From Candidatus Schekmanbacteria bacterium (GTDB lineage: Bacteria > CSSED10-310 > JACPHN01): DNA of 64,000 bases. The DNA is taken from contig JACPHN010000019.1 of NCBI GenBank assembly GCA_016188575.1, positions 62,001-126,000 on the forward strand, given 5' to 3'. Positions 1 through 64,000 of this stretch are shown piece by piece; positions within the stretch are counted from its first letter, which is position 1; the number at the start of each line of letters is the position of its first letter. Below the pieces are notes generated by a model, which saw only the letters and a program-made list of their open reading frames with translations, searched no databases and had not been told where the DNA came from. A program made the translations under genes and the position numbers.

Positions 1-1028
1 GGGTACGCGGACCCGTCGCGCCGCCAGACGGCGACGCCGCCGCTGCCTGAGTCCGAGGGATTGAACATGCCGGCAAGAATCTCAAGAGTAGCGTCTCCAT
101 CAAGATCCGCAACTATCGGAAAATACCAGACGGGGAGCGGGATGAACACGGGAAATCCCGGCGCCACCGTGCCGTCGCCCGTCAGGACCCAGACCTGGCC
201 ATCCTGAATAAACACCACTTCCGGCTGACCATCGCCATCCAGGTCGCCGGCGACCGGAGCGCTCGGCATCTCCGCCCCGTACGACACGGGCCATCCTGCC
301 GCCGTCGATCCGTCAAGTCGTATCGCCTCGACCCCGACGCCATCCATCGCCACAATGATCTCCGGCGCGCCGTCCCGATCGATGTCGGCGATGGCCGCGT
401 CGCTATAGTAAAAGAGCCCTGTCCGGGTCACCGTGCGCGGCCACCCCGGCACGAGCACACCCGCGGCGTCCAGAAGGTGCAGGTAGGCTGTCTTGGTCGC
501 GTCCGGGGACAGCATGCTGCTAAGCCTCGACAGAAGAACCGCAATGCGGCTGCCGAGCCACATACCGGGAAGCGGGACAATCACCGCGGTCGTCCCCAGC
601 CCGGCCGTCACCTCAATGGTCTCCGCGGGCGGCCAGCCCGGCACGGCGCTGCCGTCGCCGTGGAAGGCAGACGGGCGGCAATAGGTTTCCGGGTTGCCGG
701 ACGCGCACGAAACGACGATCTCTTCCCCGGGAAACCGCGGGTCCAAGTCAACAGCCGCTACCGGCTCGAGCAGCGCGTTCATCGGATCTCCCGGGCTCGC
801 TTCGGTAAGCGGCCAGCCCGGCATCTCGTTCCCCAGATGGTCGAAGGCGTGCACGTAGTGTACCGATGACACCTCCTCGTCCCAACTCCGCAGCACCACC
901 TGCCGGCGATCTCCATCGACGATACGCGCAATCTGCGGTGCCCCCCCCGAGCCCGGAAGAATTACTGGAAACCCCTTGCAGATGGGAGGTGCGGTTTCCC
1001 GCGCCGACGCGATTTCGGTCGCGAGCAT
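1..1028 (-). CDS. FG-GAP/VCBS repeat surface protein, 3' part beyond window
   Basis: The frame runs leftward off the window edge, so only about 342 N-terminal residues are visible. It reads as repeated beta-propeller blades: a 'GWP' turn ('PGWPLTE', 'PGWPPAE', 'PGWPRTV', 'AGWPVSY') recurs, and later blades carry Asp-rich loops ('ADIDRDGAPEII', 'AGDLDGDGQPEV', 'ADLDGDATLEIL') typical of FG-GAP/VCBS repeats, which bind calcium in extracellular integrin-alpha-like propellers. The first in-frame ATG is at 1028, but the hydrophobic run 'LAGAILAIMLATEIASA' that looks like a signal peptide starts before it with no ATG, GTG or TTG visible, so the true start is uncertain. It is the last visible gene of the leftward envelope cluster. 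No enzymatic motif is seen. Confidence 0.72.
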   Translation of the reverse strand, partial: MLATEIASARETAPPICKGFPVILPGSGGAPQIARIVDGDRRQVVLRSWDEEVSSVHYVHAFDHLGNEMPGWPLTEASPGDPMNALLEPVAAVDLDPRFPGEEIVVSCASGNPETYCRPSAFHGDGSAVPGWPPAETIEVTAGLGTTAVIVPLPGMWLGSRIAVLLSRLSSMLSPDATKTAYLHLLDAAGVLVPGWPRTVTRTGLFYYSDAAIADIDRDGAPEIIVAMDGVGVEAIRLDGSTAAGWPVSYGAEMPSAPVAGDLDGDGQPEVVFIQDGQVWVLTGDGTVAPGFPVFIPLPVWYFPIVADLDGDATLEILAGMFNPSDSGSGGVAVWRRDGSAY

Positions 1029-1095
1029 AATCGCGAGGATTGCGCCGGCAAGGCGTGCAGCGCGCTGCCGAGAGCGTTGCGGTACCTTGGCGCGA

Positions 1096-1710
1096 CTATG
1101 CTTTCGGCGGGCCGGCTTTTCGGCGGCGGCGCCGCGCTCCCAACGAAAACAGACTATTCTTGCCGACGATGACATCCGGATAGGCGACTCCCCAAATGAC
1201 GAAGGGCACCAGCAGCGCTCCAGCAACCTCCCAGAACCCATGGATATAGTGTAGCGCGTAGTAGCTCGCGATTTGCGCGAGCTTCCAGAGGCCGCTGCCG
1301 CTCACGACGATGGATGCGTGGGTGGCGCTGTAGAACCCCGCGGTCATGTGAACGCAGTGCGTGAAGAAGACGGCCAGCAACGCGATTCCGAGATTCGCCA
1401 GGCGGCGGTGCAACGGTACTCCCGGAATCGCGAGCATCAATCCGACCAGCGGCACGATGTTGAAGCTCAGGGTCATGCCGTCGAGCGTGCCGACGTACCG
1501 TTCGCGCAGCACGTTGTCCACCTCGAGAAAGATGAGCTGGTGACCTTCGGCGCGGGTGATGACGTTTTGATACCCCGTCACGTGCAGGATGGTGTTGGCG
1601 ACCTGAGAAAAGAAGGTGATGTAGTGGGACACCAAGAACACAGACCAGCATGCGCCCATCGCGAACGAAATGGTCGTGCTGATGACAAGGAATTTCAGCA
1701 ATCGTCGCAC
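1096..1710 (-). CDS. Exosortase-like polytopic membrane protein lacking the catalytic Cys
   Basis: About 204 residues with several hydrophobic helices. A longer frame reaches 1839, but the GTG at 1710 lies 8 bases after a GGGAGA ribosome-binding site and just after the stop of the upstream gene, so it is preferred. The layout resembles the exosortase/archaeosortase family: an N-terminal helix, a 'VANTILHVTGY' segment, a central extracytoplasmic stretch, then 'PGVPLHRRLANLGIALLAVF' and a 'GFYS' turn, and a last helix preceded by 'HYIHGFWEV'. Family members carry a Cys in an A-C-x-G type motif and an Arg after the next helix. Here the corresponding positions read 'LSFNIVP' and 'FTHCVHMT', so Cys and probably Arg are replaced. 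A PrsT-like TPR lipoprotein and a GT-C protein lie in the same operon. The assignment rests on layout only; an unrelated membrane protein is possible. Confidence 0.42.
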   Translation of the reverse strand: MRRLLKFLVISTTISFAMGACWSVFLVSHYITFFSQVANTILHVTGYQNVITRAEGHQLIFLEVDNVLRERYVGTLDGMTLSFNIVPLVGLMLAIPGVPLHRRLANLGIALLAVFFTHCVHMTAGFYSATHASIVVSGSGLWKLAQIASYYALHYIHGFWEVAGALLVPFVIWGVAYPDVIVGKNSLFSLGARRRRRKAGPPKA

Positions 1711-1714
1711 CGAA

Positions 1715-3583
1715 TCACTCTCCCATTTTTTCGCGGATCTTGGAAAGGTAGTCCCGAGCAATCGCGCTTTCGGGGTTGGCGAGCAGAACCTGCTCGAAGT
1801 GCGCTCTGGCCCTGACGAAATCGCCCGTTTGAAAGGCAACGACGCCGAGATTGCCGATGGTATTCACGTGCAACGGGTCCCGCTCGTGAGCGCGCTGCAA
1901 GAAATAGCCCGCTTGCCGAAACCTCCCCGCCTGAAGGTGTAGATTGCCGAAGTAGAAGTTCGCCGTGACGTCCTGCGGGTCGAGGGCAAGAGCCTTGCGA
2001 TAGTAGCTCTCGGCCCCTTCCAACTCGCCTTTCTTCGCCGCGAGGCGCCCGAACGCGAGGTATGCATCCATGGTCCAGCCGGTGGTCTTCAAGGCGCGCG
2101 CGGCCTCGGTTTCCGCGCTTTTCACCCGACCTTGCGAAAGCAGGATCGCAACCACCGGAAACTGCGCCTCTCGGCGCCAGGGATCCAGGGCATGGGCGAT
2201 CCGGGCGTGCTCTTCAGCGGCCAGGAGGTCGCTTCTGAGCTCGAGATAGCCGGCAAGCAGTTGCTGCGCGGTCGCGGACCACGGGGCGACCTCCACGGCG
2301 GAGTGGTAGAGCTGCGCCTCGTCGGCCCACACGAGGTTGCGCTTCAGCGTGGCGGTAGTCATCGCGGCGATAGCGAGGGCGGCGACGACGGCGCCGGTGC
2401 GCTGCAGCGGTCGCCCGCCGACCCACCGCCGGTACTCCACCCATCTCCCGGCAAGCGGCGGCCGGGGAGAGGCGCTCAGGAGCAGCGCGGCACAGACCAG
2501 ACCGAGCCCGGCGACTGCCGCGTACATTCGATATTCCTGCATGACGATCGTAATCGGCACGACGCTCGAGCTCGGCGCCAGGGCCACGAAGAACCAGACG
2601 ATACCGAGCGCCAGCGCGGGCCGCGACTTTCGTACGGCAACCGCCACACACCCGAGAAACCCGAGCAGCACCACCGCGGCGATGACGCCAGGTTGCAGGA
2701 GCTCCGACGTACGCGGCCACTCCCACCACAGCGTCTGACGCGCCGGAACAGCGAACAGACCGAGGTACATGCAAATCACCTTCCCCTGGGTCAGCATGTT
2801 GCTCCACACGCCGACGCCGCGCGATGGTTCGGTCTGGCCAACCGCGCCAAACAGCGCGTTCCGCCACAGGATGTACGACACCGCGAGCATCAGGAGCGGT
2901 GACAACCGCGCCCACATCCGCCCATCGCGGAGGGTGCCGCGCAGCGACCCGCCATGCCAGCCGAAAAGCTCGACCGCAAGGATCAGAAAAGGACAGAAAA
3001 AGGCGGATTCCTTGCTGGCGAGCGCGAACGCGAAGGACAGCGCCGCCAAGCCGAGCCACGTGCGCCGGCAGCGGTGAGTTGCGGCGGCACGCCCGCGGGC
3101 GTAGCTCAGCATCGCGGTAAAGGCGAAGACCGTCGCAAGCTGCTCGGAGCGGCCCCACGCATAGGTTACCGCCTCAGTCTGGAGTGGGTGGAGCGCGAAA
3201 ATCGCGACTGCCACGGCCGTCTGCTGCCGCGCGATTGCCACCGACCGGAACAGCGCCCACAGGATTGCGGCCGCCACGAGGTGCAGCCCGACATCCACAA
3301 GGTGAAAGGCCGTCGGCGACACACCGGCGACGGCGTAGGTTCCGAAGTAGCTTAGTATGGTTACGGGACGCCACAGGCCTTTGAAGGTGCCGGCATGATC
3401 GAGGCTCGTGCCGAGCAGATAATGAGGGAGCGCCGAGGCCGCGCGCACATAGTAGTTACGGGCGATCCCGAGCCAGTCGTCGTAGTAGAAGGGGCTGCCG
3501 AGCGCCGGCGCGTAGGCTGCGCCCGTAGTGATCAAGATTGCGCTCAGCGCCGCCACGCTGCGAAGGGCTTGGCGGTGCGTCAA
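1715..3583 (-). CDS. Tmtc-like GT-C membrane glycosyltransferase with C-terminal TPRs
   Basis: About 622 residues. The N-terminal ~400 are polytopic membrane helices; the C-terminal ~200 are tetratricopeptide repeats ('AYLAFGRLAAKKGELEGAES', 'NFYFGNLHLQAGRFRQAGYF', 'TIGNLGVVAFQTGDFVRARA'). GT-C hallmarks are an early acidic motif 'FYYDDW' in the first periplasmic loop, 'HPLQTEAVTYAWGRSEQL' and 'QEYRMYA', as in Tmtc and related bacterial protein O-mannosyltransferase-like proteins that use lipid-linked sugars. The frame is open back to 3832, but that extension overlaps the upstream gene and is not membrane-like. A TTG at 3583 gives a sensible start ('MTHRQALRSVAALSA'); a GTG at 3625 is an alternative. 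The stop overlaps the leader of the next gene, implying an operon. Substrate is unknown. Confidence 0.7.
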   Translation of the reverse strand: MTHRQALRSVAALSAILITTGAAYAPALGSPFYYDDWLGIARNYYVRAASALPHYLLGTSLDHAGTFKGLWRPVTILSYFGTYAVAGVSPTAFHLVDVGLHLVAAAILWALFRSVAIARQQTAVAVAIFALHPLQTEAVTYAWGRSEQLATVFAFTAMLSYARGRAAATHRCRRTWLGLAALSFAFALASKESAFFCPFLILAVELFGWHGGSLRGTLRDGRMWARLSPLLMLAVSYILWRNALFGAVGQTEPSRGVGVWSNMLTQGKVICMYLGLFAVPARQTLWWEWPRTSELLQPGVIAAVVLLGFLGCVAVAVRKSRPALALGIVWFFVALAPSSSVVPITIVMQEYRMYAAVAGLGLVCAALLLSASPRPPLAGRWVEYRRWVGGRPLQRTGAVVAALAIAAMTTATLKRNLVWADEAQLYHSAVEVAPWSATAQQLLAGYLELRSDLLAAEEHARIAHALDPWRREAQFPVVAILLSQGRVKSAETEAARALKTTGWTMDAYLAFGRLAAKKGELEGAESYYRKALALDPQDVTANFYFGNLHLQAGRFRQAGYFLQRAHERDPLHVNTIGNLGVVAFQTGDFVRARAHFEQVLLANPESAIARDYLSKIREKMGE

Positions 3584-3644
3584 ACCACGGACCCCGCGGA
3601 TCTCGGGAACATCAGCGGCGCACACGGCCAGGCGCCCGCAGCCG

Positions 3645-4751
3645 TCATTGAGACGGCAAGACCATGCCGAACCCCGGAGGGCTGGCAAGCTTGCGAAGTG
3701 GGGCAACCTTGCTCTGATAGAGAGGCGCCCACGACTCGCCACTGTCGGTGCTACGAAGAATGGCGGTGTCCGTCGAAATGAAAACCATCTTGTCGTTGGT
3801 GGGATGAACGACCAGGGAGCGCACGGCACCACCGCTCGATTTCGTCTTTTTCGCCTCCCAGCGAAACCCGGTGCGCGTCACGACCTGAACGCCGCAACAG
3901 TCGACCCCGATGTAGATCGTCTGCGGGGCACTCGGCGCTATCGCCATTGACAACTGGCGCGCCATACGGGCGTCGAGGTTCAGCGCCAGCCCGATTGCGG
4001 TGATGTGAAACTCCTTGTCCGCGGCGGTCGGTGCGTACAGATGCGCGCTGTCGACGTCGATGAACATGGAGTGGTAGCTCTGGATTGGTCGGGTGATGGC
4101 GCGAGCCTCGTTCTTCTCCGAGATTTCCACGATCCCGCTCTTCGCCGGCGGGCGCACCTGCATGAGAAGAGGACCGGGAATCAGCGGATCTTCAAAGAGC
4201 CAGCCAACGCCTCCGGAGAGATCCACCTGGTCGCCCCCAAGCGTGGGCCGCTGCCACTCATTGCCATCCTTGCGGAACAGCCCGCGCTCGGAGCCGGCGT
4301 AGAGGGCGCGATCGCCGTGCGTGCGCCGGACGATATTGCGCACCCCGCCCTCGACGCGGCCGATCGCCCGCGTCTGCGAGGCCGGGCCTCCCAGCGGCAC
4401 CGTGAATAGCTCGCCCGTGGACAGCCCGACGACGAGGTCGGCCTCGTCACGAATCAGCGCGGTCGGCTCCCGCCACCCAAGGGTCACGTACTCGGGTTTG
4501 GCCTCGGCTCCTTCGGTCAGCTTCACGCGGAACACACCCTGCATGGCCCCGAAATACAGGTACGGATCGGGCGCCGCCACGTAGGTCACCGACGTGAGAT
4601 TCGTGAGCTCTTCGAGATCACCGGATGCGGGCTCTAGCATTGGAACCGCTTCCGGGTCGGCGCAGGCAGCGGCCAGAAACGCGTATGTCGCGGCGGCCGC
4701 GACCGGCATCAGGAAAGGTCTGACTCGGGGCTTAGTTGGAAGGTGTTTCAT
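3645..4751 (-). CDS. Lipoprotein with BNR/beta-propeller-like repeats
   Basis: A 368-residue protein whose N-terminus ends in a lipobox ('TYAFLAAACAD'), so it is probably a lipidated envelope protein. The body is made of short beta-rich repeats of the Asp-box/BNR or photosynthesis-assembly (Ycf48-like) type: 'FRKDGNEWQRPTLGG' and near the end 'ILRSTDSGESWAPLY', which is a textbook S-x-D-x-G-x-x-W Asp box. It overlaps the upstream TPR lipoprotein gene by 20 bases, so translation is probably coupled. It may be a scaffold or ligand-binding propeller for the neighbouring glycosyltransferase-like and exosortase-like membrane proteins, which is inference from gene order. No catalytic residues can be named. 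Confidence 0.7.
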   Translation of the reverse strand: MKHLPTKPRVRPFLMPVAAAATYAFLAAACADPEAVPMLEPASGDLEELTNLTSVTYVAAPDPYLYFGAMQGVFRVKLTEGAEAKPEYVTLGWREPTALIRDEADLVVGLSTGELFTVPLGGPASQTRAIGRVEGGVRNIVRRTHGDRALYAGSERGLFRKDGNEWQRPTLGGDQVDLSGGVGWLFEDPLIPGPLLMQVRPPAKSGIVEISEKNEARAITRPIQSYHSMFIDVDSAHLYAPTAADKEFHITAIGLALNLDARMARQLSMAIAPSAPQTIYIGVDCCGVQVVTRTGFRWEAKKTKSSGGAVRSLVVHPTNDKMVFISTDTAILRSTDSGESWAPLYQSKVAPLRKLASPPGFGMVLPSQ

Positions 4752-5883
4752 TGGCGTGTTCCTGTGCGGCGGCCTCGGGCTGAGCAGTGGGCGCGGGCGA
4801 CGCCGCTGGCATCGACAAGCTCTCCTTCATGGCCCTGGCCTCCGCCGCTTTTTCGGGGTTCCCGGCGCGCTCGTAGGAGTCCGCCAGCATGCCGTACGCC
4901 CGCAGTTGCCAGGTCTTGAGCGTCAGCGTCGGCTGTTGTCGGATGACCTCGGCGATTCTCGCGATCGCCGCTTCCAGAACCTTGCGGCCCTCCTCCTCTT
5001 TGCCCGAGGCGATGAGCGCGGCCGCCTGCCCCACCTCGAACAGGCCGCGAAGCGGCGCAGAGTGCTCGGCTGCCTTCCACTTTTCCGCAAGCGCGAGCGC
5101 TCGCGGGAGATCGTCCTTGCGCGTCGCCATGACGGCGATAAGCTCGGCGTAGGCAAGGGCGTAGTTGGGCGCCTGCAGGGCGATTTCTTCGAGCGCCTTC
5201 TGCGCGAGCTCCAGGCGATCGGTGGCCTGCAGCACCTTGGCCAGGCCGAGCTTCGCGGGCGCGAACTCAGGGGCGACCTGCAGGGCCTTCGTGTAAACCC
5301 CCTCTGCCTCGGCGTACTGGCCCCGGAGGGTCTGGACGTCCGCGAGGTTCACGGCTGTAGTCAGGTCCGACGGGTTTTGTTTCAGCACTTTTCGGTACAA
5401 GGCCTCGGCCTGGTCGAGCCGGCCGTCCTCCTTGTACAACCCGGCGAGGTTTTGTTGCACGCCGAGGTGATCAGGGTTGAGCTGGAGGGCGTGCAGAAAG
5501 GACTTCTCGGCTTCTGCGTAGTTTCCCCTGCCGATGTGTACTAGCGCGAGGCTGTTGTAGGCGACCGTCATCTTTGCATCGGCCGCGATCGCGGCCGTGA
5601 GGTGCTTCTCCGCGCCGTCGAGGTCGCCGCTTTGAAGGAAGTAAGCGCCGAGGAGAAAATTGGCGCCCGGGTGCTTGGGGTTTTCGGCCAGCGCGGCGCG
5701 CCAGTGCTTGGCGGCCTCCTCGCTGTTGCCGACCTCAAACTGGTTCTTGCCCATGACGTAGAGAACCTCGGCCTTGTCTTGCCCGAGGGAGCACGCCGCG
5801 AGGGCGATCGGTGCGACCATGAGAATGCTCGCCAACGCCACGCGGGGAGAGAATGAAGGGCGACGGCGGACTTGCGGAGACAT
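4732..5883 (-). CDS. TPR-repeat lipoprotein (PrsT-like)
   Basis: A 383-residue lipoprotein: signal peptide with lipobox 'APIALAACSLG' at about residues 20-31, then about eight tetratricopeptide repeats ('FEVGNSEEAAKHWRAALAEN', 'LLGAYFLQSGDLDGAEKHLT', 'LVHIGRGNYAEAEKSFLHAL', 'LYKEDGRLDQAEALYRKVLK') and a low-complexity Ala/Pro/Gln tail. TPR lipoproteins of this type (PrsT) accompany exosortase/PEP-CTERM loci, consistent with the exosortase-like gene three positions downstream, although TPR lipoproteins are also common elsewhere. It is the first gene of the leftward cluster. The start at 5883 precedes a basic n-region and fits a lipoprotein signal. Confidence 0.78.
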   Translation of the reverse strand: MSPQVRRRPSFSPRVALASILMVAPIALAACSLGQDKAEVLYVMGKNQFEVGNSEEAAKHWRAALAENPKHPGANFLLGAYFLQSGDLDGAEKHLTAAIAADAKMTVAYNSLALVHIGRGNYAEAEKSFLHALQLNPDHLGVQQNLAGLYKEDGRLDQAEALYRKVLKQNPSDLTTAVNLADVQTLRGQYAEAEGVYTKALQVAPEFAPAKLGLAKVLQATDRLELAQKALEEIALQAPNYALAYAELIAVMATRKDDLPRALALAEKWKAAEHSAPLRGLFEVGQAAALIASGKEEEGRKVLEAAIARIAEVIRQQPTLTLKTWQLRAYGMLADSYERAGNPEKAAEARAMKESLSMPAASPAPTAQPEAAAQEHANETPSN

Positions 5884-5957
5884 CTGGCGGGGACTCCAAG
5901 AATGACAATGGGCACATCCGGCATTGCTGCCGCAGAGGTGCCCATGTGTGCGATGCG

Positions 5958-5985
5958 GCGAGGGCGGCGGTTTGCGCCGCCTCGC
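5958..5985 (-). terminator. GC-rich hairpin after the small exported protein gene
   Basis: Two arms (GCGAGGGCGGCGG and CGCCGCCTCGC) face each other across a TTTG loop, 16 bases downstream of the stop codon at 6001 on the minus strand. There is no following T-run, so it is not a canonical intrinsic terminator; it may aid Rho-dependent termination or protect the 3' end. Confidence 0.35.
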
Positions 5986-6000
5986 GATCGTTCCGCTCTA

Positions 6001-6441
6001 CTACTGCAGCGTCTGGTTGAACCCGGCGCTCGAGCTCAGGAAGTACACGGTCGAGAAGATGAGCAGTCCAGTCTCGTTGCCGCTGGTCAGGCCATCGACA
6101 TCGTACCGGCCGTAGCCGTAGCCGCTGGCGTCGCCGTAGCCGGCGGTGCCGGTGACGGCGTTGTGATACTGCGCGCCGGCCTCGGTGGCCAGGCGCCACA
6201 TCGCGCCGGGCGCGACCGCCGATACCGAGCTGGCGAGTTGCGTGCCCGCTTCGTTGAAGAAGGTGATCTGGACGTTCTCGCTAGCGGTGCCAGTGTTGCT
6301 GATCGCGATGAAGGTAAAGGCCATGCCGGTGCCATCGAAGGCGATGGAGCTGTGGGTCGCAGCGGAAGCAACCGCTACCATCGACACCACTGCTGCCAGG
6401 ATCATTGCTGCAATCGTCAGAAGAGCAGCCTTACGTTTCAT
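6001..6441 (-). CDS. Small exported protein of unknown family
   Basis: A 146-residue protein with a clear Sec signal peptide: basic 'MKRKAALLTIAAM', hydrophobic core, cleavage near 'AVASAATHS'. The mature ~115 residues are beta-rich and include 'MAFTFIAISNTGTASENVQI', 'FFNEAGTQLASS', a Gly/Tyr patch 'GYGDASGYGYGRYDVDG' and 'LLIFSTVYFLSSS'. The ATG at 6441 sits 8 bases after a perfect GGAGG, which excludes the longer frame starting at 6483. It is flanked by its own promoter-like sequence and a downstream hairpin, so it is probably monocistronic and well translated. The fold resembles short immunoglobulin-like or DUF11-like beta-sandwiches, but the family is not recognised. Confidence 0.68.
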   Translation of the reverse strand: MKRKAALLTIAAMILAAVVSMVAVASAATHSSIAFDGTGMAFTFIAISNTGTASENVQITFFNEAGTQLASSVSAVAPGAMWRLATEAGAQYHNAVTGTAGYGDASGYGYGRYDVDGLTSGNETGLLIFSTVYFLSSSAGFNQTLQ

Positions 6442-6951
6442 TCTATATTCCTCCAAGAAAAAACCCAAAGCCAACGCATCCATCCCAAAGTCCCGGTCTT
6501 CCCTGGCGCACCTCCCTTCGTCAGGCGTCGCTCGCCTACTCCTCCGTTCCGTTCCGCCTCGCCTGCGCCGCGCCAGGAGGCGAGGCCGTCATGTTCTTTT
6601 CGTTCCAAGTCTGCCAGATTTTGTACGGCCCGCTGCGGCTGGATCCGCCTTTGCTCTCTTGTGAGCCATTTAAGCCGCCTGCTTCGACGATGTCAAGCCC
6701 ATGTGCGGTCTTTTTCCGAGCTTCGGCTCCAACCTCTGCAAGTAATATGCACGTTTCATGCCACATTAAGCGCGCCGTGCCTGCCCACGATAAGCAGGCA
6801 GACGCCTGCTCGGCAACCCCATTGTGATCCCATCGTACAGCACTTTTCAAGTCGCCCACGCGGCCTCGTCGCAAGAAAACGCACGTCTCCAAAACAAGAC
6901 TTGTCAACGTCGTGACAATCCTTGGCGCGATAATTTGTCTCCACCTTCAGC
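6442..6951. other. 510-base intergenic region with a long leader
   Basis: No gene is supported. On the minus strand it holds a promoter-like pair (6668-6696) and a leader of about 220 bases ahead of the gene at 6441. The leader contains a strong inverted repeat around 6556-6590 (CCGCCTCGCCTGCG facing AGGAGGCGAGGCCG). Short open frames here (for example 6536-6907, minus) have no ribosome-binding site and low-information sequence. Confidence 0.5.
6668..6696 (-). promoter_or_regulatory. Sigma-70-like promoter for the small exported protein
   Basis: On the minus strand, a perfect TTGACA (6696-6691) is followed after exactly 17 bases by TTAAAT (6673-6668), which matches TATAAT at four positions. 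It would start transcription about 220 bases upstream of the ATG at 6441. Confidence 0.45.
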
Positions 6952-8073
6952 CTATCCCTTAGACACGCACGCCGTTCCCTGAGGGCAGCCGGCCGCGCGG
7001 GTGACGATTCGCGCGGGCGGAACGTCGAGCAGCTCGGACACGGGCACCAGCGCCACCTGCCGCCGGCCAAGCTCCTCGTAGTACCCTTTAATAGCGCGGT
7101 ACGTCGCTCCGCGCACGTGCCCGATGCCGATCGCCTTACCCTTCCTCAGCGCCACGCCTACGAGCTCGTCGAGCTGCTGGCGCACGGCATCCTCCGCGTC
7201 GAGGTTGTCGATGAACACATCCCGCCTGGCAGCCGGCAGACCCAGACTCGCCGCCAGCTCATAGCCCACGGAACCCGCCGCCGTGACGCTGTCCAGGAAG
7301 AAGTAGCCGCCTTCCCGGAGCTCGCGCAAGACCTGCTCCATGCCCCGGCGGTCTTGCGTGAATCGCGATCCCATGTGGTTGTTCACACCCAGCACATGTG
7401 GGACAGCCCCGAGGTCGCGCCGCGTCGCGCGGAGGATTGCCGAGGGGTCCATCGCCACAAAGAGCGCGCCCTCGCCCGGATTGTCGCGCGGATACGTCGT
7501 CGGCTCCATGGGCAGGTGCAGCAGCACGTCGTGCCCGTGCTCGTACGCGAGCTCACCGAGGCGCCGCGAATGCGCCAGGTGCGGCAACACGGATACCGAG
7601 ATCCCGGAGAGATCCATGATCATGCGCTCCGCCACGTCCCACACATGGCCGAAGTCGTCGATGACCAGCGCGATCTTGGCCACCGGGGCGGCGTCCCCGG
7701 GCAGATAGCGCCGGCGCGCCGAGTCCGCAGGAGGCGCTGCCGCCCGCCGGCGCGCGATCTCTTCTGCCGGCGCCGGCGCTCGCGTTGGCGTTGCCGTCGC
7801 GGCCTCGAGACGAGCGACGGCAACGGGCCTCGCGGTGGCTGCAGGTAGAGCGCGGGCGCGGGCGCGGGCTACTGGAGACGAAGTCGCCACGGTCGCTTCC
7901 CGCCGCGCTGGAAAGAACAGCGGCATGCCCCCGGGCAAAGAGTAATGAACGGCGTCGACAAACGCCAGGCCAAAAGCCTCGATCACGAGAATCGTGCCAA
8001 CGAGGCCGAGCCAGTTGCGCGCCGGCTTTCGCGACGCCGGCCTACCTCGCGCCGGCCGCCGAGATCCGCTCAC
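6952..8073 (-). CDS. yibQ: Divergent polysaccharide deacetylase (YibQ/DUF610 family)
   Basis: A 373-residue protein: basic N-terminus, one membrane anchor ('WLGLVGTILVIEAFGLAFV'), a ~100-residue Ala/Arg/Pro-rich linker, and a C-terminal catalytic-type domain from about residue 130. Domain signatures are 'IALVIDDFGH', 'LLHLPMEP', 'GVNNHMGSRFT' and 'YFFLDS', the NodB-like residues of the divergent deacetylase family. These periplasmic proteins are thought to act on cell-wall or envelope polysaccharide and are usually encoded beside an S41 peptidase and EnvC. Here it overlaps the upstream S41-like gene by four bases (ATGA), so the pair is translationally coupled. No envC is present in the window. 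The exact substrate is not known for the family. Confidence 0.85.
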   Translation of the reverse strand: MSGSRRPARGRPASRKPARNWLGLVGTILVIEAFGLAFVDAVHYSLPGGMPLFFPARREATVATSSPVARARARALPAATARPVAVARLEAATATPTRAPAPAEEIARRRAAAPPADSARRRYLPGDAAPVAKIALVIDDFGHVWDVAERMIMDLSGISVSVLPHLAHSRRLGELAYEHGHDVLLHLPMEPTTYPRDNPGEGALFVAMDPSAILRATRRDLGAVPHVLGVNNHMGSRFTQDRRGMEQVLRELREGGYFFLDSVTAAGSVGYELAASLGLPAARRDVFIDNLDAEDAVRQQLDELVGVALRKGKAIGIGHVRGATYRAIKGYYEELGRRQVALVPVSELLDVPPARIVTRAAGCPQGTACVSKG

Positions 8074-9413
8074 TGTTTCTCCTGGGCGGCGGCCGTCGTG
8101 TCCGCCACTCGCTGCTCGGCCATGGCAAGCAAGGCGTCGCTGATCTCGGCCTCGGCTCCCTTCTCCGCATCCCCGGCGGCAGCCTGAATCGTGTCGGGCG
8201 CGGCCTCGCCGGCGCCGTCCACGCCGCCGTCCGGCTCCAGACCCGTGCCATTCAGTGCTTTGCCGCCGCCCACGATGTATTCTCCTGTCGCCACAGTCAC
8301 GGACCCACCGTCCGCGAGGGCGATCCGCGAGCGCTTCAAGGCGTGGCCGAACGTCTTGTCCCCCAGCACCTCCACGCGCAGCCCGGCGGTAGCGCTCTCC
8401 TTCAAGGCCGCCGCGAACAGCTCCGCCGCACTCGAGGTGCCGGTATCGACCAGGACCTCCACCAGGGCGCCATTGACCAGACGGACCCCGTCCGCCGCGA
8501 CGGTCCTGGCCATGACAGCCTTTTTGCGGTCGATCACGCGCGATAGCTCGGCTCCATCCGGAACCATCAGATCCGCCAGGGCCAGCGCCGCATCCATCTC
8601 GCCGACCGCCGTGCCCCGCAGGTCAATGACGACTCCGGATAGCTTCGGTGCCACCCCGGAAGAAACTGGCTTGAGCGTCTCCGGTTTCGCAGCGGCGGCC
8701 CCCTCCGCGAGTCCCCAGGCCATGAGGCGCTCTCGCACCAGCATGACGGTGTGCTCATCGATGCGGCGCACGCGCAGGTAACATACGCCCTTTGGCAACA
8801 CCCGCCCTTCGACGCGCGTCAACGCCGGAAGCTTTCCCCTGACCAGCTCGTGCTCGGCGACCTCGCTGGTGACGGACCGGTACGTCGAGACGTCTACCGT
8901 CGTCCCGACCTCACCGTGCAGCATCTCGTACGCTTGCTCTACGGATATGCCGACCGCGAAGTCCTCCCCGACCTTGACCAGGCGATCGCCGGGCCGGATG
9001 CCTGCCGTCGCCGCCGGGGATGACGGCAGGACCGCAAGCACCACGATTTCGGGCTCGTGTTCCTCTTTTGAGCGCACCGACCCGAGCACGATTCCGACCC
9101 CTGGCGGTTCGTCTCCGGTGCCGATGAGCTCCGAAATCGGCGGAGTCGCGGGCGGCGCCGCCGAGTACACCGCCTCGCCATCCGCGGACTGCAGCAGCCC
9201 CTCGATGGCGCCCTCGAGAAGCACGTCGTCGCTCACCTCGTCCACGTAGTTTCTGCTGACGAGCTGGAAGACCTCGAGCATCAGGCCGAGGTCCTCATAG
9301 ATCGACGAGCCCGCCAGTCCCGTGCCGATGACGGTGCCGGTGGCGACCAACACGATGAACACACCGGCGACGACCAGAGTCCGGCGCGCCGGCGTTGATC
9401 CGCGCAGAGTCAT
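8070..9413 (-). CDS. S41 (CtpA-like) PDZ protein with catalytic Lys replaced by His
   Basis: A 447-residue protein with an N-terminal membrane anchor ('TLVVAGVFIVLVATGTVIG'), the 'YVDEVSDDVLLEGAIEGLL' entry typical of CtpA proteins, a PDZ domain ('PSSPAATAGIRPGDRLVKVG'), and an S41 protease-like domain. The Ser-bearing segment is 'DTGTSSAAELFAAAL' (Ser at about 328). The second half of the Ser-Lys dyad normally sits in 'TFGKG'; here it reads 'GDKTFGHALKR', with His at about residue 357. The protein may therefore be inactive, or use the nearby Lys four residues earlier or the one three residues later. The C-terminus is an extended Ala/Glu-rich tail. ATG at 9413 follows AAAGGA by 6 bases. Coupled to yibQ. 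Confidence 0.8.
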   Translation of the reverse strand: MTLRGSTPARRTLVVAGVFIVLVATGTVIGTGLAGSSIYEDLGLMLEVFQLVSRNYVDEVSDDVLLEGAIEGLLQSADGEAVYSAAPPATPPISELIGTGDEPPGVGIVLGSVRSKEEHEPEIVVLAVLPSSPAATAGIRPGDRLVKVGEDFAVGISVEQAYEMLHGEVGTTVDVSTYRSVTSEVAEHELVRGKLPALTRVEGRVLPKGVCYLRVRRIDEHTVMLVRERLMAWGLAEGAAAAKPETLKPVSSGVAPKLSGVVIDLRGTAVGEMDAALALADLMVPDGAELSRVIDRKKAVMARTVAADGVRLVNGALVEVLVDTGTSSAAELFAAALKESATAGLRVEVLGDKTFGHALKRSRIALADGGSVTVATGEYIVGGGKALNGTGLEPDGGVDGAGEAAPDTIQAAAGDAEKGAEAEISDALLAMAEQRVADTTAAAQEKQ

Positions 9414-9488
9414 GCATTGTCCTTTCGGGAAGGCGCGTTGCGCGCCACCCCTTTCGCGTTGGGGGGCCGCGTATCGCAGTTGTCCTCT

Positions 9489-9518
9489 ATCTTAATCCAG
9501 CAGCGCCGCACAGGTCAA
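9489..9518 (-). promoter_or_regulatory. Sigma-70-like promoter for the S41-yibQ operon
   Basis: On the minus strand, TTGACC (9518-9513) is followed after 18 bases by TAAGAT (9494-9489). It lies about 75 bases upstream of the ATG at 9413. Both boxes are close to consensus. Confidence 0.45.
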
Positions 9519-9547
9519 CTCGCCGCTGGAGAGCGGAGCCCGTTGCC

Positions 9548-9681
9548 CTGAATCCACCGCCTGATCGACTGCAACTTGCTTGGAATGTGCATCACGAAGC
9601 CCCTTCACGCTTCCCCCCGCATGTGGGGATGAGATGGAGGGGGACTTGGTCGCGCTGACGGTGAATGGGCGGCGGATTCAG
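9548..9681. repeat. 134-bp element with terminal inverted repeats, copy 1
   Basis: Begins CTGAATCCACCGCC and ends GGCGGCGGATTCAG, so the termini are inverted repeats. The second copy at 36258-36391 has the same length, the same termini and a clearly related interior (for example GGAATG-GCATCAC and a C-run/G-run hairpin core). It lies between two divergent promoters. No coding capacity; it resembles a MITE or a REP/BIME-type element. Confidence 0.75.
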
Positions 9682-9696
9682 GTGGGCCGTATTTGC

Positions 9697-9725
9697 TTGA
9701 CAGCCCCCGGGTGAGCGGCTAAACT
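9697..9725 (+). promoter_or_regulatory. Sigma-70-like promoter of the atp operon
   Basis: A perfect TTGACA (9697-9702), 17-base spacer and TAAACT (9720-9725). The first start codon is at 9756, with GGAGGG just before it, so the leader would be about 25 bases. Confidence 0.6.
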
Positions 9726-9755
9726 GTCGCCGAACTTTGACTTGGAGGGCGCTCC

Positions 9756-10184
9756 GTGATCGAGCTGGACTGGACCGTTATCGTACAGATCCTTAACTTC
9801 TTGATTCTGCTCGGGATCATGAACCGGTTCCTGTTTCGCCCGTTGCGCCGTGTCTTGGATGAGCGCCACACCCTGGTCGAATCCTCTCGCAAGCAGTCGG
9901 TGGAGGGCCGTGCGGAGCTCGAGCGGCTTCGCACCGAGATCGAGGAACGCCTGGCGGCGGCGCGGCGCGAGGTTTACGCCCACCGGCACACCATGCGGGA
10001 GCAGGCGACGGCCGAGGCGGCGGCCTTGATAGACCAGGCGCGCAAGCGGTCGGAATCTCTCGTGGCTCGCGCTCGCGAACAGCTCACGGCCGAGGTCGAG
10101 TCCGCCAAACCTGAAATCAGTCGGATCGCGGCGGATATCGCGCTGCAAATCCGCCAGCGTCTTTTTGTACAGTTGGCATCCTAG
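9756..10184 (+). CDS. atpF': ATP synthase F0 subunit b'
   Basis: 142 residues: one N-terminal membrane helix ('WTVIVQILNFLILLGIMN') followed by the 'FLFRPLRRVLDERH' hinge and a long charged helix that forms the peripheral stalk of F1F0 ATP synthase. A GTG start (9756) follows GGAGGG. It is shorter and less conserved than the second b-type gene 15 bases downstream, the b'/b duplication typical of cyanobacteria, alphaproteobacteria and many deltaproteobacterial lineages. First gene of the operon b'-b-delta-alpha-gamma. Confidence 0.88.
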   Translation: MIELDWTVIVQILNFLILLGIMNRFLFRPLRRVLDERHTLVESSRKQSVEGRAELERLRTEIEERLAAARREVYAHRHTMREQATAEAAALIDQARKRSESLVARAREQLTAEVESAKPEISRIAADIALQIRQRLFVQLAS

Positions 10185-10199
10185 CGCGGAGAGAGTCTG

Positions 10200-10826
10200 A
10201 TGGCCCATCCCCTCGACCGCACCGATCACCCCTGGCGCTCACGGGTCGCCGTGTCCCTGGCGCATGTCGCCACGGCCGCAGCATGGCTGGTGCCGACGCT
10301 GGCGGCGGCAACAGAAGAAGGCCATGAGGGCGGTGGCGACTCCACTCTGCTCCTGATCCGGGCGCTCAACTTTGTCGCCTGTTTCGCGCTGCTGTTCGTG
10401 CTGCTGCGCCGGCCGCTGGGCGGCTTCCTGCGGCAACGCACCAAGGACATCGCCGACAAGCTCAACCAGGCCAAGCTGCACCGGGAAGAGGTGGCAGCCA
10501 TGCTTGTCGCGGAGCGACGCCGATGCGAGGACATCACCCGCGAGATCCAGCAGCTCAGCGAAAGCGGCCGGATCGAGGCGCAGAAGGAATACGAAAATGT
10601 CGTTGCCGCCGCCAGGAAGGAAGCGGACCGTATCGTCGCCATGGTAGACAGCCGGATTGCTGCCGAAACCGCCCAGGCGAAGCTCACGCTGCGCGCCTAT
10701 GCCGCCGAGCTCGCGGTGGAGCTTGCGGAACGGAACTTGGTGGACGAAATGGGTCCTGAGATCGACGCCAAGCTTCGCCGGGCCTTCATGAAGAGCGAAG
10801 CCGCGAAGGACCGACCCACAGGATGA
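10200..10826 (+). CDS. atpF: ATP synthase F0 subunit b
   Basis: 208 residues. A Sec-like leader ('VAVSLAHVATAAAWLVPTLA') and a short Gly/Glu/His-rich spacer precede the membrane helix ('LNFVACFALLFVLLRRPL') and the long coiled-coil stalk helix. b subunits with such an N-terminal extension are known in deltaproteobacterial lineages. It pairs with b' in the peripheral stalk and binds delta. The ATG at 10200 follows GGAGAGA. Five bases separate it from atpH. Confidence 0.88.
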   Translation: MAHPLDRTDHPWRSRVAVSLAHVATAAAWLVPTLAAATEEGHEGGGDSTLLLIRALNFVACFALLFVLLRRPLGGFLRQRTKDIADKLNQAKLHREEVAAMLVAERRRCEDITREIQQLSESGRIEAQKEYENVVAAARKEADRIVAMVDSRIAAETAQAKLTLRAYAAELAVELAERNLVDEMGPEIDAKLRRAFMKSEAAKDRPTG

Positions 10827-10830
10827 GCCG

Positions 10831-11385
10831 ATGAAAACCCGGTCGCACAAGAAGTTGAAAGCGGTCACGCGTGGAGTATTCTTCGCCGTGCGTGATCTCC
10901 CCGAAGGGGCGCGCGTTTCTGATGAGCTCGCAGCCCTGGTGCGCGTCCTGGAAGAAACGCCGAGCACGCTGGCCTTTTTGCGCTCGCCGCTGGTGGATGC
11001 CGGGAAGAAAATCGCTTTTGCTGCCGACGTGACGCAAGAGCTGGCATTTCACGAGTGGACGGCGGGCGTCGTCACCTTGCTCGGCGAGGAAGACCTGCTC
11101 GGAGAGCTCCCGCGCTTCGCCGGCCGACTTTGCCGGTTGCTCGACGACCACCTCCGCCGCGCCGTGGCCCGCGTTCGGGTCCGGCATCCCCTCGACGACC
11201 GCGAGCGCCAGGAGCTCGAGGCCTTTCTTGGCGCCTCTTCGGGCCTGGCGGTGCGGGTGGAGGTCGAGGTCGATCCGAGCATCATCGGCGGTTTTGTCGC
11301 TCAGGTCGGCGACGTCATGTTCGACGCCAGTGTGGCCACGCAGCTTAAATCGATCAAGGATCATCTCATCGCGGCAGGAGCATAA
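10831..11385 (+). CDS. atpH: ATP synthase F1 subunit delta (OSCP)
   Basis: 184 residues, normal length for the delta/OSCP subunit that caps the alpha3-beta3 head and joins it to the b stalk. Conserved features are the helical N-terminal domain ('LAALVRVLEETPSTLAFL') and the C-terminal 'VEVEVDPSIIGGFVAQVGD' followed by 'DASVATQLKSIKDHL'. Starts 5 bases after the atpF stop, and atpA starts 6 bases after its end. Confidence 0.93.
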   Translation: MKTRSHKKLKAVTRGVFFAVRDLPEGARVSDELAALVRVLEETPSTLAFLRSPLVDAGKKIAFAADVTQELAFHEWTAGVVTLLGEEDLLGELPRFAGRLCRLLDDHLRRAVARVRVRHPLDDRERQELEAFLGASSGLAVRVEVEVDPSIIGGFVAQVGDVMFDASVATQLKSIKDHLIAAGA

Positions 11386-11391
11386 AGGAGT

Positions 11392-12912
11392 ATGGCCATT
11401 CGCACGGACGAAATCGCGGCGTTTCTCAGGCAGCAGGTCGAGCGCTACACGACGGACATCGATGTTTCCGAGGTGGGGCGCATTATCTCGGCCGGCGACG
11501 GCATCGCTCGGGTGTCCGGCCTGGAACGGGTCATGGCGCTCGAGCTTTTGGAGCTCCCTCACAACCGCTACGCCCTGGCGCTGAACCTCGAAGAGGACAA
11601 CGTCGGCGTGGTGATTCTCGGTGAATTCGCGGATCTCAGCGAAGGCGACGTGGTCAAGCGCACCCATCGCATCATGGAGGTCCCCGTCGGCGAAGAGCTG
11701 GTGGGCCGCGTCGTCACCCCGCTCGGCCATCCCCTCGACGGCAAGGGCCCCATCGCCGCCAAGCAGCATCGACCGATCGAGCGGATCGCGCCGGGCGTGA
11801 TCGACCGCAAGCCGGTCCACGAGCCGCTGCAGACCGGCGTGAAGGCGATCGACGCCATGATTCCCATCGGGCGCGGACAGCGCGAGCTCATCATCGGCGA
11901 CCGCCAGACGGGGAAGACCGCGGTCGCCACCGACACGATCATCAACCAAAAGGGGCAAGGCGTCATCTGCATCTATGTGGCCATCGGCCAAAAGCAGTCG
12001 ACGGTTGCCAAGCTTGTCAGCGAGCTCGAGGCCAACGGCGCCATGGAGTATACGATCGTCGTCTCGGCGGCGGCCTCCGACCCTACACCGCTGCAGTACA
12101 TCGCGCCGTACGCGGGATGCGCCATGGGCGAGTATTTCATGGACAAGGGCGGCCACACGTTGTGCGTCTACGACGATCTGTCCAAACACGCCGTGGCGTG
12201 GCGCCAACTTTCCTTGCTGCTGCGCCGCCCGCCGGGTCGCGAAGCGTATCCTGGCGACGTCTTCTACCTCCACTCCCGGCTGCTCGAGCGCGCCGCAAAG
12301 TACTCGTCGGAGAAGGGCTCCGGGTCGCTGACAGCGTTGCCCATCATTGAGACGCAGGCGGGCGACGTTTCTGCCTACATCCCTACCAACGTTATCTCGA
12401 TTACCGACGGGCAGATTTACCTCGAGACCGACCTCTTCTATTCAGGCGTCCGGCCCGCGGTAAACGTGGGGCTTTCGGTCTCCCGCGTCGGCGGCGCCGC
12501 GCAGATCAAGGCCATGAAGCAAGTTGCCGGCACGCTGCGCACGGACCTCGCGCAATACCGCGAGATGGCGGCGTTCGCGCAGTTCGGGTCCGACCTCGAC
12601 AAGGCGACCCGCCAACAATTGGCCAGAGGCGAGCGCCTCGTGGAGATTCTCAAGCAGGACCAGTACAAACCGATGCCGGTGGAGCACCAGATCGCCGTCA
12701 TTTTCGCGGGCGTCAACGGTTTTCTGGATGCCATTGCCGTGTCCGAATGCCGCAAGTTCGAGCGCGAGCTACTGAGCTGGCTGACCTCCAATCGCGCTGA
12801 GCTGTTGGAGGAGCTGCGCCAGAAAAAGAAGCTCGACGAGGACCTCGAGAAGAAGCTGTCGCAGGCAGTTGGCGCGTTCGCGGCAGAGTTTCAGCCGGCC
12901 AGGGCCCACTAG
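11392..12912 (+). CDS. atpA: ATP synthase F1 subunit alpha
   Basis: 506 residues, full length. The Walker A loop 'GDRQTGKT' is at about residue 169-176, and '[20 protein letters not shown]' and '[20 protein letters not shown]' mark the regulatory nucleotide-binding subunit. It forms the F1 hexamer with beta. The beta gene (atpD), normally two positions downstream, is absent from this operon. AAGGAG immediately precedes the ATG. Confidence 0.97.
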
Positions 12913-12931
12913 CTCGCGGAGGTAACGTGAC

Positions 12932-13804
12932 GTGCCCAATCTGAGAGACATTCTCCGCCGGCGACGGAGCGTCCAGAGCACGCGGCAGATCACGCGCGCC
13001 ATGAAAATGGTCGCAGCCGCCAAGCTCCGCAAGGCGCAGAGTCGAGTACAGGATGCGCGTCACTACGAATCCGAGCTCGATCACCTCGTCGCCAGTCTCC
13101 TGTATCGCGATCCGGAGCTCTCGCATCCGTTTGTGCGCCCGGAAACCGATCCGCAATCCGCCGTCCACGTGGTGGTCCTGACCGCTGACCGAGGATTGTG
13201 CGGAGGCTACAACGCCAACGTCCTGAGGGCCGTCCGCCACCACCTCGAGACCACCTTCTGCGGCCGCAAGTCTTACTTGTCCGCAGTGGGACGCAAGGCC
13301 ATCGAGCACTACCGGAAGCTCAACATCCCGGTCCTGAATTCCTGGGAGAACGTGCTGGAACAATACACGCCGGCGCAGGCCGGGGTCATCGCCGAAGACC
13401 TCAAGAACAGCTACCTGGACGGCACGTGCGGCGAGCTATGGATCGCATACACGCAGTTCGTTTCGGCAGTCAGCCAGCGGGTCCGGGTCGAGCGCTTGCT
13501 GCCGATCCAGCCGCAGCAGGTCGCGAGCGGGCTTCGCACCGACCACCTGTTCAGTCCAGATCGGCAGACCGTCTGTGACGAGGTGCTCAAGCGATACCTC
13601 AGCACCCGGGTGTTCGTCAGCGGTCTTGAAGCGTACGCGTCCGTCCAGGGTGCGCGCATGACGGCCATGGAAAACGCCACCAGCAACGCCACCGAAATGA
13701 TCGCATTCCTCACCCTGTCCTATAACCGCGCGCGGCAGGCAGCGATAACGAAGGAAATCATCGAGATCGCCAGCGGCGCCGACGCCGTGTCGGCAAGCTC
13801 CTGA
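12932..13804 (+). CDS. atpG: ATP synthase F1 subunit gamma
   Basis: 290 residues. The N-terminal helix carries 'QSTRQITRAMKMVAAAKLRK' and the C-terminus 'MTAMENATSNATEMI' plus 'LSYNRARQAAITKEIIEIAS', the paired helices that form the central rotor shaft. A GTG start follows GGAGG. The operon's ATP synthase genes end here; beta and epsilon are missing, and an unrelated exported protein gene follows after four bases. Confidence 0.95.
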   Translation: MPNLRDILRRRRSVQSTRQITRAMKMVAAAKLRKAQSRVQDARHYESELDHLVASLLYRDPELSHPFVRPETDPQSAVHVVVLTADRGLCGGYNANVLRAVRHHLETTFCGRKSYLSAVGRKAIEHYRKLNIPVLNSWENVLEQYTPAQAGVIAEDLKNSYLDGTCGELWIAYTQFVSAVSQRVRVERLLPIQPQQVASGLRTDHLFSPDRQTVCDEVLKRYLSTRVFVSGLEAYASVQGARMTAMENATSNATEMIAFLTLSYNRARQAAITKEIIEIASGADAVSASS

Positions 13805-13808
13805 CAAC

Positions 13809-15311
13809 ATGATAGCCGCACGCTCTGAGCTCACCGCGTATCGCGCCGCGCTAATCGGTTTTTTTGCCGCTGCGGCCGTGTGCGCAGGCGGGCTTGTGGC
13901 GCAGTGCCGAGCGACCGAAGCAGCGGCACAGCTCGCGTGGACCGAAGCGGATTTCGCCACGCTGCAACTATCGGCGGACATGCTCCGGCTCTGGGGTCGG
14001 CCAATCGATATTTCCGAGGATCTCGATCAGCGGATCGAGGACCTCGAGGCGGGGCTCTGGGAGTTCGACTTGCCGAGGCTCTACGATCTGCTCCCGGCGG
14101 CGCTGGACAACGGCGGGCGCGGCGGCGGTATCCTGCTGACCAGCGCCGGCCAGACGTTGAACGCCACGGAGATCACGAGCCAGGCCGCGTTGCAGCAGGC
14201 CATCGCCCGCCTGGACGAGGCGGGAGCGACGCTGCTGTGGGCGGAGCTGACGCGGTCGTCCGAGCGCGTCTATCACTTCGCGATCGACTTTCGCATCGGC
14301 CTCGGTGCTCTTGGACCTCGCGACCTGGATCGGGTCTACAAGCTCGGCTTGGCCTGGCTTCACGATCCGCGGATCGGCAAGAAGATGTGGTCGGATCTTC
14401 AGGAAGTGCCGCGACTTCTCGATTTCATTGCCGCTGAGGTCGGCCCGGGCCAGCCGCAGTGCACGGCGGCGGGCTGTTTGACGCTGCAGATGCGCATCGA
14501 TCCGGAGCTCATGCGCAAGCATTTCCCCGAGCTGAGCCGCTACGCTCGCAAGCTCGGAGATCTCCTGGAGTCGCGAGTGACGATCTCGGTGGACCAGAAG
14601 CCGCTCGCAAGCTCGACAGTGACCTCGAACGATTTGACCTTCAAGGTCGATGTGGCGCCGCTCCCCAATGGTCTCGTGCCGCTGTCAGCACCTGCCGCAG
14701 CCCCCGCCGCACAAGAACCCCCGGTGGATCTCCTGGCCGCTCGGAACATCGGCTTCAACGGCGCGTTTCGGGTGGAGCTGTTTCGGCTGTCGGCGCTCAT
14801 GGATCAGGTCAGGTGGGACATCGCCATGGACAGGAAGGGAAGCTCCGAGCTCGGATGGCGAGCGCGCCCGCTCTTGCTCCCGAAAATCACCTACGATGGC
14901 TACCTGCTCGGCTTTGTACCGCCGTGGGCCATAGACCTGTTTATCCCGTCCAATCTCATGGAGATTACCCGCGAGTTCACAGAGGTTCTGTTTCGCGGCC
15001 CGCCCAAGCCACTGAACGTCGACGTGTCCATCATGCCTATCGCCGCCGCATCGGGTGCGGCGGAATCCGGGCATCACCAGTGGCGGGTACATTTCGAGGG
15101 CCAGGCGGTTCACAACGGCCTCATGTCCTTCGGGCTCGGGAGAGTCCGCAACCGCCTGCGACTCAACGCTGCCGGCCTCCAAGAGTATCACCAGTTGTTC
15201 AAGGTTCTGGGCGACGCGCTCGCAGCAGACGTGGCAACACTGGTGACCACTACCAACAGGAGGATAACCGATGCAGCCTCTTCGACCGGCGCTCTGCCAT
15301 TGGGCCGCTGA
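13809..15311 (+). CDS. Exported protein of unknown family, cotranscribed with atp genes
   Basis: About 500 residues with an N-terminal hydrophobic segment ('AALIGFFAAAAVCAGGLVAQ') suggesting a signal peptide or anchor. The rest is soluble and mixed alpha/beta, with an Ala/Pro linker near residue 300. One Cys pair ('QPQCTAAGCLTLQ') is visible. No domain is recognised. It begins only 4 bases after atpG, and its 3' end overlaps the next gene by 41 bases, so the three genes are probably cotranscribed. A role in ATP synthesis is not implied by anything in the protein. Confidence 0.7.
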   Translation: MIAARSELTAYRAALIGFFAAAAVCAGGLVAQCRATEAAAQLAWTEADFATLQLSADMLRLWGRPIDISEDLDQRIEDLEAGLWEFDLPRLYDLLPAALDNGGRGGGILLTSAGQTLNATEITSQAALQQAIARLDEAGATLLWAELTRSSERVYHFAIDFRIGLGALGPRDLDRVYKLGLAWLHDPRIGKKMWSDLQEVPRLLDFIAAEVGPGQPQCTAAGCLTLQMRIDPELMRKHFPELSRYARKLGDLLESRVTISVDQKPLASSTVTSNDLTFKVDVAPLPNGLVPLSAPAAAPAAQEPPVDLLAARNIGFNGAFRVELFRLSALMDQVRWDIAMDRKGSSELGWRARPLLLPKITYDGYLLGFVPPWAIDLFIPSNLMEITREFTEVLFRGPPKPLNVDVSIMPIAAASGAAESGHHQWRVHFEGQAVHNGLMSFGLGRVRNRLRLNAAGLQEYHQLFKVLGDALAADVATLVTTTNRRITDAASSTGALPLGR

Positions 15312-16053
15312 TTTTTCGGGGCGACTCTTTCCAGGCGCCGCGATTGTGGTATTCCTGACGATCCTGGTCGCAGCAGCGTCATCACCGCCAAGCGTCGGCG
15401 CCGATGCTGGCGATGGGCTGCTCGCCCTGGCGCACACTGCTGCTGATGATGACGGCGACGAGGACTGGCAGGAAGTGTGGAGTCATCGCCGCCGGCACCG
15501 CGACGACGATGATGAGGACGATGACCGCTGGAGGCCCCGGCGCATCCACGGGCGGCTCGGTTTTCGCGCGGGGGCGGAATCGCGCTACAGCGATGATGGG
15601 GATTGGGACGAGCCGCGCGACCTCGTGGGCGTCGAATATATCGGCATGCCGGCCCGCTTCCTCGGACTTGGGTTGTTCTTTTCCTACTATCAAGACCCCG
15701 ACTTCACCTGGGAAACCCGCGGGCGGGCGTACGACGCGACCTTCAATGCAGTGCCGTTCCACTTCTCGCTGCTCGGCTTCGTCCCCATGGGTGTTCCGTT
15801 CCTGGAGACCTACATCGGTGGCGGCCCGACGGTGCTGAGCTACTGGTTGAGCGACCTGCCACCCGAGGCGGAGCGCGATGACAGCGATACGAACGGCCGC
15901 AAGTACGGCGTCCACTGGCGGTGGGGAATTAACATCATCCCCGCGGATTCGCTGGAGCTGTTTGGGGAGTACGCCTACACCTGGCTGGCAAGCGAAGAAT
16001 TCGGCCGTGCCGGCCCGCAGGTCGGTTTTGGCCTCAGGGCGCGATTGCGCTGA
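15271..16053 (+). CDS. Outer-membrane beta-barrel-like protein with acidic N-terminal segment
   Basis: 260 residues. The ATG at 15271 follows a perfect AGGAGG at 7 bases. An N-terminal signal or anchor ('LFPGAAIVVFLTILVAAASS') is followed by a striking charged segment alternating Asp/Glu and Arg/His runs (about residues 58-90: 'DDDGDEDWQEVW', 'RHRDDDDEDDDRW'). The remainder has alternating hydrophobic strands with aromatic girdles ('YIGMPARFLGLGLFFSYYQD', 'LELFGEYAYTWL') and ends 'QVGFGLRARLR', as in small OmpA/OmpW-like barrels. Overlaps the upstream gene by 41 bases. Confidence 0.65.
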   Translation: MQPLRPALCHWAADFSGRLFPGAAIVVFLTILVAAASSPPSVGADAGDGLLALAHTAADDDGDEDWQEVWSHRRRHRDDDDEDDDRWRPRRIHGRLGFRAGAESRYSDDGDWDEPRDLVGVEYIGMPARFLGLGLFFSYYQDPDFTWETRGRAYDATFNAVPFHFSLLGFVPMGVPFLETYIGGGPTVLSYWLSDLPPEAERDDSDTNGRKYGVHWRWGINIIPADSLELFGEYAYTWLASEEFGRAGPQVGFGLRARLR

Positions 16054-16066
16054 TCGCTCGCGCGCA

Positions 16067-16083
16067 AGTGGCCGGCGGCCACT
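16067..16083 (+). terminator. Perfect hairpin after the barrel gene
   Basis: AGTGGCC and GGCCACT flank a GGC loop, 14 bases past the stop at 16053. No T-run follows, so intrinsic termination is doubtful. Confidence 0.35.
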
Positions 16084-16201
16084 ATTGCCGCCACTCGAAA
16101 CCCTGACCGGAGAAGCCAAGGTTCCCGTCGCGCGGAGGGGAAAAGGGTAGCGCCGTGGCGTCAACGTCGAACCGGTAGTGGAATAAGGAATGCGCAAGGG
16201 C

Positions 16202-16231
16202 TTGACACGCCGCGCGCAAGGGGGCAACAAT
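16202..16231 (+). promoter_or_regulatory. Sigma-70-like promoter of the pnt operon
   Basis: TTGACA (16202-16207), 18-base spacer, AACAAT (16226-16231). About 108 bases upstream of the pntAA start. Confidence 0.45.
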
Positions 16232-16338
16232 CGGGCGCGAATCGGGCGCTAGTCACACCACCTAGCCAATACCCAGAGCCTTGCTGCGCGCCCGACGTTT
16301 CTGGGTGCCGTATGCTGCGGCGAACGACGGAAGAAAAA

Positions 16339-17469
16339 ATGAAGATCGCAGTGCGGAAGGAAACCCGGCCGGGAGAAAGGCGCGTCGCGTTGGTCCCCGA
16401 GTCGTGCAAGAAGCTGGTACAGAAGGGCATCGAGGTCTGCGTGGAACCGGGCGCGGGTGACGCCGCGCTGTTCTTCGACCCGGCGTATGAACAGGCCGGA
16501 GCGCGCCTGGAGAGCGGCGCAGCGTCCTCCGCGGACCTGGTGGCGGCGGTGCAGCCGCCGGCGCCTGACGAGGTCGGCAGCCTGCGCGAGGGCGCCATGC
16601 TCCTCGCAAGCGTTCAGCCTGTGCGGGCCGCGGACGCCGTGCGCGCCCTGCTTGAACGGAAGATCTCGATATTGTCGACGGATTTTATCCCCCGTATCAC
16701 CCGCGCCCAGTCGATGGACACGCTGTCCTCCATGGCGAGCATCGCCGGCTACAAGGCCGTGCTCCTCGCCGCAAACGAGCTCTCACGGCACATGCCCATG
16801 CTCATGACCGCCGCGGGGACGATCCTGCCCGCCCGGGTGTTCGTCATCGGCGCAGGGGTGGCGGGCTTGCAGGCGATCGCGACAGCGAAGCGCCTCGGCG
16901 GCAGCGTCACGGCCACCGATACGCGCAAGGCGGTTGCCGAGCAGATTCAGAGCGTCGGCGCCAAGTTCGTCGGCGTCGACTCGGATGAGGACGCGCAGAC
17001 GCAGAGCGGCTATGCCAAAGACCTATCCCAGGAGTTCTACCGCAAGCAAGCGGAGCTCATCGCCAAGCAGTGCGCTCAGAGCGACGTCGTGATCACCACG
17101 GCGCTCATCGGCGGCGTGAAGGCGCCCAAGCTCATCAGCGCTGCCGCCGTGCGTGACATGCAACCGGGCTCGGTCATCGTGGACCTCGCCTCCGAGGCGG
17201 GCGGCAACTGCGAGCTCACCCGGCCCGGCGAAACGGTGGTAGAGCGCGGCGTCAAGATCATCGGCCCGCTCAACCTGGCATCGACCATGCCCAAGGACGC
17301 AAGTACGCTGTTCTCGCGCAATCTCACCACGTTCATCCTCAACTTCTGGAAGGACGCGGAGAAGCAGTTCAATCTCGATCTCGCCGACGAGATCATCAAG
17401 GGATGCTTGCTCACTCACCAGGGCGAGGTCTTGCACGGCCCGACCAGAGACCTGCTCGCGCGTGCATGA
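16339..17469 (+). CDS. pntAA: NAD(P) transhydrogenase subunit alpha part 1 (NAD(H)-binding domain I)
   Basis: 376 residues. 'MKIAVRKETRPGERRVALVP' is the family N-terminus, so the ATG at 16339 (after GGAAG) is chosen over an upstream in-frame ATG at 16312. The Rossmann NAD-binding motif is 'VFVIGAGVAGLQAIATAKRL'; 'NELSRHMPMLMTAAGTI' and 'PGSVIVDLASEAGGNCELT' are further signatures. With pntAB and pntB it forms the membrane transhydrogenase that couples hydride transfer from NADH to NADP+ to proton entry. Three separate genes (split alpha) are standard in alpha- and deltaproteobacterial lineages. Confidence 0.96.
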   Translation: MKIAVRKETRPGERRVALVPESCKKLVQKGIEVCVEPGAGDAALFFDPAYEQAGARLESGAASSADLVAAVQPPAPDEVGSLREGAMLLASVQPVRAADAVRALLERKISILSTDFIPRITRAQSMDTLSSMASIAGYKAVLLAANELSRHMPMLMTAAGTILPARVFVIGAGVAGLQAIATAKRLGGSVTATDTRKAVAEQIQSVGAKFVGVDSDEDAQTQSGYAKDLSQEFYRKQAELIAKQCAQSDVVITTALIGGVKAPKLISAAAVRDMQPGSVIVDLASEAGGNCELTRPGETVVERGVKIIGPLNLASTMPKDASTLFSRNLTTFILNFWKDAEKQFNLDLADEIIKGCLLTHQGEVLHGPTRDLLARA

Positions 17470-17494
17470 CTGCACACAGAAGGAGCTCGCTACA

Positions 17495-17884
17495 ATGATG
17501 ACGAAGAAATTTGCCTTGCTGGCGCCGCCATGCGCCATGGTGCTGGCGGCGCCGCCCGCCTTCGCGGAGACCGGCCACCCGGCCGGCGGCCAGGACTTCA
17601 TCGGCCTGCTGTTCGTGTTCATGCTGGCCACATTTATCGGCCTCATGGTCATCAGCCGCGTCTCGCGCCTGTTGCACACCCCTCTCATGTCCCTCACCAA
17701 CGCCATCTCCGCCATCTCCGTCGTCGGTGCACTGCTGGTGGCCAGTGAGCAGGATTACCCGTTCTACATTACGGTGCTCGGCTCGGTGGCGCTATTTTGC
17801 TCCATGACGAACATCGTCAGCGGCTTTCTCATCACCGACCGCATGCTCAAGATGTTCAAGACCGGGAAGGAGCGCTCGAGATGA
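17495..17884 (+). CDS. pntAB: NAD(P) transhydrogenase subunit alpha part 2 (membrane domain)
   Basis: About 129 residues. The ATG at 17495 follows AGGAG by 9 bases, excluding the longer frame from 17462. A leader-like N-terminus ('KFALLAPPCAMVLAAPPAFA') precedes the usual helices ('FIGLLFVFMLATFIGLMVIS', 'LMSLTNAISAISVVGALLVA') and the 'FLITDRMLKMF' end. It supplies transmembrane helices of the proton channel. The leader resembles a cleavable signal peptide, unusual for this subunit. Overlaps pntB by four bases (ATGA). Confidence 0.93.
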   Translation: MMTKKFALLAPPCAMVLAAPPAFAETGHPAGGQDFIGLLFVFMLATFIGLMVISRVSRLLHTPLMSLTNAISAISVVGALLVASEQDYPFYITVLGSVALFCSMTNIVSGFLITDRMLKMFKTGKERSR

Positions 17885-19308
17885 ACGCCGCCACCTTCGA
17901 TAGCGTCATCAAGATCGTCTACCTGGTCTCGACCGCACTCTTCATCTTCTCGCTGCGCTGGATGAGCGATCCCAAGACGGCGCGGCGCGGCGTCATCGCC
18001 GGCGTCGCCGCCATGGCCGCGGCGTTTGCCGGCACCATCATCAAGCCGTCCATTCTTGGCGAGAACCTACACTTTGTCGCCCTCGCCGTCATTCTCGGCT
18101 TCATCGTGGGCATCCCGCTGTCGCGCGTGCCGCTGACAGCGGTGCCGCAACGAACCGCGCTGTCGCACGCCTTCGGCGGTCTCGCGGCGGGGCTGGTGGG
18201 CACCGCCAAGTTTTACCATTGGTATCTCGACGCACCCGCCGAGCTGACGCATTTTCGGATGTTTGCCATCATCGCCGAAATCATCCTCGGCTACCTCACC
18301 TTCACGGGCTCGCTGATGGCCGCCGGCAAGCTCCAGGAGGTGCGCTTCATCCCGCAACGGCCCGTCACGTATCGTGGGCAAAACGAGATGAACCTGACGC
18401 TTTTTTCGGTGGCCGTGACCCTCGGCGTGCTCCTGGTGATCATGCCCTGGGCGGGTTGGGCACTGTACGCATTCCCGGTCATCATCGGCCTGTCGCTCTT
18501 GTTCGGCGTGCTGCTCACGATCCCCATCGGCGGCGCCGACATGCCCACGGTCATCGCGCTCCTGAACTCCTATGCAGGCCTGTCAGCGGTGTTTATGGGC
18601 TTCGTCCTGGACAACCCCCTGCTGGTAACGGCCGGTGCCCTGGACGGCTCGTCCGGCCTCATCCTGGCCATCATCATGTGCAAGGCCATGAACCGCTCCT
18701 TTGCCAACGTGCTCTTCGGGGCCTTCGGCCAGGTGCAGCAGACGGCATCCTCGGGCGAGCACAAGGTATACAAGCCCGAGACGATCGAAGGTGCGGCTCA
18801 GATTCTCGAGCAGGCGGGATCAGTGGTGATCATTCCGGGCTACGGAATGGCCGTGGCCCAGGCCCAGCACAAGGTGCGCGAGCTCTACGAGCAGTTGCGC
18901 AAGCGCGGTGCGACCGTGAAGTTCGCGGTTCACCCGGTGGCGGGGCGCATGCCGGGGCACATGAACGTGCTCTTGGCGGAGGCCGAGATTCCGTACGAGG
19001 ATCTCGTGGGGATGGAGGACATCAACCCCGACATGCCGCAGTGTGACGTCGCGCTGGTCATCGGTGCCAACGACGTGGTCAACCCGGCGGCGCGCACGGA
19101 GAAGGCGAGCCCCATCTACGGCATGCCCATCATCGACGCCGACAAGGCGCGCACCGTGTTCGCCATCAAGCGCAGCAAGAATCCTGGGTTTGCGGGTATC
19201 GACAACGAGCTGTACTTTGCGCCGCAGACCTTCATGCTTTTCGGCGATGCGAAGAATGTCGTGGGCGAGCTCGGCAAGCAGCTCGCTGGAGGGGCGCTCG
19301 GTCACTAG
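17881..19308 (+). CDS. pntB: NAD(P) transhydrogenase subunit beta
   Basis: 475 residues. The ATG at 17881 overlaps the pntAB stop; an in-frame ATG at 17797 lies inside pntAB and is rejected. The N-terminal half holds proton-channel helices ('GGADMPTVIALLNSYAGLSA'); the C-terminal NADP(H)-binding domain III shows 'VVIIPGYGMAVAQAQHKVRE', 'FAVHPVAGRMPGHMNVLLAE' and 'VALVIGANDVVNPAAR'. Full length for the family. Last gene of the pnt operon. Confidence 0.97.
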   Translation: MNAATFDSVIKIVYLVSTALFIFSLRWMSDPKTARRGVIAGVAAMAAAFAGTIIKPSILGENLHFVALAVILGFIVGIPLSRVPLTAVPQRTALSHAFGGLAAGLVGTAKFYHWYLDAPAELTHFRMFAIIAEIILGYLTFTGSLMAAGKLQEVRFIPQRPVTYRGQNEMNLTLFSVAVTLGVLLVIMPWAGWALYAFPVIIGLSLLFGVLLTIPIGGADMPTVIALLNSYAGLSAVFMGFVLDNPLLVTAGALDGSSGLILAIIMCKAMNRSFANVLFGAFGQVQQTASSGEHKVYKPETIEGAAQILEQAGSVVIIPGYGMAVAQAQHKVRELYEQLRKRGATVKFAVHPVAGRMPGHMNVLLAEAEIPYEDLVGMEDINPDMPQCDVALVIGANDVVNPAARTEKASPIYGMPIIDADKARTVFAIKRSKNPGFAGIDNELYFAPQTFMLFGDAKNVVGELGKQLAGGALGH

Positions 19309-19329
19309 GCGTCGGGCGCGCTCACCCAG

Positions 19330-19361
19330 GTAGGGGCGGGGGCGCCTCGCCTCGCCCCTAC
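19330..19361 (+). terminator. 9-bp inverted repeat after pntB
   Basis: GTAGGGGCG and CGCCCCTAC face each other across a 14-base G+C loop, 21 bases after the pntB stop. No T-run follows. Confidence 0.35.
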
Positions 19362-19477
19362 TGCAATCACGCCGAGGCCCCAGGCCAGACCTTCGCACTT
19401 TCCCGCGGAGGGTGACCAGGATCGAATCTGAAATCTGGGATCGACCGAATCTGCTTGACACCTGAGGCCGGCACGCA

Positions 19478-19581
19478 GGGGCGCGATTTATCGCTCCCGG
19501 TCATCGCGGCCGGTAATCGGGGCGGGTCGTTCTCGGCCAGATGATCCCCGGCCCGGCATTTGGGCGCGATGAATCGCGCCC
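19478..19581. repeat. Pair of related hairpins
   Basis: Copy 1 (19478-19498) reads GGGGCGCGAT-TT-ATCGCTCCC with one imperfect pair. Copy 2 (19562-19581) is a perfect GGGCGCGA-TGAA-TCGCGCCC. They share the stem sequence and are about 80 bases apart, like REP-type units. Confidence 0.5.
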
Positions 19582-19886
19582 TGCTCACCGAAGCCTGCGG
19601 CGGGAAGAAGTGTCAAGGATGAAACCGGACATTCGGCCGACGCCCGAAAAAGGGGGGAGGGGGTGAACCGATACGGGCGGGGAGCTCGACGCTCGCGGTC
19701 GCGCCCGCCGGCCGTAGCCGCGAGTGGGGCAAGGGCGAAACGAAGCGGGGATGCGGGCGGCACGAAAAAGGCTCGAGCCTTGCGGGCTGGTTCGAGGACC
19801 TTTCATCTCCCGGCGAATGAGGGTACGGTAGGAGTCAACACGCGCACTCGAAAACCCCACTCGCGACACCCGGGAGCTGGAGAATA

Positions 19887-22142
19887 TTGACCGCCCCCGC
19901 CGCACAGAAGGCTGCCGCTGACCTGCGCGCGACGCCGCTTCGCCGCGGCGGTATCATCATCGTCACCTCGCGCGGCCCTGTACAGCTCGGCGTCCCCCCC
20001 GAGACGATCAAGGACACCCTGCCGCTGAGCCACGGCGTCCCCGACATCTTCGTGCTCGCGCAATCCTTCTTCAGCTACGAACGCGGCGTGTGCTTCGCCG
20101 AGCTCGAGTTCCCAACGTACTACAACTACTTCCTGCGCCAGCGAAAGACGCACGTCGTGGGCACACCCGCGCAGCTCGAGCGGGTCCGCCGCTTTCTTGG
20201 CGAAGCGCTGTTCGGCCCAGCCCACATCGATCTCACCGCGGAAGTCGAGGGCGTGGCGAACTGGGGCGTGCTTCCGGACCTGCCGCGGGAGATGGCGTAT
20301 TTTCGCCGGTGCCCATCTGCTCCCGAGCGCGCGATGGAGCTGAGTGACCTGCTGGCGCTGCACGCGCTCGAGGAGCCGCCCCTGGGCGGCCCCAGGCAAG
20401 CCGTCATCGACAGCCTGCGCTTCGAGCTGCAGGCGGATGGCGCGCTGCTCCTTGAAGATCTCGGCCAGGGCGGCGCGACAATCGCCGTCTCGCGCGAGCT
20501 TTCGCTGCCCGCCCGCAGCGCCGGCAGCCGGTCACCGTCCGCGCCGTTTACGCCGCCGCGATTCGCGGTCACGGTCCTCGGGGCCGGGCACGGCTTCGAC
20601 GTCCACGGCAAGACTACCGGCCTGCTGCTGTGGATCGACGGGCGGGGCATCCTCGTCGACCCCCCGGTGGACACGACCGAAGTCCTGCGCGATCAGGAAG
20701 TCCCGCTCCGCTGTATCGACTCCGTCATTCTCACCCACTGCCACGGCGATCACGATGCAGGGACTCTACAAAAAGCGCTGCAAGCGGACCGCGTGCGCCT
20801 GCTGACGACACACACCATCTACAACAGCTTCGTGCGCAAGTCCGCGCTGCTCACGCAGCTCCCGCGCGAGCGCTTCGACGCCATCGTCGAGCACGTGCCG
20901 GTGCCGGTCTACCGCCCGGTGCAAATCAACGGCGCCCGCTTCCGGTTCACGTACACGCTGCACTCGATTCCGACGATCGGGTTTTCCGTGGAGCTCGATG
21001 ACAAGCGGCTGCTGTACACGGCGGACACGCTCAACGATCCCGGCGCCATTCGCGCGCTGGCGGACGCGGGTGTGCTATCGCCCGGCCGCGCCGCGGATCT
21101 CCTGAGCTTCGACTGGTCGCACGACCTTGTCATCCATGAAGCCGGAGTGCCGCCGCTGCATACGCCGGTCGACGTTCTTGCCAGGCTCTCCGCCGAGACC
21201 AAGCAGCGGCTGTTGGTCGTTCACACCTCCCGTGCCCACATTCCTCCGGAATCGGGGCTGCGGGTGGCCGCAGTCGGGCTGCGGAACACCGTGGTGCTCT
21301 CCGCCGGCAACCCGGCAAGCGGCGGCACGGCGCGGCGGCTCATGGCGCTGGCGGCGGTGGATCATTTCCGCGCGCTGCCGGTGGCGAAGGCGCTCGAGTT
21401 CCTGGACGTCGTGCACGAGGTGTCCTTCAGCGCCGGCGAGGTCATTGTCCGGCACGGCGAGGAGGCCGGCCATTTTTACATGATCCTGTCGGGGAAGGCG
21501 GTGGTGACGGGGGGGGAGGTGCCGGAAAAGGTGCTCGTCGCCTACGACTATTTTGGGGAATCAGCGCTCTTGCTCGGCGGCCCGCGGACGGCGAACGTCA
21601 CGGCGGTTTCGGCCGTGCGGGCGCTGGCGCTGACGCGCGAGGATTTTCTCCGGCTGATCGCGGGAACACCGGTGCGGGAGCGCATGCTCAAGCTCTCTGC
21701 GAATCGCCAGCGGCAGACGTGGCAGCTTCTGGACGACCATCCGGTGCTGGCCACGCTCGGCGCCTACCAGCGCAACGAGCTGCAGTCGATGATGGAGGAG
21801 CTATCCGGCGACGCTGGCCGCGAGCTGGTGGAGGCGGGACAGGCGCCGGCGGCACTGCGCATCGTGGCCGCGGGCGAGGTCGAAGCGATCTGCCCACACG
21901 GAAAGTCGGGGCGCATGGGCCGCGGCCAGCTCGTGGGCTCGCTGCCAGAGGTCGTGCGTGGGAGCCTGGAACCTTATTCGGTGCACGCCGTAACGACGTC
22001 ACGGGTATTTGCGTTGCCGGCGGCGGAGCTCCGGCGCTTTTTCCTCACGTATCCGGGGGTGTATCTGCGGCTCCTGCACGAAGACCGAGGCCGGGTGCGC
22101 TTTTGCCCGTACTGCGTTGACGCCGCGGAGGCGCAGGTCTAG
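19887..22142 (+). CDS. MBL-fold hydrolase fused to cyclic-nucleotide-binding domains
   Basis: 751 residues from a TTG start (GGAG and GGGAG upstream). Order: an N-terminal ~230-residue region of unknown type; a metallo-beta-lactamase domain with the zinc motif 'HCHGDHDAG' at about residue 284 and later 'LLYTADTLNDPG' and 'VVHTSRAHIP'; a cNMP-binding domain from about residue 500 ('FSAGEVIVRHGEEAGHFYMI', phosphate cassette 'FGESALLLGGPRTANVTA'); and a second, more divergent cNMP-like domain to the end. The cassette retains the Glu and Arg that contact cyclic nucleotide. MBL-fold proteins include cyclic-nucleotide phosphodiesterases. A cyclase gene follows after 42 bases, so this could be a cyclic-nucleotide-controlled hydrolase or the degrading partner; which is unknown. 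Confidence 0.82.
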   Translation: MTAPAAQKAAADLRATPLRRGGIIIVTSRGPVQLGVPPETIKDTLPLSHGVPDIFVLAQSFFSYERGVCFAELEFPTYYNYFLRQRKTHVVGTPAQLERVRRFLGEALFGPAHIDLTAEVEGVANWGVLPDLPREMAYFRRCPSAPERAMELSDLLALHALEEPPLGGPRQAVIDSLRFELQADGALLLEDLGQGGATIAVSRELSLPARSAGSRSPSAPFTPPRFAVTVLGAGHGFDVHGKTTGLLLWIDGRGILVDPPVDTTEVLRDQEVPLRCIDSVILTHCHGDHDAGTLQKALQADRVRLLTTHTIYNSFVRKSALLTQLPRERFDAIVEHVPVPVYRPVQINGARFRFTYTLHSIPTIGFSVELDDKRLLYTADTLNDPGAIRALADAGVLSPGRAADLLSFDWSHDLVIHEAGVPPLHTPVDVLARLSAETKQRLLVVHTSRAHIPPESGLRVAAVGLRNTVVLSAGNPASGGTARRLMALAAVDHFRALPVAKALEFLDVVHEVSFSAGEVIVRHGEEAGHFYMILSGKAVVTGGEVPEKVLVAYDYFGESALLLGGPRTANVTAVSAVRALALTREDFLRLIAGTPVRERMLKLSANRQRQTWQLLDDHPVLATLGAYQRNELQSMMEELSGDAGRELVEAGQAPAALRIVAAGEVEAICPHGKSGRMGRGQLVGSLPEVVRGSLEPYSVHAVTTSRVFALPAAELRRFFLTYPGVYLRLLHEDRGRVRFCPYCVDAAEAQV

Positions 22143-22184
22143 ACTGGCATCGGCGTTTTCGCTCCGAGGCCTGGGCCAACACGC

Positions 22185-25100
22185 ATGTCCACGCTCGTAC
22201 CGCAGCTCATCGTCGACCGCGACCGGCAGGGTCAGCGCTCGGGGGTCGTGACGGGTGCGGCTGTCTTCGCCGACATCTCCGGGTTCACGATCCTCACCGA
22301 GCGCTTGATGGCGCACGGCAAGGAAGGAGCCGAGGAGCTGGCCCGGACGTTGCGGTTCTACTTCACCCCGCTGGTGGGGGCAGTGGAGGCCGCCGGGGGG
22401 ATGATTACCGGCTTTGCCGGCGACGCGTTCACGGCGGTGTTTCCCGGCGGCGAGACCGAAGGCGGCGCGGAAGCTGGGGCAGCGGTGCGGGCGGCGCTGG
22501 CGATGCAAGTCTTCTTTGCCGAGAACAGCACCTACACGACCCGGTACGGCGAGTTCGCCTTCTCGATGAAGGCGGGGGTGGCGTGGGGCGAAAGCCGCTG
22601 GCACATCGTGGACGCGACGCCGGACGCGGCATCGTTCTTCTTCGCGGGTCCGGCGATCGACGGCTGCGCGGCGGCCGAGCACCATTGCGAGCGCGGGCAG
22701 GTCGTGGTCGACGAGGGGATTCGCGCGCGCCTGGCGGGCGGCATCGCGTGGGAGCCGGTCGGAGAGAACGTGTTTCGGGTGCTGGAGGACCCCCCGTCTT
22801 TCCTCCCCCCGCAGGCGGGGCGAGGAAAGGCAGGGGATGGTGCCGCGCCAGAGCTGCAAGACAATGGATACAGCGCGACGCAGACGCGGATCGGTCTGAC
22901 TTCGGGGGAGACGCGCTTCTTGCCCGCCGACATCGCTTCGGTGCCGATCGAGGGGGAGTTCCGCATCGTCTCCAGCGTCTTCGCGGCGTTCACGACTCCC
23001 GGCGATCTGCCGGCGTTCATCGCGCAGGCGCACCGCGCGGCGCTAAAGCTCGGCGGCACGTTCACGCGAGCGGACTTCGGCGATAAGGGGGGCAACATCC
23101 TGGTGTTCTTCGGCGCGCCGACAACCCACGAAAACGACGCTTCGCGGGCGCTGGATTACGCGCTTGCATTGTGCGGAGAGCTGCCGGCCGGGGCGCAGCT
23201 TCGCGCAGGGGTCACCCACGACGTCCGTTACGTCGGCTTCAATGGCGGAGGCAACCGGCTCGAGCTCGCGTGTCTCGGCCGCGCGACGAATCTGGCGGCG
23301 CGCATGATGATGAAGGCGCCATGGGGCGAGGTGTGGTGCTGCCCGAAGGTGAGCGAGCAGGCCCAACGGACGCACGAGCTGCGGCCGGCCGGCGCCCACC
23401 CGTTCAAGGGGTTTGACGCGCCGCTGGAGGTGTTTCGCCTGGAACGGGCGCAGACGCGGCAGATCCGGGTGTTTCGGAGCGCTCGGTTCGTCGGCCGGGA
23501 GGCGGAGCTCGGGCAGCTCTCGGCCCACGTCGAGCCCGTGTTCGCGGGGCGCTTCGCCGGCCTGGTCTACGTCGACGGCGAGGCGGGAGCGGGCAAGAGC
23601 TTTCTCGTGGATAACTTCCGGCGTGCGCTGGCGGAGGGTCGCGGGGAGAAGGCGTTCACCTGGATCGACGCGCCGTGCGACGCGACGCTACGCGCCTCGC
23701 TGAACCCGTTCGCGTGGGCGCTGCGCGACCAACTGAAGATGGCGACGGGGAAAAGCGCGAGCGAACGCCGGGCGGCTTTCGACCGGCTGTTGGACGACCT
23801 GATCGTCCGCCTGGCGCTGAAGGGCAGGAAGATCCGGGCCGAGGTAGAGCGGCTGCGCTCGGTGCTCGGAGCGCTGCTTGACCTGCGCTGGGAGGGGTCG
23901 CTGTACGAGCAGCTCGACCCGCGCCTGCGGTACGAAAACACGCTGATTGCGGTGCGCGTCTGGCTGGAGGCGATGGCGTCGGTGAGACCGGTGATCGTGC
24001 ACCTGGAAGACGCCCACCTGGCGGATGAGGACACGGCGGAGGCAATCGCCCGGATCGTCAAGTCGGCACGCAACACCGGCGCGTCCCTCGCGCTGGTCTG
24101 CACGTGCAGGTTTGCGGCGGGCGGCGAGCGCTTTCGCTTCGCGATCGAGAGCGAGTGCGAGAGCGAGACGGAAGGAGGAGAGGACGCGGACCGCGGCGCC
24201 GGCGATGGAGAGGCTGAACGCGGGGCGGACGCGCCCGCGGTGGAGTTGCGTGGGCTGTCGGCGGAGGCGGTACGGGCACTGGCGGAGGCGCAGCTCGGGG
24301 AACCGGTCGCGCCGAGTCTCGCGGCGCTGGTGATGGAACGGGCCAACGGCAACCCGCTGTTTGCCGAGCAGATCGTGGTGTACCTGCGGGACCGCGAGCT
24401 GCTGAGCAAGACTGCCGAAGGGTGGGTGGCGACCGCGGGGGAGGACGCGGTGCCCGACGACGTGAGCACGCTGCTGGTAGCGCGGCTCGACCGCCTGCCG
24501 GCGGAGGTGAAACGGGTCGCCGAGTCGGCGGCGGTGCTGGGCCGCGAGTTCGGCGCCGAAGTGCTCGCCGCCATGGTCGGCTCGAGGGCTGAGGTCAGCG
24601 GCGCGCTCCATGTGGGAACGCTGGAGCGAGTGTGGTCGGAGACTTCGCCGGGCCGGTTTCTGTTTTCCCACGTGCTGCTGCGCGATGCGGCGTACGACAT
24701 GCAGGCGCGGGCGCGGCTGCGGCGGCTGCACGGGAGGGCCGGGCAGGCATTCGAGGAGGCCTACGCCGAGGACCTGGGCTCCGTGCTCGGCGAGCTGGCG
24801 CACCATTTCGAGAAAGCCGAGCAGCGGGACAAGGCGGTGCTGTACCTTGGACGAGCGGGTGATGCGGCGCGCGACGCGTACCGCAACGCGGATGCGCTGG
24901 GCTACTACGACAGACTGGCGGCGTGGCTGCCGCGTTCCGAGGCGGCGTGGAGCGACTGCGCCATGAAGCTCGGCGGCGTGCGCGAGCTCGTCGGGCGGTG
25001 GGCGGAGGCCGAGGCCGACTACCGGGCAGCGCTCACGGCGGCGCTGGAGGCCGGGGAGCGGCTTCGGGCGGCCCGGGCGGGCGCGGCGCTCGGAAACCTG

Positions 25101-26408
25101 CTCGGCGCGCGCGGGGACACCGAGCAGGGGCTGGAGGAGCTGGAACGGGCGCTCTTCGCGCTGCCCGAGGACGACGGGGACGTCGCGCCGAGGATTCAGG
25201 CACTGGATTACAAGGCGGCGCTGCTGTTCCGCTGCGGGCGCGTCGACGAGGCCGAGAGGATCTGGCGGGGGATCTTGCGCGACCGGCAGGCGGCGTTGAC
25301 GGCGCTGATCGCGGCCGACATCATCTCACACCTCGCGGTCGTGGAGCAAACCCGCGGCTCGTTCTGCGAAGCGAAAGCGCTGTACAGGACGGCGCTGGCA
25401 CGGCTGGAACGTGCGGACGACAAGCGGCGCACGGCCAATATCCTGGCAAACATGACGGGGATTCACTGGGCGCTGGGGGAGAAACGAGAGTCCGCGGAGC
25501 TGGGCGAACAGGTCAGCCGGCTCTACCGGGAGATCGGAGACCGCCAGCGGGAGTGCACGTTCGCGATCAACATGGGAGTGGCGCTGATCAATGCAGAGCG
25601 TCTCGAGGACGCAAACGGCCTTCTGGTCTCGGCGCTGGAGGCGGCGCAAGACATCGGCGATCGCCGGCTCGAGGCGAACGCACTCCTCCGCCTCGGCAAT
25701 CTCTCCTTTCTTGGCGGGGAGCTGGAGGAAGCCGACGCCTTCGCGGCACGATCGATCGCGGCGGCCGGTGCTCTTGGGGAGCGATCGCTCGCGGCGGAGG
25801 CAACCCGTCTTCGGGCGCAGGTGCGGCAAGAGACGCGCTGCTTCGACGAGGCGCGCAACCTGTTCGGGCAAGCCGTGCTGGCGCAGTCGCAGCTCGGCGA
25901 GAGAGACCAGGCAGCGGCGACCCTGCGGATGGCCGGGGCGATGGAGGTGGCGTGTGGAAATCTGGCGAGCGCTCTCTCCTTGCTCGATCGCTCGGTGTCG
26001 CTGCAGCGAGAGGTCGGATCGCCGCAGGACGAGGCGCGCACCTTGTACTACAGCGTCCGCGCCCGGCGGTGGCAGGGTCGAGATCCGCGCGATCTCGCAC
26101 CGGACATCGATGCCGCCGAGGCGCTGGCCCGCGATCTGGGAGAACGGGCCGACATCGCGTTGTGCCTTTGCGAGCGCGGCCACTTGCTGCTGATGGCCCG
26201 CCAGGACCCCGCTCACCTGTTGTCGGAAGCAAGCAGAGTCCTCGGTACAGTCGGTACACCAGTGGACCGGAGCGAGGTCGCGGCGGCTTGCCTGGCGCTC
26301 GCGGCAGCGGCCTCGGCCGTTGAAGAGGGCAGGGAGCTGGTCCGCGGCGAGGCAGCGGACCAGCTCCCGGAAGGACTGCGGATCTGGCTTGAGAACCGCG
26401 GCTCGTGA
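22185..26408 (+). CDS. Class III adenylyl/guanylyl cyclase with AAA ATPase and TPRs (ADCY10-like)
   Basis: 1407 residues, cytosolic. Cyclase domain 1 (about 24-200) has metal-binding Asp residues in 'VFADISGFT' (Asp30) and 'GFAGDAFTAVF' (Asp80). A second cyclase-homology domain spans about 265-400 ('TRADFGDKGGNILVFFGAP', 'GRATNLAARMMMKAP'). Next comes an AAA/STAND-type NTPase with Walker A 'GEAGAGKS' at about 465 and 'PVIVHLEDAHLADEDTA' as Walker B, then from about 860 TPR-like repeats to the C-terminus. The C1-C2-NTPase-TPR order is that of mammalian soluble adenylyl cyclase and bacterial relatives. An in-frame palindromic insert lies at residues about 205-215. Probably an operon with the MBL-cNMP gene. 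Nucleotide preference cannot be read. Confidence 0.87.
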   Translation: MSTLVPQLIVDRDRQGQRSGVVTGAAVFADISGFTILTERLMAHGKEGAEELARTLRFYFTPLVGAVEAAGGMITGFAGDAFTAVFPGGETEGGAEAGAAVRAALAMQVFFAENSTYTTRYGEFAFSMKAGVAWGESRWHIVDATPDAASFFFAGPAIDGCAAAEHHCERGQVVVDEGIRARLAGGIAWEPVGENVFRVLEDPPSFLPPQAGRGKAGDGAAPELQDNGYSATQTRIGLTSGETRFLPADIASVPIEGEFRIVSSVFAAFTTPGDLPAFIAQAHRAALKLGGTFTRADFGDKGGNILVFFGAPTTHENDASRALDYALALCGELPAGAQLRAGVTHDVRYVGFNGGGNRLELACLGRATNLAARMMMKAPWGEVWCCPKVSEQAQRTHELRPAGAHPFKGFDAPLEVFRLERAQTRQIRVFRSARFVGREAELGQLSAHVEPVFAGRFAGLVYVDGEAGAGKSFLVDNFRRALAEGRGEKAFTWIDAPCDATLRASLNPFAWALRDQLKMATGKSASERRAAFDRLLDDLIVRLALKGRKIRAEVERLRSVLGALLDLRWEGSLYEQLDPRLRYENTLIAVRVWLEAMASVRPVIVHLEDAHLADEDTAEAIARIVKSARNTGASLALVCTCRFAAGGERFRFAIESECESETEGGEDADRGAGDGEAERGADAPAVELRGLSAEAVRALAEAQLGEPVAPSLAALVMERANGNPLFAEQIVVYLRDRELLSKTAEGWVATAGEDAVPDDVSTLLVARLDRLPAEVKRVAESAAVLGREFGAEVLAAMVGSRAEVSGALHVGTLERVWSETSPGRFLFSHVLLRDAAYDMQARARLRRLHGRAGQAFEEAYAEDLGSVLGELAHHFEKAEQRDKAVLYLGRAGDAARDAYRNADALGYYDRLAAWLPRSEAAWSDCAMKLGGVRELVGRWAEAEADYRAALTAALEAGERLRAARAGAALGNLLGARGDTEQGLEELERALFALPEDDGDVAPRIQALDYKAALLFRCGRVDEAERIWRGILRDRQAALTALIAADIISHLAVVEQTRGSFCEAKALYRTALARLERADDKRRTANILANMTGIHWALGEKRESAELGEQVSRLYREIGDRQRECTFAINMGVALINAERLEDANGLLVSALEAAQDIGDRRLEANALLRLGNLSFLGGELEEADAFAARSIAAAGALGERSLAAEATRLRAQVRQETRCFDEARNLFGQAVLAQSQLGERDQAAATLRMAGAMEVACGNLASALSLLDRSVSLQREVGSPQDEARTLYYSVRARRWQGRDPRDLAPDIDAAEALARDLGERADIALCLCERGHLLLMARQDPAHLLSEASRVLGTVGTPVDRSEVAAACLALAAAASAVEEGRELVRGEAADQLPEGLRIWLENRGS
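22799..22828. repeat. In-frame palindromic insert, copy 1
   Basis: Arms of 14 bases (TTTCCTCCCCCCGC / GCGGGGCGAGGAAA, one mismatch) around an AG loop, inside the cyclase gene where it encodes 'FLPPQAGRGK'. The 24-base core recurs at 27382-27405 in an unrelated gene. Confidence 0.65.
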
Positions 26409-26443
26409 CCTCACCGCGACGCACATTGCCTCGAGAGCCGCGG
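26396..26443. terminator. Inverted repeat between convergent genes
   Basis: CCGCGGCTC (26396-26404) and GAGCCGCGG (26435-26443) flank the 48-base gap between the cyclase gene (plus) and the SBBP/FN3 gene (minus). It could act in both directions; there is no T-run. Confidence 0.35.
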
Positions 26444-26456
26444 GGGTGAATGCGGC

Positions 26457-29400
26457 TCATCGCCGGCGCCGCCGCCCGGCTCGGGATGCAAGCACGCTCA
26501 GCCCGGCAAGAAGGCACGTCGTGGCCGCGACAGTTTCGGCCGGAACCGGCAGCGAGAACGGACCGAGCAATACCTTTTCGCTCGGGTTTCCCTCCAGGTC
26601 GACGGAGTAGACTTCCGCGTAGTAGGCGGTACCGGAGACCAGCTCGCTCAGCGCCATCTCATGGTGGGTGACGTCGGCTCCGGCCTGCACGTAGCGATCC
26701 AGGTTGGCCGGCGACTGCCCAAAACGCACCACCGTATCGGCGGCTTCGTCCGTGTCCCATACCAGGATGACGAAGGGCGACTCGACTCGTACGGTCGGGC
26801 TACCGACGAGGTGCGGCGCGGTGACATCCTTGGTCGCGGCGGTGGTCGTCTGTGCCGGGGTCGACGAGCCGACATTCCCGGTGGGATCCTGGGCGTCCAC
26901 GTGGTAGGTGACCACCCCGGCGGTGGGAAGGTCGCTGATGCGAATCGAATGATCGACCGCTGGCGAGTCTTCCTGTACGTGCTCCTCGTGGCCGTCCCCA
27001 GTCGAGAACACCACGGTCGACACGGCCGGTTCGGAGGTCGTCCACTCCAGGACGACGGCGGTGTTCGTCGTCGAGGCGACGACGAGATCGCGCACCTCGG
27101 GAGGCGTCGTGTCATCGGACGTTGGCAGGAAGGTGCTCACGGGCGGCGTGGCCTCGAGAAAGGCGCCGTCGAGCGTCCAGGAACGGAGACGAAATTCGTA
27201 CTGCTTGGCGGGATCGAGGTCGGGGATCTCCGCGACCTCCTCCTTTTCGGCGCGCGGCGAGCTGAAGACGACGATCCACTTGACAATCTGCCTGGCTCTG
27301 CCGTCGTCCTCCCGCTCGCGAGGGAAAGGTCGGAAAGAGGGGGCGTGCTCGGTGCGGTCATCCTTTCCGCCCCCCACCCGGCCTCCCCCCGCAAGCGGGG
27401 CGAGGAGCGCATGTGCGCCTTCCTGCAGGCTCGGAAGGAGCGACCTGCCGCCTTCCTCCACCTCCCGATATGCCAGCTCCGACTTCGCCAATCGATTCAG
27501 CGCCCAGCGGATCACCGCGGTGCCGTCCGCCGCGTACTCGATGGTGCCCTCGTTGGTGTACATGGCCGGCGGGATGCCGCCGGTCGGCCACGTGCGCGCC
27601 TCGATCTCCTCCGACTCCACGGGATCGCGCCCGAAAATGTCCCGACTGCGCACCACGATGCGGTAGCGAGTGTCGGGGGTCAGGCCGGTCACGTAGACGC
27701 GGTGGTCGCGCGTCAGCTCGGGGTCGTAGACGGAGTTGGCCGGCAGGTCGCGACGCGGCGCCGCTTCCACCTCGCCTGCGCGCGCGGTCACTGCCTCCCA
27801 GAGCACCTCGCTGTCCGCCGGCCAATCGGTGATCCAGTCGACGACGATGAGGTCAGTGGTACTGCGCTCGGCCCCCGCGAGCGGCCCTTCGAGGATGCGC
27901 AACGCCGCGCTCGGAGCGCTGGCGAGCGTGCGGCAGGCGTCGGACGCGCTGGTGCCGATCCTTCCCCACCGGTCGGTTACCGTCGCCGTGAATGTGTATT
28001 CGGTGTCGCTGGTGAGGCCCGGAACCAGCAGCCGGTGCAACGTCCGCAGCTCGGCCGAGGCGACGCTGCCCGCCGGCGAACCGGCGACGGCGTAGTCCAG
28101 CACGAGCGTCGTCGCCTCGTTGGTGTGGACCTCCACGAGCGCCGAGCCTTGCGTCACCGACCGCGAGTCGCAGACGATCGAGAGCAGGTCGGGCATCAGC
28201 GTGTCCGGTGCCGACTGGGTCATGAAGGTGTAGGTGTAGGTGGCGAAGGACTGGCCGTCGAGCGACGCACCGGAGACGGCAAACTGATAGGTCGTGTTCG
28301 GGTTCAGGCCGCCGAGCTCGAGCTGATGATGCGTCGTGTAGTCGCCCACGTAGGTGCTCGAGCTGTAATCCGCCGTTTCCCCGTACTCGACGGCGGCCGT
28401 TGTCGGCACATTGGTCTCCCAGAAGAGCGTGACAGCGCGGTCCGAGACCGCCGCCGGTGCGGGCGGCTCGACGAGCCGCGGCGCCGCCACGGCCCTGGCG
28501 AACGCCGCCGGCATGGCCACGGATTGCTCGACGGAGCAGACCTCGCCGCTGTCGGCGTAGTCGACCATGCACCCCTGCACGAGATAGGTCAGCCCGGCGG
28601 TCAGGCCGGTCGCCGTCAGGTTGGCATGCGTGCCGTAGCCCGCCGAGCTCACCTGCCCGGATGCAGCGCCACCGGAGTCGCGCCACTTCAGCGTGGCGAG
28701 GACCGGCTCCGACGCGTCGAAGCTCATCGCGATCTGGCCCGAGCGCGCATCCTCGACAAAGGGCCCGGAAACGAAAAACGGCTTCCCGGCGTCGGCGAGC
28801 CCTGCCATTGGCGTGGCCATGGCAAAGCCACCTGGAGAGGCGACGACCAGTGAGGGATTGGAGGTGACGAACGCACTGTAGTAGTACGTCGTGCCATTCA
28901 CGGCGCCGGTATCGGCCACGGAGTTGCTACCGATGGGACCGATCGACGCCCCATCGCCCGGCGTCACCGGAAAGCCGCTCGTTCCCCTGGTGATGTGCAC
29001 CACGTCCGCGACGCCGTATACCACACCCGACGGAACATCCAGCGTCGTCCAGGTGAGCACGACCCGGTTATCTCCGGGCACGGCCGCAAGCTGACCTACG
29101 CCCGGCATGGCGATGCCATGGCTGCCGATGCGCGTCACAAACGCGTCGGTTGGCGCGGTCAGCGTGTCATCATAGGCGGTGCTGCTGGTGACCGGGAAAT
29201 CGGCAGCGAAGGTCGTGCCTACCACGTAGCGCACGCCGTCATCGCCCGCGAAGATGGCGTTACCCGCGTCATCGGACCCGCCGCCGAGAAAGCTGAGGTC
29301 GTCGAGATACTCGCCGCCGCTGCGGACCCGCCCCACGAATGCGTCTACCATGCTGGCCGGGTCCGGCTGGAAGGCGTTTGCCACGGGCAATGCCGCGGAG

Positions 29401-31256
29401 TCCGTGGTGCCGGTGAAATAGACGTTTCCGGCAGCATCGAGGCTGAGACCGTTGATCTCATCGTAGCTGCTGCCGCCAAGTAGCGTCGAAAATGCCAGGC
29501 TCCTGCCGTCCGCCGAGAACTTGGTAAGAAATGCGTCCGGAGTCGCGGCGGGTGACTGCAATGGGTTCACCATGGGGAATGAAGAGCCCGAACCTGTCAG
29601 GCCGCCAATCCACGCCTCACCAGTCGGCGTCACCGCGATGTCGTTTCCCCAGTCGGTCGCGGAGCCACCCAGGTAGGTCGCATACTCGAGCACGTGGGTG
29701 CTCAGGTTGAATCTCGCGAAAACCGCGTCCGCGGAACCGGAGTCCAGTGGCTGGTACGCGTCGTCGCTGACCGGAAAGTCCGAGGAGTCGCTGAGCCCCG
29801 CGACATAGGCCTTGTCCTGCGCATCGACGGCGACTCCCCTGAGGCTATCCTCTCCGGTGCCGCCGAGATAGGTCGAGAAAGCCAGGCCGCTGCCGTCCGC
29901 AAGTAGCGCCGTGACGAATCCGTCCGTAAAGCCCAGAAGCCCGGGTTGGGTGGGAAATTGTTGCGGGAAGTCTGTCGAAAAGGTGTAGCCGACGACGACG
30001 GCGAGGCCGGTGCTCGTCACGGCGACCGCCGCGGGCGTATCCGGGGACTCGGACGAATCGCCGCCGAGATATGTCGAATAGAGGATGTCCGAGCCGTCAC
30101 CGAGCAGCTTCACGACGAAGATGTCGCTCGGCGCTGCGTTGGTCGACTGATAGGCGTTGCGAGTGGGAAAATCGAAGCTATCTGTGATCCCGACGAGGAC
30201 AATATCGCCCGTGGAGGGATCGAGCGCGATGTCGGTCGCGTCGTCGACCTCGGAGCCGCCGAAATACGCGGCGAAAAGAAGCTGGCTCCCTGGCGCCGCG
30301 TTCGGATCGAGCTTGACGATGGCGGCGTCGGTGATTCCAGCGTTGGCGCCGAACGGGGCACCGAGCGAGTTGAGCACGGGGAATTCCGCATCGGAAAAGG
30401 TGGTGCAGGCGATGTAGACATGGCCGTCGCTGTCGGTGACCACGCTCTGACCGCGGTCGTCCGAGTTTCCGCCGATGAAGGTCGAATAATCGATCAGCGG
30501 GTCGATGACGAGCATTCGGGTAACGTCATAGGCATCGACTTGAAAGCGCACGAGGCCGTCGCCTACAAGCACGTACGAGGAGGTCACCGGCGCCCTGCCG
30601 CCCGTCGGCCCGTCGATCTGATATGCCCGCGGCGCGCGCTGGATGATGTCGCGGCCGAGCACGGTCACGTGCAGGTCGCCGCGTTCATCGATGGCCAGCT
30701 TCTCGGCGCCGGAGAATGCGAAAAGCGGCGTCGTCGGGTCGGCTCCCGGCGCGAGCACCACGTCGAGCTCGAGCACGCCGGCCGCGTCGTAGAAAATCAC
30801 GTCAGTTCCAGCATAGAGCTCGGGATAGGCGACGGCTCGAAACGTGGGGATGCCACGGAGCCAGCGCCGGGGATCACCGCCGCGGTAGTACGAGACCTCG
30901 CCCCGCAAAGGGTCCACCCCCTGCGGCGCGCTCATCGGGCTGGCGTCGCGAAACTCCAGGCGCACAGTCGCACTCCTCCCGGAGCGCGGATCCCGCACCG
31001 TAAGGAGCGACCCGGCAGCGCCAAACGACACCTGGTAGTCGCGGCCGCGCCCGAGAAACACCGCCTCGGCTGCTGCCTGGCCGACATTGGCCTCAAAGCC
31101 CGTGGCCACAGAAAGGGCGCCGGCGGTGGCCGCCTGCCCGGGCGGGGGCACGACGGCCCACGCGGTGGCGGCGATGAGAAGCGAGGTGAGCACGACCGAA
31201 CCGACGAGGATTCCCCGAGACCGGGATCCGCTGACAGCGAGGTTGACGACCAACAC
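26457..31256 (-). CDS. Giant SBBP beta-propeller / fibronectin III surface protein with CTERM-like tail
   Basis: 1599 residues. The GTG at 31256 follows GGGGGA by 5 bases and gives a signal peptide ('ILVGSVVLTSLLIAATAWA'); the frame is open to 31331 but lacks a better start. Residues about 40-300 form an N-terminal beta-rich domain; about 250-800 hold SBBP repeats ('ILYSTYLGG', 'LAFSTYLGGTGEDSLRGVAV', 'LEYATYLGGSATDWGNDIAV'); about 800-1560 hold fibronectin type III-like modules ('DTRYRIVVRSRDIFGRD', 'AVVLEWTTSEPAVSTVVFS'). The C-terminus 'SLPVPAETVAATTCLLAGLS' then Arg-rich 'RAGRRRRR' has the layout of exosortase-sorted proteins. An in-frame palindrome insert lies near residue 1285. Function is probably adhesion or surface structure, which is inference. 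Confidence 0.85.
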   Translation of the reverse strand: MLVVNLAVSGSRSRGILVGSVVLTSLLIAATAWAVVPPPGQAATAGALSVATGFEANVGQAAAEAVFLGRGRDYQVSFGAAGSLLTVRDPRSGRSATVRLEFRDASPMSAPQGVDPLRGEVSYYRGGDPRRWLRGIPTFRAVAYPELYAGTDVIFYDAAGVLELDVVLAPGADPTTPLFAFSGAEKLAIDERGDLHVTVLGRDIIQRAPRAYQIDGPTGGRAPVTSSYVLVGDGLVRFQVDAYDVTRMLVIDPLIDYSTFIGGNSDDRGQSVVTDSDGHVYIACTTFSDAEFPVLNSLGAPFGANAGITDAAIVKLDPNAAPGSQLLFAAYFGGSEVDDATDIALDPSTGDIVLVGITDSFDFPTRNAYQSTNAAPSDIFVVKLLGDGSDILYSTYLGGDSSESPDTPAAVAVTSTGLAVVVGYTFSTDFPQQFPTQPGLLGFTDGFVTALLADGSGLAFSTYLGGTGEDSLRGVAVDAQDKAYVAGLSDSSDFPVSDDAYQPLDSGSADAVFARFNLSTHVLEYATYLGGSATDWGNDIAVTPTGEAWIGGLTGSGSSFPMVNPLQSPAATPDAFLTKFSADGRSLAFSTLLGGSSYDEINGLSLDAAGNVYFTGTTDSAALPVANAFQPDPASMVDAFVGRVRSGGEYLDDLSFLGGGSDDAGNAIFAGDDGVRYVVGTTFAADFPVTSSTAYDDTLTAPTDAFVTRIGSHGIAMPGVGQLAAVPGDNRVVLTWTTLDVPSGVVYGVADVVHITRGTSGFPVTPGDGASIGPIGSNSVADTGAVNGTTYYYSAFVTSNPSLVVASPGGFAMATPMAGLADAGKPFFVSGPFVEDARSGQIAMSFDASEPVLATLKWRDSGGAASGQVSSAGYGTHANLTATGLTAGLTYLVQGCMVDYADSGEVCSVEQSVAMPAAFARAVAAPRLVEPPAPAAVSDRAVTLFWETNVPTTAAVEYGETADYSSSTYVGDYTTHHQLELGGLNPNTTYQFAVSGASLDGQSFATYTYTFMTQSAPDTLMPDLLSIVCDSRSVTQGSALVEVHTNEATTLVLDYAVAGSPAGSVASAELRTLHRLLVPGLTSDTEYTFTATVTDRWGRIGTSASDACRTLASAPSAALRILEGPLAGAERSTTDLIVVDWITDWPADSEVLWEAVTARAGEVEAAPRRDLPANSVYDPELTRDHRVYVTGLTPDTRYRIVVRSRDIFGRDPVESEEIEARTWPTGGIPPAMYTNEGTIEYAADGTAVIRWALNRLAKSELAYREVEEGGRSLLPSLQEGAHALLAPLAGGGRVGGGKDDRTEHAPSFRPFPREREDDGRARQIVKWIVVFSSPRAEKEEVAEIPDLDPAKQYEFRLRSWTLDGAFLEATPPVSTFLPTSDDTTPPEVRDLVVASTTNTAVVLEWTTSEPAVSTVVFSTGDGHEEHVQEDSPAVDHSIRISDLPTAGVVTYHVDAQDPTGNVGSSTPAQTTTAATKDVTAPHLVGSPTVRVESPFVILVWDTDEAADTVVRFGQSPANLDRYVQAGADVTHHEMALSELVSGTAYYAEVYSVDLEGNPSEKVLLGPFSLPVPAETVAATTCLLAGLSVLASRAGRRRRR
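27382..27405. repeat. In-frame palindromic insert, copy 2
   Basis: CCTCCCCCCGC-AA-GCGGGGCGAGG, identical to the core of the copy at 22799-22828 apart from one loop base, including the same arm mismatch. It sits inside an FN3-type module of the surface protein, where the local peptide ('LLAPLAGGGRVGGGK') is unlike its surroundings. Confidence 0.65.
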
Positions 31257-31312
31257 TGGATTCCCCCAGAGGAACGTGAGTTTCCTTGACACGCGCGGAC
31301 AGGTCGGGATTG

Positions 31313-31341
31313 AGCGTAACGAGCCTTGCACGCCCCGTCAA
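31313..31341 (-). promoter_or_regulatory. Sigma-70-like promoter of the SBBP/FN3 gene
   Basis: On the minus strand, TTGACG (31341-31336), 17-base spacer, TACGCT (31318-31313). It ends 57 bases upstream of the GTG at 31256, in the 197-base gap after the JAMM peptidase gene. Confidence 0.45.
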
Positions 31342-31453
31342 TCGGGCGTCGGCCGAAGGTCCTTTACACTTGCCGGAAGTTGAAGGCGGTGCGACACCCG
31401 GCTGACGCAGGGATAATCTTCGCGGCCTCGCGCGGGAGGGGTCGGCGACGGTG

Positions 31454-31894
31454 TCAGGAAGCGCTGCCGGGCGCCGGTTCGAGGGTGAAATTCTCCGCAA
31501 AAAACCGCTCGCTGTCCAGGTCGTAGACCCAGCTTTTCACGTCCGCGACGCGCCCGCCCTGCACCGATACGATGATGTACGAATAGTCCGGCCAGGCTCG
31601 CGAGCGGTCGGTCTCGGAAGCGATCGCCGGATGATCGGGATGGCTGTGATACACGCCGAGAATTTCCCTGCCGGTGCCGCGGAGCGCGCGGTCAAACGCC
31701 AGGAAGTCCTGCGGGTCGAGCTCGTAGCGATCGCGGGCGCGTTCCTGGTTGAGGTTGGCGGCGCGGTGCACGGTGTCGACGCGGCGCGCCTGCCGGTCGC
31801 CCGCGAACAGCCCGCAGCACTCGTGCGGGTAGGTCTCCTCGGCGTGCGCGATCATCGCCGCCAGCATCTCATGAGGGACGGTCAGGGTCTGCAT
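31454..31894 (-). CDS. JAMM/MPN+ metallopeptidase (M67 family)
   Basis: 146 residues starting at the ATG at 31894 ('MQTLTVPHEMLAAMIAHAEE'), which gives the normal length; the frame extends to 32029 without family similarity. The zinc motif is complete: Glu in 'YPHECCGLFAG' and H-x-H-P-x6-S-x2-D in 'HSHPDHPAIASETD'. The family removes ubiquitin-like or sulfur-carrier extensions in eukaryotes and prokaryotes; many bacterial copies sit beside MoaD/ThiS-like carriers and activate cysteine or thiamin pathways. No carrier or E1-like gene is nearby here, so the substrate is open. It lies between the kinase gene and the giant surface gene on the same strand. Confidence 0.88.
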   Translation of the reverse strand: MQTLTVPHEMLAAMIAHAEETYPHECCGLFAGDRQARRVDTVHRAANLNQERARDRYELDPQDFLAFDRALRGTGREILGVYHSHPDHPAIASETDRSRAWPDYSYIIVSVQGGRVADVKSWVYDLDSERFFAENFTLEPAPGSAS

Positions 31895-32047
31895 AGTAGG
31901 CGGTTCTCCGATGAACGGGGGCGCAATCGACCAAGGGCCGCGCGGTGCATGATCGCCTTCCGCGACTGCCACGATACCACGAGTGCGCCGCGGCGACAAC
32001 GCTCGCTCTAGATGACATGGCGTCCGCATGGGATCATTTCCGGGTGC

Positions 32048-34579
32048 TCAGCGCCGCTGTCCCGGCTGCTCATGCCCCGCCGCCGCCGTCAGGCGGTCGC
32101 GTTCGTCGCGCACCTCGCGCCACTCCGGCGAGCCGTGCTCGCAGCAGTGCAGCGCCGCCTCGAACAGCCGCGCCGCAAGCTCGGTGGCGAACCGCCGCGC
32201 CGCCGCTCGCGCCGCGTTGCGATAGCACCAGAACGCGCGATCGAGGTTCCCGGCGAGCCGCCAGTGATCGCCAAGCGACCACACGCCGGATTCGCCTTCG
32301 GGGGCGGCCAGAGCCGTCATGCCCTCCACACGGGGGGTGTCTCCTCCCTTCATCACGAGGTCCGCAACCGCCGTCCAGCGCTCGATCGCCGACGCTGCCC
32401 GCCAGTGGAGCTCCCGCCGCGACTGCTCGTCGATGCCGCGGTATGCCGCCTCCCGGTACTGGTCGTGTGCGAAGCGCAGCGTGCCGGGCGCGCCATCCTC
32501 CAGCACGCCGCGGCGAATGAGCTCCGTGATGCCGTCGAGCATCGCCTCGTCGGTCAGACGCGAAATCTCGAAGACGTGCAGAATCGCCACCTGCCGCCCC
32601 AGCACAGCCGCGGCGTCGAGAACGGCCCGGGCCTCGGCGGGCAACCGACTATAGCGCCGCACGACGAGCTCACCGATAGACGTTGGCATCTGCAAGCGTC
32701 GATACGCCTGGGGCAACGCCTCCGTGGCGGCGGCCTCGCCAAGCAGCCAGCGCCCAGCACCGTCGCGGTGGAGCAGTCCTTCGGCGACCGCGCTGCGCAG
32801 GTACTCGGCCACAAAGAACGGGTTCCCCTCCGACTGCTCGGCCAGAAAGCGCGCGAAATCCTCGGGTATCCGCGTGGCCAGCATGCCCGCGGCCATCTCC
32901 GCAACGGCGGCGGGATCCAGACGGTCCAGGGTGTAGCAGGTCACGCGTGGCGACGACAGGAGCTGCTTCAACCTGGGGCTGACCTCGTCGGCGCGGTATG
33001 TCGCCAGCACGAGCAGCCCGGTGCTCTCTACCCAGCCTTCGCCGACGAGGAGCTCGAGCACGTCGATGGTCGTCTCGTCCGCCCACTGCAGGTCGTCGAT
33101 GAAGAGAAACAGCGGCCGCCGCGAGGCCAGGGCCGCCAGCAACCGCGCCGCGCAGGCGGCGATCTGGAGGCGAGCTCCTGCCGCTTCGACGCCGTCCTGG
33201 ACCGCATCGGCGCCTTCCCGGACCGATTCGGCGCCTTCCCGGACCGATTCGGCGGAACTGGCGGCGACGCGCGAAAGCGAGCTCATACAGCCTTCGACGA
33301 GTGCATTGTCCTGTTCGAAAAACGGCAGTACGGCCTCTCGCGGACCGAGCTTCAGGCAGTCCAGAACGCTCTCCAGCAGGCGCTGCAGCGGCTGGAGCGG
33401 GGCCGGAGATGACGCAAAGGGGGCGCTCCCGGAGGCCGCCGGGTAGGCCGGGCTGGATTCGCCGGTCAGGACACGGATGCCGCGGAGCTGTGCCTCGCGG
33501 GCTACTTCCATGGCGAGCCGCGTCTTGCCGACGCCGCTCTCGCCGCCGACCAGCATGACCGCGCCGGACCGCCGCCCGCACCTGGCCAGAAGCTCTCCGA
33601 TGCGCTGCAAGGGAGCGTCCCGCCCGACAAGCTGCGGGCGATACAGGTACGAGCGGGGAGCGGCATCGTGGACGTAGCTCGGGCTGCCGGCGCCGAGCTC
33701 TTCGAGGATTTTCGCCACATCGCTCGCGTGACCCAGGCGGTGCTCGGGCCGTTTCGCCAGCAGCGCCAGCACCAGGCGGTCGAGCTCCTCCGGAATGCCG
33801 TCAACCAGCGCGCTCGGCGGAATGGCGCAGAGCTCATCGCTGAGTATGTCCTGCAACGTGCGGAAGGGGTTGTCGCCGGTGAGCAGTCTGAAGAGTATGC
33901 ACCCGAGCGCATAGAGATCTGCACGAGCATCGACGAGCTCGCGGCGGATTTGCTCCGGCGCCATGAACGCGAGCGTCCCGCCGGTCTCGGCCACCACGAG
34001 TGCCTCGCGGCCGGAGACGCCGCCGGTTTCACCCACCAGTCCGAGGTCCACCAGCACCGGCCGGTCGCCTTCGCGGATCAGGACATTGGCGAGCTTGAGG
34101 TCGCGGTGGACGAGGCCCTCGCCGTGCAGGTGAGCGAGCGGCTCGCAGATGCGGCGCGCCACCGTGAGCACCCCGGCGAGCTGCGCCGCGGAGATGGGAG
34201 TCAGGCCCGCCGCGAGCGGATCCCAGAAGCGGTTGACGTGATCGGCGAGCGTCTGCCCTTCCACGAGCTCCATGGCGAACCAAGGTAGTCCGCCATCGAC
34301 ACCGTGCGCGACGATGCGCACGATCCCCGGGTGAGAAACACGCGACAGCGCGCGGATTTCGCGGCGGATACTGGCCACGGCGTGCTCGTTGGCCGCGCGG
34401 AGCGTTTTGAGCGCCACGGCCTCGCCCGTCCTTTCGTGGCGGCCGCGAAAGACGATGCCCATGCCGCCTTGTCCGAGTCGACGCTCGACGACAAAAGGTC
34501 CGAGTCGCTCGGGAAAGCGCCAATCGGCCGGCTCGGGCGGCAGCGGCGCAGCGGGATCGGAAGCAGGCACGGTGGTCAC
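32048..34579 (-). CDS. Ser/Thr protein kinase fused to AAA/STAND ATPase
   Basis: 843 residues. Kinase domain about 28-290: Gly loop 'LGQGGMGIVFRG', Lys in 'VALKTL', 'HRDLKLANVL' catalytic loop, 'VDLGLV' (DLG in place of DFG), 'MAPEQ'. From about 325 a predicted AAA/STAND NTPase ('LVGGESGVGKTRLAMEVARE' Walker A, 'PLFLFIDDLQWADETTIDVL' Walker B) with winged-helix-like C-terminal region. This is the PknK-like or myxobacterial kinase-ATPase layout. The GTG start at 34579 overlaps the stop of the upstream regulator gene (GTGA) after GGAGGAG, so the two are coupled. Short 21-base repeats lengthen a linker near residue 445. Targets unknown. Confidence 0.88.
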   Translation of the reverse strand: MTTVPASDPAAPLPPEPADWRFPERLGPFVVERRLGQGGMGIVFRGRHERTGEAVALKTLRAANEHAVASIRREIRALSRVSHPGIVRIVAHGVDGGLPWFAMELVEGQTLADHVNRFWDPLAAGLTPISAAQLAGVLTVARRICEPLAHLHGEGLVHRDLKLANVLIREGDRPVLVDLGLVGETGGVSGREALVVAETGGTLAFMAPEQIRRELVDARADLYALGCILFRLLTGDNPFRTLQDILSDELCAIPPSALVDGIPEELDRLVLALLAKRPEHRLGHASDVAKILEELGAGSPSYVHDAAPRSYLYRPQLVGRDAPLQRIGELLARCGRRSGAVMLVGGESGVGKTRLAMEVAREAQLRGIRVLTGESSPAYPAASGSAPFASSPAPLQPLQRLLESVLDCLKLGPREAVLPFFEQDNALVEGCMSSLSRVAASSAESVREGAESVREGADAVQDGVEAAGARLQIAACAARLLAALASRRPLFLFIDDLQWADETTIDVLELLVGEGWVESTGLLVLATYRADEVSPRLKQLLSSPRVTCYTLDRLDPAAVAEMAAGMLATRIPEDFARFLAEQSEGNPFFVAEYLRSAVAEGLLHRDGAGRWLLGEAAATEALPQAYRRLQMPTSIGELVVRRYSRLPAEARAVLDAAAVLGRQVAILHVFEISRLTDEAMLDGITELIRRGVLEDGAPGTLRFAHDQYREAAYRGIDEQSRRELHWRAASAIERWTAVADLVMKGGDTPRVEGMTALAAPEGESGVWSLGDHWRLAGNLDRAFWCYRNAARAAARRFATELAARLFEAALHCCEHGSPEWREVRDERDRLTAAAGHEQPGQRR
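33201..33254. repeat. 21-bp tandem repeat inside the kinase-ATPase gene
   Basis: About 2.6 copies of ACCGATTCGGCGCCTTCCCGG in phase with the reading frame, encoding repeated 'SVREGAE' heptads ('ESVREGAESVREGADAVQDG') on the minus strand. Probably expanded by replication slippage. Confidence 0.75.
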
Positions 34580-36231
34580 GACGACTCCTCCGCACCGGCG
34601 AGGATGGCGTGCACGGACGTTCCCGCCTTGCGGAGCCGCCAGTACAGGGCATCGTAGCTCACGTCGAGCGCTCGGGCGGCGGCAACCGCCGAGCCGTGCT
34701 CGCGGATGGCCGCGGTGATGCGGGCCAGCGGCAAGCGCGTGCCGCGGCGGCGCGGTTGCTCCAGGGGAGCGGCGGGCGCCGCTGGTACTTCCCAGGCGGC
34801 GAAGGAAGCGATCGCTTCATCGATGCGGATGGCGTCCGGGTCGAGCACCTCCGCGTCGGGATCCGCGAGCAAGACGGAGCGCTCGACGGTGTGTCGAAGG
34901 CCGCGAATGTTGCCCGCGAGCGCCCAGTTGTTCTCTTGCAGCTTCCGCAGGGCGGCAGGGGAAAAGCGCAGCGGCCGGTCGCGCCCCATTTGCTGGCAGG
35001 TCTCCTCGAGAAAGCGCTGGCTCAGGGGCGGGATATCGCGAACCCGGTGCGAAAGCGGCGGGAGGGGTATGCGCACGACGCTGATGCGGTAGTACAGGTC
35101 CTCGCGAAAACGCCCGTCGCGCACCAGAACGGGGAGGTTGGCGTTGGACGCGGCAATGATCTGGACGCTAACGCGGCGTTCCTCGGCGCTCCCGAGCGGC
35201 GAGAAGACGCCATCCTGAATCAGACGCAGCAAGCGCTGCTGCAAGTCGAGCGGCAGGGCGCTGATTTCGTCGATGAACAGGCTACCTCCGTCGGCCAACG
35301 CGGCCTTGCCGAGGCGACCCTGGGTCGGGGCGTTGGCGTACCCCGAGCTCGGCGAGTAGCCGAACAGCTCGGCGGCGAGCGTCTCCGGAGACGTTACCTG
35401 AGAGCAGTCCAGCGTGATGAACGGGCCGCGCTGGCGGCGGCCTGCATAATGAAAGGCTCTGGCGAGGTGCGACTTGCCGGAACCGGTGGGTCCGACCAGC
35501 AGCAGGCCGACGCGGTCGGCGTGCGCGATGCGCTGGAGCTGCTGCAACACGGTGCGCGCAAAATGGGGGTCCTCGGTCTCGAAGTCGCCGAGCCGGTAGC
35601 GCTGCGCCTGCGCCTGTTCGAGCTCGCGCAGTCTGGCGCGCGACAACGCCAAGTCCTTTTCGACGTTCTGGAGATGGCGCAGCACGTTGAGCGTGCGCTG
35701 GGCGATTTCGGCCAGGTCCAGCACGATTGCGACGTCCGCCTGCGAGAAGCCGCCGCCGTGTCCGGCGCGGTGCGCGTACAGGCAGCCGCCGAAGTGCCGT
35801 TCCCGCCGTTCCTCGCCGACGTCCCACCAGAAGATCGGCACGGCCAGGACGCTTTCGAGTTGGTGGAGCGCGATCGTCTCCGACTCCAGCTCGAGCGGTC
35901 GGTCGCCGGTGGCGAGGAGCGGCTGCCCGCTCCCGCGCACGCTCTCGAGCACCGACAACGACGCCTGTGAGCGAATCTCGGCGTCGGACAGGCTCTCGCC
36001 CGCGGCCGTGATCGCCCACCACTCCGGCCGTGATGGCATCCAGAGGGCGACGAGCGCCTTGTCCGCGCGCACGGCTTCTGCGACCATGCTGGACAGGTCG
36101 GCGAGCGCGCCAGTCCAGTCGGCGCCTGTCAGATAGTCCCGGCGAAGCAACTCCCGCAGCACCGCCAGGTGCCGCGAGTCATCGGGCCGGCTGTCGTCAT
36201 TCTCTGCGAAGCGAAACCAATCGGCAGACAT
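34576..36231 (-). CDS. GAF / sigma-54-activator-like AAA+ / Fis-HTH regulator
   Basis: 551 residues. A GAF-like sensor occupies about 30-185, a short coiled segment follows, then an NtrC-type AAA+ domain: Walker A 'GPTGSGKSHLARAFH' at about 250, Walker B 'GGSLFIDEI', 'RLLRLIQDGVFSPLGSAEER', and an Arg-finger region. The C-terminus is a Fis-type helix-turn-helix ('AAARALDVSYDALYWRLRKA'). The GAFTGA loop that contacts sigma-54 is degenerate: between 'ELFGY' and 'QGRLGKA' the sequence reads 'SPSSGYANAPT'. It may work without sigma-54 or with altered contact. Overlaps the kinase-ATPase gene by four bases. GAGGAG lies immediately before the ATG. Confidence 0.86.
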   Translation of the reverse strand: MSADWFRFAENDDSRPDDSRHLAVLRELLRRDYLTGADWTGALADLSSMVAEAVRADKALVALWMPSRPEWWAITAAGESLSDAEIRSQASLSVLESVRGSGQPLLATGDRPLELESETIALHQLESVLAVPIFWWDVGEERRERHFGGCLYAHRAGHGGGFSQADVAIVLDLAEIAQRTLNVLRHLQNVEKDLALSRARLRELEQAQAQRYRLGDFETEDPHFARTVLQQLQRIAHADRVGLLLVGPTGSGKSHLARAFHYAGRRQRGPFITLDCSQVTSPETLAAELFGYSPSSGYANAPTQGRLGKAALADGGSLFIDEISALPLDLQQRLLRLIQDGVFSPLGSAEERRVSVQIIAASNANLPVLVRDGRFREDLYYRISVVRIPLPPLSHRVRDIPPLSQRFLEETCQQMGRDRPLRFSPAALRKLQENNWALAGNIRGLRHTVERSVLLADPDAEVLDPDAIRIDEAIASFAAWEVPAAPAAPLEQPRRRGTRLPLARITAAIREHGSAVAAARALDVSYDALYWRLRKAGTSVHAILAGAEESS

Positions 36232-36257
36232 GGCTCCTCATTGCGTGCAGGATCACC

Positions 36258-36391
36258 CTGAATCCACCGCGTGTTCGCCTGCAAGCTGTGCGGAATGCGC
36301 ATCACCAAGACCCCCCACCTCACCTCTCCCGCCACGGGGGAGGGACGGAGGGGGTGTTGTCGCGCCGACGGCGAATGGGCGGTGGATTCAG
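36258..36391. repeat. 134-bp element with terminal inverted repeats, copy 2
   Basis: Same length, termini (CTGAATCCACCGC ... GGCGGTGGATTCAG) and recognisable interior as the copy at 9548-9681. Inverted-repeat ends extend inward (GTGTTCGCC facing GGCGAATGG). It lies 26 bases upstream of the GAF/sigma-54-like regulator start. Confidence 0.75.
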
Positions 36392-36440
36392 CTCACCTCT
36401 CTGCATTGTGCCTAAAGCGGGGTCGCGACGCAAGCACCGG

Positions 36441-36466
36441 CGGGGCAGGCTGCCATGCCTGCCCCG
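36441..36466 (-). terminator. Perfect 10-bp hairpin after the VOC gene
   Basis: CGGGGCAGGC and GCCTGCCCCG flank a 6-base loop, 32 bases past the stop of the leftward VOC gene. No T-run on the minus strand; on the plus strand it is followed by GTGGTTTGTT. Confidence 0.45.
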
Positions 36467-36497
36467 TGGTTTGTTGGGGCTCCGCCCGCAGACCTAC

Positions 36498-37262
36498 CTA
36501 CGAGGCCTTGGCTGGCGATGCGTGCAGCGCGAAAGCCGCGCCCTGGGGATCCATGCACTGAGCGACGAGATCGCCTCCGGGGACCTCCATGGGACCGTTG
36601 AGGACCTGGCCGCCGAGCCTCTTGACCGCCTCGACGGCGTCGTTGATGTCGGCAACCGTGACGTAGTACAGCCAGTACGGCGGCGCGGGCATGTCCGCGG
36701 GCTTGTTGTACATGCCGCCGAGGGTCTTTTCACCCACGCCATACATCTGATACATTCCGCCTTCGCCCATGTCCATGGCCTCGGTCTTGTTCCAGCCGAA
36801 CAGCGCGCTGTAGAAGGCGAACGCGCTCTCCCAGTTGGTCGTGCTCAGCTCATGCCACGACACGTGCCCAAGTGGCGACGAACATTCTCCGGGCTGGTCC
36901 CCCGGCGTCGGCGTGAAGAGCGCAATGGCGGCACCCTGCGGATCCGCGAGGACGGCAAAACGACCGACCTCGGGGATGTCCGTCGGCGGCACCAGGACGT
37001 GCGCTCCGGCCGCGGTGGCAGCGGATGCAGTCCGGTCGACGTCCGGCGTGCCGACGTACCCCAGCCAGTGCGGCGGCGCTCCGGCCTGTTTGAGATCGTT
37101 CGGCAGCGCCATGAGGCCGCCGATGGGAACCCCGCTGGCGGTCCACATCGAGTACGTCATGGGGCCTTCCCAGTCCTGCGTGCCCCAGCCGATCACTTCC
37201 CCGTAGAAGGCCTTCGCGGCCTGCAGGTCGGTCGTCATGAGCTCGTACCACACAAACTCCAT
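36498..37262 (-). CDS. VOC-family protein with two glyoxalase-like domains
   Basis: 254 residues made of two vicinal-oxygen-chelate modules: 'FVWYELMTTDLQAAKAFYGE' to 'VLADPQGAAIALFTP' and 'HVSWHELSTTNWESAFAFYS' to 'CMDPQGAAFALHA'. This is the bacterial 27-kDa antigen/hydroxylase-type VOC family. Each module keeps the 'E-L-x-T-x-D/N' start and 'DPQGA' end, but metal ligands cannot be assigned with confidence. The ATG follows GGAGG by 6 bases. Divergent from the hydrolase gene at 37440. Confidence 0.9.
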   Translation of the reverse strand: MEFVWYELMTTDLQAAKAFYGEVIGWGTQDWEGPMTYSMWTASGVPIGGLMALPNDLKQAGAPPHWLGYVGTPDVDRTASAATAAGAHVLVPPTDIPEVGRFAVLADPQGAAIALFTPTPGDQPGECSSPLGHVSWHELSTTNWESAFAFYSALFGWNKTEAMDMGEGGMYQMYGVGEKTLGGMYNKPADMPAPPYWLYYVTVADINDAVEAVKRLGGQVLNGPMEVPGGDLVAQCMDPQGAAFALHASPAKAS

Positions 37263-37439
37263 CGTGTTCCTCCATGGTCGCGCGGGACCGCGCCGGCAGC
37301 GTGGCCCCGCGAGGTAATGATCCAGGGTGAGCTGGGCCGAGACCTACCACCTCGCGAGCCTGACGTCAAGCGCGTGTGGTACCGCGCCCTCTGCTGTCGG
37401 GTCGCAGCGACCCCGTTGCGGTGCGTAGGTTCCGACAAT

Positions 37440-38714
37440 ATGCTCGGAGCCATGTCCAAGAGCTCTGTCGTTTCCAGAATCGCGCACCAGTCGTTCGAGC
37501 TGGCACCGAGCATCATGCCGGCCGGCCCCTGGTGGAACAACCTCGAAACCACGTTTTCACAGCGGCCGGAAGGCTTCGAGCTGGAGCTTCTGGACAAGAC
37601 GCGCGTCACGCTGACCGCCGCGCTCGATGTGGCGCTGCGCACGGGCGGCGCGCTAGGTGTCGGGGCGCTGGCGCTGCCGCTTGGTTTCCATCCGCTCAAG
37701 CTCAGACAGGCTCTGGCCGACCGCGACCTGTATCAGACCATCGCCGAAAGCGGCGACCCGCGGATCTTTTTTCGCCAGCCCCAGGAGCACGTCGTGGTGC
37801 AGACACGAGCACCCGGATGGCCCCACTACGAGCCTGATGACGGGATATGTCAGGACCTGCGCTTTGCTTCCGCGTTCGAGCCGCTCAACCCGCGGCATCG
37901 CAAGGAGTTTCGCCGCCATGCGCAAAATCGCATCGCGCGAGCCCGGTACTGGTGCCACCGTGATGGACCACGGCCGACCATCATGGCCGTGCACGGCTTC
38001 TTTGCGGATCCGTACTGGCTGAACGAGTGGTTTTTTCAGCTTCCGTGGCTCTATCGCATGGGCGCCGACGTGCTGCTCTTTACTCTCCCCTTCCACGGAG
38101 AGCGCCAGACGCGCTTTTCGCCGTTTAGCGGGCACGGCTTTTTTGCCGGCGGCGTCACCCGAATCAACGAGGCGTTTGCCCAGGCCGTGCATGACTTCCG
38201 CGTCTTCGTCGACTACCTGTGCGAGCAGCGCGGGGTTCAACAGGTGGGGGTAACGGGGGTCAGTCTCGGTGGGCTCACCGCGGCGCTGCTGGCGGCAGTC
38301 GAGCCACGCCTGTCCTTTGCGATCCCGAACGTGCCGGTTACCACGATTGCGGATCTCGTGCTGGAGTGGCAGCCCCTCGGCACGGCGCTGCGGGCGCTTC
38401 TCGCCTTGACGGGGTACTCGATCAGGGACCTTCGTCACGTGCTGGCGGTTTCGTGTCCGCTCACCTACCCGCCGCTGCTCTCCCGCGATCGGCTCATGAT
38501 CATCGGTGGCGTCGGCGATCGCCTCGCCCCTCCCAAGCACTCCCGGCTGCTGTGGGATCATTGGAAGCGCTGTCGAATCCATTGGTTTCCCGGCAGTCAT
38601 GTCATCCACCTCGACCGGGGCGAGTATCTGAAGCAGATCGCGCGCTTCCTCGGCGAAATAGGCTTTTTTGAGGAGAAATGGCAGACACCATGGAAACGAC
38701 ACCTCCGCGCATAG
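37440..38714 (+). CDS. Alpha/beta hydrolase (ABHD18-like)
   Basis: About 424 residues. The nucleophile elbow is 'VTGVSLGGLTAALLA'; the oxyanion strand is 'IMAVHGFFADPYWLNEWFFQ', and the catalytic His is probably in 'PGSHVIHLDRGEYLKQ'. This layout resembles the ABHD18-type alpha/beta hydrolases. The open frame extends far upstream (to 36030) but overlaps other genes on both strands with no family similarity, so the ATG at 37440 or 37452 is the likely start. The 3' end overlaps the carbamate kinase start by 37 bases. Substrate unknown. Confidence 0.8.
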   Translation: MLGAMSKSSVVSRIAHQSFELAPSIMPAGPWWNNLETTFSQRPEGFELELLDKTRVTLTAALDVALRTGGALGVGALALPLGFHPLKLRQALADRDLYQTIAESGDPRIFFRQPQEHVVVQTRAPGWPHYEPDDGICQDLRFASAFEPLNPRHRKEFRRHAQNRIARARYWCHRDGPRPTIMAVHGFFADPYWLNEWFFQLPWLYRMGADVLLFTLPFHGERQTRFSPFSGHGFFAGGVTRINEAFAQAVHDFRVFVDYLCEQRGVQQVGVTGVSLGGLTAALLAAVEPRLSFAIPNVPVTTIADLVLEWQPLGTALRALLALTGYSIRDLRHVLAVSCPLTYPPLLSRDRLMIIGGVGDRLAPPKHSRLLWDHWKRCRIHWFPGSHVIHLDRGEYLKQIARFLGEIGFFEEKWQTPWKRHLRA

Positions 38715-39664
38715 GGGAGCGCCCACTGGCACTGGTCGCCATGGGCGGCCACGCCTTCATTCGCCCCGGCGAACGCGGCACGATCGGTGATCAGGAGCGC
38801 AATGCGGAGCTCATCTGCAACGAGCTCATGGTCCTTGTCAGACGGGATTACAACCTCATCATCACGCATGGCAACGGCCCGCAGGTGGGCGAGCTGATGT
38901 TGCGCAACGAGCTTGCGGGCGCGGATCTGCCGCCCCGACCGCTCGACGTGCTGGTGGCGGACACCGAGGGCAGCCTCGGCTACATCCTGCAGCAGGCGCT
39001 GCTCAATCACATCCGCAAGGAAGACATCCATCGTTATGTGGTAACAGTCGTCACCCAGGTGCTCGTTGATCGCCAGGATCCTGCGTTCGAAAACCCCACG
39101 AAACCGGTCGGGCCATTCCTGAGCCGGGAGGACGCGGAACGGCGCCGAGAAGAGCTTGGCTGGAACATCGTGGAGGATTCCGGGCGCGGCTGGCGGCGCG
39201 TCGTCCCCTCGCCGAAACCGACCAAGGTCGTCCAACACCGGATGATTCGCGATACCGCTCGCCAGGGTCACATCGTCATCGCGTGCGGCGGCGGCGGCAT
39301 TCCCATCATGCGCACCGAGGACGATCGCTACGAAGGGGTTGAAGCGGTCGTCGACAAGGACCTCACGGCCGCGATTCTCGCCAAACAAGTCGAGGCGGAT
39401 CTGCTCGTGGTGCTTACCGCCGTCGATCAGGTGTACCTGAGCTACGGCAAGCCCGATCAGCGACCGCTCAGCGCCTTGACCATCGGTCAGGTAGAGAAGT
39501 TCATCGGCGAAGGTCACTTTCCTCCCGGCAGCATGGGCCCCAAGATGGAGGCGATGTTGTGGTTTCTGCGCGCGGGCGGACGGCGTGGCCTGATTACCTG
39601 CCCGGAGCTGCTGTCGGACGGCCTCAACGGCCGTGCCGGTACGCACTTCGTGGGGCGTTGCTGA
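38678..39664 (+). CDS. arcC: Carbamate kinase
   Basis: 328 residues of the amino-acid kinase fold. Signatures: 'LALVAMGGHAFIRPGERGTI', 'LIITHGNGPQVGELMLRNEL', 'VVTQVLVDRQDPAFENPTKP', 'VIACGGGGIPIM' and 'AVVDKDLTAAILAKQVEADL', then 'GSMGPKMEAMLWFLRAGGRR'. The enzyme makes ATP from carbamoyl phosphate and ADP, usually at the end of arginine deiminase, agmatine or purine/allantoin breakdown. None of those partner genes are in the window. GGAG lies just before the ATG at 38678; an in-frame ATG at 38690 is possible. Overlaps the hydrolase gene by 37 bases. Confidence 0.95.
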   Translation: MADTMETTPPRIGERPLALVAMGGHAFIRPGERGTIGDQERNAELICNELMVLVRRDYNLIITHGNGPQVGELMLRNELAGADLPPRPLDVLVADTEGSLGYILQQALLNHIRKEDIHRYVVTVVTQVLVDRQDPAFENPTKPVGPFLSREDAERRREELGWNIVEDSGRGWRRVVPSPKPTKVVQHRMIRDTARQGHIVIACGGGGIPIMRTEDDRYEGVEAVVDKDLTAAILAKQVEADLLVVLTAVDQVYLSYGKPDQRPLSALTIGQVEKFIGEGHFPPGSMGPKMEAMLWFLRAGGRRGLITCPELLSDGLNGRAGTHFVGRC

Positions 39665-39683
39665 GCGCGCGGGGGACTTCCCG

Positions 39684-40196
39684 ATGAGCTGGATTCAGAC
39701 CTACACGGGGAAGCAGTTCTGGCCGCTCGATCCGCGCGCGGAGCACGTCGACATCGCCGATATCGCGCACTCGCTCAGCCTGCAGTGCCGTTTCAACGGC
39801 CATTGCCGGAGCTTCTACTCCGTGGCGGAGCACTGCGTGCGGGTGTCGGAAATCGTGGCAGCGGAACATGCGCTATGGGGGCTTCTCCATGACGCGGGCG
39901 AGGCCTACCTCGCGGACTTGCCGCGGCCGATCAAGGGCCGGCTGGACGCCTACGGCAGGCTCGAAGACAGGGTGCTGGCGAAGATCGCGGAGGCTTTCGG
40001 CCTGAGCTGGCCGATACCGGCCGACGTGCATCGCGCGGACGATATCTTGCTGGCGACGGAGAGCCGCGACCTGATGGCAGCGCCGCCGGCGCCATGGGGG
40101 CTGCGGGAGCAGCCGCTCGCCGCCACGATCGACCCAAAACCTCCTGAGGACGCGGAGCGCGCTTACCTCGAGCGCTTCGCGCGACTGCGAGGATAG
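39684..40196 (+). CDS. HD-domain phosphohydrolase (YfbR-like)
   Basis: 170 residues. Starts at the ATG at 39684 ('MSWIQTYTGKQFWPLDPRAE'), 19 bases after arcC. HD-superfamily residues are visible: 'CRSFYSVAEHCVRVSEIVAA' with the first His, 'ALWGLLHDAGEAYLADLPRP' with the HD pair, and an Asp in 'HRADDILLATESRDLM'. This small HD family includes YfbR-type 5'-nucleotidases and related phosphohydrolases found beside diverse metabolic genes. Function of this member is not known; it is likely cotranscribed with arcC. Confidence 0.85.
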   Translation: MSWIQTYTGKQFWPLDPRAEHVDIADIAHSLSLQCRFNGHCRSFYSVAEHCVRVSEIVAAEHALWGLLHDAGEAYLADLPRPIKGRLDAYGRLEDRVLAKIAEAFGLSWPIPADVHRADDILLATESRDLMAAPPAPWGLREQPLAATIDPKPPEDAERAYLERFARLRG

Positions 40197-40385
40197 ATCG
40201 CGCCGGAGGTGATAACCCGGAGCCAGCATGACGACGACGGCGGCCTCGCGCGGACCTGGCGGACGACTCGGGAATGCGCGGGCCGGGCTTGCCGCGGTCA
40301 TGCACACGGGTTATGCTCATGCTCAGGCGTTTTTCTGCCATTTCGCGGGCAGTCCAAACCTCCGGGTCATAGTGAAGTTCCTTAT

Positions 40386-43300
40386 ATGGACAAATGGATA
40401 GGTGTTTCACACGTCGCGCCCACCTCGCACGAATCCGATCGAACGAGAGCGCTGGGCGACCACCGCGGCGATCGCCGGCGGCGCACCGCGGGTGCGGTCG
40501 CGGTCGCGGCTCTGCTCATGGCCCTGGCCCGTGCGTTTGCCGCACCCTATCCGCCGACCTGGGGCACGGGCACGGCCGATGAAGTCAATGGCCCGATCCA
40601 CTTTTCGCCCGCCGCGTGGCCGAGCGAACCCGCCGACGCCGCCGATTGCGGCGTGACGTGCGGCGACTGGAAGCCCTACACGCGGTTTCAGAACGACGTA
40701 AACGACCCGCGGACGCAGGATCCGTCAAACGGGGGCACGCGCCCGCAAAACTACGTAAACATCGCGTCATCCTGCATCGACAAGGACCTGCCGAGCATCT
40801 ACTACAACCTCTACAAGGACACGGCGAACTGCGCGGCCGAGGCCACCGAATGCGCCGGCGACGTCGTCATGTTTCGCTGGCGGGTCGAGCAGATCGCGCA
40901 AACCTACGCGACCGGACCGAGCGCCGGGACCTACGGCAGCACCGACGCCTGGAGCTCCGGCCTGTGGACCGTGCTCTTCGACGCGGACGGGGACGGCTAC
41001 CGAGACGTCGCGGCTCACCTCAATGGCTCGTCCGGCTCGCCTTCGGAGCAGGTCGACATCATCGCGGGTATCTGGGGCAACATTCCGACGCAGTCCATCG
41101 ACTACCTCTCAGACCCGAACATCCACCTGATCGCGCACAATCCGACAGCGTTCGTCGGCGCCACGAACAAGATACTCAACTTCAACGGCAATCCGGCAGC
41201 GCCTACGGAAAACTGGCCGAACGGCAGCAGCGAAACGATCTGGGACTACGGGACGACGCGCGCGCGGCCCGTGTACACGAGCTCGTGCACCGAGTATTTC
41301 ATCGACTACCAGATTCCGGTGAGAATGCTCGACGCCTCGCCGACGGGACCTGGCGCCACTTTGACCGGCCCCAAGATCACCCGTTCGTCACCCATCTCGA
41401 TGCTCTTCTGCACCGCCAATAGCCTGAACAACCCGTTCCAGAAAGACTGCGCCCTCAACCGCGCCTGGCTCTCGGACCCCAACAAACCGGCGCCGTTCGG
41501 GGATTACCTGTCCTTCAGCAAGGAAGAGCCATATCGACAGCCGATCGTCGCGAGCGTGACGGCGACCGGGCCGAATACGTGCCCGGGAAACTATACGCTG
41601 ACGGCCACGGTTCAGGACACCCTGGCGATGGTCGGTGGCGAGGTTACCAGGTCCGTCCAGGCCGTGGACTTCTACTACTGGTACGACAAGGACGGCGACG
41701 GCACGGCCGACAGTGACGACACCGGCAGCGCCTGGACCCAGATCACCCCGGGCGCGACCCCGGTGGGGGGAACGCTCAACACGTGGACGCTGAGCTGGAA
41801 CGCGACGGGTCTGCTCAAGGGGCGCTATCTCGTGGGAGCTCAGGCTCTCGATGACATGACGCTGCACGACGACGATGTACCAGATGCGCCGATCGACAAT
41901 CGCACGTTCTCGTACCTGCCCGGGAGCAGCACCGCCGCCACACAAAATCAGATCTACACCAACGACTGGAGCTGGGACGGCGTGACCAAGACGTGGGGAC
42001 AGGGCGGCAACGCGGGCTGGATCACGGGAGAGGACACCGCTTTTCCCGCACATTCGCCGGGTATGAGCCCGGGAACCAGCGAAGACTGGTACGGAAACCC
42101 CAATATCACGGGCGTACAGACGGCCCAGGTCGGCGTCGACCTGGCCGTCAACACCTGCGGTCTTTCGCCGAGCCTGACGAAGTCTGCGAACCCAACCCTG
42201 ACGACGATCGGCTCGCCGGTCGACTTCACCCTGACGATCACCAACCCGCTGACAACGGGAATCGACGTCGAGTCGGTGACGGACTACCTGCCGAGCGGCT
42301 TCACCTACACGAGCACCGACAACACCAACAGCACGCTCTGCGCGCCTGCTTGCCCGAATCCCACGGCAACGGGCAATGACTACACCTGGACATTTGCCAC
42401 CGCGATCACCATTCCCGCCGGCCAGTCCCGCACGCTGCTTTTTTCCGCGAACGCCCCCGAAGTCACCGGAACGTACGCCAACACGGCGAGCACCGCCGTG
42501 ACCGACTACGGTGACATCCCGAGCGCTCCCGTGCAGATCAGCGTGGGCGTCCCTCGCCTGACGATCGTCAAGACGGCCAGCACGCTCAGCGCCAACGAGG
42601 GTGACACGATCACCTATACGATCACGTATGCGAACGATTCGCCGATTAACGTGACCAGCGCACTCATCACCGATACGATCCCGGACGGGCTCACCTATGC
42701 CAGTTGCACAGGGGGCTGCACCTGCGACGATTCACCTTGCGGGGTCGGAGACACGCTGACCTGGACGATCGGCAGCCTCGCCGCGGGCGAAGGGCCGTAC
42801 TCGGTGACCATCACGGGGACGGTAACCAATTCGTATCCCGGCTCGGCGACGGTGCCGCTGCAGAATACGGCGACCATCGGTTCCGACCAGACCGACCCGG
42901 CGTCCGCCACGGCGTCCACGTTCGTGAATGTGCCGAGACCCAGCCTGACAATTCAGAAAAAGTCGTCGGTGGCCATGGTGGCGCCGCCCGGCAACGTGAC
43001 CTTCACCATCGACTACGCCAACTCGGGAACCGGCGCCGCCTCCGGCGTGGTCATCACGGACACGCTGCCGGCGGGATTCACGTACGTCTCCAACGTCGGC
43101 GGCGGATCCGAGACCGGCGGGGTCGTAACCTGGAACATCGGGGCATTGGCGGCGGGGGCCGCTGCCTCGGTCAGCGTCACGGCCTCGGCGGCCGATCCGT
43201 TCCAGGATACCGATCCGAATCCCGCGACGAACACGGCGACGATCGACTCCAATGAGACCTCACAGGTGAGCGCCACGGCGCAGGTAGGGGTGACACAGGG

Positions 43301-46300
43301 AGCGCAGGCCTGCAGCTCGTTCTATTTCCGCCCGGACACTGCCGATGTTGATTTTGACGGCAACCAGAAGATCGCAACCAAGACACCGATACCCGTTCCG
43401 GCGGACACTGGCGCCTCGATCACGGTCACCGCTCCGGTGAGCGGCGCGTCCTGGCTCGAGGCCTTGCGCTTTTACCAGGATCCGGCGACCACCAGCCAGA
43501 CGGACTTTTCCGGAGACCTGACCACGACCATCTTCATCGACCGCGTAAATGGCCAGGGGCTCAACATTCGCACCACGGTGTACGACTACGACTCGAGCGA
43601 CGGCAGCCGAACCATCCTCAACAGCGGAGGCGTGCCGGACATCGATAGCCTCACCGGTAGTGAGAAGGGGGAGCGGACGCTCACCACCCCCCTGAATGGA
43701 ACCCTCTCCGCCAGTCATCGCCTGCTGTGGGTCTATGAAGTCCGATCGAACCACGCCAGCCAGACGGTAGATGTCCAGCTCCAGTATAACGGCACGGTCA
43801 CCAACGCCTTTTCGGGTGGTACCGCTTTCGCCGATAGCCGTGGGGCCTTTTGCGTGACCCCTCCCCCCAACCTCACGGTGGACAAGCGCGTCGATCAGGC
43901 ACTCGCCAGCGCGGGTGATCCGCTGACCTACACGATCGAGTTTGCCAACACAGGCCAGACGGATGCGACCGGCGCCGCAATCGTCGATGCGCTGCCGGCG
44001 GGTGTGTCGTTTGTCAGCGCGACGCTCAACGGCGGAGCCGTGGCGCCCACGCAGGTCGGCCAGGTGCTCACGTTCAGCTCGGTGAGCTCGGCCAGCGCGG
44101 CCGCCGGCACGGTAGCGGGAGGCGGCATCGGCACCCTGGTCATCAGTGTCACGATCGACGATGCGCTCGGGGCGGGGATCTCCTCGCTGCTCAATACCGC
44201 CACCCTGTCCAGCAACGAAACGACCCCGGTGGCGGACACGGCGACCACCGCGGTAGACGGCGTCGTCGACGCGGGCTCCCCGAATCTGGTGATCTCGAAG
44301 GCGGCGGACAAGACCCTGCTGCTTCCTGGCGACACCGTCACCTACACGCTGACCGTGCTCAACGCCGGCACGGCATCCGCCAACAACGTGGTCGCCAAGG
44401 ACGACTTCCCCGAGCAGACACACTTCGCGTACCAGACGTGCAGCACAGCGACGGGCAGTTGCTCGGAGGCGCCCGCCGGAACGCTCACGTGGACCATCGG
44501 CACGCTGACCACCGGGCAGAGCGCCACGGCGACCTACGCGATGAAGGTGGGGACGGGCGCACCGCCCGCAGGCCCGCCCACGGGCGTCACGGAGCTGACA
44601 AACCATGGCGAAGTCGACAGCGACGAGACCAATCTCGTGGCCAGCGAGGACGTCATCGTCTCCATCAGCACCAACCCCAACCTGTCCATCGTCAAGTCGG
44701 TGTCGCCGGCGAGCCCGTGGGCACCCGGAGCGACAGTGACCTATACGCTGGCCGTGACCAACAATGGATCGGGGACCGCGACGAACGTCACGGCGTTCGA
44801 TCCAGTGCCGGCCTACACGAGCTTCGTTGCGGGCTCCCTGAAGGTGGATACGGCGACGAAGACGGATGCCGCGGGAGATGACACCGGGGAATTCGACGCC
44901 ATCAACAACCAGGCCGTGTTTCCTCTCGGCGCTCTCGCCAGTGGTGCCACCGCCTCGCTGGAACTCAAGGCACGGATCGTCAGCCCCTTGCCCAACGGCA
45001 CGACGCCCATCGATAACGGGGCGTCTGTAATCGCCAGCAACGCGGCCGGCCGCCAGGACACAGAGCCCGGCACCGCTGACGCGGCGCCTCAGCTCACGGT
45101 CAACAAGTCTGGCCCGAGCAGCCACCCCCTGCCGGCCACCACCCTGAGCACGGATGCGAGCAGCGGCGCCACGACGGTTTTCGTCAGCGACACCTCACGG
45201 CTCACCGCGGGACAGTACATTCGCATCGGGAGTACGACCGCCGTGGTCGCGGCAGTCGCGGGCAGCGCGGTGACGCTCGACACGGGGCTCGGTGCCGCGG
45301 CAAGCGCCGGAGATCCGGTCCTGTCCAGCTTCACCTATAGCATGGCCTACCAGAACACCGGCAATGCTGACGCCGCCAACGTCAGCCTGACCGATCCGCT
45401 GCCGGCAGGCGTGCTGTACATCTCCTCGTCGCCGGCGGCTACCACGGCTCCGAGCCAGGGCGCAAACGGCACGGTCACCTGGGACATCGGAACGCTCTCG
45501 GCGGGCGCCGCCGGTACGGTCCAGGTCACGGTTTTGGCCACTGCCGCGGGCGCCAGGGACAACCAGGCGACGCTGAGCGACTCGGTCTACTGCACCGGCG
45601 CCGAGCCACCTGCTGAGTGCCTCGGTAGCGTCATTACGGCAGTCGGTGGGCTCGTGGTCAGCAAGGTCACGAGCACCCCCGTGGTTGCGGCATCGACGGG
45701 CATACCGCTCAACTGGGCGACGTGGACAATTACGGTTGCGAATAGCACGGCAACAGAGGCGACGCCCGTCGACGTGATCGACGTGCTTCCGGCGGGATTT
45801 ACGTACAAGACCGGCACGACGACCATTGACGGCAGCGGTGCGGCCGATCCCGTGCTCGACGGCGGCGACGCCGGACGGCCGAAGTGGACGGTCAGCGTCC
45901 CCGCCAATGGCAGTGTGCAAATCGGCTTCGACGCGGAAATCGCCGAAAGTGTCGGGGCCGCGACCTATCAGAACGAGGTCCTGATCGGTGCGGATGGCTT
46001 CGGGGTCGTGCCTTTCGACTACCTGTCGACCACCGCGGAAGACGTGACTGTGCTCGGCACTGATCAGGGCATCCTGGTAGGCAAGATCTACCGGGACGAC
46101 GGGCAGACGAGCGGCTCGTTGGACATCAACGACGCCCGGTACGCAAACGTGGCCGCGGTGCTGAGCCGCAACGCCGCTTCGTGCCCGTATCCGCCGACGG
46201 CCGCCAGCGCCTACAGCGCCGACTGCCGGTATGCCTACACGGATACCAGCGGCGAGCTCTCGGTAACCGTGCCCACGGGTTCCTGGACTGTGGACTTCCA

Positions 46301-49300
46301 GGAAGGCACGGGCGACATGCCCGGCGGCCTGTCCTTGGTGGTCGGCACGGACCCGACGGTGGTCACGGTGGCGTCTCAGGCCATCGCCACCGACGAGAAC
46401 GGCTACCTGGACGTAACCGCGACGCCCACCCCGACGCCTTCGCCCACCGTGACGGTGACGCCGACGCCGACGGCAACAGTGACGGCAACGTCGACCCCAA
46501 CGGTCACCCCGACGCCGCCCGTGTGGACGCCGAGCGCAACGCCGACGGCGACTTCGACGGCAAGTCCGACGGCGACAACCACGGTCACGCCCTCGGCAAC
46601 GCCCACGCCGACGGCAACGAGCACAAATCCGCCCGGCACACCCACGCCGACGGCAACCCCTACCCCGTCCACGGACATCGCCGTTACCATTGCAGTTGAT
46701 GACCCGTCGCCAACGGAAGGGCAGACCATTCAGTATACCGTTTCCGCTACGAACAATGGGCCGGACGGCGCCTCCGGCGTGTCGCTCACCGTGGCCTTGC
46801 CGGCCGGTGTCACCTTCGTGTCAGCCAGCACCGCCGCGGGCGCGTACGCCGCAGGAACCGAGCTCTGGACCATTGGTGGGCTCGGCGTGCGGCAATCGGT
46901 AAGCCTGATCATCACGGCCACAGTTAACGCGGGCACCGCCGGATCCACGCTCGACACGGCCGCCGTGCTCGCCTCCGTGTCTCCAGACGACACGAATGCC
47001 ACCAACGACAGCGATATGGCGACCATCACCGTGCAGTCCGCTCTCATTCGCATCGACAAGGAAGTGGACAACACGAACCCCGCCGAAGGCGGCCCCTTCT
47101 CCTATCGCATCACGGTGACGAACGACGGGCCGGACGACGCCAGCGGTGTCCAGGTCACGGACGTGTTGCCCGCGGGGGCCGTCTACATATCGGACGCGGC
47201 GACGACCGGCTCCTACGACTCAGGGTCCGGTTTGTGGTCGGTGGGATCTTTGGCCAATGGCACGAGCGCGACGCTCACCATCACCGTAGTCGCCGGCCCC
47301 GGGACAGTGCTCACGACTCTGACCAACTGCGCCGTGATCACCTCCGCCACGCCGGTAGCTCCTCCGGGTTCCGATGAGGACGACTGCGTCGACGTCGACG
47401 TCGTGGGCACCCCTGCGCTCACGGCCGAAAAAGTCGACGCGCTCGCCAACGACGCGGACGGCAGCGGCGCTTTCTCGCCCGGTGACACGATCGAGTATAC
47501 GGTAACGATCACCAACACGGGGAATGCGCCAGCCACTTCTGTTGCATTTACGGATCTCCCCGGGGCCAACACCGGTCTCGTCGCCGGAACCGTAACCACG
47601 ACGACAGGATCGGTCACCTCCGGAAACGCCGCGGGCGATACCGCGGTCGGCGTCGCCGCGGGTGATCTCCTGCCGGCGCAGGTGGTGACGATTACGTTCG
47701 AGGTCACCATCGATAATCCGCTTCCGGATGGCGTAACGTGGGTCGCCAACCAGGGCTTCGTCGCCACCACCGAGCTTCCCACGGCAAGCACCGACGATCC
47801 CGATGCTTCGGGCAGCACGGATCCCACGGTGACGCCGGTGACGGTCGCCCCGACCCTGCTGGTAGACAAGGCGGTTTCCCTCGCTGATGATGTCGACGGG
47901 GACGGCATCGCCTCGCCGGGCGACATCCTGCACTACACGGTCACGATCCGCAACAGCGGAAACGGGCCGGCAACTAACGTCGTATTCACGGACGAACCGG
48001 ACCCGAATACGGTCCTGACAAACGGCTCGGTCACGACATCGTCAGGATCGGTCACCTCTGGGAACGCCGCGGGCGATACCGCTGTCGCGGTGGAAATCCC
48101 GGCAATCGCGGGAGGTAGCGCCACGGTAACGGTGGATTTCGACGTCGAAATAGCCAGCGCGCTTCCGGCCGGCGTGACGCAGATCCGTAACCAGGGCTTC
48201 GTGGACTGCGACGAGCTGCCGCCGGCATGTTCCGATGACCCGCTACTTGCCGGCGCCTGCGATCCAACGCAAGTTCCGGTGACCGCGGCTCCGCGGTTGG
48301 CGGTTCAGAAGACCGCCACCCTGTTTGCCGACAGCGATGCCAACGGCCTCGCGTCGCCGGGAGACGAGATCCTCTACACCGTCACGATCGTCAATGCGGG
48401 TAACGCGGCCGCCAGCAGCGTCACCTTCACCGATACTCCCGATGCGAATACAGAGCTCGTACCGGGAAGCGTGCAAACCAGCTCGGGCAGCGTCATCTCC
48501 GGCAACGGCCAGGGTGATGCGCAGCTATTCGTTGCGGTCGGGACTCTGCTCGGAGGCGGCGGGCAAGCGGTCATCAGCTTCCGGGTCACGCTCGACGATC
48601 CACTGCCGGCCGGAACGACGGCGGTGGCCAACCAAGGAATCGTTACGAGCGATAACCATCCGGCCACGTGCTCGGACGACCCCGCCGTGGGCGGCAACTG
48701 CGACCCGACAACCACACCGGTCGCGGCAGCACCGTTGCTTTCGTCGTCGAAATCGGCCGTTCTTGCGGCCGACAACGACGCAGACGGGGTTGCCTCGCCG
48801 GGGGACGAGCTCCGGTATGCGGTAACCATCGTCAACAACGGGAATTCCTCGGCCACGTCGGTCACGTTCCGAGACTCACCGGGCGCCAACACGGCGCTCG
48901 TCGTAGGCTCGGTCGAGTCCGATCGCGGCACAGTGTTGGCGGGAAATACCGCCGGCGACACCACCATCGACGTCGCGCTGGGCGCCTTGCCAGGAGGCGG
49001 AGCGGCCGCGACCGTCAGCTTCCGCGTGCTGGTCGCCAGCCCGTTGCCGGCCGGCGTCACCAGCGTTGCGAACCAGGGCTTCGTCACGTCGTCCGAGCAG
49101 CCGACGGTGTGCACGGACGATCCTCGCCTCGACGGCCAGTGCGATCCGACCGTCACGCCGCTCATTGCCGCCCCCAAGCTGGACGTGCTCAAGACCGCCA
49201 GTCTGCTGGCCGACCTTGGCGGCGACGGCCAGGCGTCCCCCGGTGACGTGATCCTCTACATGGTGCAGATCGTCAATACGGGAAACGCGCCGGCCTCGGG

Positions 49301-52300
49301 GTTGACCTTCACAGATATCCCGGATGCGAACACGACGCTGCTTGCGGGCTCGGTGCTCAGCGATCTCGGCACCGTGCTCTCCGGCAACAACGCTGGTGAC
49401 GCGACCGTCGCGGTCGCCTTGGGGACGCTTCCCGGGAACGGCGCCGGCGCCACCATCTCGTTCGCGGTGGCTATCGATTCGCCATTGCCGGCCGGGGTAT
49501 CCAGGGTTGCCAACCAGGGCATCCTCACGGCCGACAACCATCCCGAAGTCCCAAGCGACGACCCCGCCACACCCACTAGCGACGATCCCACAGTGACGCC
49601 GGTGACCGCGTCGCCGCGCCTGTCCGCGAGCAAGACCGCGGTCCTCTTCATCGACGCCGATGGCGATGGCTTCGCATCCGCGGGAGACACCCTGCTCTAC
49701 GCCGTCACCATTGCCAACAGCGGCAATCAGGCCGCCACAGGGGTCTACTTCCAGGATGCACCGGACAACAACACCACCCTCGTGGCCGGCACTGTCCAAA
49801 CCAGCCGCGGCACCGTGGTTGCGGGGAATGGCGGTGGCGATCGCGAAGCACAGGTGGACGTGGGCACTATCCCGGCGGAAAGATCGGCGGCGATTACGTT
49901 CCAGGTCACGATCAACGCACCGCTCCCCGAGGGCGTAACGCGAGTGCGCAACCAGGGCTTCGCGTATAGCGACACGGAACCAGCAGTGCCGACCGACGAT
50001 CCGGAGTCGCCACCGGCGGACGACCCCACGGAGACGCCGGTCACCGTCGGGCCGCGACTCGCGGTGACGAAGACCTCGACCCTCTACGCCGACAATGACG
50101 TCGATGGTATGCCTTCCCAGGGCGACGAGCTCCAGTACCGCGTCGTTCTCGCCAACGCCGGCGCGGCCCCGGCGACAGCAGTCGTTTTTGACGACGTGCC
50201 TGATAGCAACACGACTCTGGTCGTGGGTACGGTGCTGACCAGCGCCGGAACCGTGCTGGTGGGCAACGACGCGGGCGACACGTCGGTTTCCGTCGACGTC
50301 GGGACTCTTCCCGCCGGCGGCGGCGCGGCGATCGTCACGTTCCGCGTGGAGATCATCGCGCCTCTGCCCGCGGGAAGCTCCGTAATCCGAAACAGCGGCC
50401 TCACGCGCTCCGACGAGCTGCCGCCGACCTGCTCGGACGATCCGCGGCAGGCCGGCGAGTGCGATCCCACCACCGATCCCGTGGTGCCCCTACCGATCGT
50501 GGAAGCGACCAAGACCGACTACCTGGGCGGCGACAACGACGCCAATGGGATCGTGTCACCCGGGGATCGGCTGCTGTATGTCGTAACCGTTGCGAACATC
50601 GGCAACGTTTCCGCGACGGGCGTGCAATACCGAGACGTGCTCGATCGCAACACGGCGCTCGTGCCGGGGACGGTGCAGTCGACTTCCGGTACGGTCGTCT
50701 CCGGCAACAACGCCGGCGATACCTCGGTCGGGGTTGACATTGCGGCGATCGCTGCAGGAGAGTCGGTGCGTATCGCCTTTGAAGCTCTCATCGCGTCGCC
50801 GTTGCCCAGTGGCATCCACGCGGTCGTCAACCACGGCATTGTGCTCGGCGACAACTTCCCCGGCGAGCCGACAAACGACCCGGATACCGCGGTCGACGAT
50901 GACCCCACCGTGACTCCGGTCACGGCGGTCCCCCTGCTCGACGCCGGAAAGGTCGACCGCCTCGCAACCGATGCGGACGCCAACGGCGTCGCCAGCCCGG
51001 GGGATACCGTCGCCTACACGGTCACGATCGCCAACATCGGCAACGCGCCCGCGACGAACGTCGTCTTCGGAGATGTTCCAGACCTCAATACGGCGCTGCT
51101 CGTCGGCTCCGTGACGACCACATCCGGGTCCGTGGCGGCCGGCAACAGCGCTGGCGACACGCAGGTCCAGGTCACGGTCGGGACGATTCCTCCTGGTGGC
51201 GCCGCGATCATCACCTTCTCCGTCGTGATCGACAATCCGCTTGCCGATGGCGTTCAGCGCCTTCTCAATCAGGGTTATGTGCGGGCCGACGAGACGCCGG
51301 AGGTGCTCACGGACGACCCCGATACCTCGGCTCCTGAGGATCCTACGGAGACGCCGCTCATTGCGGCGCCGAATGTTCAGGCGACCAAGGTGGACATCAT
51401 CGCTGTCGATGCCGACAGCGACAGTCTTCTCGGCTCCGGCGATACCCTGGCGTATGTGGTCACGCTCGCCAATATCGGCACCGCCGCGGCCAGCAACGTG
51501 ACGTTCACGGATGTTCCCGACGGCAATACCACGCTCGTGGTTGGCTCGGTCCAGACCGGCGCCGGGAGCGTGACTTCCGGAAACGACGCCGGCGACACGG
51601 GGGTAGCGGTTCAGGTCGGGGTCATACCAGCGGGTTCGCTGGTCCAGATCAGCTTCCTGGTCACGATCAACACACCGCTGCCGGTCGGAGTCACTCACGT
51701 CGTCAACCAGGGCGTGGCCGCGGGTGACAACATCGCCAACGTTCCCACCGACGACCCCGACACGATTACGGGGCAAGACCCGACGCTGACGCCAGTGGCG
51801 GCGACGCCGGAGCTCGCCGCCACCAAGACCGACACTTTGGCCATCGACAGTAACGGCGACGGCCTTGCCAACGCGGGAGAGACGTTGCTCTATGTCGTCA
51901 CCATACAGAACACGGGCAACGGCACAGCCACCAACGCGACGTTCGCGGATTCACCCGATGCCAACACGCTTCTCGTCGCCGGATCGGTCCAGACCAGCAC
52001 GGGATCGGTGACAACGGGGAATGGTGCGGGAGACACGGTCGTGGCTGTGAACATCGGCGCACTCGCTCCGCAAGCGATCGTGCACATCAGTTTCCGAGCA
52101 CAGCTCGTGGATCCTTTCCCCGTCGGCGTCACGCAGGTGGCCAACCAGGGGGTCATCAGCAGCGCGGAGCTTCCTCCGCTGCTGACAGACGATCCCGACC
52201 TGCCCGCGGACGACGATCCCACGGTGACGCCGCTGACCTTGTCGCCGCTCTTGTCCGCGGCCAAGCGCGCCTACTTCTGTGTCGACAATGATCAGAATGG

Positions 52301-52781
52301 TGTGGTGTCGCCGGGTGACGTCGTGATCTACAACGTCGTTATCCGCAACGCCGGCAATGCGCAGGGCACGCTCGTCCGCTTCTACGACACGCCTGACGCA
52401 AACAGCTCAATTGTCCCTGGGTCCGTCAGCGCCACGGCAGGCGCGGTCGTGACCGGAAACGGCGCCGGTGACTCCTCCATCCAGGTCGACATTGGCACGC
52501 TCGCTGGCGGGGGGACCGATGCGGTGGTCGGCTTCCGCGTTCAGATCCACAGTCCAATGCCCGTGGGTGTGACGCGCATAATAAACCAGGGGACGATTGC
52601 CTCGGCCGAGCTCGGGACGCAGTACACGGATGACCCGAAGTTGGGTGGCAAGGCGGATCCGACAGGCTTTGACGTCTTCCCCGGGGTCTCTCCGGTTCCC
52701 GCTGCGGCCACGGCGCTGGCACTGCTGCTCGTGGCCGGCGGGATGACGGTGGCGATTGTTCGCCGCAGGAAGAAGGCCTGA
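40386..52781 (+). CDS. Giant DUF11-repeat surface protein with calcium-loop repeats and CTERM-like tail
   Basis: 4131 residues. The ATG at 40386 gives a long basic n-region then 'TAGAVAVAALLMALARAFA' (Sec signal); no strong ribosome-binding site is visible and the frame is open to 40209. Residues about 60-600 are a unique extracellular domain with Ca-loop-like 'DADGDGYRD'. From about 600 to 2000 come classic DUF11 (conserved surface repeat) modules. A Thr/Pro-rich linker follows (about 2010-2100), two more DUF11 modules, then twelve ~147-residue repeats (47409-52667). The tail 'SPVPAAATALALLLVAGGM' plus 'RRRKKA' resembles an exosortase sorting signal. Probably an elongated surface fibre or adhesin, which is inference. 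Confidence 0.88.
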   Translation: MDKWIGVSHVAPTSHESDRTRALGDHRGDRRRRTAGAVAVAALLMALARAFAAPYPPTWGTGTADEVNGPIHFSPAAWPSEPADAADCGVTCGDWKPYTRFQNDVNDPRTQDPSNGGTRPQNYVNIASSCIDKDLPSIYYNLYKDTANCAAEATECAGDVVMFRWRVEQIAQTYATGPSAGTYGSTDAWSSGLWTVLFDADGDGYRDVAAHLNGSSGSPSEQVDIIAGIWGNIPTQSIDYLSDPNIHLIAHNPTAFVGATNKILNFNGNPAAPTENWPNGSSETIWDYGTTRARPVYTSSCTEYFIDYQIPVRMLDASPTGPGATLTGPKITRSSPISMLFCTANSLNNPFQKDCALNRAWLSDPNKPAPFGDYLSFSKEEPYRQPIVASVTATGPNTCPGNYTLTATVQDTLAMVGGEVTRSVQAVDFYYWYDKDGDGTADSDDTGSAWTQITPGATPVGGTLNTWTLSWNATGLLKGRYLVGAQALDDMTLHDDDVPDAPIDNRTFSYLPGSSTAATQNQIYTNDWSWDGVTKTWGQGGNAGWITGEDTAFPAHSPGMSPGTSEDWYGNPNITGVQTAQVGVDLAVNTCGLSPSLTKSANPTLTTIGSPVDFTLTITNPLTTGIDVESVTDYLPSGFTYTSTDNTNSTLCAPACPNPTATGNDYTWTFATAITIPAGQSRTLLFSANAPEVTGTYANTASTAVTDYGDIPSAPVQISVGVPRLTIVKTASTLSANEGDTITYTITYANDSPINVTSALITDTIPDGLTYASCTGGCTCDDSPCGVGDTLTWTIGSLAAGEGPYSVTITGTVTNSYPGSATVPLQNTATIGSDQTDPASATASTFVNVPRPSLTIQKKSSVAMVAPPGNVTFTIDYANSGTGAASGVVITDTLPAGFTYVSNVGGGSETGGVVTWNIGALAAGAAASVSVTASAADPFQDTDPNPATNTATIDSNETSQVSATAQVGVTQGAQACSSFYFRPDTADVDFDGNQKIATKTPIPVPADTGASITVTAPVSGASWLEALRFYQDPATTSQTDFSGDLTTTIFIDRVNGQGLNIRTTVYDYDSSDGSRTILNSGGVPDIDSLTGSEKGERTLTTPLNGTLSASHRLLWVYEVRSNHASQTVDVQLQYNGTVTNAFSGGTAFADSRGAFCVTPPPNLTVDKRVDQALASAGDPLTYTIEFANTGQTDATGAAIVDALPAGVSFVSATLNGGAVAPTQVGQVLTFSSVSSASAAAGTVAGGGIGTLVISVTIDDALGAGISSLLNTATLSSNETTPVADTATTAVDGVVDAGSPNLVISKAADKTLLLPGDTVTYTLTVLNAGTASANNVVAKDDFPEQTHFAYQTCSTATGSCSEAPAGTLTWTIGTLTTGQSATATYAMKVGTGAPPAGPPTGVTELTNHGEVDSDETNLVASEDVIVSISTNPNLSIVKSVSPASPWAPGATVTYTLAVTNNGSGTATNVTAFDPVPAYTSFVAGSLKVDTATKTDAAGDDTGEFDAINNQAVFPLGALASGATASLELKARIVSPLPNGTTPIDNGASVIASNAAGRQDTEPGTADAAPQLTVNKSGPSSHPLPATTLSTDASSGATTVFVSDTSRLTAGQYIRIGSTTAVVAAVAGSAVTLDTGLGAAASAGDPVLSSFTYSMAYQNTGNADAANVSLTDPLPAGVLYISSSPAATTAPSQGANGTVTWDIGTLSAGAAGTVQVTVLATAAGARDNQATLSDSVYCTGAEPPAECLGSVITAVGGLVVSKVTSTPVVAASTGIPLNWATWTITVANSTATEATPVDVIDVLPAGFTYKTGTTTIDGSGAADPVLDGGDAGRPKWTVSVPANGSVQIGFDAEIAESVGAATYQNEVLIGADGFGVVPFDYLSTTAEDVTVLGTDQGILVGKIYRDDGQTSGSLDINDARYANVAAVLSRNAASCPYPPTAASAYSADCRYAYTDTSGELSVTVPTGSWTVDFQEGTGDMPGGLSLVVGTDPTVVTVASQAIATDENGYLDVTATPTPTPSPTVTVTPTPTATVTATSTPTVTPTPPVWTPSATPTATSTASPTATTTVTPSATPTPTATSTNPPGTPTPTATPTPSTDIAVTIAVDDPSPTEGQTIQYTVSATNNGPDGASGVSLTVALPAGVTFVSASTAAGAYAAGTELWTIGGLGVRQSVSLIITATVNAGTAGSTLDTAAVLASVSPDDTNATNDSDMATITVQSALIRIDKEVDNTNPAEGGPFSYRITVTNDGPDDASGVQVTDVLPAGAVYISDAATTGSYDSGSGLWSVGSLANGTSATLTITVVAGPGTVLTTLTNCAVITSATPVAPPGSDEDDCVDVDVVGTPALTAEKVDALANDADGSGAFSPGDTIEYTVTITNTGNAPATSVAFTDLPGANTGLVAGTVTTTTGSVTSGNAAGDTAVGVAAGDLLPAQVVTITFEVTIDNPLPDGVTWVANQGFVATTELPTASTDDPDASGSTDPTVTPVTVAPTLLVDKAVSLADDVDGDGIASPGDILHYTVTIRNSGNGPATNVVFTDEPDPNTVLTNGSVTTSSGSVTSGNAAGDTAVAVEIPAIAGGSATVTVDFDVEIASALPAGVTQIRNQGFVDCDELPPACSDDPLLAGACDPTQVPVTAAPRLAVQKTATLFADSDANGLASPGDEILYTVTIVNAGNAAASSVTFTDTPDANTELVPGSVQTSSGSVISGNGQGDAQLFVAVGTLLGGGGQAVISFRVTLDDPLPAGTTAVANQGIVTSDNHPATCSDDPAVGGNCDPTTTPVAAAPLLSSSKSAVLAADNDADGVASPGDELRYAVTIVNNGNSSATSVTFRDSPGANTALVVGSVESDRGTVLAGNTAGDTTIDVALGALPGGGAAATVSFRVLVASPLPAGVTSVANQGFVTSSEQPTVCTDDPRLDGQCDPTVTPLIAAPKLDVLKTASLLADLGGDGQASPGDVILYMVQIVNTGNAPASGLTFTDIPDANTTLLAGSVLSDLGTVLSGNNAGDATVAVALGTLPGNGAGATISFAVAIDSPLPAGVSRVANQGILTADNHPEVPSDDPATPTSDDPTVTPVTASPRLSASKTAVLFIDADGDGFASAGDTLLYAVTIANSGNQAATGVYFQDAPDNNTTLVAGTVQTSRGTVVAGNGGGDREAQVDVGTIPAERSAAITFQVTINAPLPEGVTRVRNQGFAYSDTEPAVPTDDPESPPADDPTETPVTVGPRLAVTKTSTLYADNDVDGMPSQGDELQYRVVLANAGAAPATAVVFDDVPDSNTTLVVGTVLTSAGTVLVGNDAGDTSVSVDVGTLPAGGGAAIVTFRVEIIAPLPAGSSVIRNSGLTRSDELPPTCSDDPRQAGECDPTTDPVVPLPIVEATKTDYLGGDNDANGIVSPGDRLLYVVTVANIGNVSATGVQYRDVLDRNTALVPGTVQSTSGTVVSGNNAGDTSVGVDIAAIAAGESVRIAFEALIASPLPSGIHAVVNHGIVLGDNFPGEPTNDPDTAVDDDPTVTPVTAVPLLDAGKVDRLATDADANGVASPGDTVAYTVTIANIGNAPATNVVFGDVPDLNTALLVGSVTTTSGSVAAGNSAGDTQVQVTVGTIPPGGAAIITFSVVIDNPLADGVQRLLNQGYVRADETPEVLTDDPDTSAPEDPTETPLIAAPNVQATKVDIIAVDADSDSLLGSGDTLAYVVTLANIGTAAASNVTFTDVPDGNTTLVVGSVQTGAGSVTSGNDAGDTGVAVQVGVIPAGSLVQISFLVTINTPLPVGVTHVVNQGVAAGDNIANVPTDDPDTITGQDPTLTPVAATPELAATKTDTLAIDSNGDGLANAGETLLYVVTIQNTGNGTATNATFADSPDANTLLVAGSVQTSTGSVTTGNGAGDTVVAVNIGALAPQAIVHISFRAQLVDPFPVGVTQVANQGVISSAELPPLLTDDPDLPADDDPTVTPLTLSPLLSAAKRAYFCVDNDQNGVVSPGDVVIYNVVIRNAGNAQGTLVRFYDTPDANSSIVPGSVSATAGAVVTGNGAGDSSIQVDIGTLAGGGTDAVVGFRVQIHSPMPVGVTRIINQGTIASAELGTQYTDDPKLGGKADPTGFDVFPGVSPVPAAATALALLLVAGGMTVAIVRRRKKA
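46420..46676. repeat. Thr/Pro-rich linker-coding repeat
   Basis: Short tandem codon blocks (ACGCCGACG, ACGGCAACG types) encode 'TPTPSPTVTVTPTPTATVTA' and similar for about 85 residues inside the giant DUF11 gene. Typical of an extended, possibly O-glycosylated spacer. Confidence 0.8.
47409..52667. repeat. Twelve tandem ~440-bp repeats encoding DUF11 units with calcium-like loops
   Basis: Unit starts lie near 47409, 47847, 48288, 48729, 49170, 49611, 50049, 50487, 50928, 51366, 51807 and 52242. Each unit opens with a K-x8-D-x-D-x-D/N-G-x5-D loop ('DADGDGFASAGD', 'DNDANGIVSPGD', 'DADANGVASPGD'), continues with 'YTVTIxNxGNxxAT' and 'NTxLVxGSVxTSxGSV', and ends in 'DDP...DPTVTPVT'. The nucleotide units have diverged, so the expansion is old. 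Confidence 0.85.
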
Positions 52782-52922
52782 AGGTCGCGAAGCTGCTCGG
52801 GTGTGGCGCGATGCGTCGGCGTGGCTGAGGTCACGTCAGTCGCGCCGGACCTCTCTGACGGCGGGCCCGGAGCTTGACCCCGCCGCGGCCAGTCCTTGGG
52901 ATAGGCGCTCAGGAGCCTCTGG

Positions 52923-54416
52923 ATGCTGGATCGCCTGGAAGGAGGAAGCGACGTGGAGGTTTTCTCGGGTCCCGACGGCTGGATGGAAACGGTCGGTATC
53001 GAGACGTTCAACGATCTCCGGACGCATGGCGTGGAGCTTACGCCCGAATTGCGCAAGCGGTTCAGCAGCATCCTGGGGGACTGGATGGTGCAACCGGATA
53101 CGGAGCTGGCGGTGGCCTTCCGCCCCGTGAGCCCCGGCGAGTACGGAGTCGGCCTGACGGCGAACCAGTCGCTGGCGGTGGTCCACCCGCACAGCACGAG
53201 CGCGTACGTGAAGCCGAAGGCGGACCGGCCGCAGGCGACGTTCCTGGCAAGACTCTTTCATGGATTACCCGCCATGGCGCTGGCGCCCGGGGGCCAGACG
53301 CTGTCGCCCGAGGTCCATGCCGCCGCCACTGTGCTCTGGTACCTGTACCGGATGGAGGCGACGCTCATCGAGCTCTTCGACTGGGAGACGTCGGTGGTCA
53401 ACGTGCGGCGCTTCGGCGACCCGGCGCGCGCGCACGCGGCACAGCCGGCCGTGACCGGGGCACCGGGCGGTGCGGCCCAGCCGGCCGAACCGCGGCCGGC
53501 GCCGGTCAGCCCTCCAGGCAAGCTCCCCCAGGCGCTGCTCGACCGCCAGCGGACGATCCGAGGACAGTTCGTCGCGTGCCTGTTCATGGACGATCCGCGC
53601 CTCCTCCAGTACCTCACGTCCCTCGAGACCCATGGCGGTCTGGCGCCGCTGTTGCACGGTCTGCTGCAGAGGCCCATGGGAGTGCCGGAGGTGACGACGG
53701 AGGTCGAAGGCCGGCAGGCGGTGGCAGCGCGGCTGCGCTGGATCGGCGGGCAGATCCCGCCGCAGGACGTCGCCGCGGGGTTCAACGTCAAGTACGGCTG
53801 GCAGAGCGGAGCGCCCGCCGAGGCGCTCGTCAAGTCCCTTGGGCTCACGGGACCCGGCTCCGGCTCTCCGACGCACCCGGCGGACCCGAAACGTCCGTCA
53901 CCGGTCCTGGCCGCCGTGGCGCAGCCGGCGGTGACCCCGCAGGTGCTCGGCACAGTGATCGGCGCGTTGCTGCAGGGCCGCCGCGCGGTCCAGTCGCTCA
54001 TGGGCTACGGCGACGCCGAGCTGATGAAGTTCGCGCGGCGGGCCTGGCACCTCTGCAAGGAGAAGGGGCCCGGACTCGCTCTGGCGATTTCCGAGGCGAT
54101 GCTCCTGCTGCGGCCGGACGAGCCCTACTTCTGGCACTTGCAGGGCGCGATCAGCGCGCTGGACGGGGACCACGACCGCGCGCTCGGCCAGTTCCGCGAG
54201 GCCTGCGAGCGTAATCCACGGGACGTATGCTCGGCGAGCGCCATCCACGAGATCCTGTTGCGGCGGGGCGAGCACGAGCGTGCCGCCGACGTTCTCGAGC
54301 GCCTCGTGGCACCATCTGCCGGCGAGGGCGCGGTGGCCACCGGGCCAGCCCAGTGCCTGGCGCTCAACCGTCAGCGGCTCCTGGTCACCTACCTCATCAA
54401 GCAGCCGTGGAACTGA
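52923..54416 (+). CDS. Unknown protein with C-terminal TPR-like region
   Basis: 497 residues, no signal peptide. The ATG at 52923 follows AGGAG by 7 bases. The N-terminal ~130 residues are globular ('FSGPDGWMETVGIETFNDLR', 'AVAFRPVSPGEYGVGL'); a Pro/Ala linker follows ('PAEPRPAPVSPPGKLP'); the middle is helical; the C-terminal ~110 are TPR-like ('LHLxGAI' type: 'FWHLQGAISALDGDHDRALG', 'ILLRRGEHERAADVLERLVA'). An alternative plus frame (52874-54214) has poor composition and is rejected. No family is recognised. It is convergent with the betagamma-crystallin gene. Confidence 0.7.
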   Translation: MLDRLEGGSDVEVFSGPDGWMETVGIETFNDLRTHGVELTPELRKRFSSILGDWMVQPDTELAVAFRPVSPGEYGVGLTANQSLAVVHPHSTSAYVKPKADRPQATFLARLFHGLPAMALAPGGQTLSPEVHAAATVLWYLYRMEATLIELFDWETSVVNVRRFGDPARAHAAQPAVTGAPGGAAQPAEPRPAPVSPPGKLPQALLDRQRTIRGQFVACLFMDDPRLLQYLTSLETHGGLAPLLHGLLQRPMGVPEVTTEVEGRQAVAARLRWIGGQIPPQDVAAGFNVKYGWQSGAPAEALVKSLGLTGPGSGSPTHPADPKRPSPVLAAVAQPAVTPQVLGTVIGALLQGRRAVQSLMGYGDAELMKFARRAWHLCKEKGPGLALAISEAMLLLRPDEPYFWHLQGAISALDGDHDRALGQFREACERNPRDVCSASAIHEILLRRGEHERAADVLERLVAPSAGEGAVATGPAQCLALNRQRLLVTYLIKQPWN

Positions 54417-54614
54417 AGCCGTGGGGGAATGAGGCGAGCGATCGGCGAACGAGCGCCGGAAGCGCCGGCCGCTCGGAAACGCGTGCGCCTCGGCCGGGCG
54501 ACCCGCGACCGAGGCTCACTTGGTTGGGCGGCGACCTCACCCGCGCGCCCCAGACGCTCCGGCGGTCCGCGCTACGCGTGATGGCGGCATCCGGGAGCGG
54601 TGGCGGCTTGCCGT

Positions 54615-55940
54615 CTACAGCCGCGAGGGATCGTCGACCCGCGAGTGCTTGAGGTCGACGTCGTCTCTGTTCCCATCGTTGTCGAGTATGATCCAGTGGA
54701 TCTGCCCCGTGACCCCCGGGGCACTGCCGTCGTCGAGGTCCCAAAGCGTGATGCCCTCGATCTCCATTCCGTACCACGGCGCATAGCCATCCGGGTCGTC
54801 TTCGACATCGGGATCGAGGTACTGCACGAGGTACCCCGTCAGGCCCGCGAGCTTGAAGACATAGACGCCCGGGTCATAGTACGTGCCGGCCTTGTACGTT
54901 TCCTGCGAAGTGCTCACGTAGAGGTAGCCGTTCTCCGAAATATCGGTACCTTGCCAGCCGTCGAAGTAGTAGTCGAGGTAGATGCTGTAAAGAGGCGCAA
55001 TCGCCGCGCCGTTGGCGAAGCTCCGGTCGTATACGCGAACCACGCTGCTGTGCTGCTCGCCCGCGTACATCAGACCCGTCTGCGGGTGGATCGTCACCCA
55101 GGGCACGTTGCGCTGGTTCGCCAGGCGGCAGTAGCGGACGAAATTCAGCTCCCGGTCGTACACGTAGATGCGTGCCTCCTGGGAGTAGCCCTCGAATCCC
55201 CAGTTGTCGACCGCTGCAAAGACCTCGCCGTTGTGGTAGGAGATGTCGCCGATGTGCTGCATCCCGTCGCGCACGTCGGCTTTTCTCGTGTAGTCGTTGG
55301 AGCTGAGGTAGGTCTCGACGGGATACTTGAAGACATGCCAGCGGTTCGAGATATACCAGGCATCGCTATCGTGCGTGATCCCGTTCGCTTCCTCCGACCA
55401 GTCGTTCTCCCGTTCATCTGGGTAGGTGGTCAACTCCTCGTAGTCCGACCAGATGAGCGTGGCCTTCCGAACCTCGACGGAGGAGATTCGATCGTTGAAC
55501 CAGTTGTTGGTGTAGTCCCAGAAGCTGTTGGGGGATGCGGGGTAGTGCTTGCAAGTTCCCTGGAAGAAGGCGTGCTCGCACACAGTTGCTTCATAGCCCG
55601 GCGTGGTGGAGAGCGACGAGATGCTGTCATTCATCGAGGCCCCCTGCGGCCAGGTGTTGTTGCTCAGGTCAAGGTCCGTCCCGCTCGGGCGAAACGTCAG
55701 GCAGGGGTTCCCGAGGTACTGGTGCTTGCAGAGCGTTACGCCCTCCTGGGCGGCCGTGAGCCCGGTGGCGACGAGGTCGGCGAGGGTCAGGACGGTCCCC
55801 AGGACGAGGATCGTGACCGTCCGCGCCGCCGCGGCAGCCGTTGCGGCCACCTGGCGGGCAGGCGCGCCTGGGGTCGCATCCGCGAGCGAACGAACGTGCA
55901 TCCGGGAGGTTGCCGGCGTGGCGAAGTGATTGGCTGTCAT
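54615..55940 (-). CDS. Exported betagamma-crystallin / beta-propeller protein
   Basis: 441 residues. The ATG at 55940 follows AAGGA. A membrane anchor or signal ('RTVTILVLGTVLTLADLVAT') precedes a betagamma-crystallin domain: two Greek-key motifs starting 'VTLCKHQYLGNPCLTF' and 'ATVCEHAFFQGTCKHYP', each ending in the calcium double-clamp 'NDSISS' and 'NDRISS'. From about residue 180 a beta-propeller-like region follows ('WSEEANGITHDSDAWYISNR', 'VPWVTIHPQTGLMYAGEQHS', 'YLYVSTSQETYKAGTYYDPG'). Microbial betagamma-crystallins are calcium-binding, and some act as peptidase inhibitors or toxins. Function here is unknown. The C-terminus is hydrophilic with no CTERM signal. Confidence 0.78.
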   Translation of the reverse strand: MTANHFATPATSRMHVRSLADATPGAPARQVAATAAAAARTVTILVLGTVLTLADLVATGLTAAQEGVTLCKHQYLGNPCLTFRPSGTDLDLSNNTWPQGASMNDSISSLSTTPGYEATVCEHAFFQGTCKHYPASPNSFWDYTNNWFNDRISSVEVRKATLIWSDYEELTTYPDERENDWSEEANGITHDSDAWYISNRWHVFKYPVETYLSSNDYTRKADVRDGMQHIGDISYHNGEVFAAVDNWGFEGYSQEARIYVYDRELNFVRYCRLANQRNVPWVTIHPQTGLMYAGEQHSSVVRVYDRSFANGAAIAPLYSIYLDYYFDGWQGTDISENGYLYVSTSQETYKAGTYYDPGVYVFKLAGLTGYLVQYLDPDVEDDPDGYAPWYGMEIEGITLWDLDDGSAPGVTGQIHWIILDNDGNRDDVDLKHSRVDDPSRL

Positions 55941-56471
55941 CGTCGTGTTCCTTGATCGGTGTTGCGGTTTAACCGTCCTGGGGACAGAGATGCAAGGGCC
56001 GTGCCGGCTTCCGGACTGGCCTGAAGACGCCGGAGCACCGCGCTCTTGGAGCCCGTGCCTTGCACGCGTCGACGATTTGCATTGCGAAATCGCGAGGATT
56101 GCAGCAACGGCGCTTTCTGTGCGCTTTCGTGCAGGGATGACCGGCCGCCGCTCCCGTTTCGGCCAGGTTGCATCTGCATGGAGTAGATCGCTTGCTGAAG
56201 TCTACCCCACCGTGAAGACCACGGATCGCCCAGTTTCCGTGGATCCGGATCGTTCTCGTTCATGCATGCCAGTGACCGTGGGCCAACTCCTGACTCGAGG
56301 ATCCCTTCGACGGAGCCCGCCCACAGGGGCTCCGACTTCCTCTCGAATCACGTCTCTCGACGGCTCGCTTTCCTGGGGAGATGGGGGCGACCCGGCTATC
56401 CTTTCGCCTACCGGAATCCCCCCGATCCTGCCTTCTCCCCGGCCCTGCTTCTTTCCGGATTCCTACCGGGG
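55941..56471. other. 531-base region without a supported gene
   Basis: Lies between the start of the betagamma-crystallin gene and the stop of the Gly-rich gene at 56472, both minus strand. It would carry the leader and promoter of the crystallin gene; a TTGCAT/TTAAAC pair near 55968-55996 is weak. No repeat or RNA structure was convincing. Confidence 0.4.
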
Positions 56472-57785
56472 CTACACCGCTCCCGCGTCCGGATCGGGGA
56501 TGGCGAACGGCCCCTCCTTCGACTTGACGAACAGCGGGTTGTCCGTCGGGTTGGAGTAGTTGCTCGGATAGAGCGTCCCGCCGGACCACCCCAGGCCGTC
56601 GACCGGGTTCGGGTCTCCGTCCGGGCTCCACGGGTTGACCTGGTTGTCCTGGCCCACGCGGCCGGGCAAACGGCCCTCGCCGTCGTCCTCGCCATGGGGG
56701 CCCGGAGTGAAGGTGCCCGCGGTGACGCCCACGGGGCCGCCAAGGCTACTGCCTCGCAACACGAAACGCTCGTTGGTACCGTCGGGGTCGCACTGGTCTT
56801 CCGTGTCTGGGGGCGGGTCACCGCTGTTGTCGGAATCGTCTACCTTGTCGCTTCCACCGTCGTCCTTGTTGCCGTCAGCCTTCTCGTTGTTCTCCTTCGC
56901 CTTCGCATAATCGTTCATCTTCTCCAGCATTTCGTCCTGCTCCTTGAGGCCCGCCACGCAGACCGCGGTGGCCAGGAGGTTGCCGCCCGTAAGGGTGAGG
57001 CATGCCGCCGCCTTGATGGCGTCATAGGTGCCGCCCGAGCTAGCTTGGTCGCCCGGCAAGCCAACAATGTCTGGGCCCACGGAACCTCCTCCGCCCGGGT
57101 TCTCCGCGGACCCCAGCCCCTGATCCGGGTGGAACTGGCTCGGATCGAAGTTCCCCTGCTCGGGTCCGCCTCCGCCAATCAACCCGTCTTCCTTGGTGAG
57201 CCCGCCGCCGGGGAGATGACCGACGTTCGGTCCCCCTCCCACTTGCAGGCCGTCGGCGAACCCCGGGTCCAGACCCGGCATCTTGCCCGCCTTGTCGCCT
57301 GGGCCACCCGGAAGGATTGCCTGACCGAAGATGGCGCCTTCGGCGAGGTACCCGAGCCGCCCCGAACCCAGCCCGGGCGGCGGGGCCACCACCTGGGTGT
57401 GCTGTTGGGTGCTCGTCTTCGGAATGCCGCCCACCTCCACGTTGGCGAGCGCATCATCCATGCTCACCTGCGCCGTGAGCCCGCTCCCCGAAACGACGGG
57501 CCGGGTGACGTTGACCACCGCCGGTTCGAGCGGCTGCGCCTGCGTGCTTGGCTGCTGGCCTCCGATGGCGTACTTGTCGATCTGCCGGGCCTGCTCGTAG
57601 ACGTCGGCGCTTTCGCCCTTGGGCTGCAGCGGAGCGACTCCGGTCTGACCCATCGGCGGGGCTACACCGACGGCAGCCGCCGGAGCGGGCGGGCCGCCCG
57701 CAGGCGGCTGCGAAGACGTCTGCGCGGCTTGCGCCTGGGCCTCGAGCATCCGTGCCGCGATACTGTCCTGAACCTTGCTGACCAT
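56472..57785 (-). CDS. Gly/Asp-rich protein of unknown family, paralogue A
   Basis: 437 residues from an ATG 8 bases after GGAGGG. No Sec signal. It shares three ordered motifs with the smaller protein encoded just upstream: N-terminal 'MVSKVQDSIAARM' (partner 'MIRKIQDSLVGPL'), 'VYEQARQIDKYAIGG' (partner 'VYEQAAAIDKYGLGG') and 'VSMDDALANVEVGG' (partner 'ISIEDALAELTTGS'). The extra C-terminal ~290 residues are Gly/Pro/Asp-rich with one hydrophobic segment ('KAAACLTLTGGNLLATAVCV', about 260-280) and acidic runs ('DKVDDSDNSGDPPPDTEDQC'). No domain is recognised. The lack of a Sec signal with an amphipathic start would be compatible with non-classical export; that is speculation. Confidence 0.6.
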   Translation of the reverse strand: MVSKVQDSIAARMLEAQAQAAQTSSQPPAGGPPAPAAAVGVAPPMGQTGVAPLQPKGESADVYEQARQIDKYAIGGQQPSTQAQPLEPAVVNVTRPVVSGSGLTAQVSMDDALANVEVGGIPKTSTQQHTQVVAPPPGLGSGRLGYLAEGAIFGQAILPGGPGDKAGKMPGLDPGFADGLQVGGGPNVGHLPGGGLTKEDGLIGGGGPEQGNFDPSQFHPDQGLGSAENPGGGGSVGPDIVGLPGDQASSGGTYDAIKAAACLTLTGGNLLATAVCVAGLKEQDEMLEKMNDYAKAKENNEKADGNKDDGGSDKVDDSDNSGDPPPDTEDQCDPDGTNERFVLRGSSLGGPVGVTAGTFTPGPHGEDDGEGRLPGRVGQDNQVNPWSPDGDPNPVDGLGWSGGTLYPSNYSNPTDNPLFVKSKEGPFAIPDPDAGAV

Positions 57786-57816
57786 CCTTCAACCCTCCAA
57801 GTTGTGCGAAGCTCTC

Positions 57817-58326
57817 CTAGTGTCTGACCTGCTGCGTCGGCGTCGGAGCGGCTTGCTGCGACGTCTGCTCATCGGGCGTGCTCCCGGTGGTCAACTCCGC
57901 AAGCGCATCCTCGATCGAGATGCCGGTGAGTGCTGGATCGACGGGCGCCCAATCGTCCGAAACCAGGGCCGAGTCCAGCCCGAACCCTGGTCCGGATTGA
58001 GCGGCCTTTGCGGCGTGGCGGTGACCGCCAAGCCCGTACTTGTCGATGGCCGCGGCCTGCTCGTAGACGCCTGAGTTGAGCGGTCGCTCGCCAGCGAGCT
58101 CCGTACCGCCGTCCGGCGCCGAGGTTCCCTCGAGGTGCGGATCGACGCCTCGCGGTCGCTCCGGCGCACTCCCGGTGAGCGGCCCGCGGTCGTTGCCCGG
58201 CGCCACCGGCTCCAACTCACCGTCCGAGGCCTTCGGCGCCCGCGGTTCCCGCCGACCAACCTCCATCGCCTCTGCCCCGGCGGCGGACAGCGGTCCGACC
58301 AGACTATCCTGGATCTTGCGAATCAT
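57817..58326 (-). CDS. Protein of unknown family, paralogue B
   Basis: 169 residues. The ATG at 58326 ('MIRKIQDSLVGPLSAAGAEA') follows GAGGAGA by 6 bases, so the longer frame from 58428 is rejected. The three motifs shared with paralogue A appear in the same order, connected by low-complexity Pro/Gly/Glu sequence, and the C-terminus is Gln/Thr-rich ('PDEQTSQQAAPTPTQQVRH'). 31 bases separate it from paralogue A, with the same strand, so they form an operon. It has no signal peptide and no recognisable family. Its compact size suggests the shared motifs are the functional core. Confidence 0.6.
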   Translation of the reverse strand: MIRKIQDSLVGPLSAAGAEAMEVGRREPRAPKASDGELEPVAPGNDRGPLTGSAPERPRGVDPHLEGTSAPDGGTELAGERPLNSGVYEQAAAIDKYGLGGHRHAAKAAQSGPGFGLDSALVSDDWAPVDPALTGISIEDALAELTTGSTPDEQTSQQAAPTPTQQVRH

Positions 58327-58843
58327 CGTGTCTCTCCTCATGCGTGTTCCGATACGGAGGCCCGACTCCGGACATGCAAGCCACTTGCCAGGCCGGGCGG
58401 GCGACCCCGGCAATCGGCGCCCGCCCATGCCCGGCCGGCGGCACGATCACGGTCGGCGGGCTCTGCCAGATAGGGGCGGTGCTTTTCGGAGCCGCCGGGA
58501 GGGTCAACCCTGCGTTTCCCGCACATCCGCAATGCACTCGTGATCGTCCTGCATTGCGAAAACGTCGTTCTCGCGCAGAGCCGTAGGGATGAGGTGCCTT
58601 GTCTCGCTTTTGTCGTCCCTCCTGGCCCCGCGCACCGGGTCGACCAGAAATGCCTTCCAGATCATCTTCGCGCATGTCTTTCTCCACCACCGTCGCGCCC
58701 GCGATAGGTTTGGGGCCGAATCGACCCCGACCTCGGATTCCCGGGCGTCGGCAGCCGGACTGGCCGCCGCGCCCAGGCTCACCGGATGCTTCGAAGCGCT
58801 GCTGTAGACGCCGTAGTAAACCGCCATCGCTCGCGCTCGTCCG
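58327..58843. other. 517-base region without an intact gene
   Basis: Contains the leader of paralogue B and, to the right, sequence that may be further decay of the cysteine-desulfurase remnant (for example 'YSSASKHPVSLG' in one minus frame). No frame can be supported. Confidence 0.4.
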
Positions 58844-59034
58844 GTACGTGCCGTCGGCGCCAAGGAAGGCGGCGACGCGGTCGCGGGCGAGCACGAGCTG
58901 GCGGCGGGCTTCGCGTCCGCGGCGGTGCGGCGAGCAGGGTTGCCGGACGCCTCGCGCATGGTCGCGCACATGGCCTGGCACACCTCATCGATGGGCGGCG
59001 CCGATGCATCGTTGTCGAAGTAGACATCCTTCAC
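58844..59034 (-). pseudogene. Cysteine desulfurase (NifS/IscS-type) remnant, frameshifted
   Basis: The first frame from 59034 starts 'MKDVYFDNDASAPPIDEVCQ' and reaches 'MREASGNPA', matching the class V aminotransferase N-terminus (VYFDNNATTP ... GNPSS). A neighbouring minus frame continues the same protein: 'CSPHRRGREARRQLVLARDR' then 'VAAFLGADGTY', matching the H-x2-G-R-x-A-R and V-A-x-x-L-G-A region. Loss of one base near 58925 explains the shift. The PLP Lys, catalytic Cys and all C-terminal domains are absent. A 5' fragment of about 63 codons of a ~390-residue enzyme. Confidence 0.6.
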
Positions 59035-59267
59035 GCCTTCGCCATCCCGCAGTGGACCATTTCGCGGGGCTACGGTTCTCGGGGGTGCTGCGGTTTTCGC
59101 CCGATTTCGGAGTTTCGCGCGGCGCCGCTGAGCTTGTCAAGACGCAAGCAAACCTTGCACTTCTGCCAGCGCGACGGGATCGCGGTGGCGCGGCCGCGAG
59201 CGGGGGTGATATCTTGATTCTTGCCGGTTTCGTCCGGATGAGCGTTCTCCTGCGGAGGGATAGCCGC

Positions 59268-60212
59268 ATGCGCACTGCCCATGACCAACTCGCCAAGCAG
59301 GCGCTCCGGGTGCTCCTCGAGCCCGCCGGCTCCGTCCACCTCGAACAAGAGGTCGCCGGCGAGGTGCTGCGAATCGACGTGTGGTTCACCCCTGACCCCG
59401 GGGCGGATCGCGCAGCGCTGGGTCTGCTCGGCCGCATGGTGGATCGCCCTTGCCTGATCGAGTCGTTTTCCAAGACCCCAGGGGTCCAGACCGGGAGGGA
59501 CTGCGCTGGCAAGCTGCTGAGCTGGCACCGAGTGCTGCGCATTCGCGCTCGCGCCAGCGCCGGTGCGACAAGCAAGGTGACCGCCGGGCCGGTCCCGCTG
59601 CCGCGACTGTGGGTGCTGTCGCCCGGTTCACCCCGCGACGCGCTCGCCGGGCTCGGCCTCGCCCCGGCGCTCGGGTGGCCAGAGGGCGTTCACGTCGCCG
59701 CGCCGGCCTGGCGCCTTGCGGTGGTAGTCCTCGCTGACTTGCCGCGCCAACGATCCACACTCCCGCTCCGACTGCTCGGCCGCGGCCAGACCCAGCGCGA
59801 GGCGGTCGCGGACCTGGTTGTGCTCCCCTCCGATGCTCCAGAGCGCATGCCACTGCTGCGGCTCATCGGACGACTCCGAATCCACGTCGCTGCCCACTCC
59901 CACCAACGTCATCAGGAGTTTCTCATGAACACCAAACCCGCCTTCGAGCTCCTCGAAGCCGAGCTCATCGAAAAAGGCATCGAGAAAGGCATCGAAAAGG
60001 GGATCTAGCGGGGTGAGCTCAAGAAAGCCCGGGAGGCGGTGCTCGCGGTGCTCCAGGCGCGTTTCGGGGCCGTACCCGCCGCGGTCATCCAGCAGGTCGA
60101 GCGCCTCGATCGCCTCCCCGTCCTCGATGCCCTGCTCCGAGATGCCTCCATCGCCACCAGCGTGGTGGAATTCCAGGAAGTCCTGGCACATGACCTGGAC
60201 GATCCGAGCTGA
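59268..60212 (+). pseudogene. Rpn/DUF4351-type nuclease-like gene interrupted by an in-frame TAG
   Basis: From the ATG at 59268 (GGAGG 7 bases before) the frame encodes 246 residues starting 'MRTAHDQLAKQALRVLLEPA' with a PD-(D/E)XK-like N-terminal half and ending in 'AELIEKGIEKGIEKGI' repeats, then TAG at 60006-60008. The same frame continues without further stops to TGA at 60210-60212, reading 'RGELKKAREAVLAVLQARFG' and 'AAVIQQVERLDRLPVLDALL', the helical C-terminus normal for this family. One base change (a Glu or Gln codon to TAG) explains it. The first 246 residues may still be made. Rpn-type proteins are recombination-promoting nucleases or transposase relatives. Confidence 0.65.
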
Positions 60213-60240
60213 ACGGAAGTGCTGCGAAGCAACGTGTGCG

Positions 60241-60681
60241 TTACGTCCGATCGCCGGGCGCGTGACGCTCATTGCAGCGCGCGGTGGCTTCGAGGCTCCA
60301 GTCATCGGTTGGATCTGCTGCCGAGATGAACGTGGCGTGGTCACCGTGAGGCTCAACCGGGACTGTACGAGAGCCGGCGGCAGAAGTGAACCGTGATGAG
60401 CCACCGGCCTGCGGCTGGGCCTTCCGATGGCGCTGCTCGGCCTGGCGGACGGCATGTTTTAGCGTCCCGCGGGGCATCCGTCGAAACGCCTGCGCGGCCT
60501 TGCGCTGCGATTGCCGGCGGGCGGCGGCGGCGGCACAGGCACGACCGCAATAGCGGTTACCGCGATCGCAGTGGGTGCAGATGCGGACCCGTCTACCGCA
60601 GGGCCCGCAAGCAAAGATGCGATAGCTCACCGGGCTGCGTGCGCAGGAGCCGAGCGTGGGCAGGAACGGTTCGCCGGGCAA
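60241..60681 (-). CDS. Zinc-ribbon small protein of the transposon-associated type
   Basis: Up to 146 residues; start uncertain. The core has paired Cys motifs 'FACGPCGRRVRICTHCDRGN' and 'RYCGRACAAAAARRQS' followed by a basic stretch ('RRMPRGTLKHAVRQAEQRHR'). Proteins with this C-x2-C...C-x2-C...C-x3-C and 'R-G-x-x-x-H-A-x-R-Q' pattern recur beside IS66- and IS21-type elements in proteobacteria and are probably DNA-binding accessories. Here no transposase is intact nearby, but a DUF6429 gene follows 570 bases away. The C-terminal half is low-complexity and less convincing. Confidence 0.55.
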   Translation of the reverse strand: MPGEPFLPTLGSCARSPVSYRIFACGPCGRRVRICTHCDRGNRYCGRACAAAAARRQSQRKAAQAFRRMPRGTLKHAVRQAEQRHRKAQPQAGGSSRFTSAAGSRTVPVEPHGDHATFISAADPTDDWSLEATARCNERHAPGDRT

Positions 60682-61251
60682 GAGTGCAGGTGCAACTACG
60701 AGTCATCCATTGGGCGGTTCCCGAAGCCCGGGGAGTCGCATTCCTCGGGCTTCACCCTTTGCGGAGGTGGAGGTGGCGCAGCTTGTCGAACCGCAACGCA
60801 GGAGACGATCTGGCATCCCAGAGGGGGGGCGTCGGTAGAAAAGGCAGCTCAGAGGGCAACGAGAGACGTCTGCACCTGCCGGGCTCTTTGGCTCCACGGC
60901 GCATTCAGGGTCGACTGGTATCCTATTCCTCGATTCCGCCACGGGCAATCGCGGCCGACTGGTCCCTTGGTCCACGATACGTGGCCACCTTCGAGGCCGC
61001 GATTAACGGTCCTGGCCTCGTTGCTGCTCGGCAGGGCGACCCGTAGCGGGCGGGCGATCCGGGGATCCGCGCCGCGCTTGCAGTTGAGCGTGGGGGCGAG
61101 GTACGATGTCGGACCAGCAGCCTGGTCGGAATGGCCCATCATCGGGCATTGCTGTTGCTCGTCTGGGCCGGTGATGTGGAGCACAGGCCATGGGCTCGCA
61201 CTGCAGCGACGCGCCGGGATGGCGGCGTCGAAGAGCGTCGGGAGGTACGCG
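60682..61251. other. 570-base region without a supported gene
   Basis: Several overlapping open frames exist on both strands (for example minus 60849-61274), but none has a ribosome-binding site, family motif or normal composition. Probably degraded mobile-element DNA between the zinc-ribbon and DUF6429 genes. Confidence 0.45.
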
Positions 61252-61485
61252 GTGAAACTCAACACCGGCCGCATCGATGAAGCCGTTTTGGCGCTCCTAC
61301 AGCTTGGGCTCCACGACGGCGCCAGAGCCTGGAAGTCTCACGATTGGGACGCACTGGACCGACTGCATGCAAAGGGCTACATCACCGATCCGGTGGGTAA
61401 AGCAAAGTCCGTCACGCTCACCGAGGAGGGGCTTCGCGAATCAGAGCGTCTGCTCGAAGTGTTGTTTTGCGAACCGGACGAGTAA
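61252..61485 (+). CDS. DUF6429 family protein
   Basis: 77 residues from a GTG at 61252 placed 6 bases after GGGAGG. The sequence ('RIDEAVLALLQLGLHDGARA', 'WKSHDWDALDRLHAKGYITD', 'KSVTLTEEGLRESERLLEVL') is the complete DUF6429 domain, a short winged-helix-like protein commonly found next to IS66-type elements and in accessory DNA. A longer frame through an upstream ATG (61219) is possible but unnecessary. Function unknown. Confidence 0.82.
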   Translation: MKLNTGRIDEAVLALLQLGLHDGARAWKSHDWDALDRLHAKGYITDPVGKAKSVTLTEEGLRESERLLEVLFCEPDE

Positions 61486-61559
61486 CCGCACTCGCCCAGT
61501 CGCAATCCTCGCCTGTGCGACCAACCTTCCAACGCCCGCGGCAACGAAAGGACACGACA

Positions 61560-61943
61560 ATGAGGGTCATGGTGATCGTGAAGGCAACGAAGAACAGCGA
61601 AGCTGGCGTAATGCCGAGCGAGGAGCTGCTCACCGCGATGGGCAGCTATAATGAGGAGCTTGTCAAGGCCGGCATCATGCTCGCGGGCGATGGCCTTCAC
61701 CCGAGCGCCAAGGGCAAGCGCATTCTGTTTTCCGGGAGCAAGCGCTGCGTCGCCGACGGTCCGTTCTCCGAGACGAGGGCGCTCATTGCCGGCTACTGGG
61801 TCTGGCAGGTCCGGTCAATGGAGGAGGCCGTCGAGTGGGCGCTGCGCTGCCCGGATCCGATGCCGGGCGAGGACGCCGAGCTTGAAATTCGCCCCATCTT
61901 CGAGGCGGACGACTTCGGCTCGCGACCTTGCTCTCCTGCTTGA
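61560..61943 (+). CDS. YciI-related (DGPF-domain) protein
   Basis: 127 residues. The ATG at 61560 follows AAAGGA. It carries the family signature 'CVADGPFSETRALIAGYWVW' and N-terminal 'MRVMVIVKATKNSEAGVMPS' with 'EELVKAGIMLAGDGLHPSAK'. These alpha/beta ferredoxin-like-fold proteins are small, often paired with extracytoplasmic-function sigma factors, and mostly of unknown chemistry. No sigma factor is present within the window. The gene starts 74 bases after the DUF6429 stop. Confidence 0.9.
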   Translation: MRVMVIVKATKNSEAGVMPSEELLTAMGSYNEELVKAGIMLAGDGLHPSAKGKRILFSGSKRCVADGPFSETRALIAGYWVWQVRSMEEAVEWALRCPDPMPGEDAELEIRPIFEADDFGSRPCSPA

Positions 61944-62011
61944 GCGCCGCTGCCAACTGAATGGCCCCGCCACCACCGGAGCCGAGCCATGAATGAGGCC
62001 CGATCCGAAAG

Positions 62012-64000
62012 CTAAGGACAAGCGACGGGTGCGGTGCTCAGCACTCCAGAGTTGTTTACCGTTAGCCTGAAACAGTTTGAACCATCTGTGGCTCTCAGGA
62101 TGAGCCCGGTTCCCTGTGTAGAGATGGCTGCATCACCGCCAGCCACCTGAAGTCTCGCGTTGGCACTTGATGTGCCGATCCCGACGTCACCGTCGGAGTC
62201 GATTCTCATGCTTTCAGTTCCTGTGCGATCGGATTGCGTCATCTGATTAACAAAAACCAATACATCTTCACTTTCTCGCCGCATCGCGACGTCGGTGACC
62301 GTTGCGTCACTTGAAGTCAGGCCACCAGGGCCGAATTCGATCTGGGATGACGGGTAAGAGTTTATGCGAAAGAGAGGCTCAGCTTGCCCCCCGATGAAGC
62401 CTTCGAAGTGGCTGCCAACAGTTGTTTTGACAGAGGCCACGATCCCCTTGTTGTCAAACTCGAACACCGATATTCCATCTGGAATTGTCGGGCTTTCGCT
62501 GTATAGAACACGAAATGCAGGACTCCCGTCCCCAGCCGCGATGATCCGTCCGAGCTTGAATGCCGGGTTTGTGACTGCGGGCGTGCCGAGGCTACCGGAG
62601 TGTCTGAATTCAAGTTGACGCTCCGCGCCCGGAACCTGCTCAAGAAGTATGTTGCCTTCTTTTACATATAGTCCTATGTTTGGATCTTGTGATGGTTCTG
62701 TGTTTACTCCGACGCTAGAGAATGACGCGGACGATGGCGCTACCTGTCCTATAGGAGTATTGTCTATCTGTCCGGCAACTATAGTAAGATTATCATCCGC
62801 CTCAGCGTCGGAAACTACAGACGTTGATGCTGCGACGTTTGCCGCACTAACATTCGTCAGGTTCTCGCCATTGCCTGTGAAACTCGTCGCCAGCACGTCA
62901 CCTCCCTCATCCACAGAGAACACCTGAGCCGGTGTGACAGTCCCCTTCGAAATTGCAAAAAACTTCTGGTCTGCCGTCGGAGTATCACTGGTGAAATCTA
63001 ACAGTAGCTGCCCTGAAGCAAGCGTGTTCTCCAGTTCTACGTTAAATCCGCCCGTCAGCTTAAGACCAGCATCCAGTGTGACGGTGTCAGCCAACTGTGC
63101 CCCGTCGATCCCATCGTTGCTTATTCCTACGGTGTCCGATCCCACTGTGATCGCATTGCCGGCTCCCACAGCCAGCGGGCTTTCATCGCCTCCCGTCAGG
63201 CCAGCTCCGGCCACCGAGGGGTCAAGCTGAGCTCCTGTTATTCCGCCGTTGCTGATCCCGACGGTCACCGCGTCGGCCGCGGCGTCTCCTGTGATCGTGA
63301 TGCCGATTCCATTGAGCAATTGCAATGTGTCCGTCGGACTGTCTGCTTTCGGGTCAGTCCCCGCAGAAACATCAATGGTCTCAAAGAGATTCTGCGTAGG
63401 TGTGCCGATCGCAGCGTCCAAATCCTTGAGCGCACCCTGCACCGTCGGGGAGTCGGAGTTGCTCAGCTCGTCGAACACGCCGACCAGGAACGCACCGCTG
63501 TCGTTGGCCGCTGTATTCTCATTGAGCGTCGTCGTACCATCTGTGTTTCCTGCGAACTGTATGTCCTTGATCTCGCTGTCCCTATGTAGCGCTGAAGCAA
63601 TAAAGGCCTCCCCTACTGTTCCACTCGAGACATTTGTGCCACTCAAGGACGCCAGCCCAGAGCCATTGCCAATGAAGCTCTTGGCGGTTGCCGCGCCTTC
63701 CACGCTGAGGTTCGCCATTTTCTCAGGAGAGTTATTCGTGAGACTGAGCGTCGTGTCAGTGCCGCCACTATTCATCTCGAGTGTCTGCGAGGATGTGCTG
63801 GTTCTGACCAGGAAGTCGGACGGCTGCCTACCGGCCAAGGTCTGGGCATCAAGAGCCTCAAAGGCATGGAGTACAGAGCCGAATGGAAGATCGGGACTCA
63901 GTAAATGAAACAGCCCCGAGGTGGCATCTTCCTCACGTGCCGAAAACCACACTCGGAGTCCTAGCTCGTGACCGACCAACGCTGCTGCTGGCAGCGGAGA
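62012..64000 (-). CDS. Tail-fibre-like surface protein, 5' end beyond window
   Basis: The frame is open to the right edge, so 662 C-terminal residues are seen. It contains 'LDAQTLAGRQPSDFLVRT' (the 'DAxTLGGxxxSDF' motif of tail-fibre-like bacterial surface proteins), repeated 'FIGNGSGLASLSGTNVSSGT' and 'FTGNGENLTNVSAANVAAST' hinges, beta-helix-like Gly/Asp/Thr repeats ('GITGAQLDPSVAGAGLTGGD') and 'DGDVGIGTSSANARLQVAGG' near the end. The gene is visibly richer in A+T than the rest of the window, suggesting horizontal origin. No CTERM-type tail: it ends 'NNSGVLSTAPVACP'. Convergent with the YciI-like gene. Confidence 0.78.
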   Translation of the reverse strand, partial: SPLPAAALVGHELGLRVWFSAREEDATSGLFHLLSPDLPFGSVLHAFEALDAQTLAGRQPSDFLVRTSTSSQTLEMNSGGTDTTLSLTNNSPEKMANLSVEGAATAKSFIGNGSGLASLSGTNVSSGTVGEAFIASALHRDSEIKDIQFAGNTDGTTTLNENTAANDSGAFLVGVFDELSNSDSPTVQGALKDLDAAIGTPTQNLFETIDVSAGTDPKADSPTDTLQLLNGIGITITGDAAADAVTVGISNGGITGAQLDPSVAGAGLTGGDESPLAVGAGNAITVGSDTVGISNDGIDGAQLADTVTLDAGLKLTGGFNVELENTLASGQLLLDFTSDTPTADQKFFAISKGTVTPAQVFSVDEGGDVLATSFTGNGENLTNVSAANVAASTSVVSDAEADDNLTIVAGQIDNTPIGQVAPSSASFSSVGVNTEPSQDPNIGLYVKEGNILLEQVPGAERQLEFRHSGSLGTPAVTNPAFKLGRIIAAGDGSPAFRVLYSESPTIPDGISVFEFDNKGIVASVKTTVGSHFEGFIGGQAEPLFRINSYPSSQIEFGPGGLTSSDATVTDVAMRRESEDVLVFVNQMTQSDRTGTESMRIDSDGDVGIGTSSANARLQVAGGDAAISTQGTGLILRATDGSNCFRLTVNNSGVLSTAPVACP

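Follow-up and report, generated by a model that had tools for sequence, protein, structure and literature searches.

Two neighbouring genes on the forward strand of the window (by which the whole stretch of 64,000 nucleotides analyzed is meant throughout) encode a protein combining metallo-beta-lactamase-fold (MBL) and cyclic nucleotide (cNMP)-binding domains, and a large sAC-like cyclase. Both open reading frames, first described in an earlier note made from the sequence alone, are present where that note had placed them, on the same strand and 42 bases apart, and comprise the following features:

19887..22142 (+), gene of the MBL-cNMP protein, 751 aa, TTG start
19923..20501 (+), N-domain (residues 13-205), a probable degenerate, metal-free MBL-like half, from fold and profile score
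20559..21305 (+), MBL catalytic domain (residues 225-473), Apyc1/YhfI-like, with a complete dizinc site, from sequence and fold matches
20736..20753 (+), HxHxDH motif H284-C-H286-G-D288-H289, from sequence and an alignment of 20 relatives
21318..21665 (+), cNMP-binding domain A (CNB-A; residues 478-593), intact, from Pfam (1e-26) and fold
21552..21599 (+), phosphate-binding cassette FGESALLLGGPRTANV (residues 556-571), from sequence
21720..22091 (+), cNMP-binding domain B (CNB-B; residues about 612-735), degenerate, from fold and sequence
22143..22184 (+), intergenic gap, 42 bases
22185..26408 (+), gene of the sAC-like cyclase-NTPase-TPR protein, 1407 aa, ATG start
22185..22790 (+), cyclase homology domain C1 (residues about 1-202), with metal Asp30, Asp80 and Lys129
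22950..23459 (+), cyclase homology domain C2 (residues about 256-425), with Lys301, Asn369 and Arg373, and Ala362 in place of the Thr405 of sAC
23484..24074 (+), NTPase of AAA_16/STAND type with an intact Walker A motif (GEAGAGKS, residue 465)
25230..26198 (+), TPR region (residues about 1016-1338), from domain searches

The TTG start at 19887 is preceded, at a distance of 4 bases, by GGAG (19879-19882). At 22117-22145, a weak match to the sigma-70 type of consensus overlaps the 3' end of the MBL-cNMP gene and does not count as evidence of a promoter. The two genes are probably co-transcribed in this genome, and their products may share one cNMP pool. Convergent with the cyclase gene lies a reverse-strand gene (26457-31331) for a secreted-type protein of 1624 aa carrying DUF7948, SBBP propeller and fn3-like repeats.

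Anatomy of the MBL-cNMP Protein

The alignment of 20 relatives, together with an AlphaFold2 model (mean pLDDT 88.8, pTM 0.89), divides the MBL-cNMP protein into four parts, i.e., the N-domain, MBL, CNB-A and CNB-B, and its Pfam matches are cNMP_binding (E 1e-26, two stretches), Lactamase_B_2 (E 3e-10) and Lactamase_B (E 2e-8). As full-length relatives sharing 33-38% identity are found in several phyla (MAGs labelled Planctomycetota, Deltaproteobacteria and Bacillota), the fusion is neither a chance event nor an assembly artefact. The first Foldseek list for the protein consisted of PKA/PKG regulatory domains only, the MBL rows having come with the VIA re-alignment.

The MBL and one cNMP domain, as previously listed, are indeed there, and a second, degenerate cNMP domain had been overlooked. 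CNB-A resembles the PKA RI-alpha domain 3pna (Z 19.8, rmsd 1.8), and the claim of an intact phosphate-binding cassette holds at the level of residues, as the canonical Gly557, Glu558, Ala560 and Arg567 are all in place. CNB-B has no FGE and no cassette Arg, the Gly/Glu/Ala/Arg of CNB-A having been lost.

The MBL Catalytic Domain and Its Relatives

An MBL site devoid of metal ligands, which the earlier note had named as an outcome speaking against its proposal, is not what is found, since all seven ligands (H284, H286, D288, H289, H359, D380 and H446) are present. H284, H286, H359 and H425 are invariant across the alignment (20/20 relatives), while D288, H289, D380 and H446 are kept in at least 90% of the 20 relatives. 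The HEAG, H425 and the final His of the domain are what we take to be RNase Z-type motifs.

When the PDB was searched with the MBL domain sequence, the best match was phage Apyc1 (7t28, E 8e-6), followed by YhfI (E 3e-4) and then by BA1088 and bacterial Apyc1. Comparison of folds also put Apyc1 at the top (7u2r, Z 24.6, rmsd 2.4 over 221 residues; Z 24.6/24.4/23.0 for the Apyc1 structures), followed by PqqB, PhnP, RNase Z, YhfI and yeast PDE1 at Z 19-21, where the scores of YhfI, ZiPD and PqqB lie within a few Z units of one another. The MBL-cNMP protein scores 18.9 bits (E 0.001) against the curated Pfam Apyc1 profile (PF23023), short of its cut-off of 50 bits, and is thus a relative of Apyc1, not an Apyc1 per se; the NCBIfam/TIGR RNase_Z cut-offs (252-293) were missed as well, at 28-30 bits.

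Class II cyclic-nucleotide phosphodiesterases, to which Apyc1, YhfI and PDE1 belong, form homodimers with an HxHxDH dizinc site in the case of these three (PMC9117128). The predicted resemblance to them favours a cNMP phosphodiesterase and is not proof of the substrate; Apyc1, RNase Z, PhnP and PqqB have a common fold and different substrates. Apyc1 and YhfI, the nearest MBLs both in sequence (E 8e-6 to 4e-4) and in fold (Z 20-25), share the dizinc site and the chain length of the window domain (its ~248 residues being Apyc1-sized and shorter than an RNase Z chain), but are single-domain homodimers without any CNB, whereas the window MBL is accompanied by a putative dead tandem copy and two CNBs.

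Two cNMP domains downstream of an MBL also make up Dictyostelium GbpA and GbpB, in which occupancy of the two downstream cNMP domains activates the MBL-type class IIb catalytic domain, GbpA preferring cGMP and GbpB cAMP (PMC11988041). Because the window protein has this same architecture, its MBL is, by analogy, most likely a cNMP-switched phosphodiesterase, for which cNMP-regulated hydrolysis would be the expected mechanism; this is also the best reading of the MBL role for which the earlier note had offered a phosphodiesterase or another hydrolase switched by cNMP, with GbpA/GbpB as its eukaryotic counterpart (PMC11988041). Compared by published architecture, the window protein differs from GbpA/GbpB in being bacterial, in the decay of one of its two CNBs (the second) and in its probable degenerate MBL-like half at the N-terminus, which would be an addition to the GbpA/GbpB layout.

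The N-Terminal Domain

The N-terminal ~230 residues had been set aside as a further unassigned domain. That a domain is there is borne out (AF2 pLDDT mostly 87-96), and it is now probably assignable as a decayed, metal-free MBL half of the kind seen in long-form RNase Z. Pfam returned nothing credible for it, and the best PDB sequence match, a deoxyribose-phosphate aldolase at E 0.52, was rejected as not credible either. The predicted strand/helix order of the N-domain, as we read it, is that with which the MBL fold begins, and residues 9-473 of the model align to human ELAC2 over ~373 residues (Z 19.4), compared with ~224 for a short RNase Z. The N-domain profile scored 27.2 against that of the same family's MBL domain, at a matching position (N 137-159 on MBL 106-128), whereas 100 column-shuffled MBL profiles gave a mean of 13.3 (sd 2.2, maximum 19.6), the CNB domains 12-13 and the reversed MBL 19.7; the hhalign probability for this match is just 12%, over 23 columns. 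The assignment draws on one whole-chain AF2 model and a weak profile match, and the ELAC2 and profile evidence taken together is good, but not final. In ELAC2, the N-terminal MBL domain is inactive and has no zinc ligands (PMC11144196), so that both proteins may follow one design, in which a dead half stands in for the dimer partner of an active C-terminal MBL; unlike the window protein, ELAC2 has no CNB domains, its MBL is longer, and its substrate is probably a different one.

The same tandem of a dead and a live MBL, along with the presumed RNase Z-like HEAG...H425 and final-His motifs, would also suit an MBL hydrolase that is gated by cNMP through its CNB but acts on something other than a cyclic nucleotide (RNA ends, some other phosphodiester or an AMPylated target), its MBL pair working in the manner of long-form RNase Z, and some family members do adjoin signalling genes other than cyclases. 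We nevertheless hold this to be unlikely, if worth keeping in mind, given that the MBL is Apyc1-sized and shorter than an RNase Z chain, that cNMP phosphodiesterases rank first by sequence as well as by fold, and that GbpA/GbpB provide a precedent.

The sAC-Like Cyclase

That the second gene encodes a class III cyclase with NTPase and TPR domains, ADCY10-like in character, is supported. Pfam recognizes AAA_16 (E 6e-16) and TPR_12 (E 2e-16) in the 1407-aa protein and gives Guanylate_cyc at just E 0.15, and its identity as a cyclase rests on the phmmer match to human ADCY10 (E 2e-11, 22% identity) and on the predicted fold, the C1-C2 core (pLDDT 84.5) matching human sAC at Z 40 over 378 residues (rmsd 2.6). 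The C1-C2 tandem, the catalytic Asp/Asp/Lys/Asn/Arg set, the NTPase and the TPR-rich C-terminus are all features held in common with ADCY10.

Asp30, Asp80, Lys129, Lys301, Asn369 and Arg373 correspond to Asp47, Asp99, Lys144, Lys334, Asn412 and Arg416 of sAC, where Asn412 is presumably catalytic and Asn369 its counterpart here. The catalytic roles of most of these sAC residues are listed in PMC12867704, and the bicarbonate switch of sAC is formed by Lys95 and Arg176 (PMC12250328), both of which are absent from the window protein (Lys95 to Gly76, Arg176 to Ala162). As the catalytic residues are kept and those of the bicarbonate site replaced, the cyclase is likely to be active and probably not bicarbonate-switched in the way sAC is, i.e., it would have the sAC architecture without that regulatory site. 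Another departure from ADCY10 is at the Thr405 position, which is Ala362 here and the same in the cyclase's two nearest relatives, making the base preference uncertain.

The window genome also contains a very large number of open reading frames of about 1200 aa that resemble the NTPase/TPR part of the cyclase; with 167 matches in all, the C-terminal part of the cyclase belongs to a big expanded family of regulators.

Distribution and Gene Neighbourhoods

In a broad sample of 386 genomes, 22 have MBL-cNMP family members (E <= 1e-40, with a small number of the matches partial or of variant architecture), and so do 28 of the 40 genomes from one other phylum (E <= 1e-100); a phylum-wide search around genome G036 comprised three genomes only, and plasmid records yielded no relative at E <= 1e-20. 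The long open frames around some relatives (888-1118 aa) were considered as fused cyclases and discarded, since the extensions look like reading-frame shadows and not like domains.

The two genes had been proposed to constitute a self-contained module, and the neighbourhood search suggested for checking it was run on 55 other MBL-cNMP loci, taking in some 1.5-8 kb of flanking sequence as far as each contig reached. No sAC-like cyclase was found nearby at any of these (0/55), and a class III cyclase was adjacent at one (1/55), it being of the conventional type and directly upstream (genome G416, L134:2-1483 and L135:1739-3532, where the end of the cyclase gene about coincides with the start of the MBL-cNMP gene). 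With chance adjacency estimated at ~0.5% per locus (~10 cyclases per ~4000 genes), ~0.3 such cases would be expected in 55 loci, which makes the single one unremarkable. Conversely, the MBL-cNMP gene is missing from four neighbourhoods of relatives of the sAC-like cyclase, and G001 and G002, genomes of the same phylum as the window genome, encode sAC-like cyclases but lack an MBL-cNMP protein. A conserved two-gene module dedicated to the synthesis, sensing and degradation of a cNMP, which the shared strand, the 42-base gap and the one upstream cyclase of the other genome would suit, is therefore improbable on these counts: at the level of gene neighbourhoods, the pair does not co-occur at any of the other loci read, an outcome that the earlier note had itself named as speaking against its proposal. 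The module is at most a local arrangement in this genome, the nearest genomes compared being of the same phylum (seven relatives, none of them from the same family).

The data are consistent with a looser dependence of the MBL-cNMP family on cNMP made elsewhere in the genome. A PF00211 class III cyclase is present in 22/22 of the genomes with an MBL-cNMP protein versus 253/386 overall (Fisher p 1e-4, uncorrected for kinship/phylogeny and genome size), and in 18/18 such genomes in a separate check, 15 of these being common to the 386-genome sample. These PF00211 counts omit the cyclase of the window, as Guanylate_cyc alone gives it the E of 0.15 mentioned above.

A cyclase adjoining a CNB-containing protein is also reminiscent of Pycsar, where the cyclase would make cNMP on infection and the CNB-MBL protein would be the effector, and weak, domain-level PADLOC matches (CNB to PycTIR, E 2e-12; C1 to PycC, E 5e-8) point the same way. 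These matches, however, reflect generic domains in common; the cyclase architecture is a different one, there is no TIR or membrane effector, and in the window the pair is flanked by genes of pntAB type and that of a large surface-type protein instead of lying in a defence island. Add to this that almost all relatives have no cyclase beside them and that the family is present in 28/40 genomes of one phylum, unlike the patchy defence genes, and a defence pair becomes very hard to believe in.

Several other arrangements were observed along the way. The window genome encodes a second MBL-cNMP protein (G000:C9, L056:7972-10305), in which HxHxDH has become THAHEEQ, breaking the metal site, and the CNB cassette is kept, suggesting a probable pseudo-enzyme sensor. 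In one bacterial family, the N-domain with MBL (about 489 aa) and a CNB protein of 165-167 aa are separate genes of one cluster (L090:6775-10052, L091:6201-9460 and L092:8248-11532), the gene between them reading like MEMO1. At L054:9969-11186 and L081:7258-8499, the gene of a GAF protein with what we read as an HD-GYP-like stretch runs into the beginning of the MBL-cNMP gene, a hint of crosstalk with cyclic di-GMP. Near the MBL-cNMP gene of two unrelated lineages (L011:4720-6816 and L055:12233-14524) are what read as GspE/PilB-like ATPases carrying response-regulator or GAF domains.

Discussion

As a prediction, a cNMP-regulated MBL phosphodiesterase next to an sAC-like cyclase has good support in the anatomy of the two proteins. 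Taken jointly, the interpretation that the MBL-cNMP protein is a cNMP-regulated class II phosphodiesterase, that the 1407-aa protein is a cyclase of sAC architecture and that their pairing is local seems to us rather probable; the analysis shows the anatomy, predicted fold, intact residues and distribution, and what we infer is the substrate, direction of allostery, co-transcription and feedback role. The dead N-terminal MBL-like half would replace the dimer partner, with the second MBL holding the dizinc site; cNMP binding to CNB-A would switch the phosphodiesterase on, CNB-B being structural, and the enzyme would act in the cell as a feedback brake on the cNMP pool. Control of the tandem C1/C2 class III cyclase would lie with its STAND-type NTPase and its TPR region and probably not with bicarbonate as in sAC, and elsewhere the phosphodiesterase would work with cyclases encoded at other loci.

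The MBL-cNMP enzyme family is widespread, and its pairing with an sAC-like cyclase is not conserved at the 55 other loci. To our knowledge, little has been learnt about regulated cNMP phosphodiesterases of bacteria; a literature search for the MBL-cNMP combination did not find this architecture described, which says little, as the subscription literature lay mostly outside the search. A broader proposition, which we advance tentatively and would not rate as quite an even bet, is that these proteins represent a widespread bacterial class of allosteric cNMP phosphodiesterases (an inactive MBL half, an active MBL and two CNBs), older than or parallel to GbpA/GbpB, which in lineages with an abundance of class III cyclases serve as a main brake on cNMP by feedback and are coupled here to an sAC-like cyclase. 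A cross-phylum bacterial family of GbpA/GbpB architecture would provide a testable origin for GbpA/GbpB, the tandem of a dead and a live MBL suggests a route by which a homodimeric phosphodiesterase may have become one allosteric chain, and the family would name the likely cAMP/cGMP off-switch in lineages with many cyclases.
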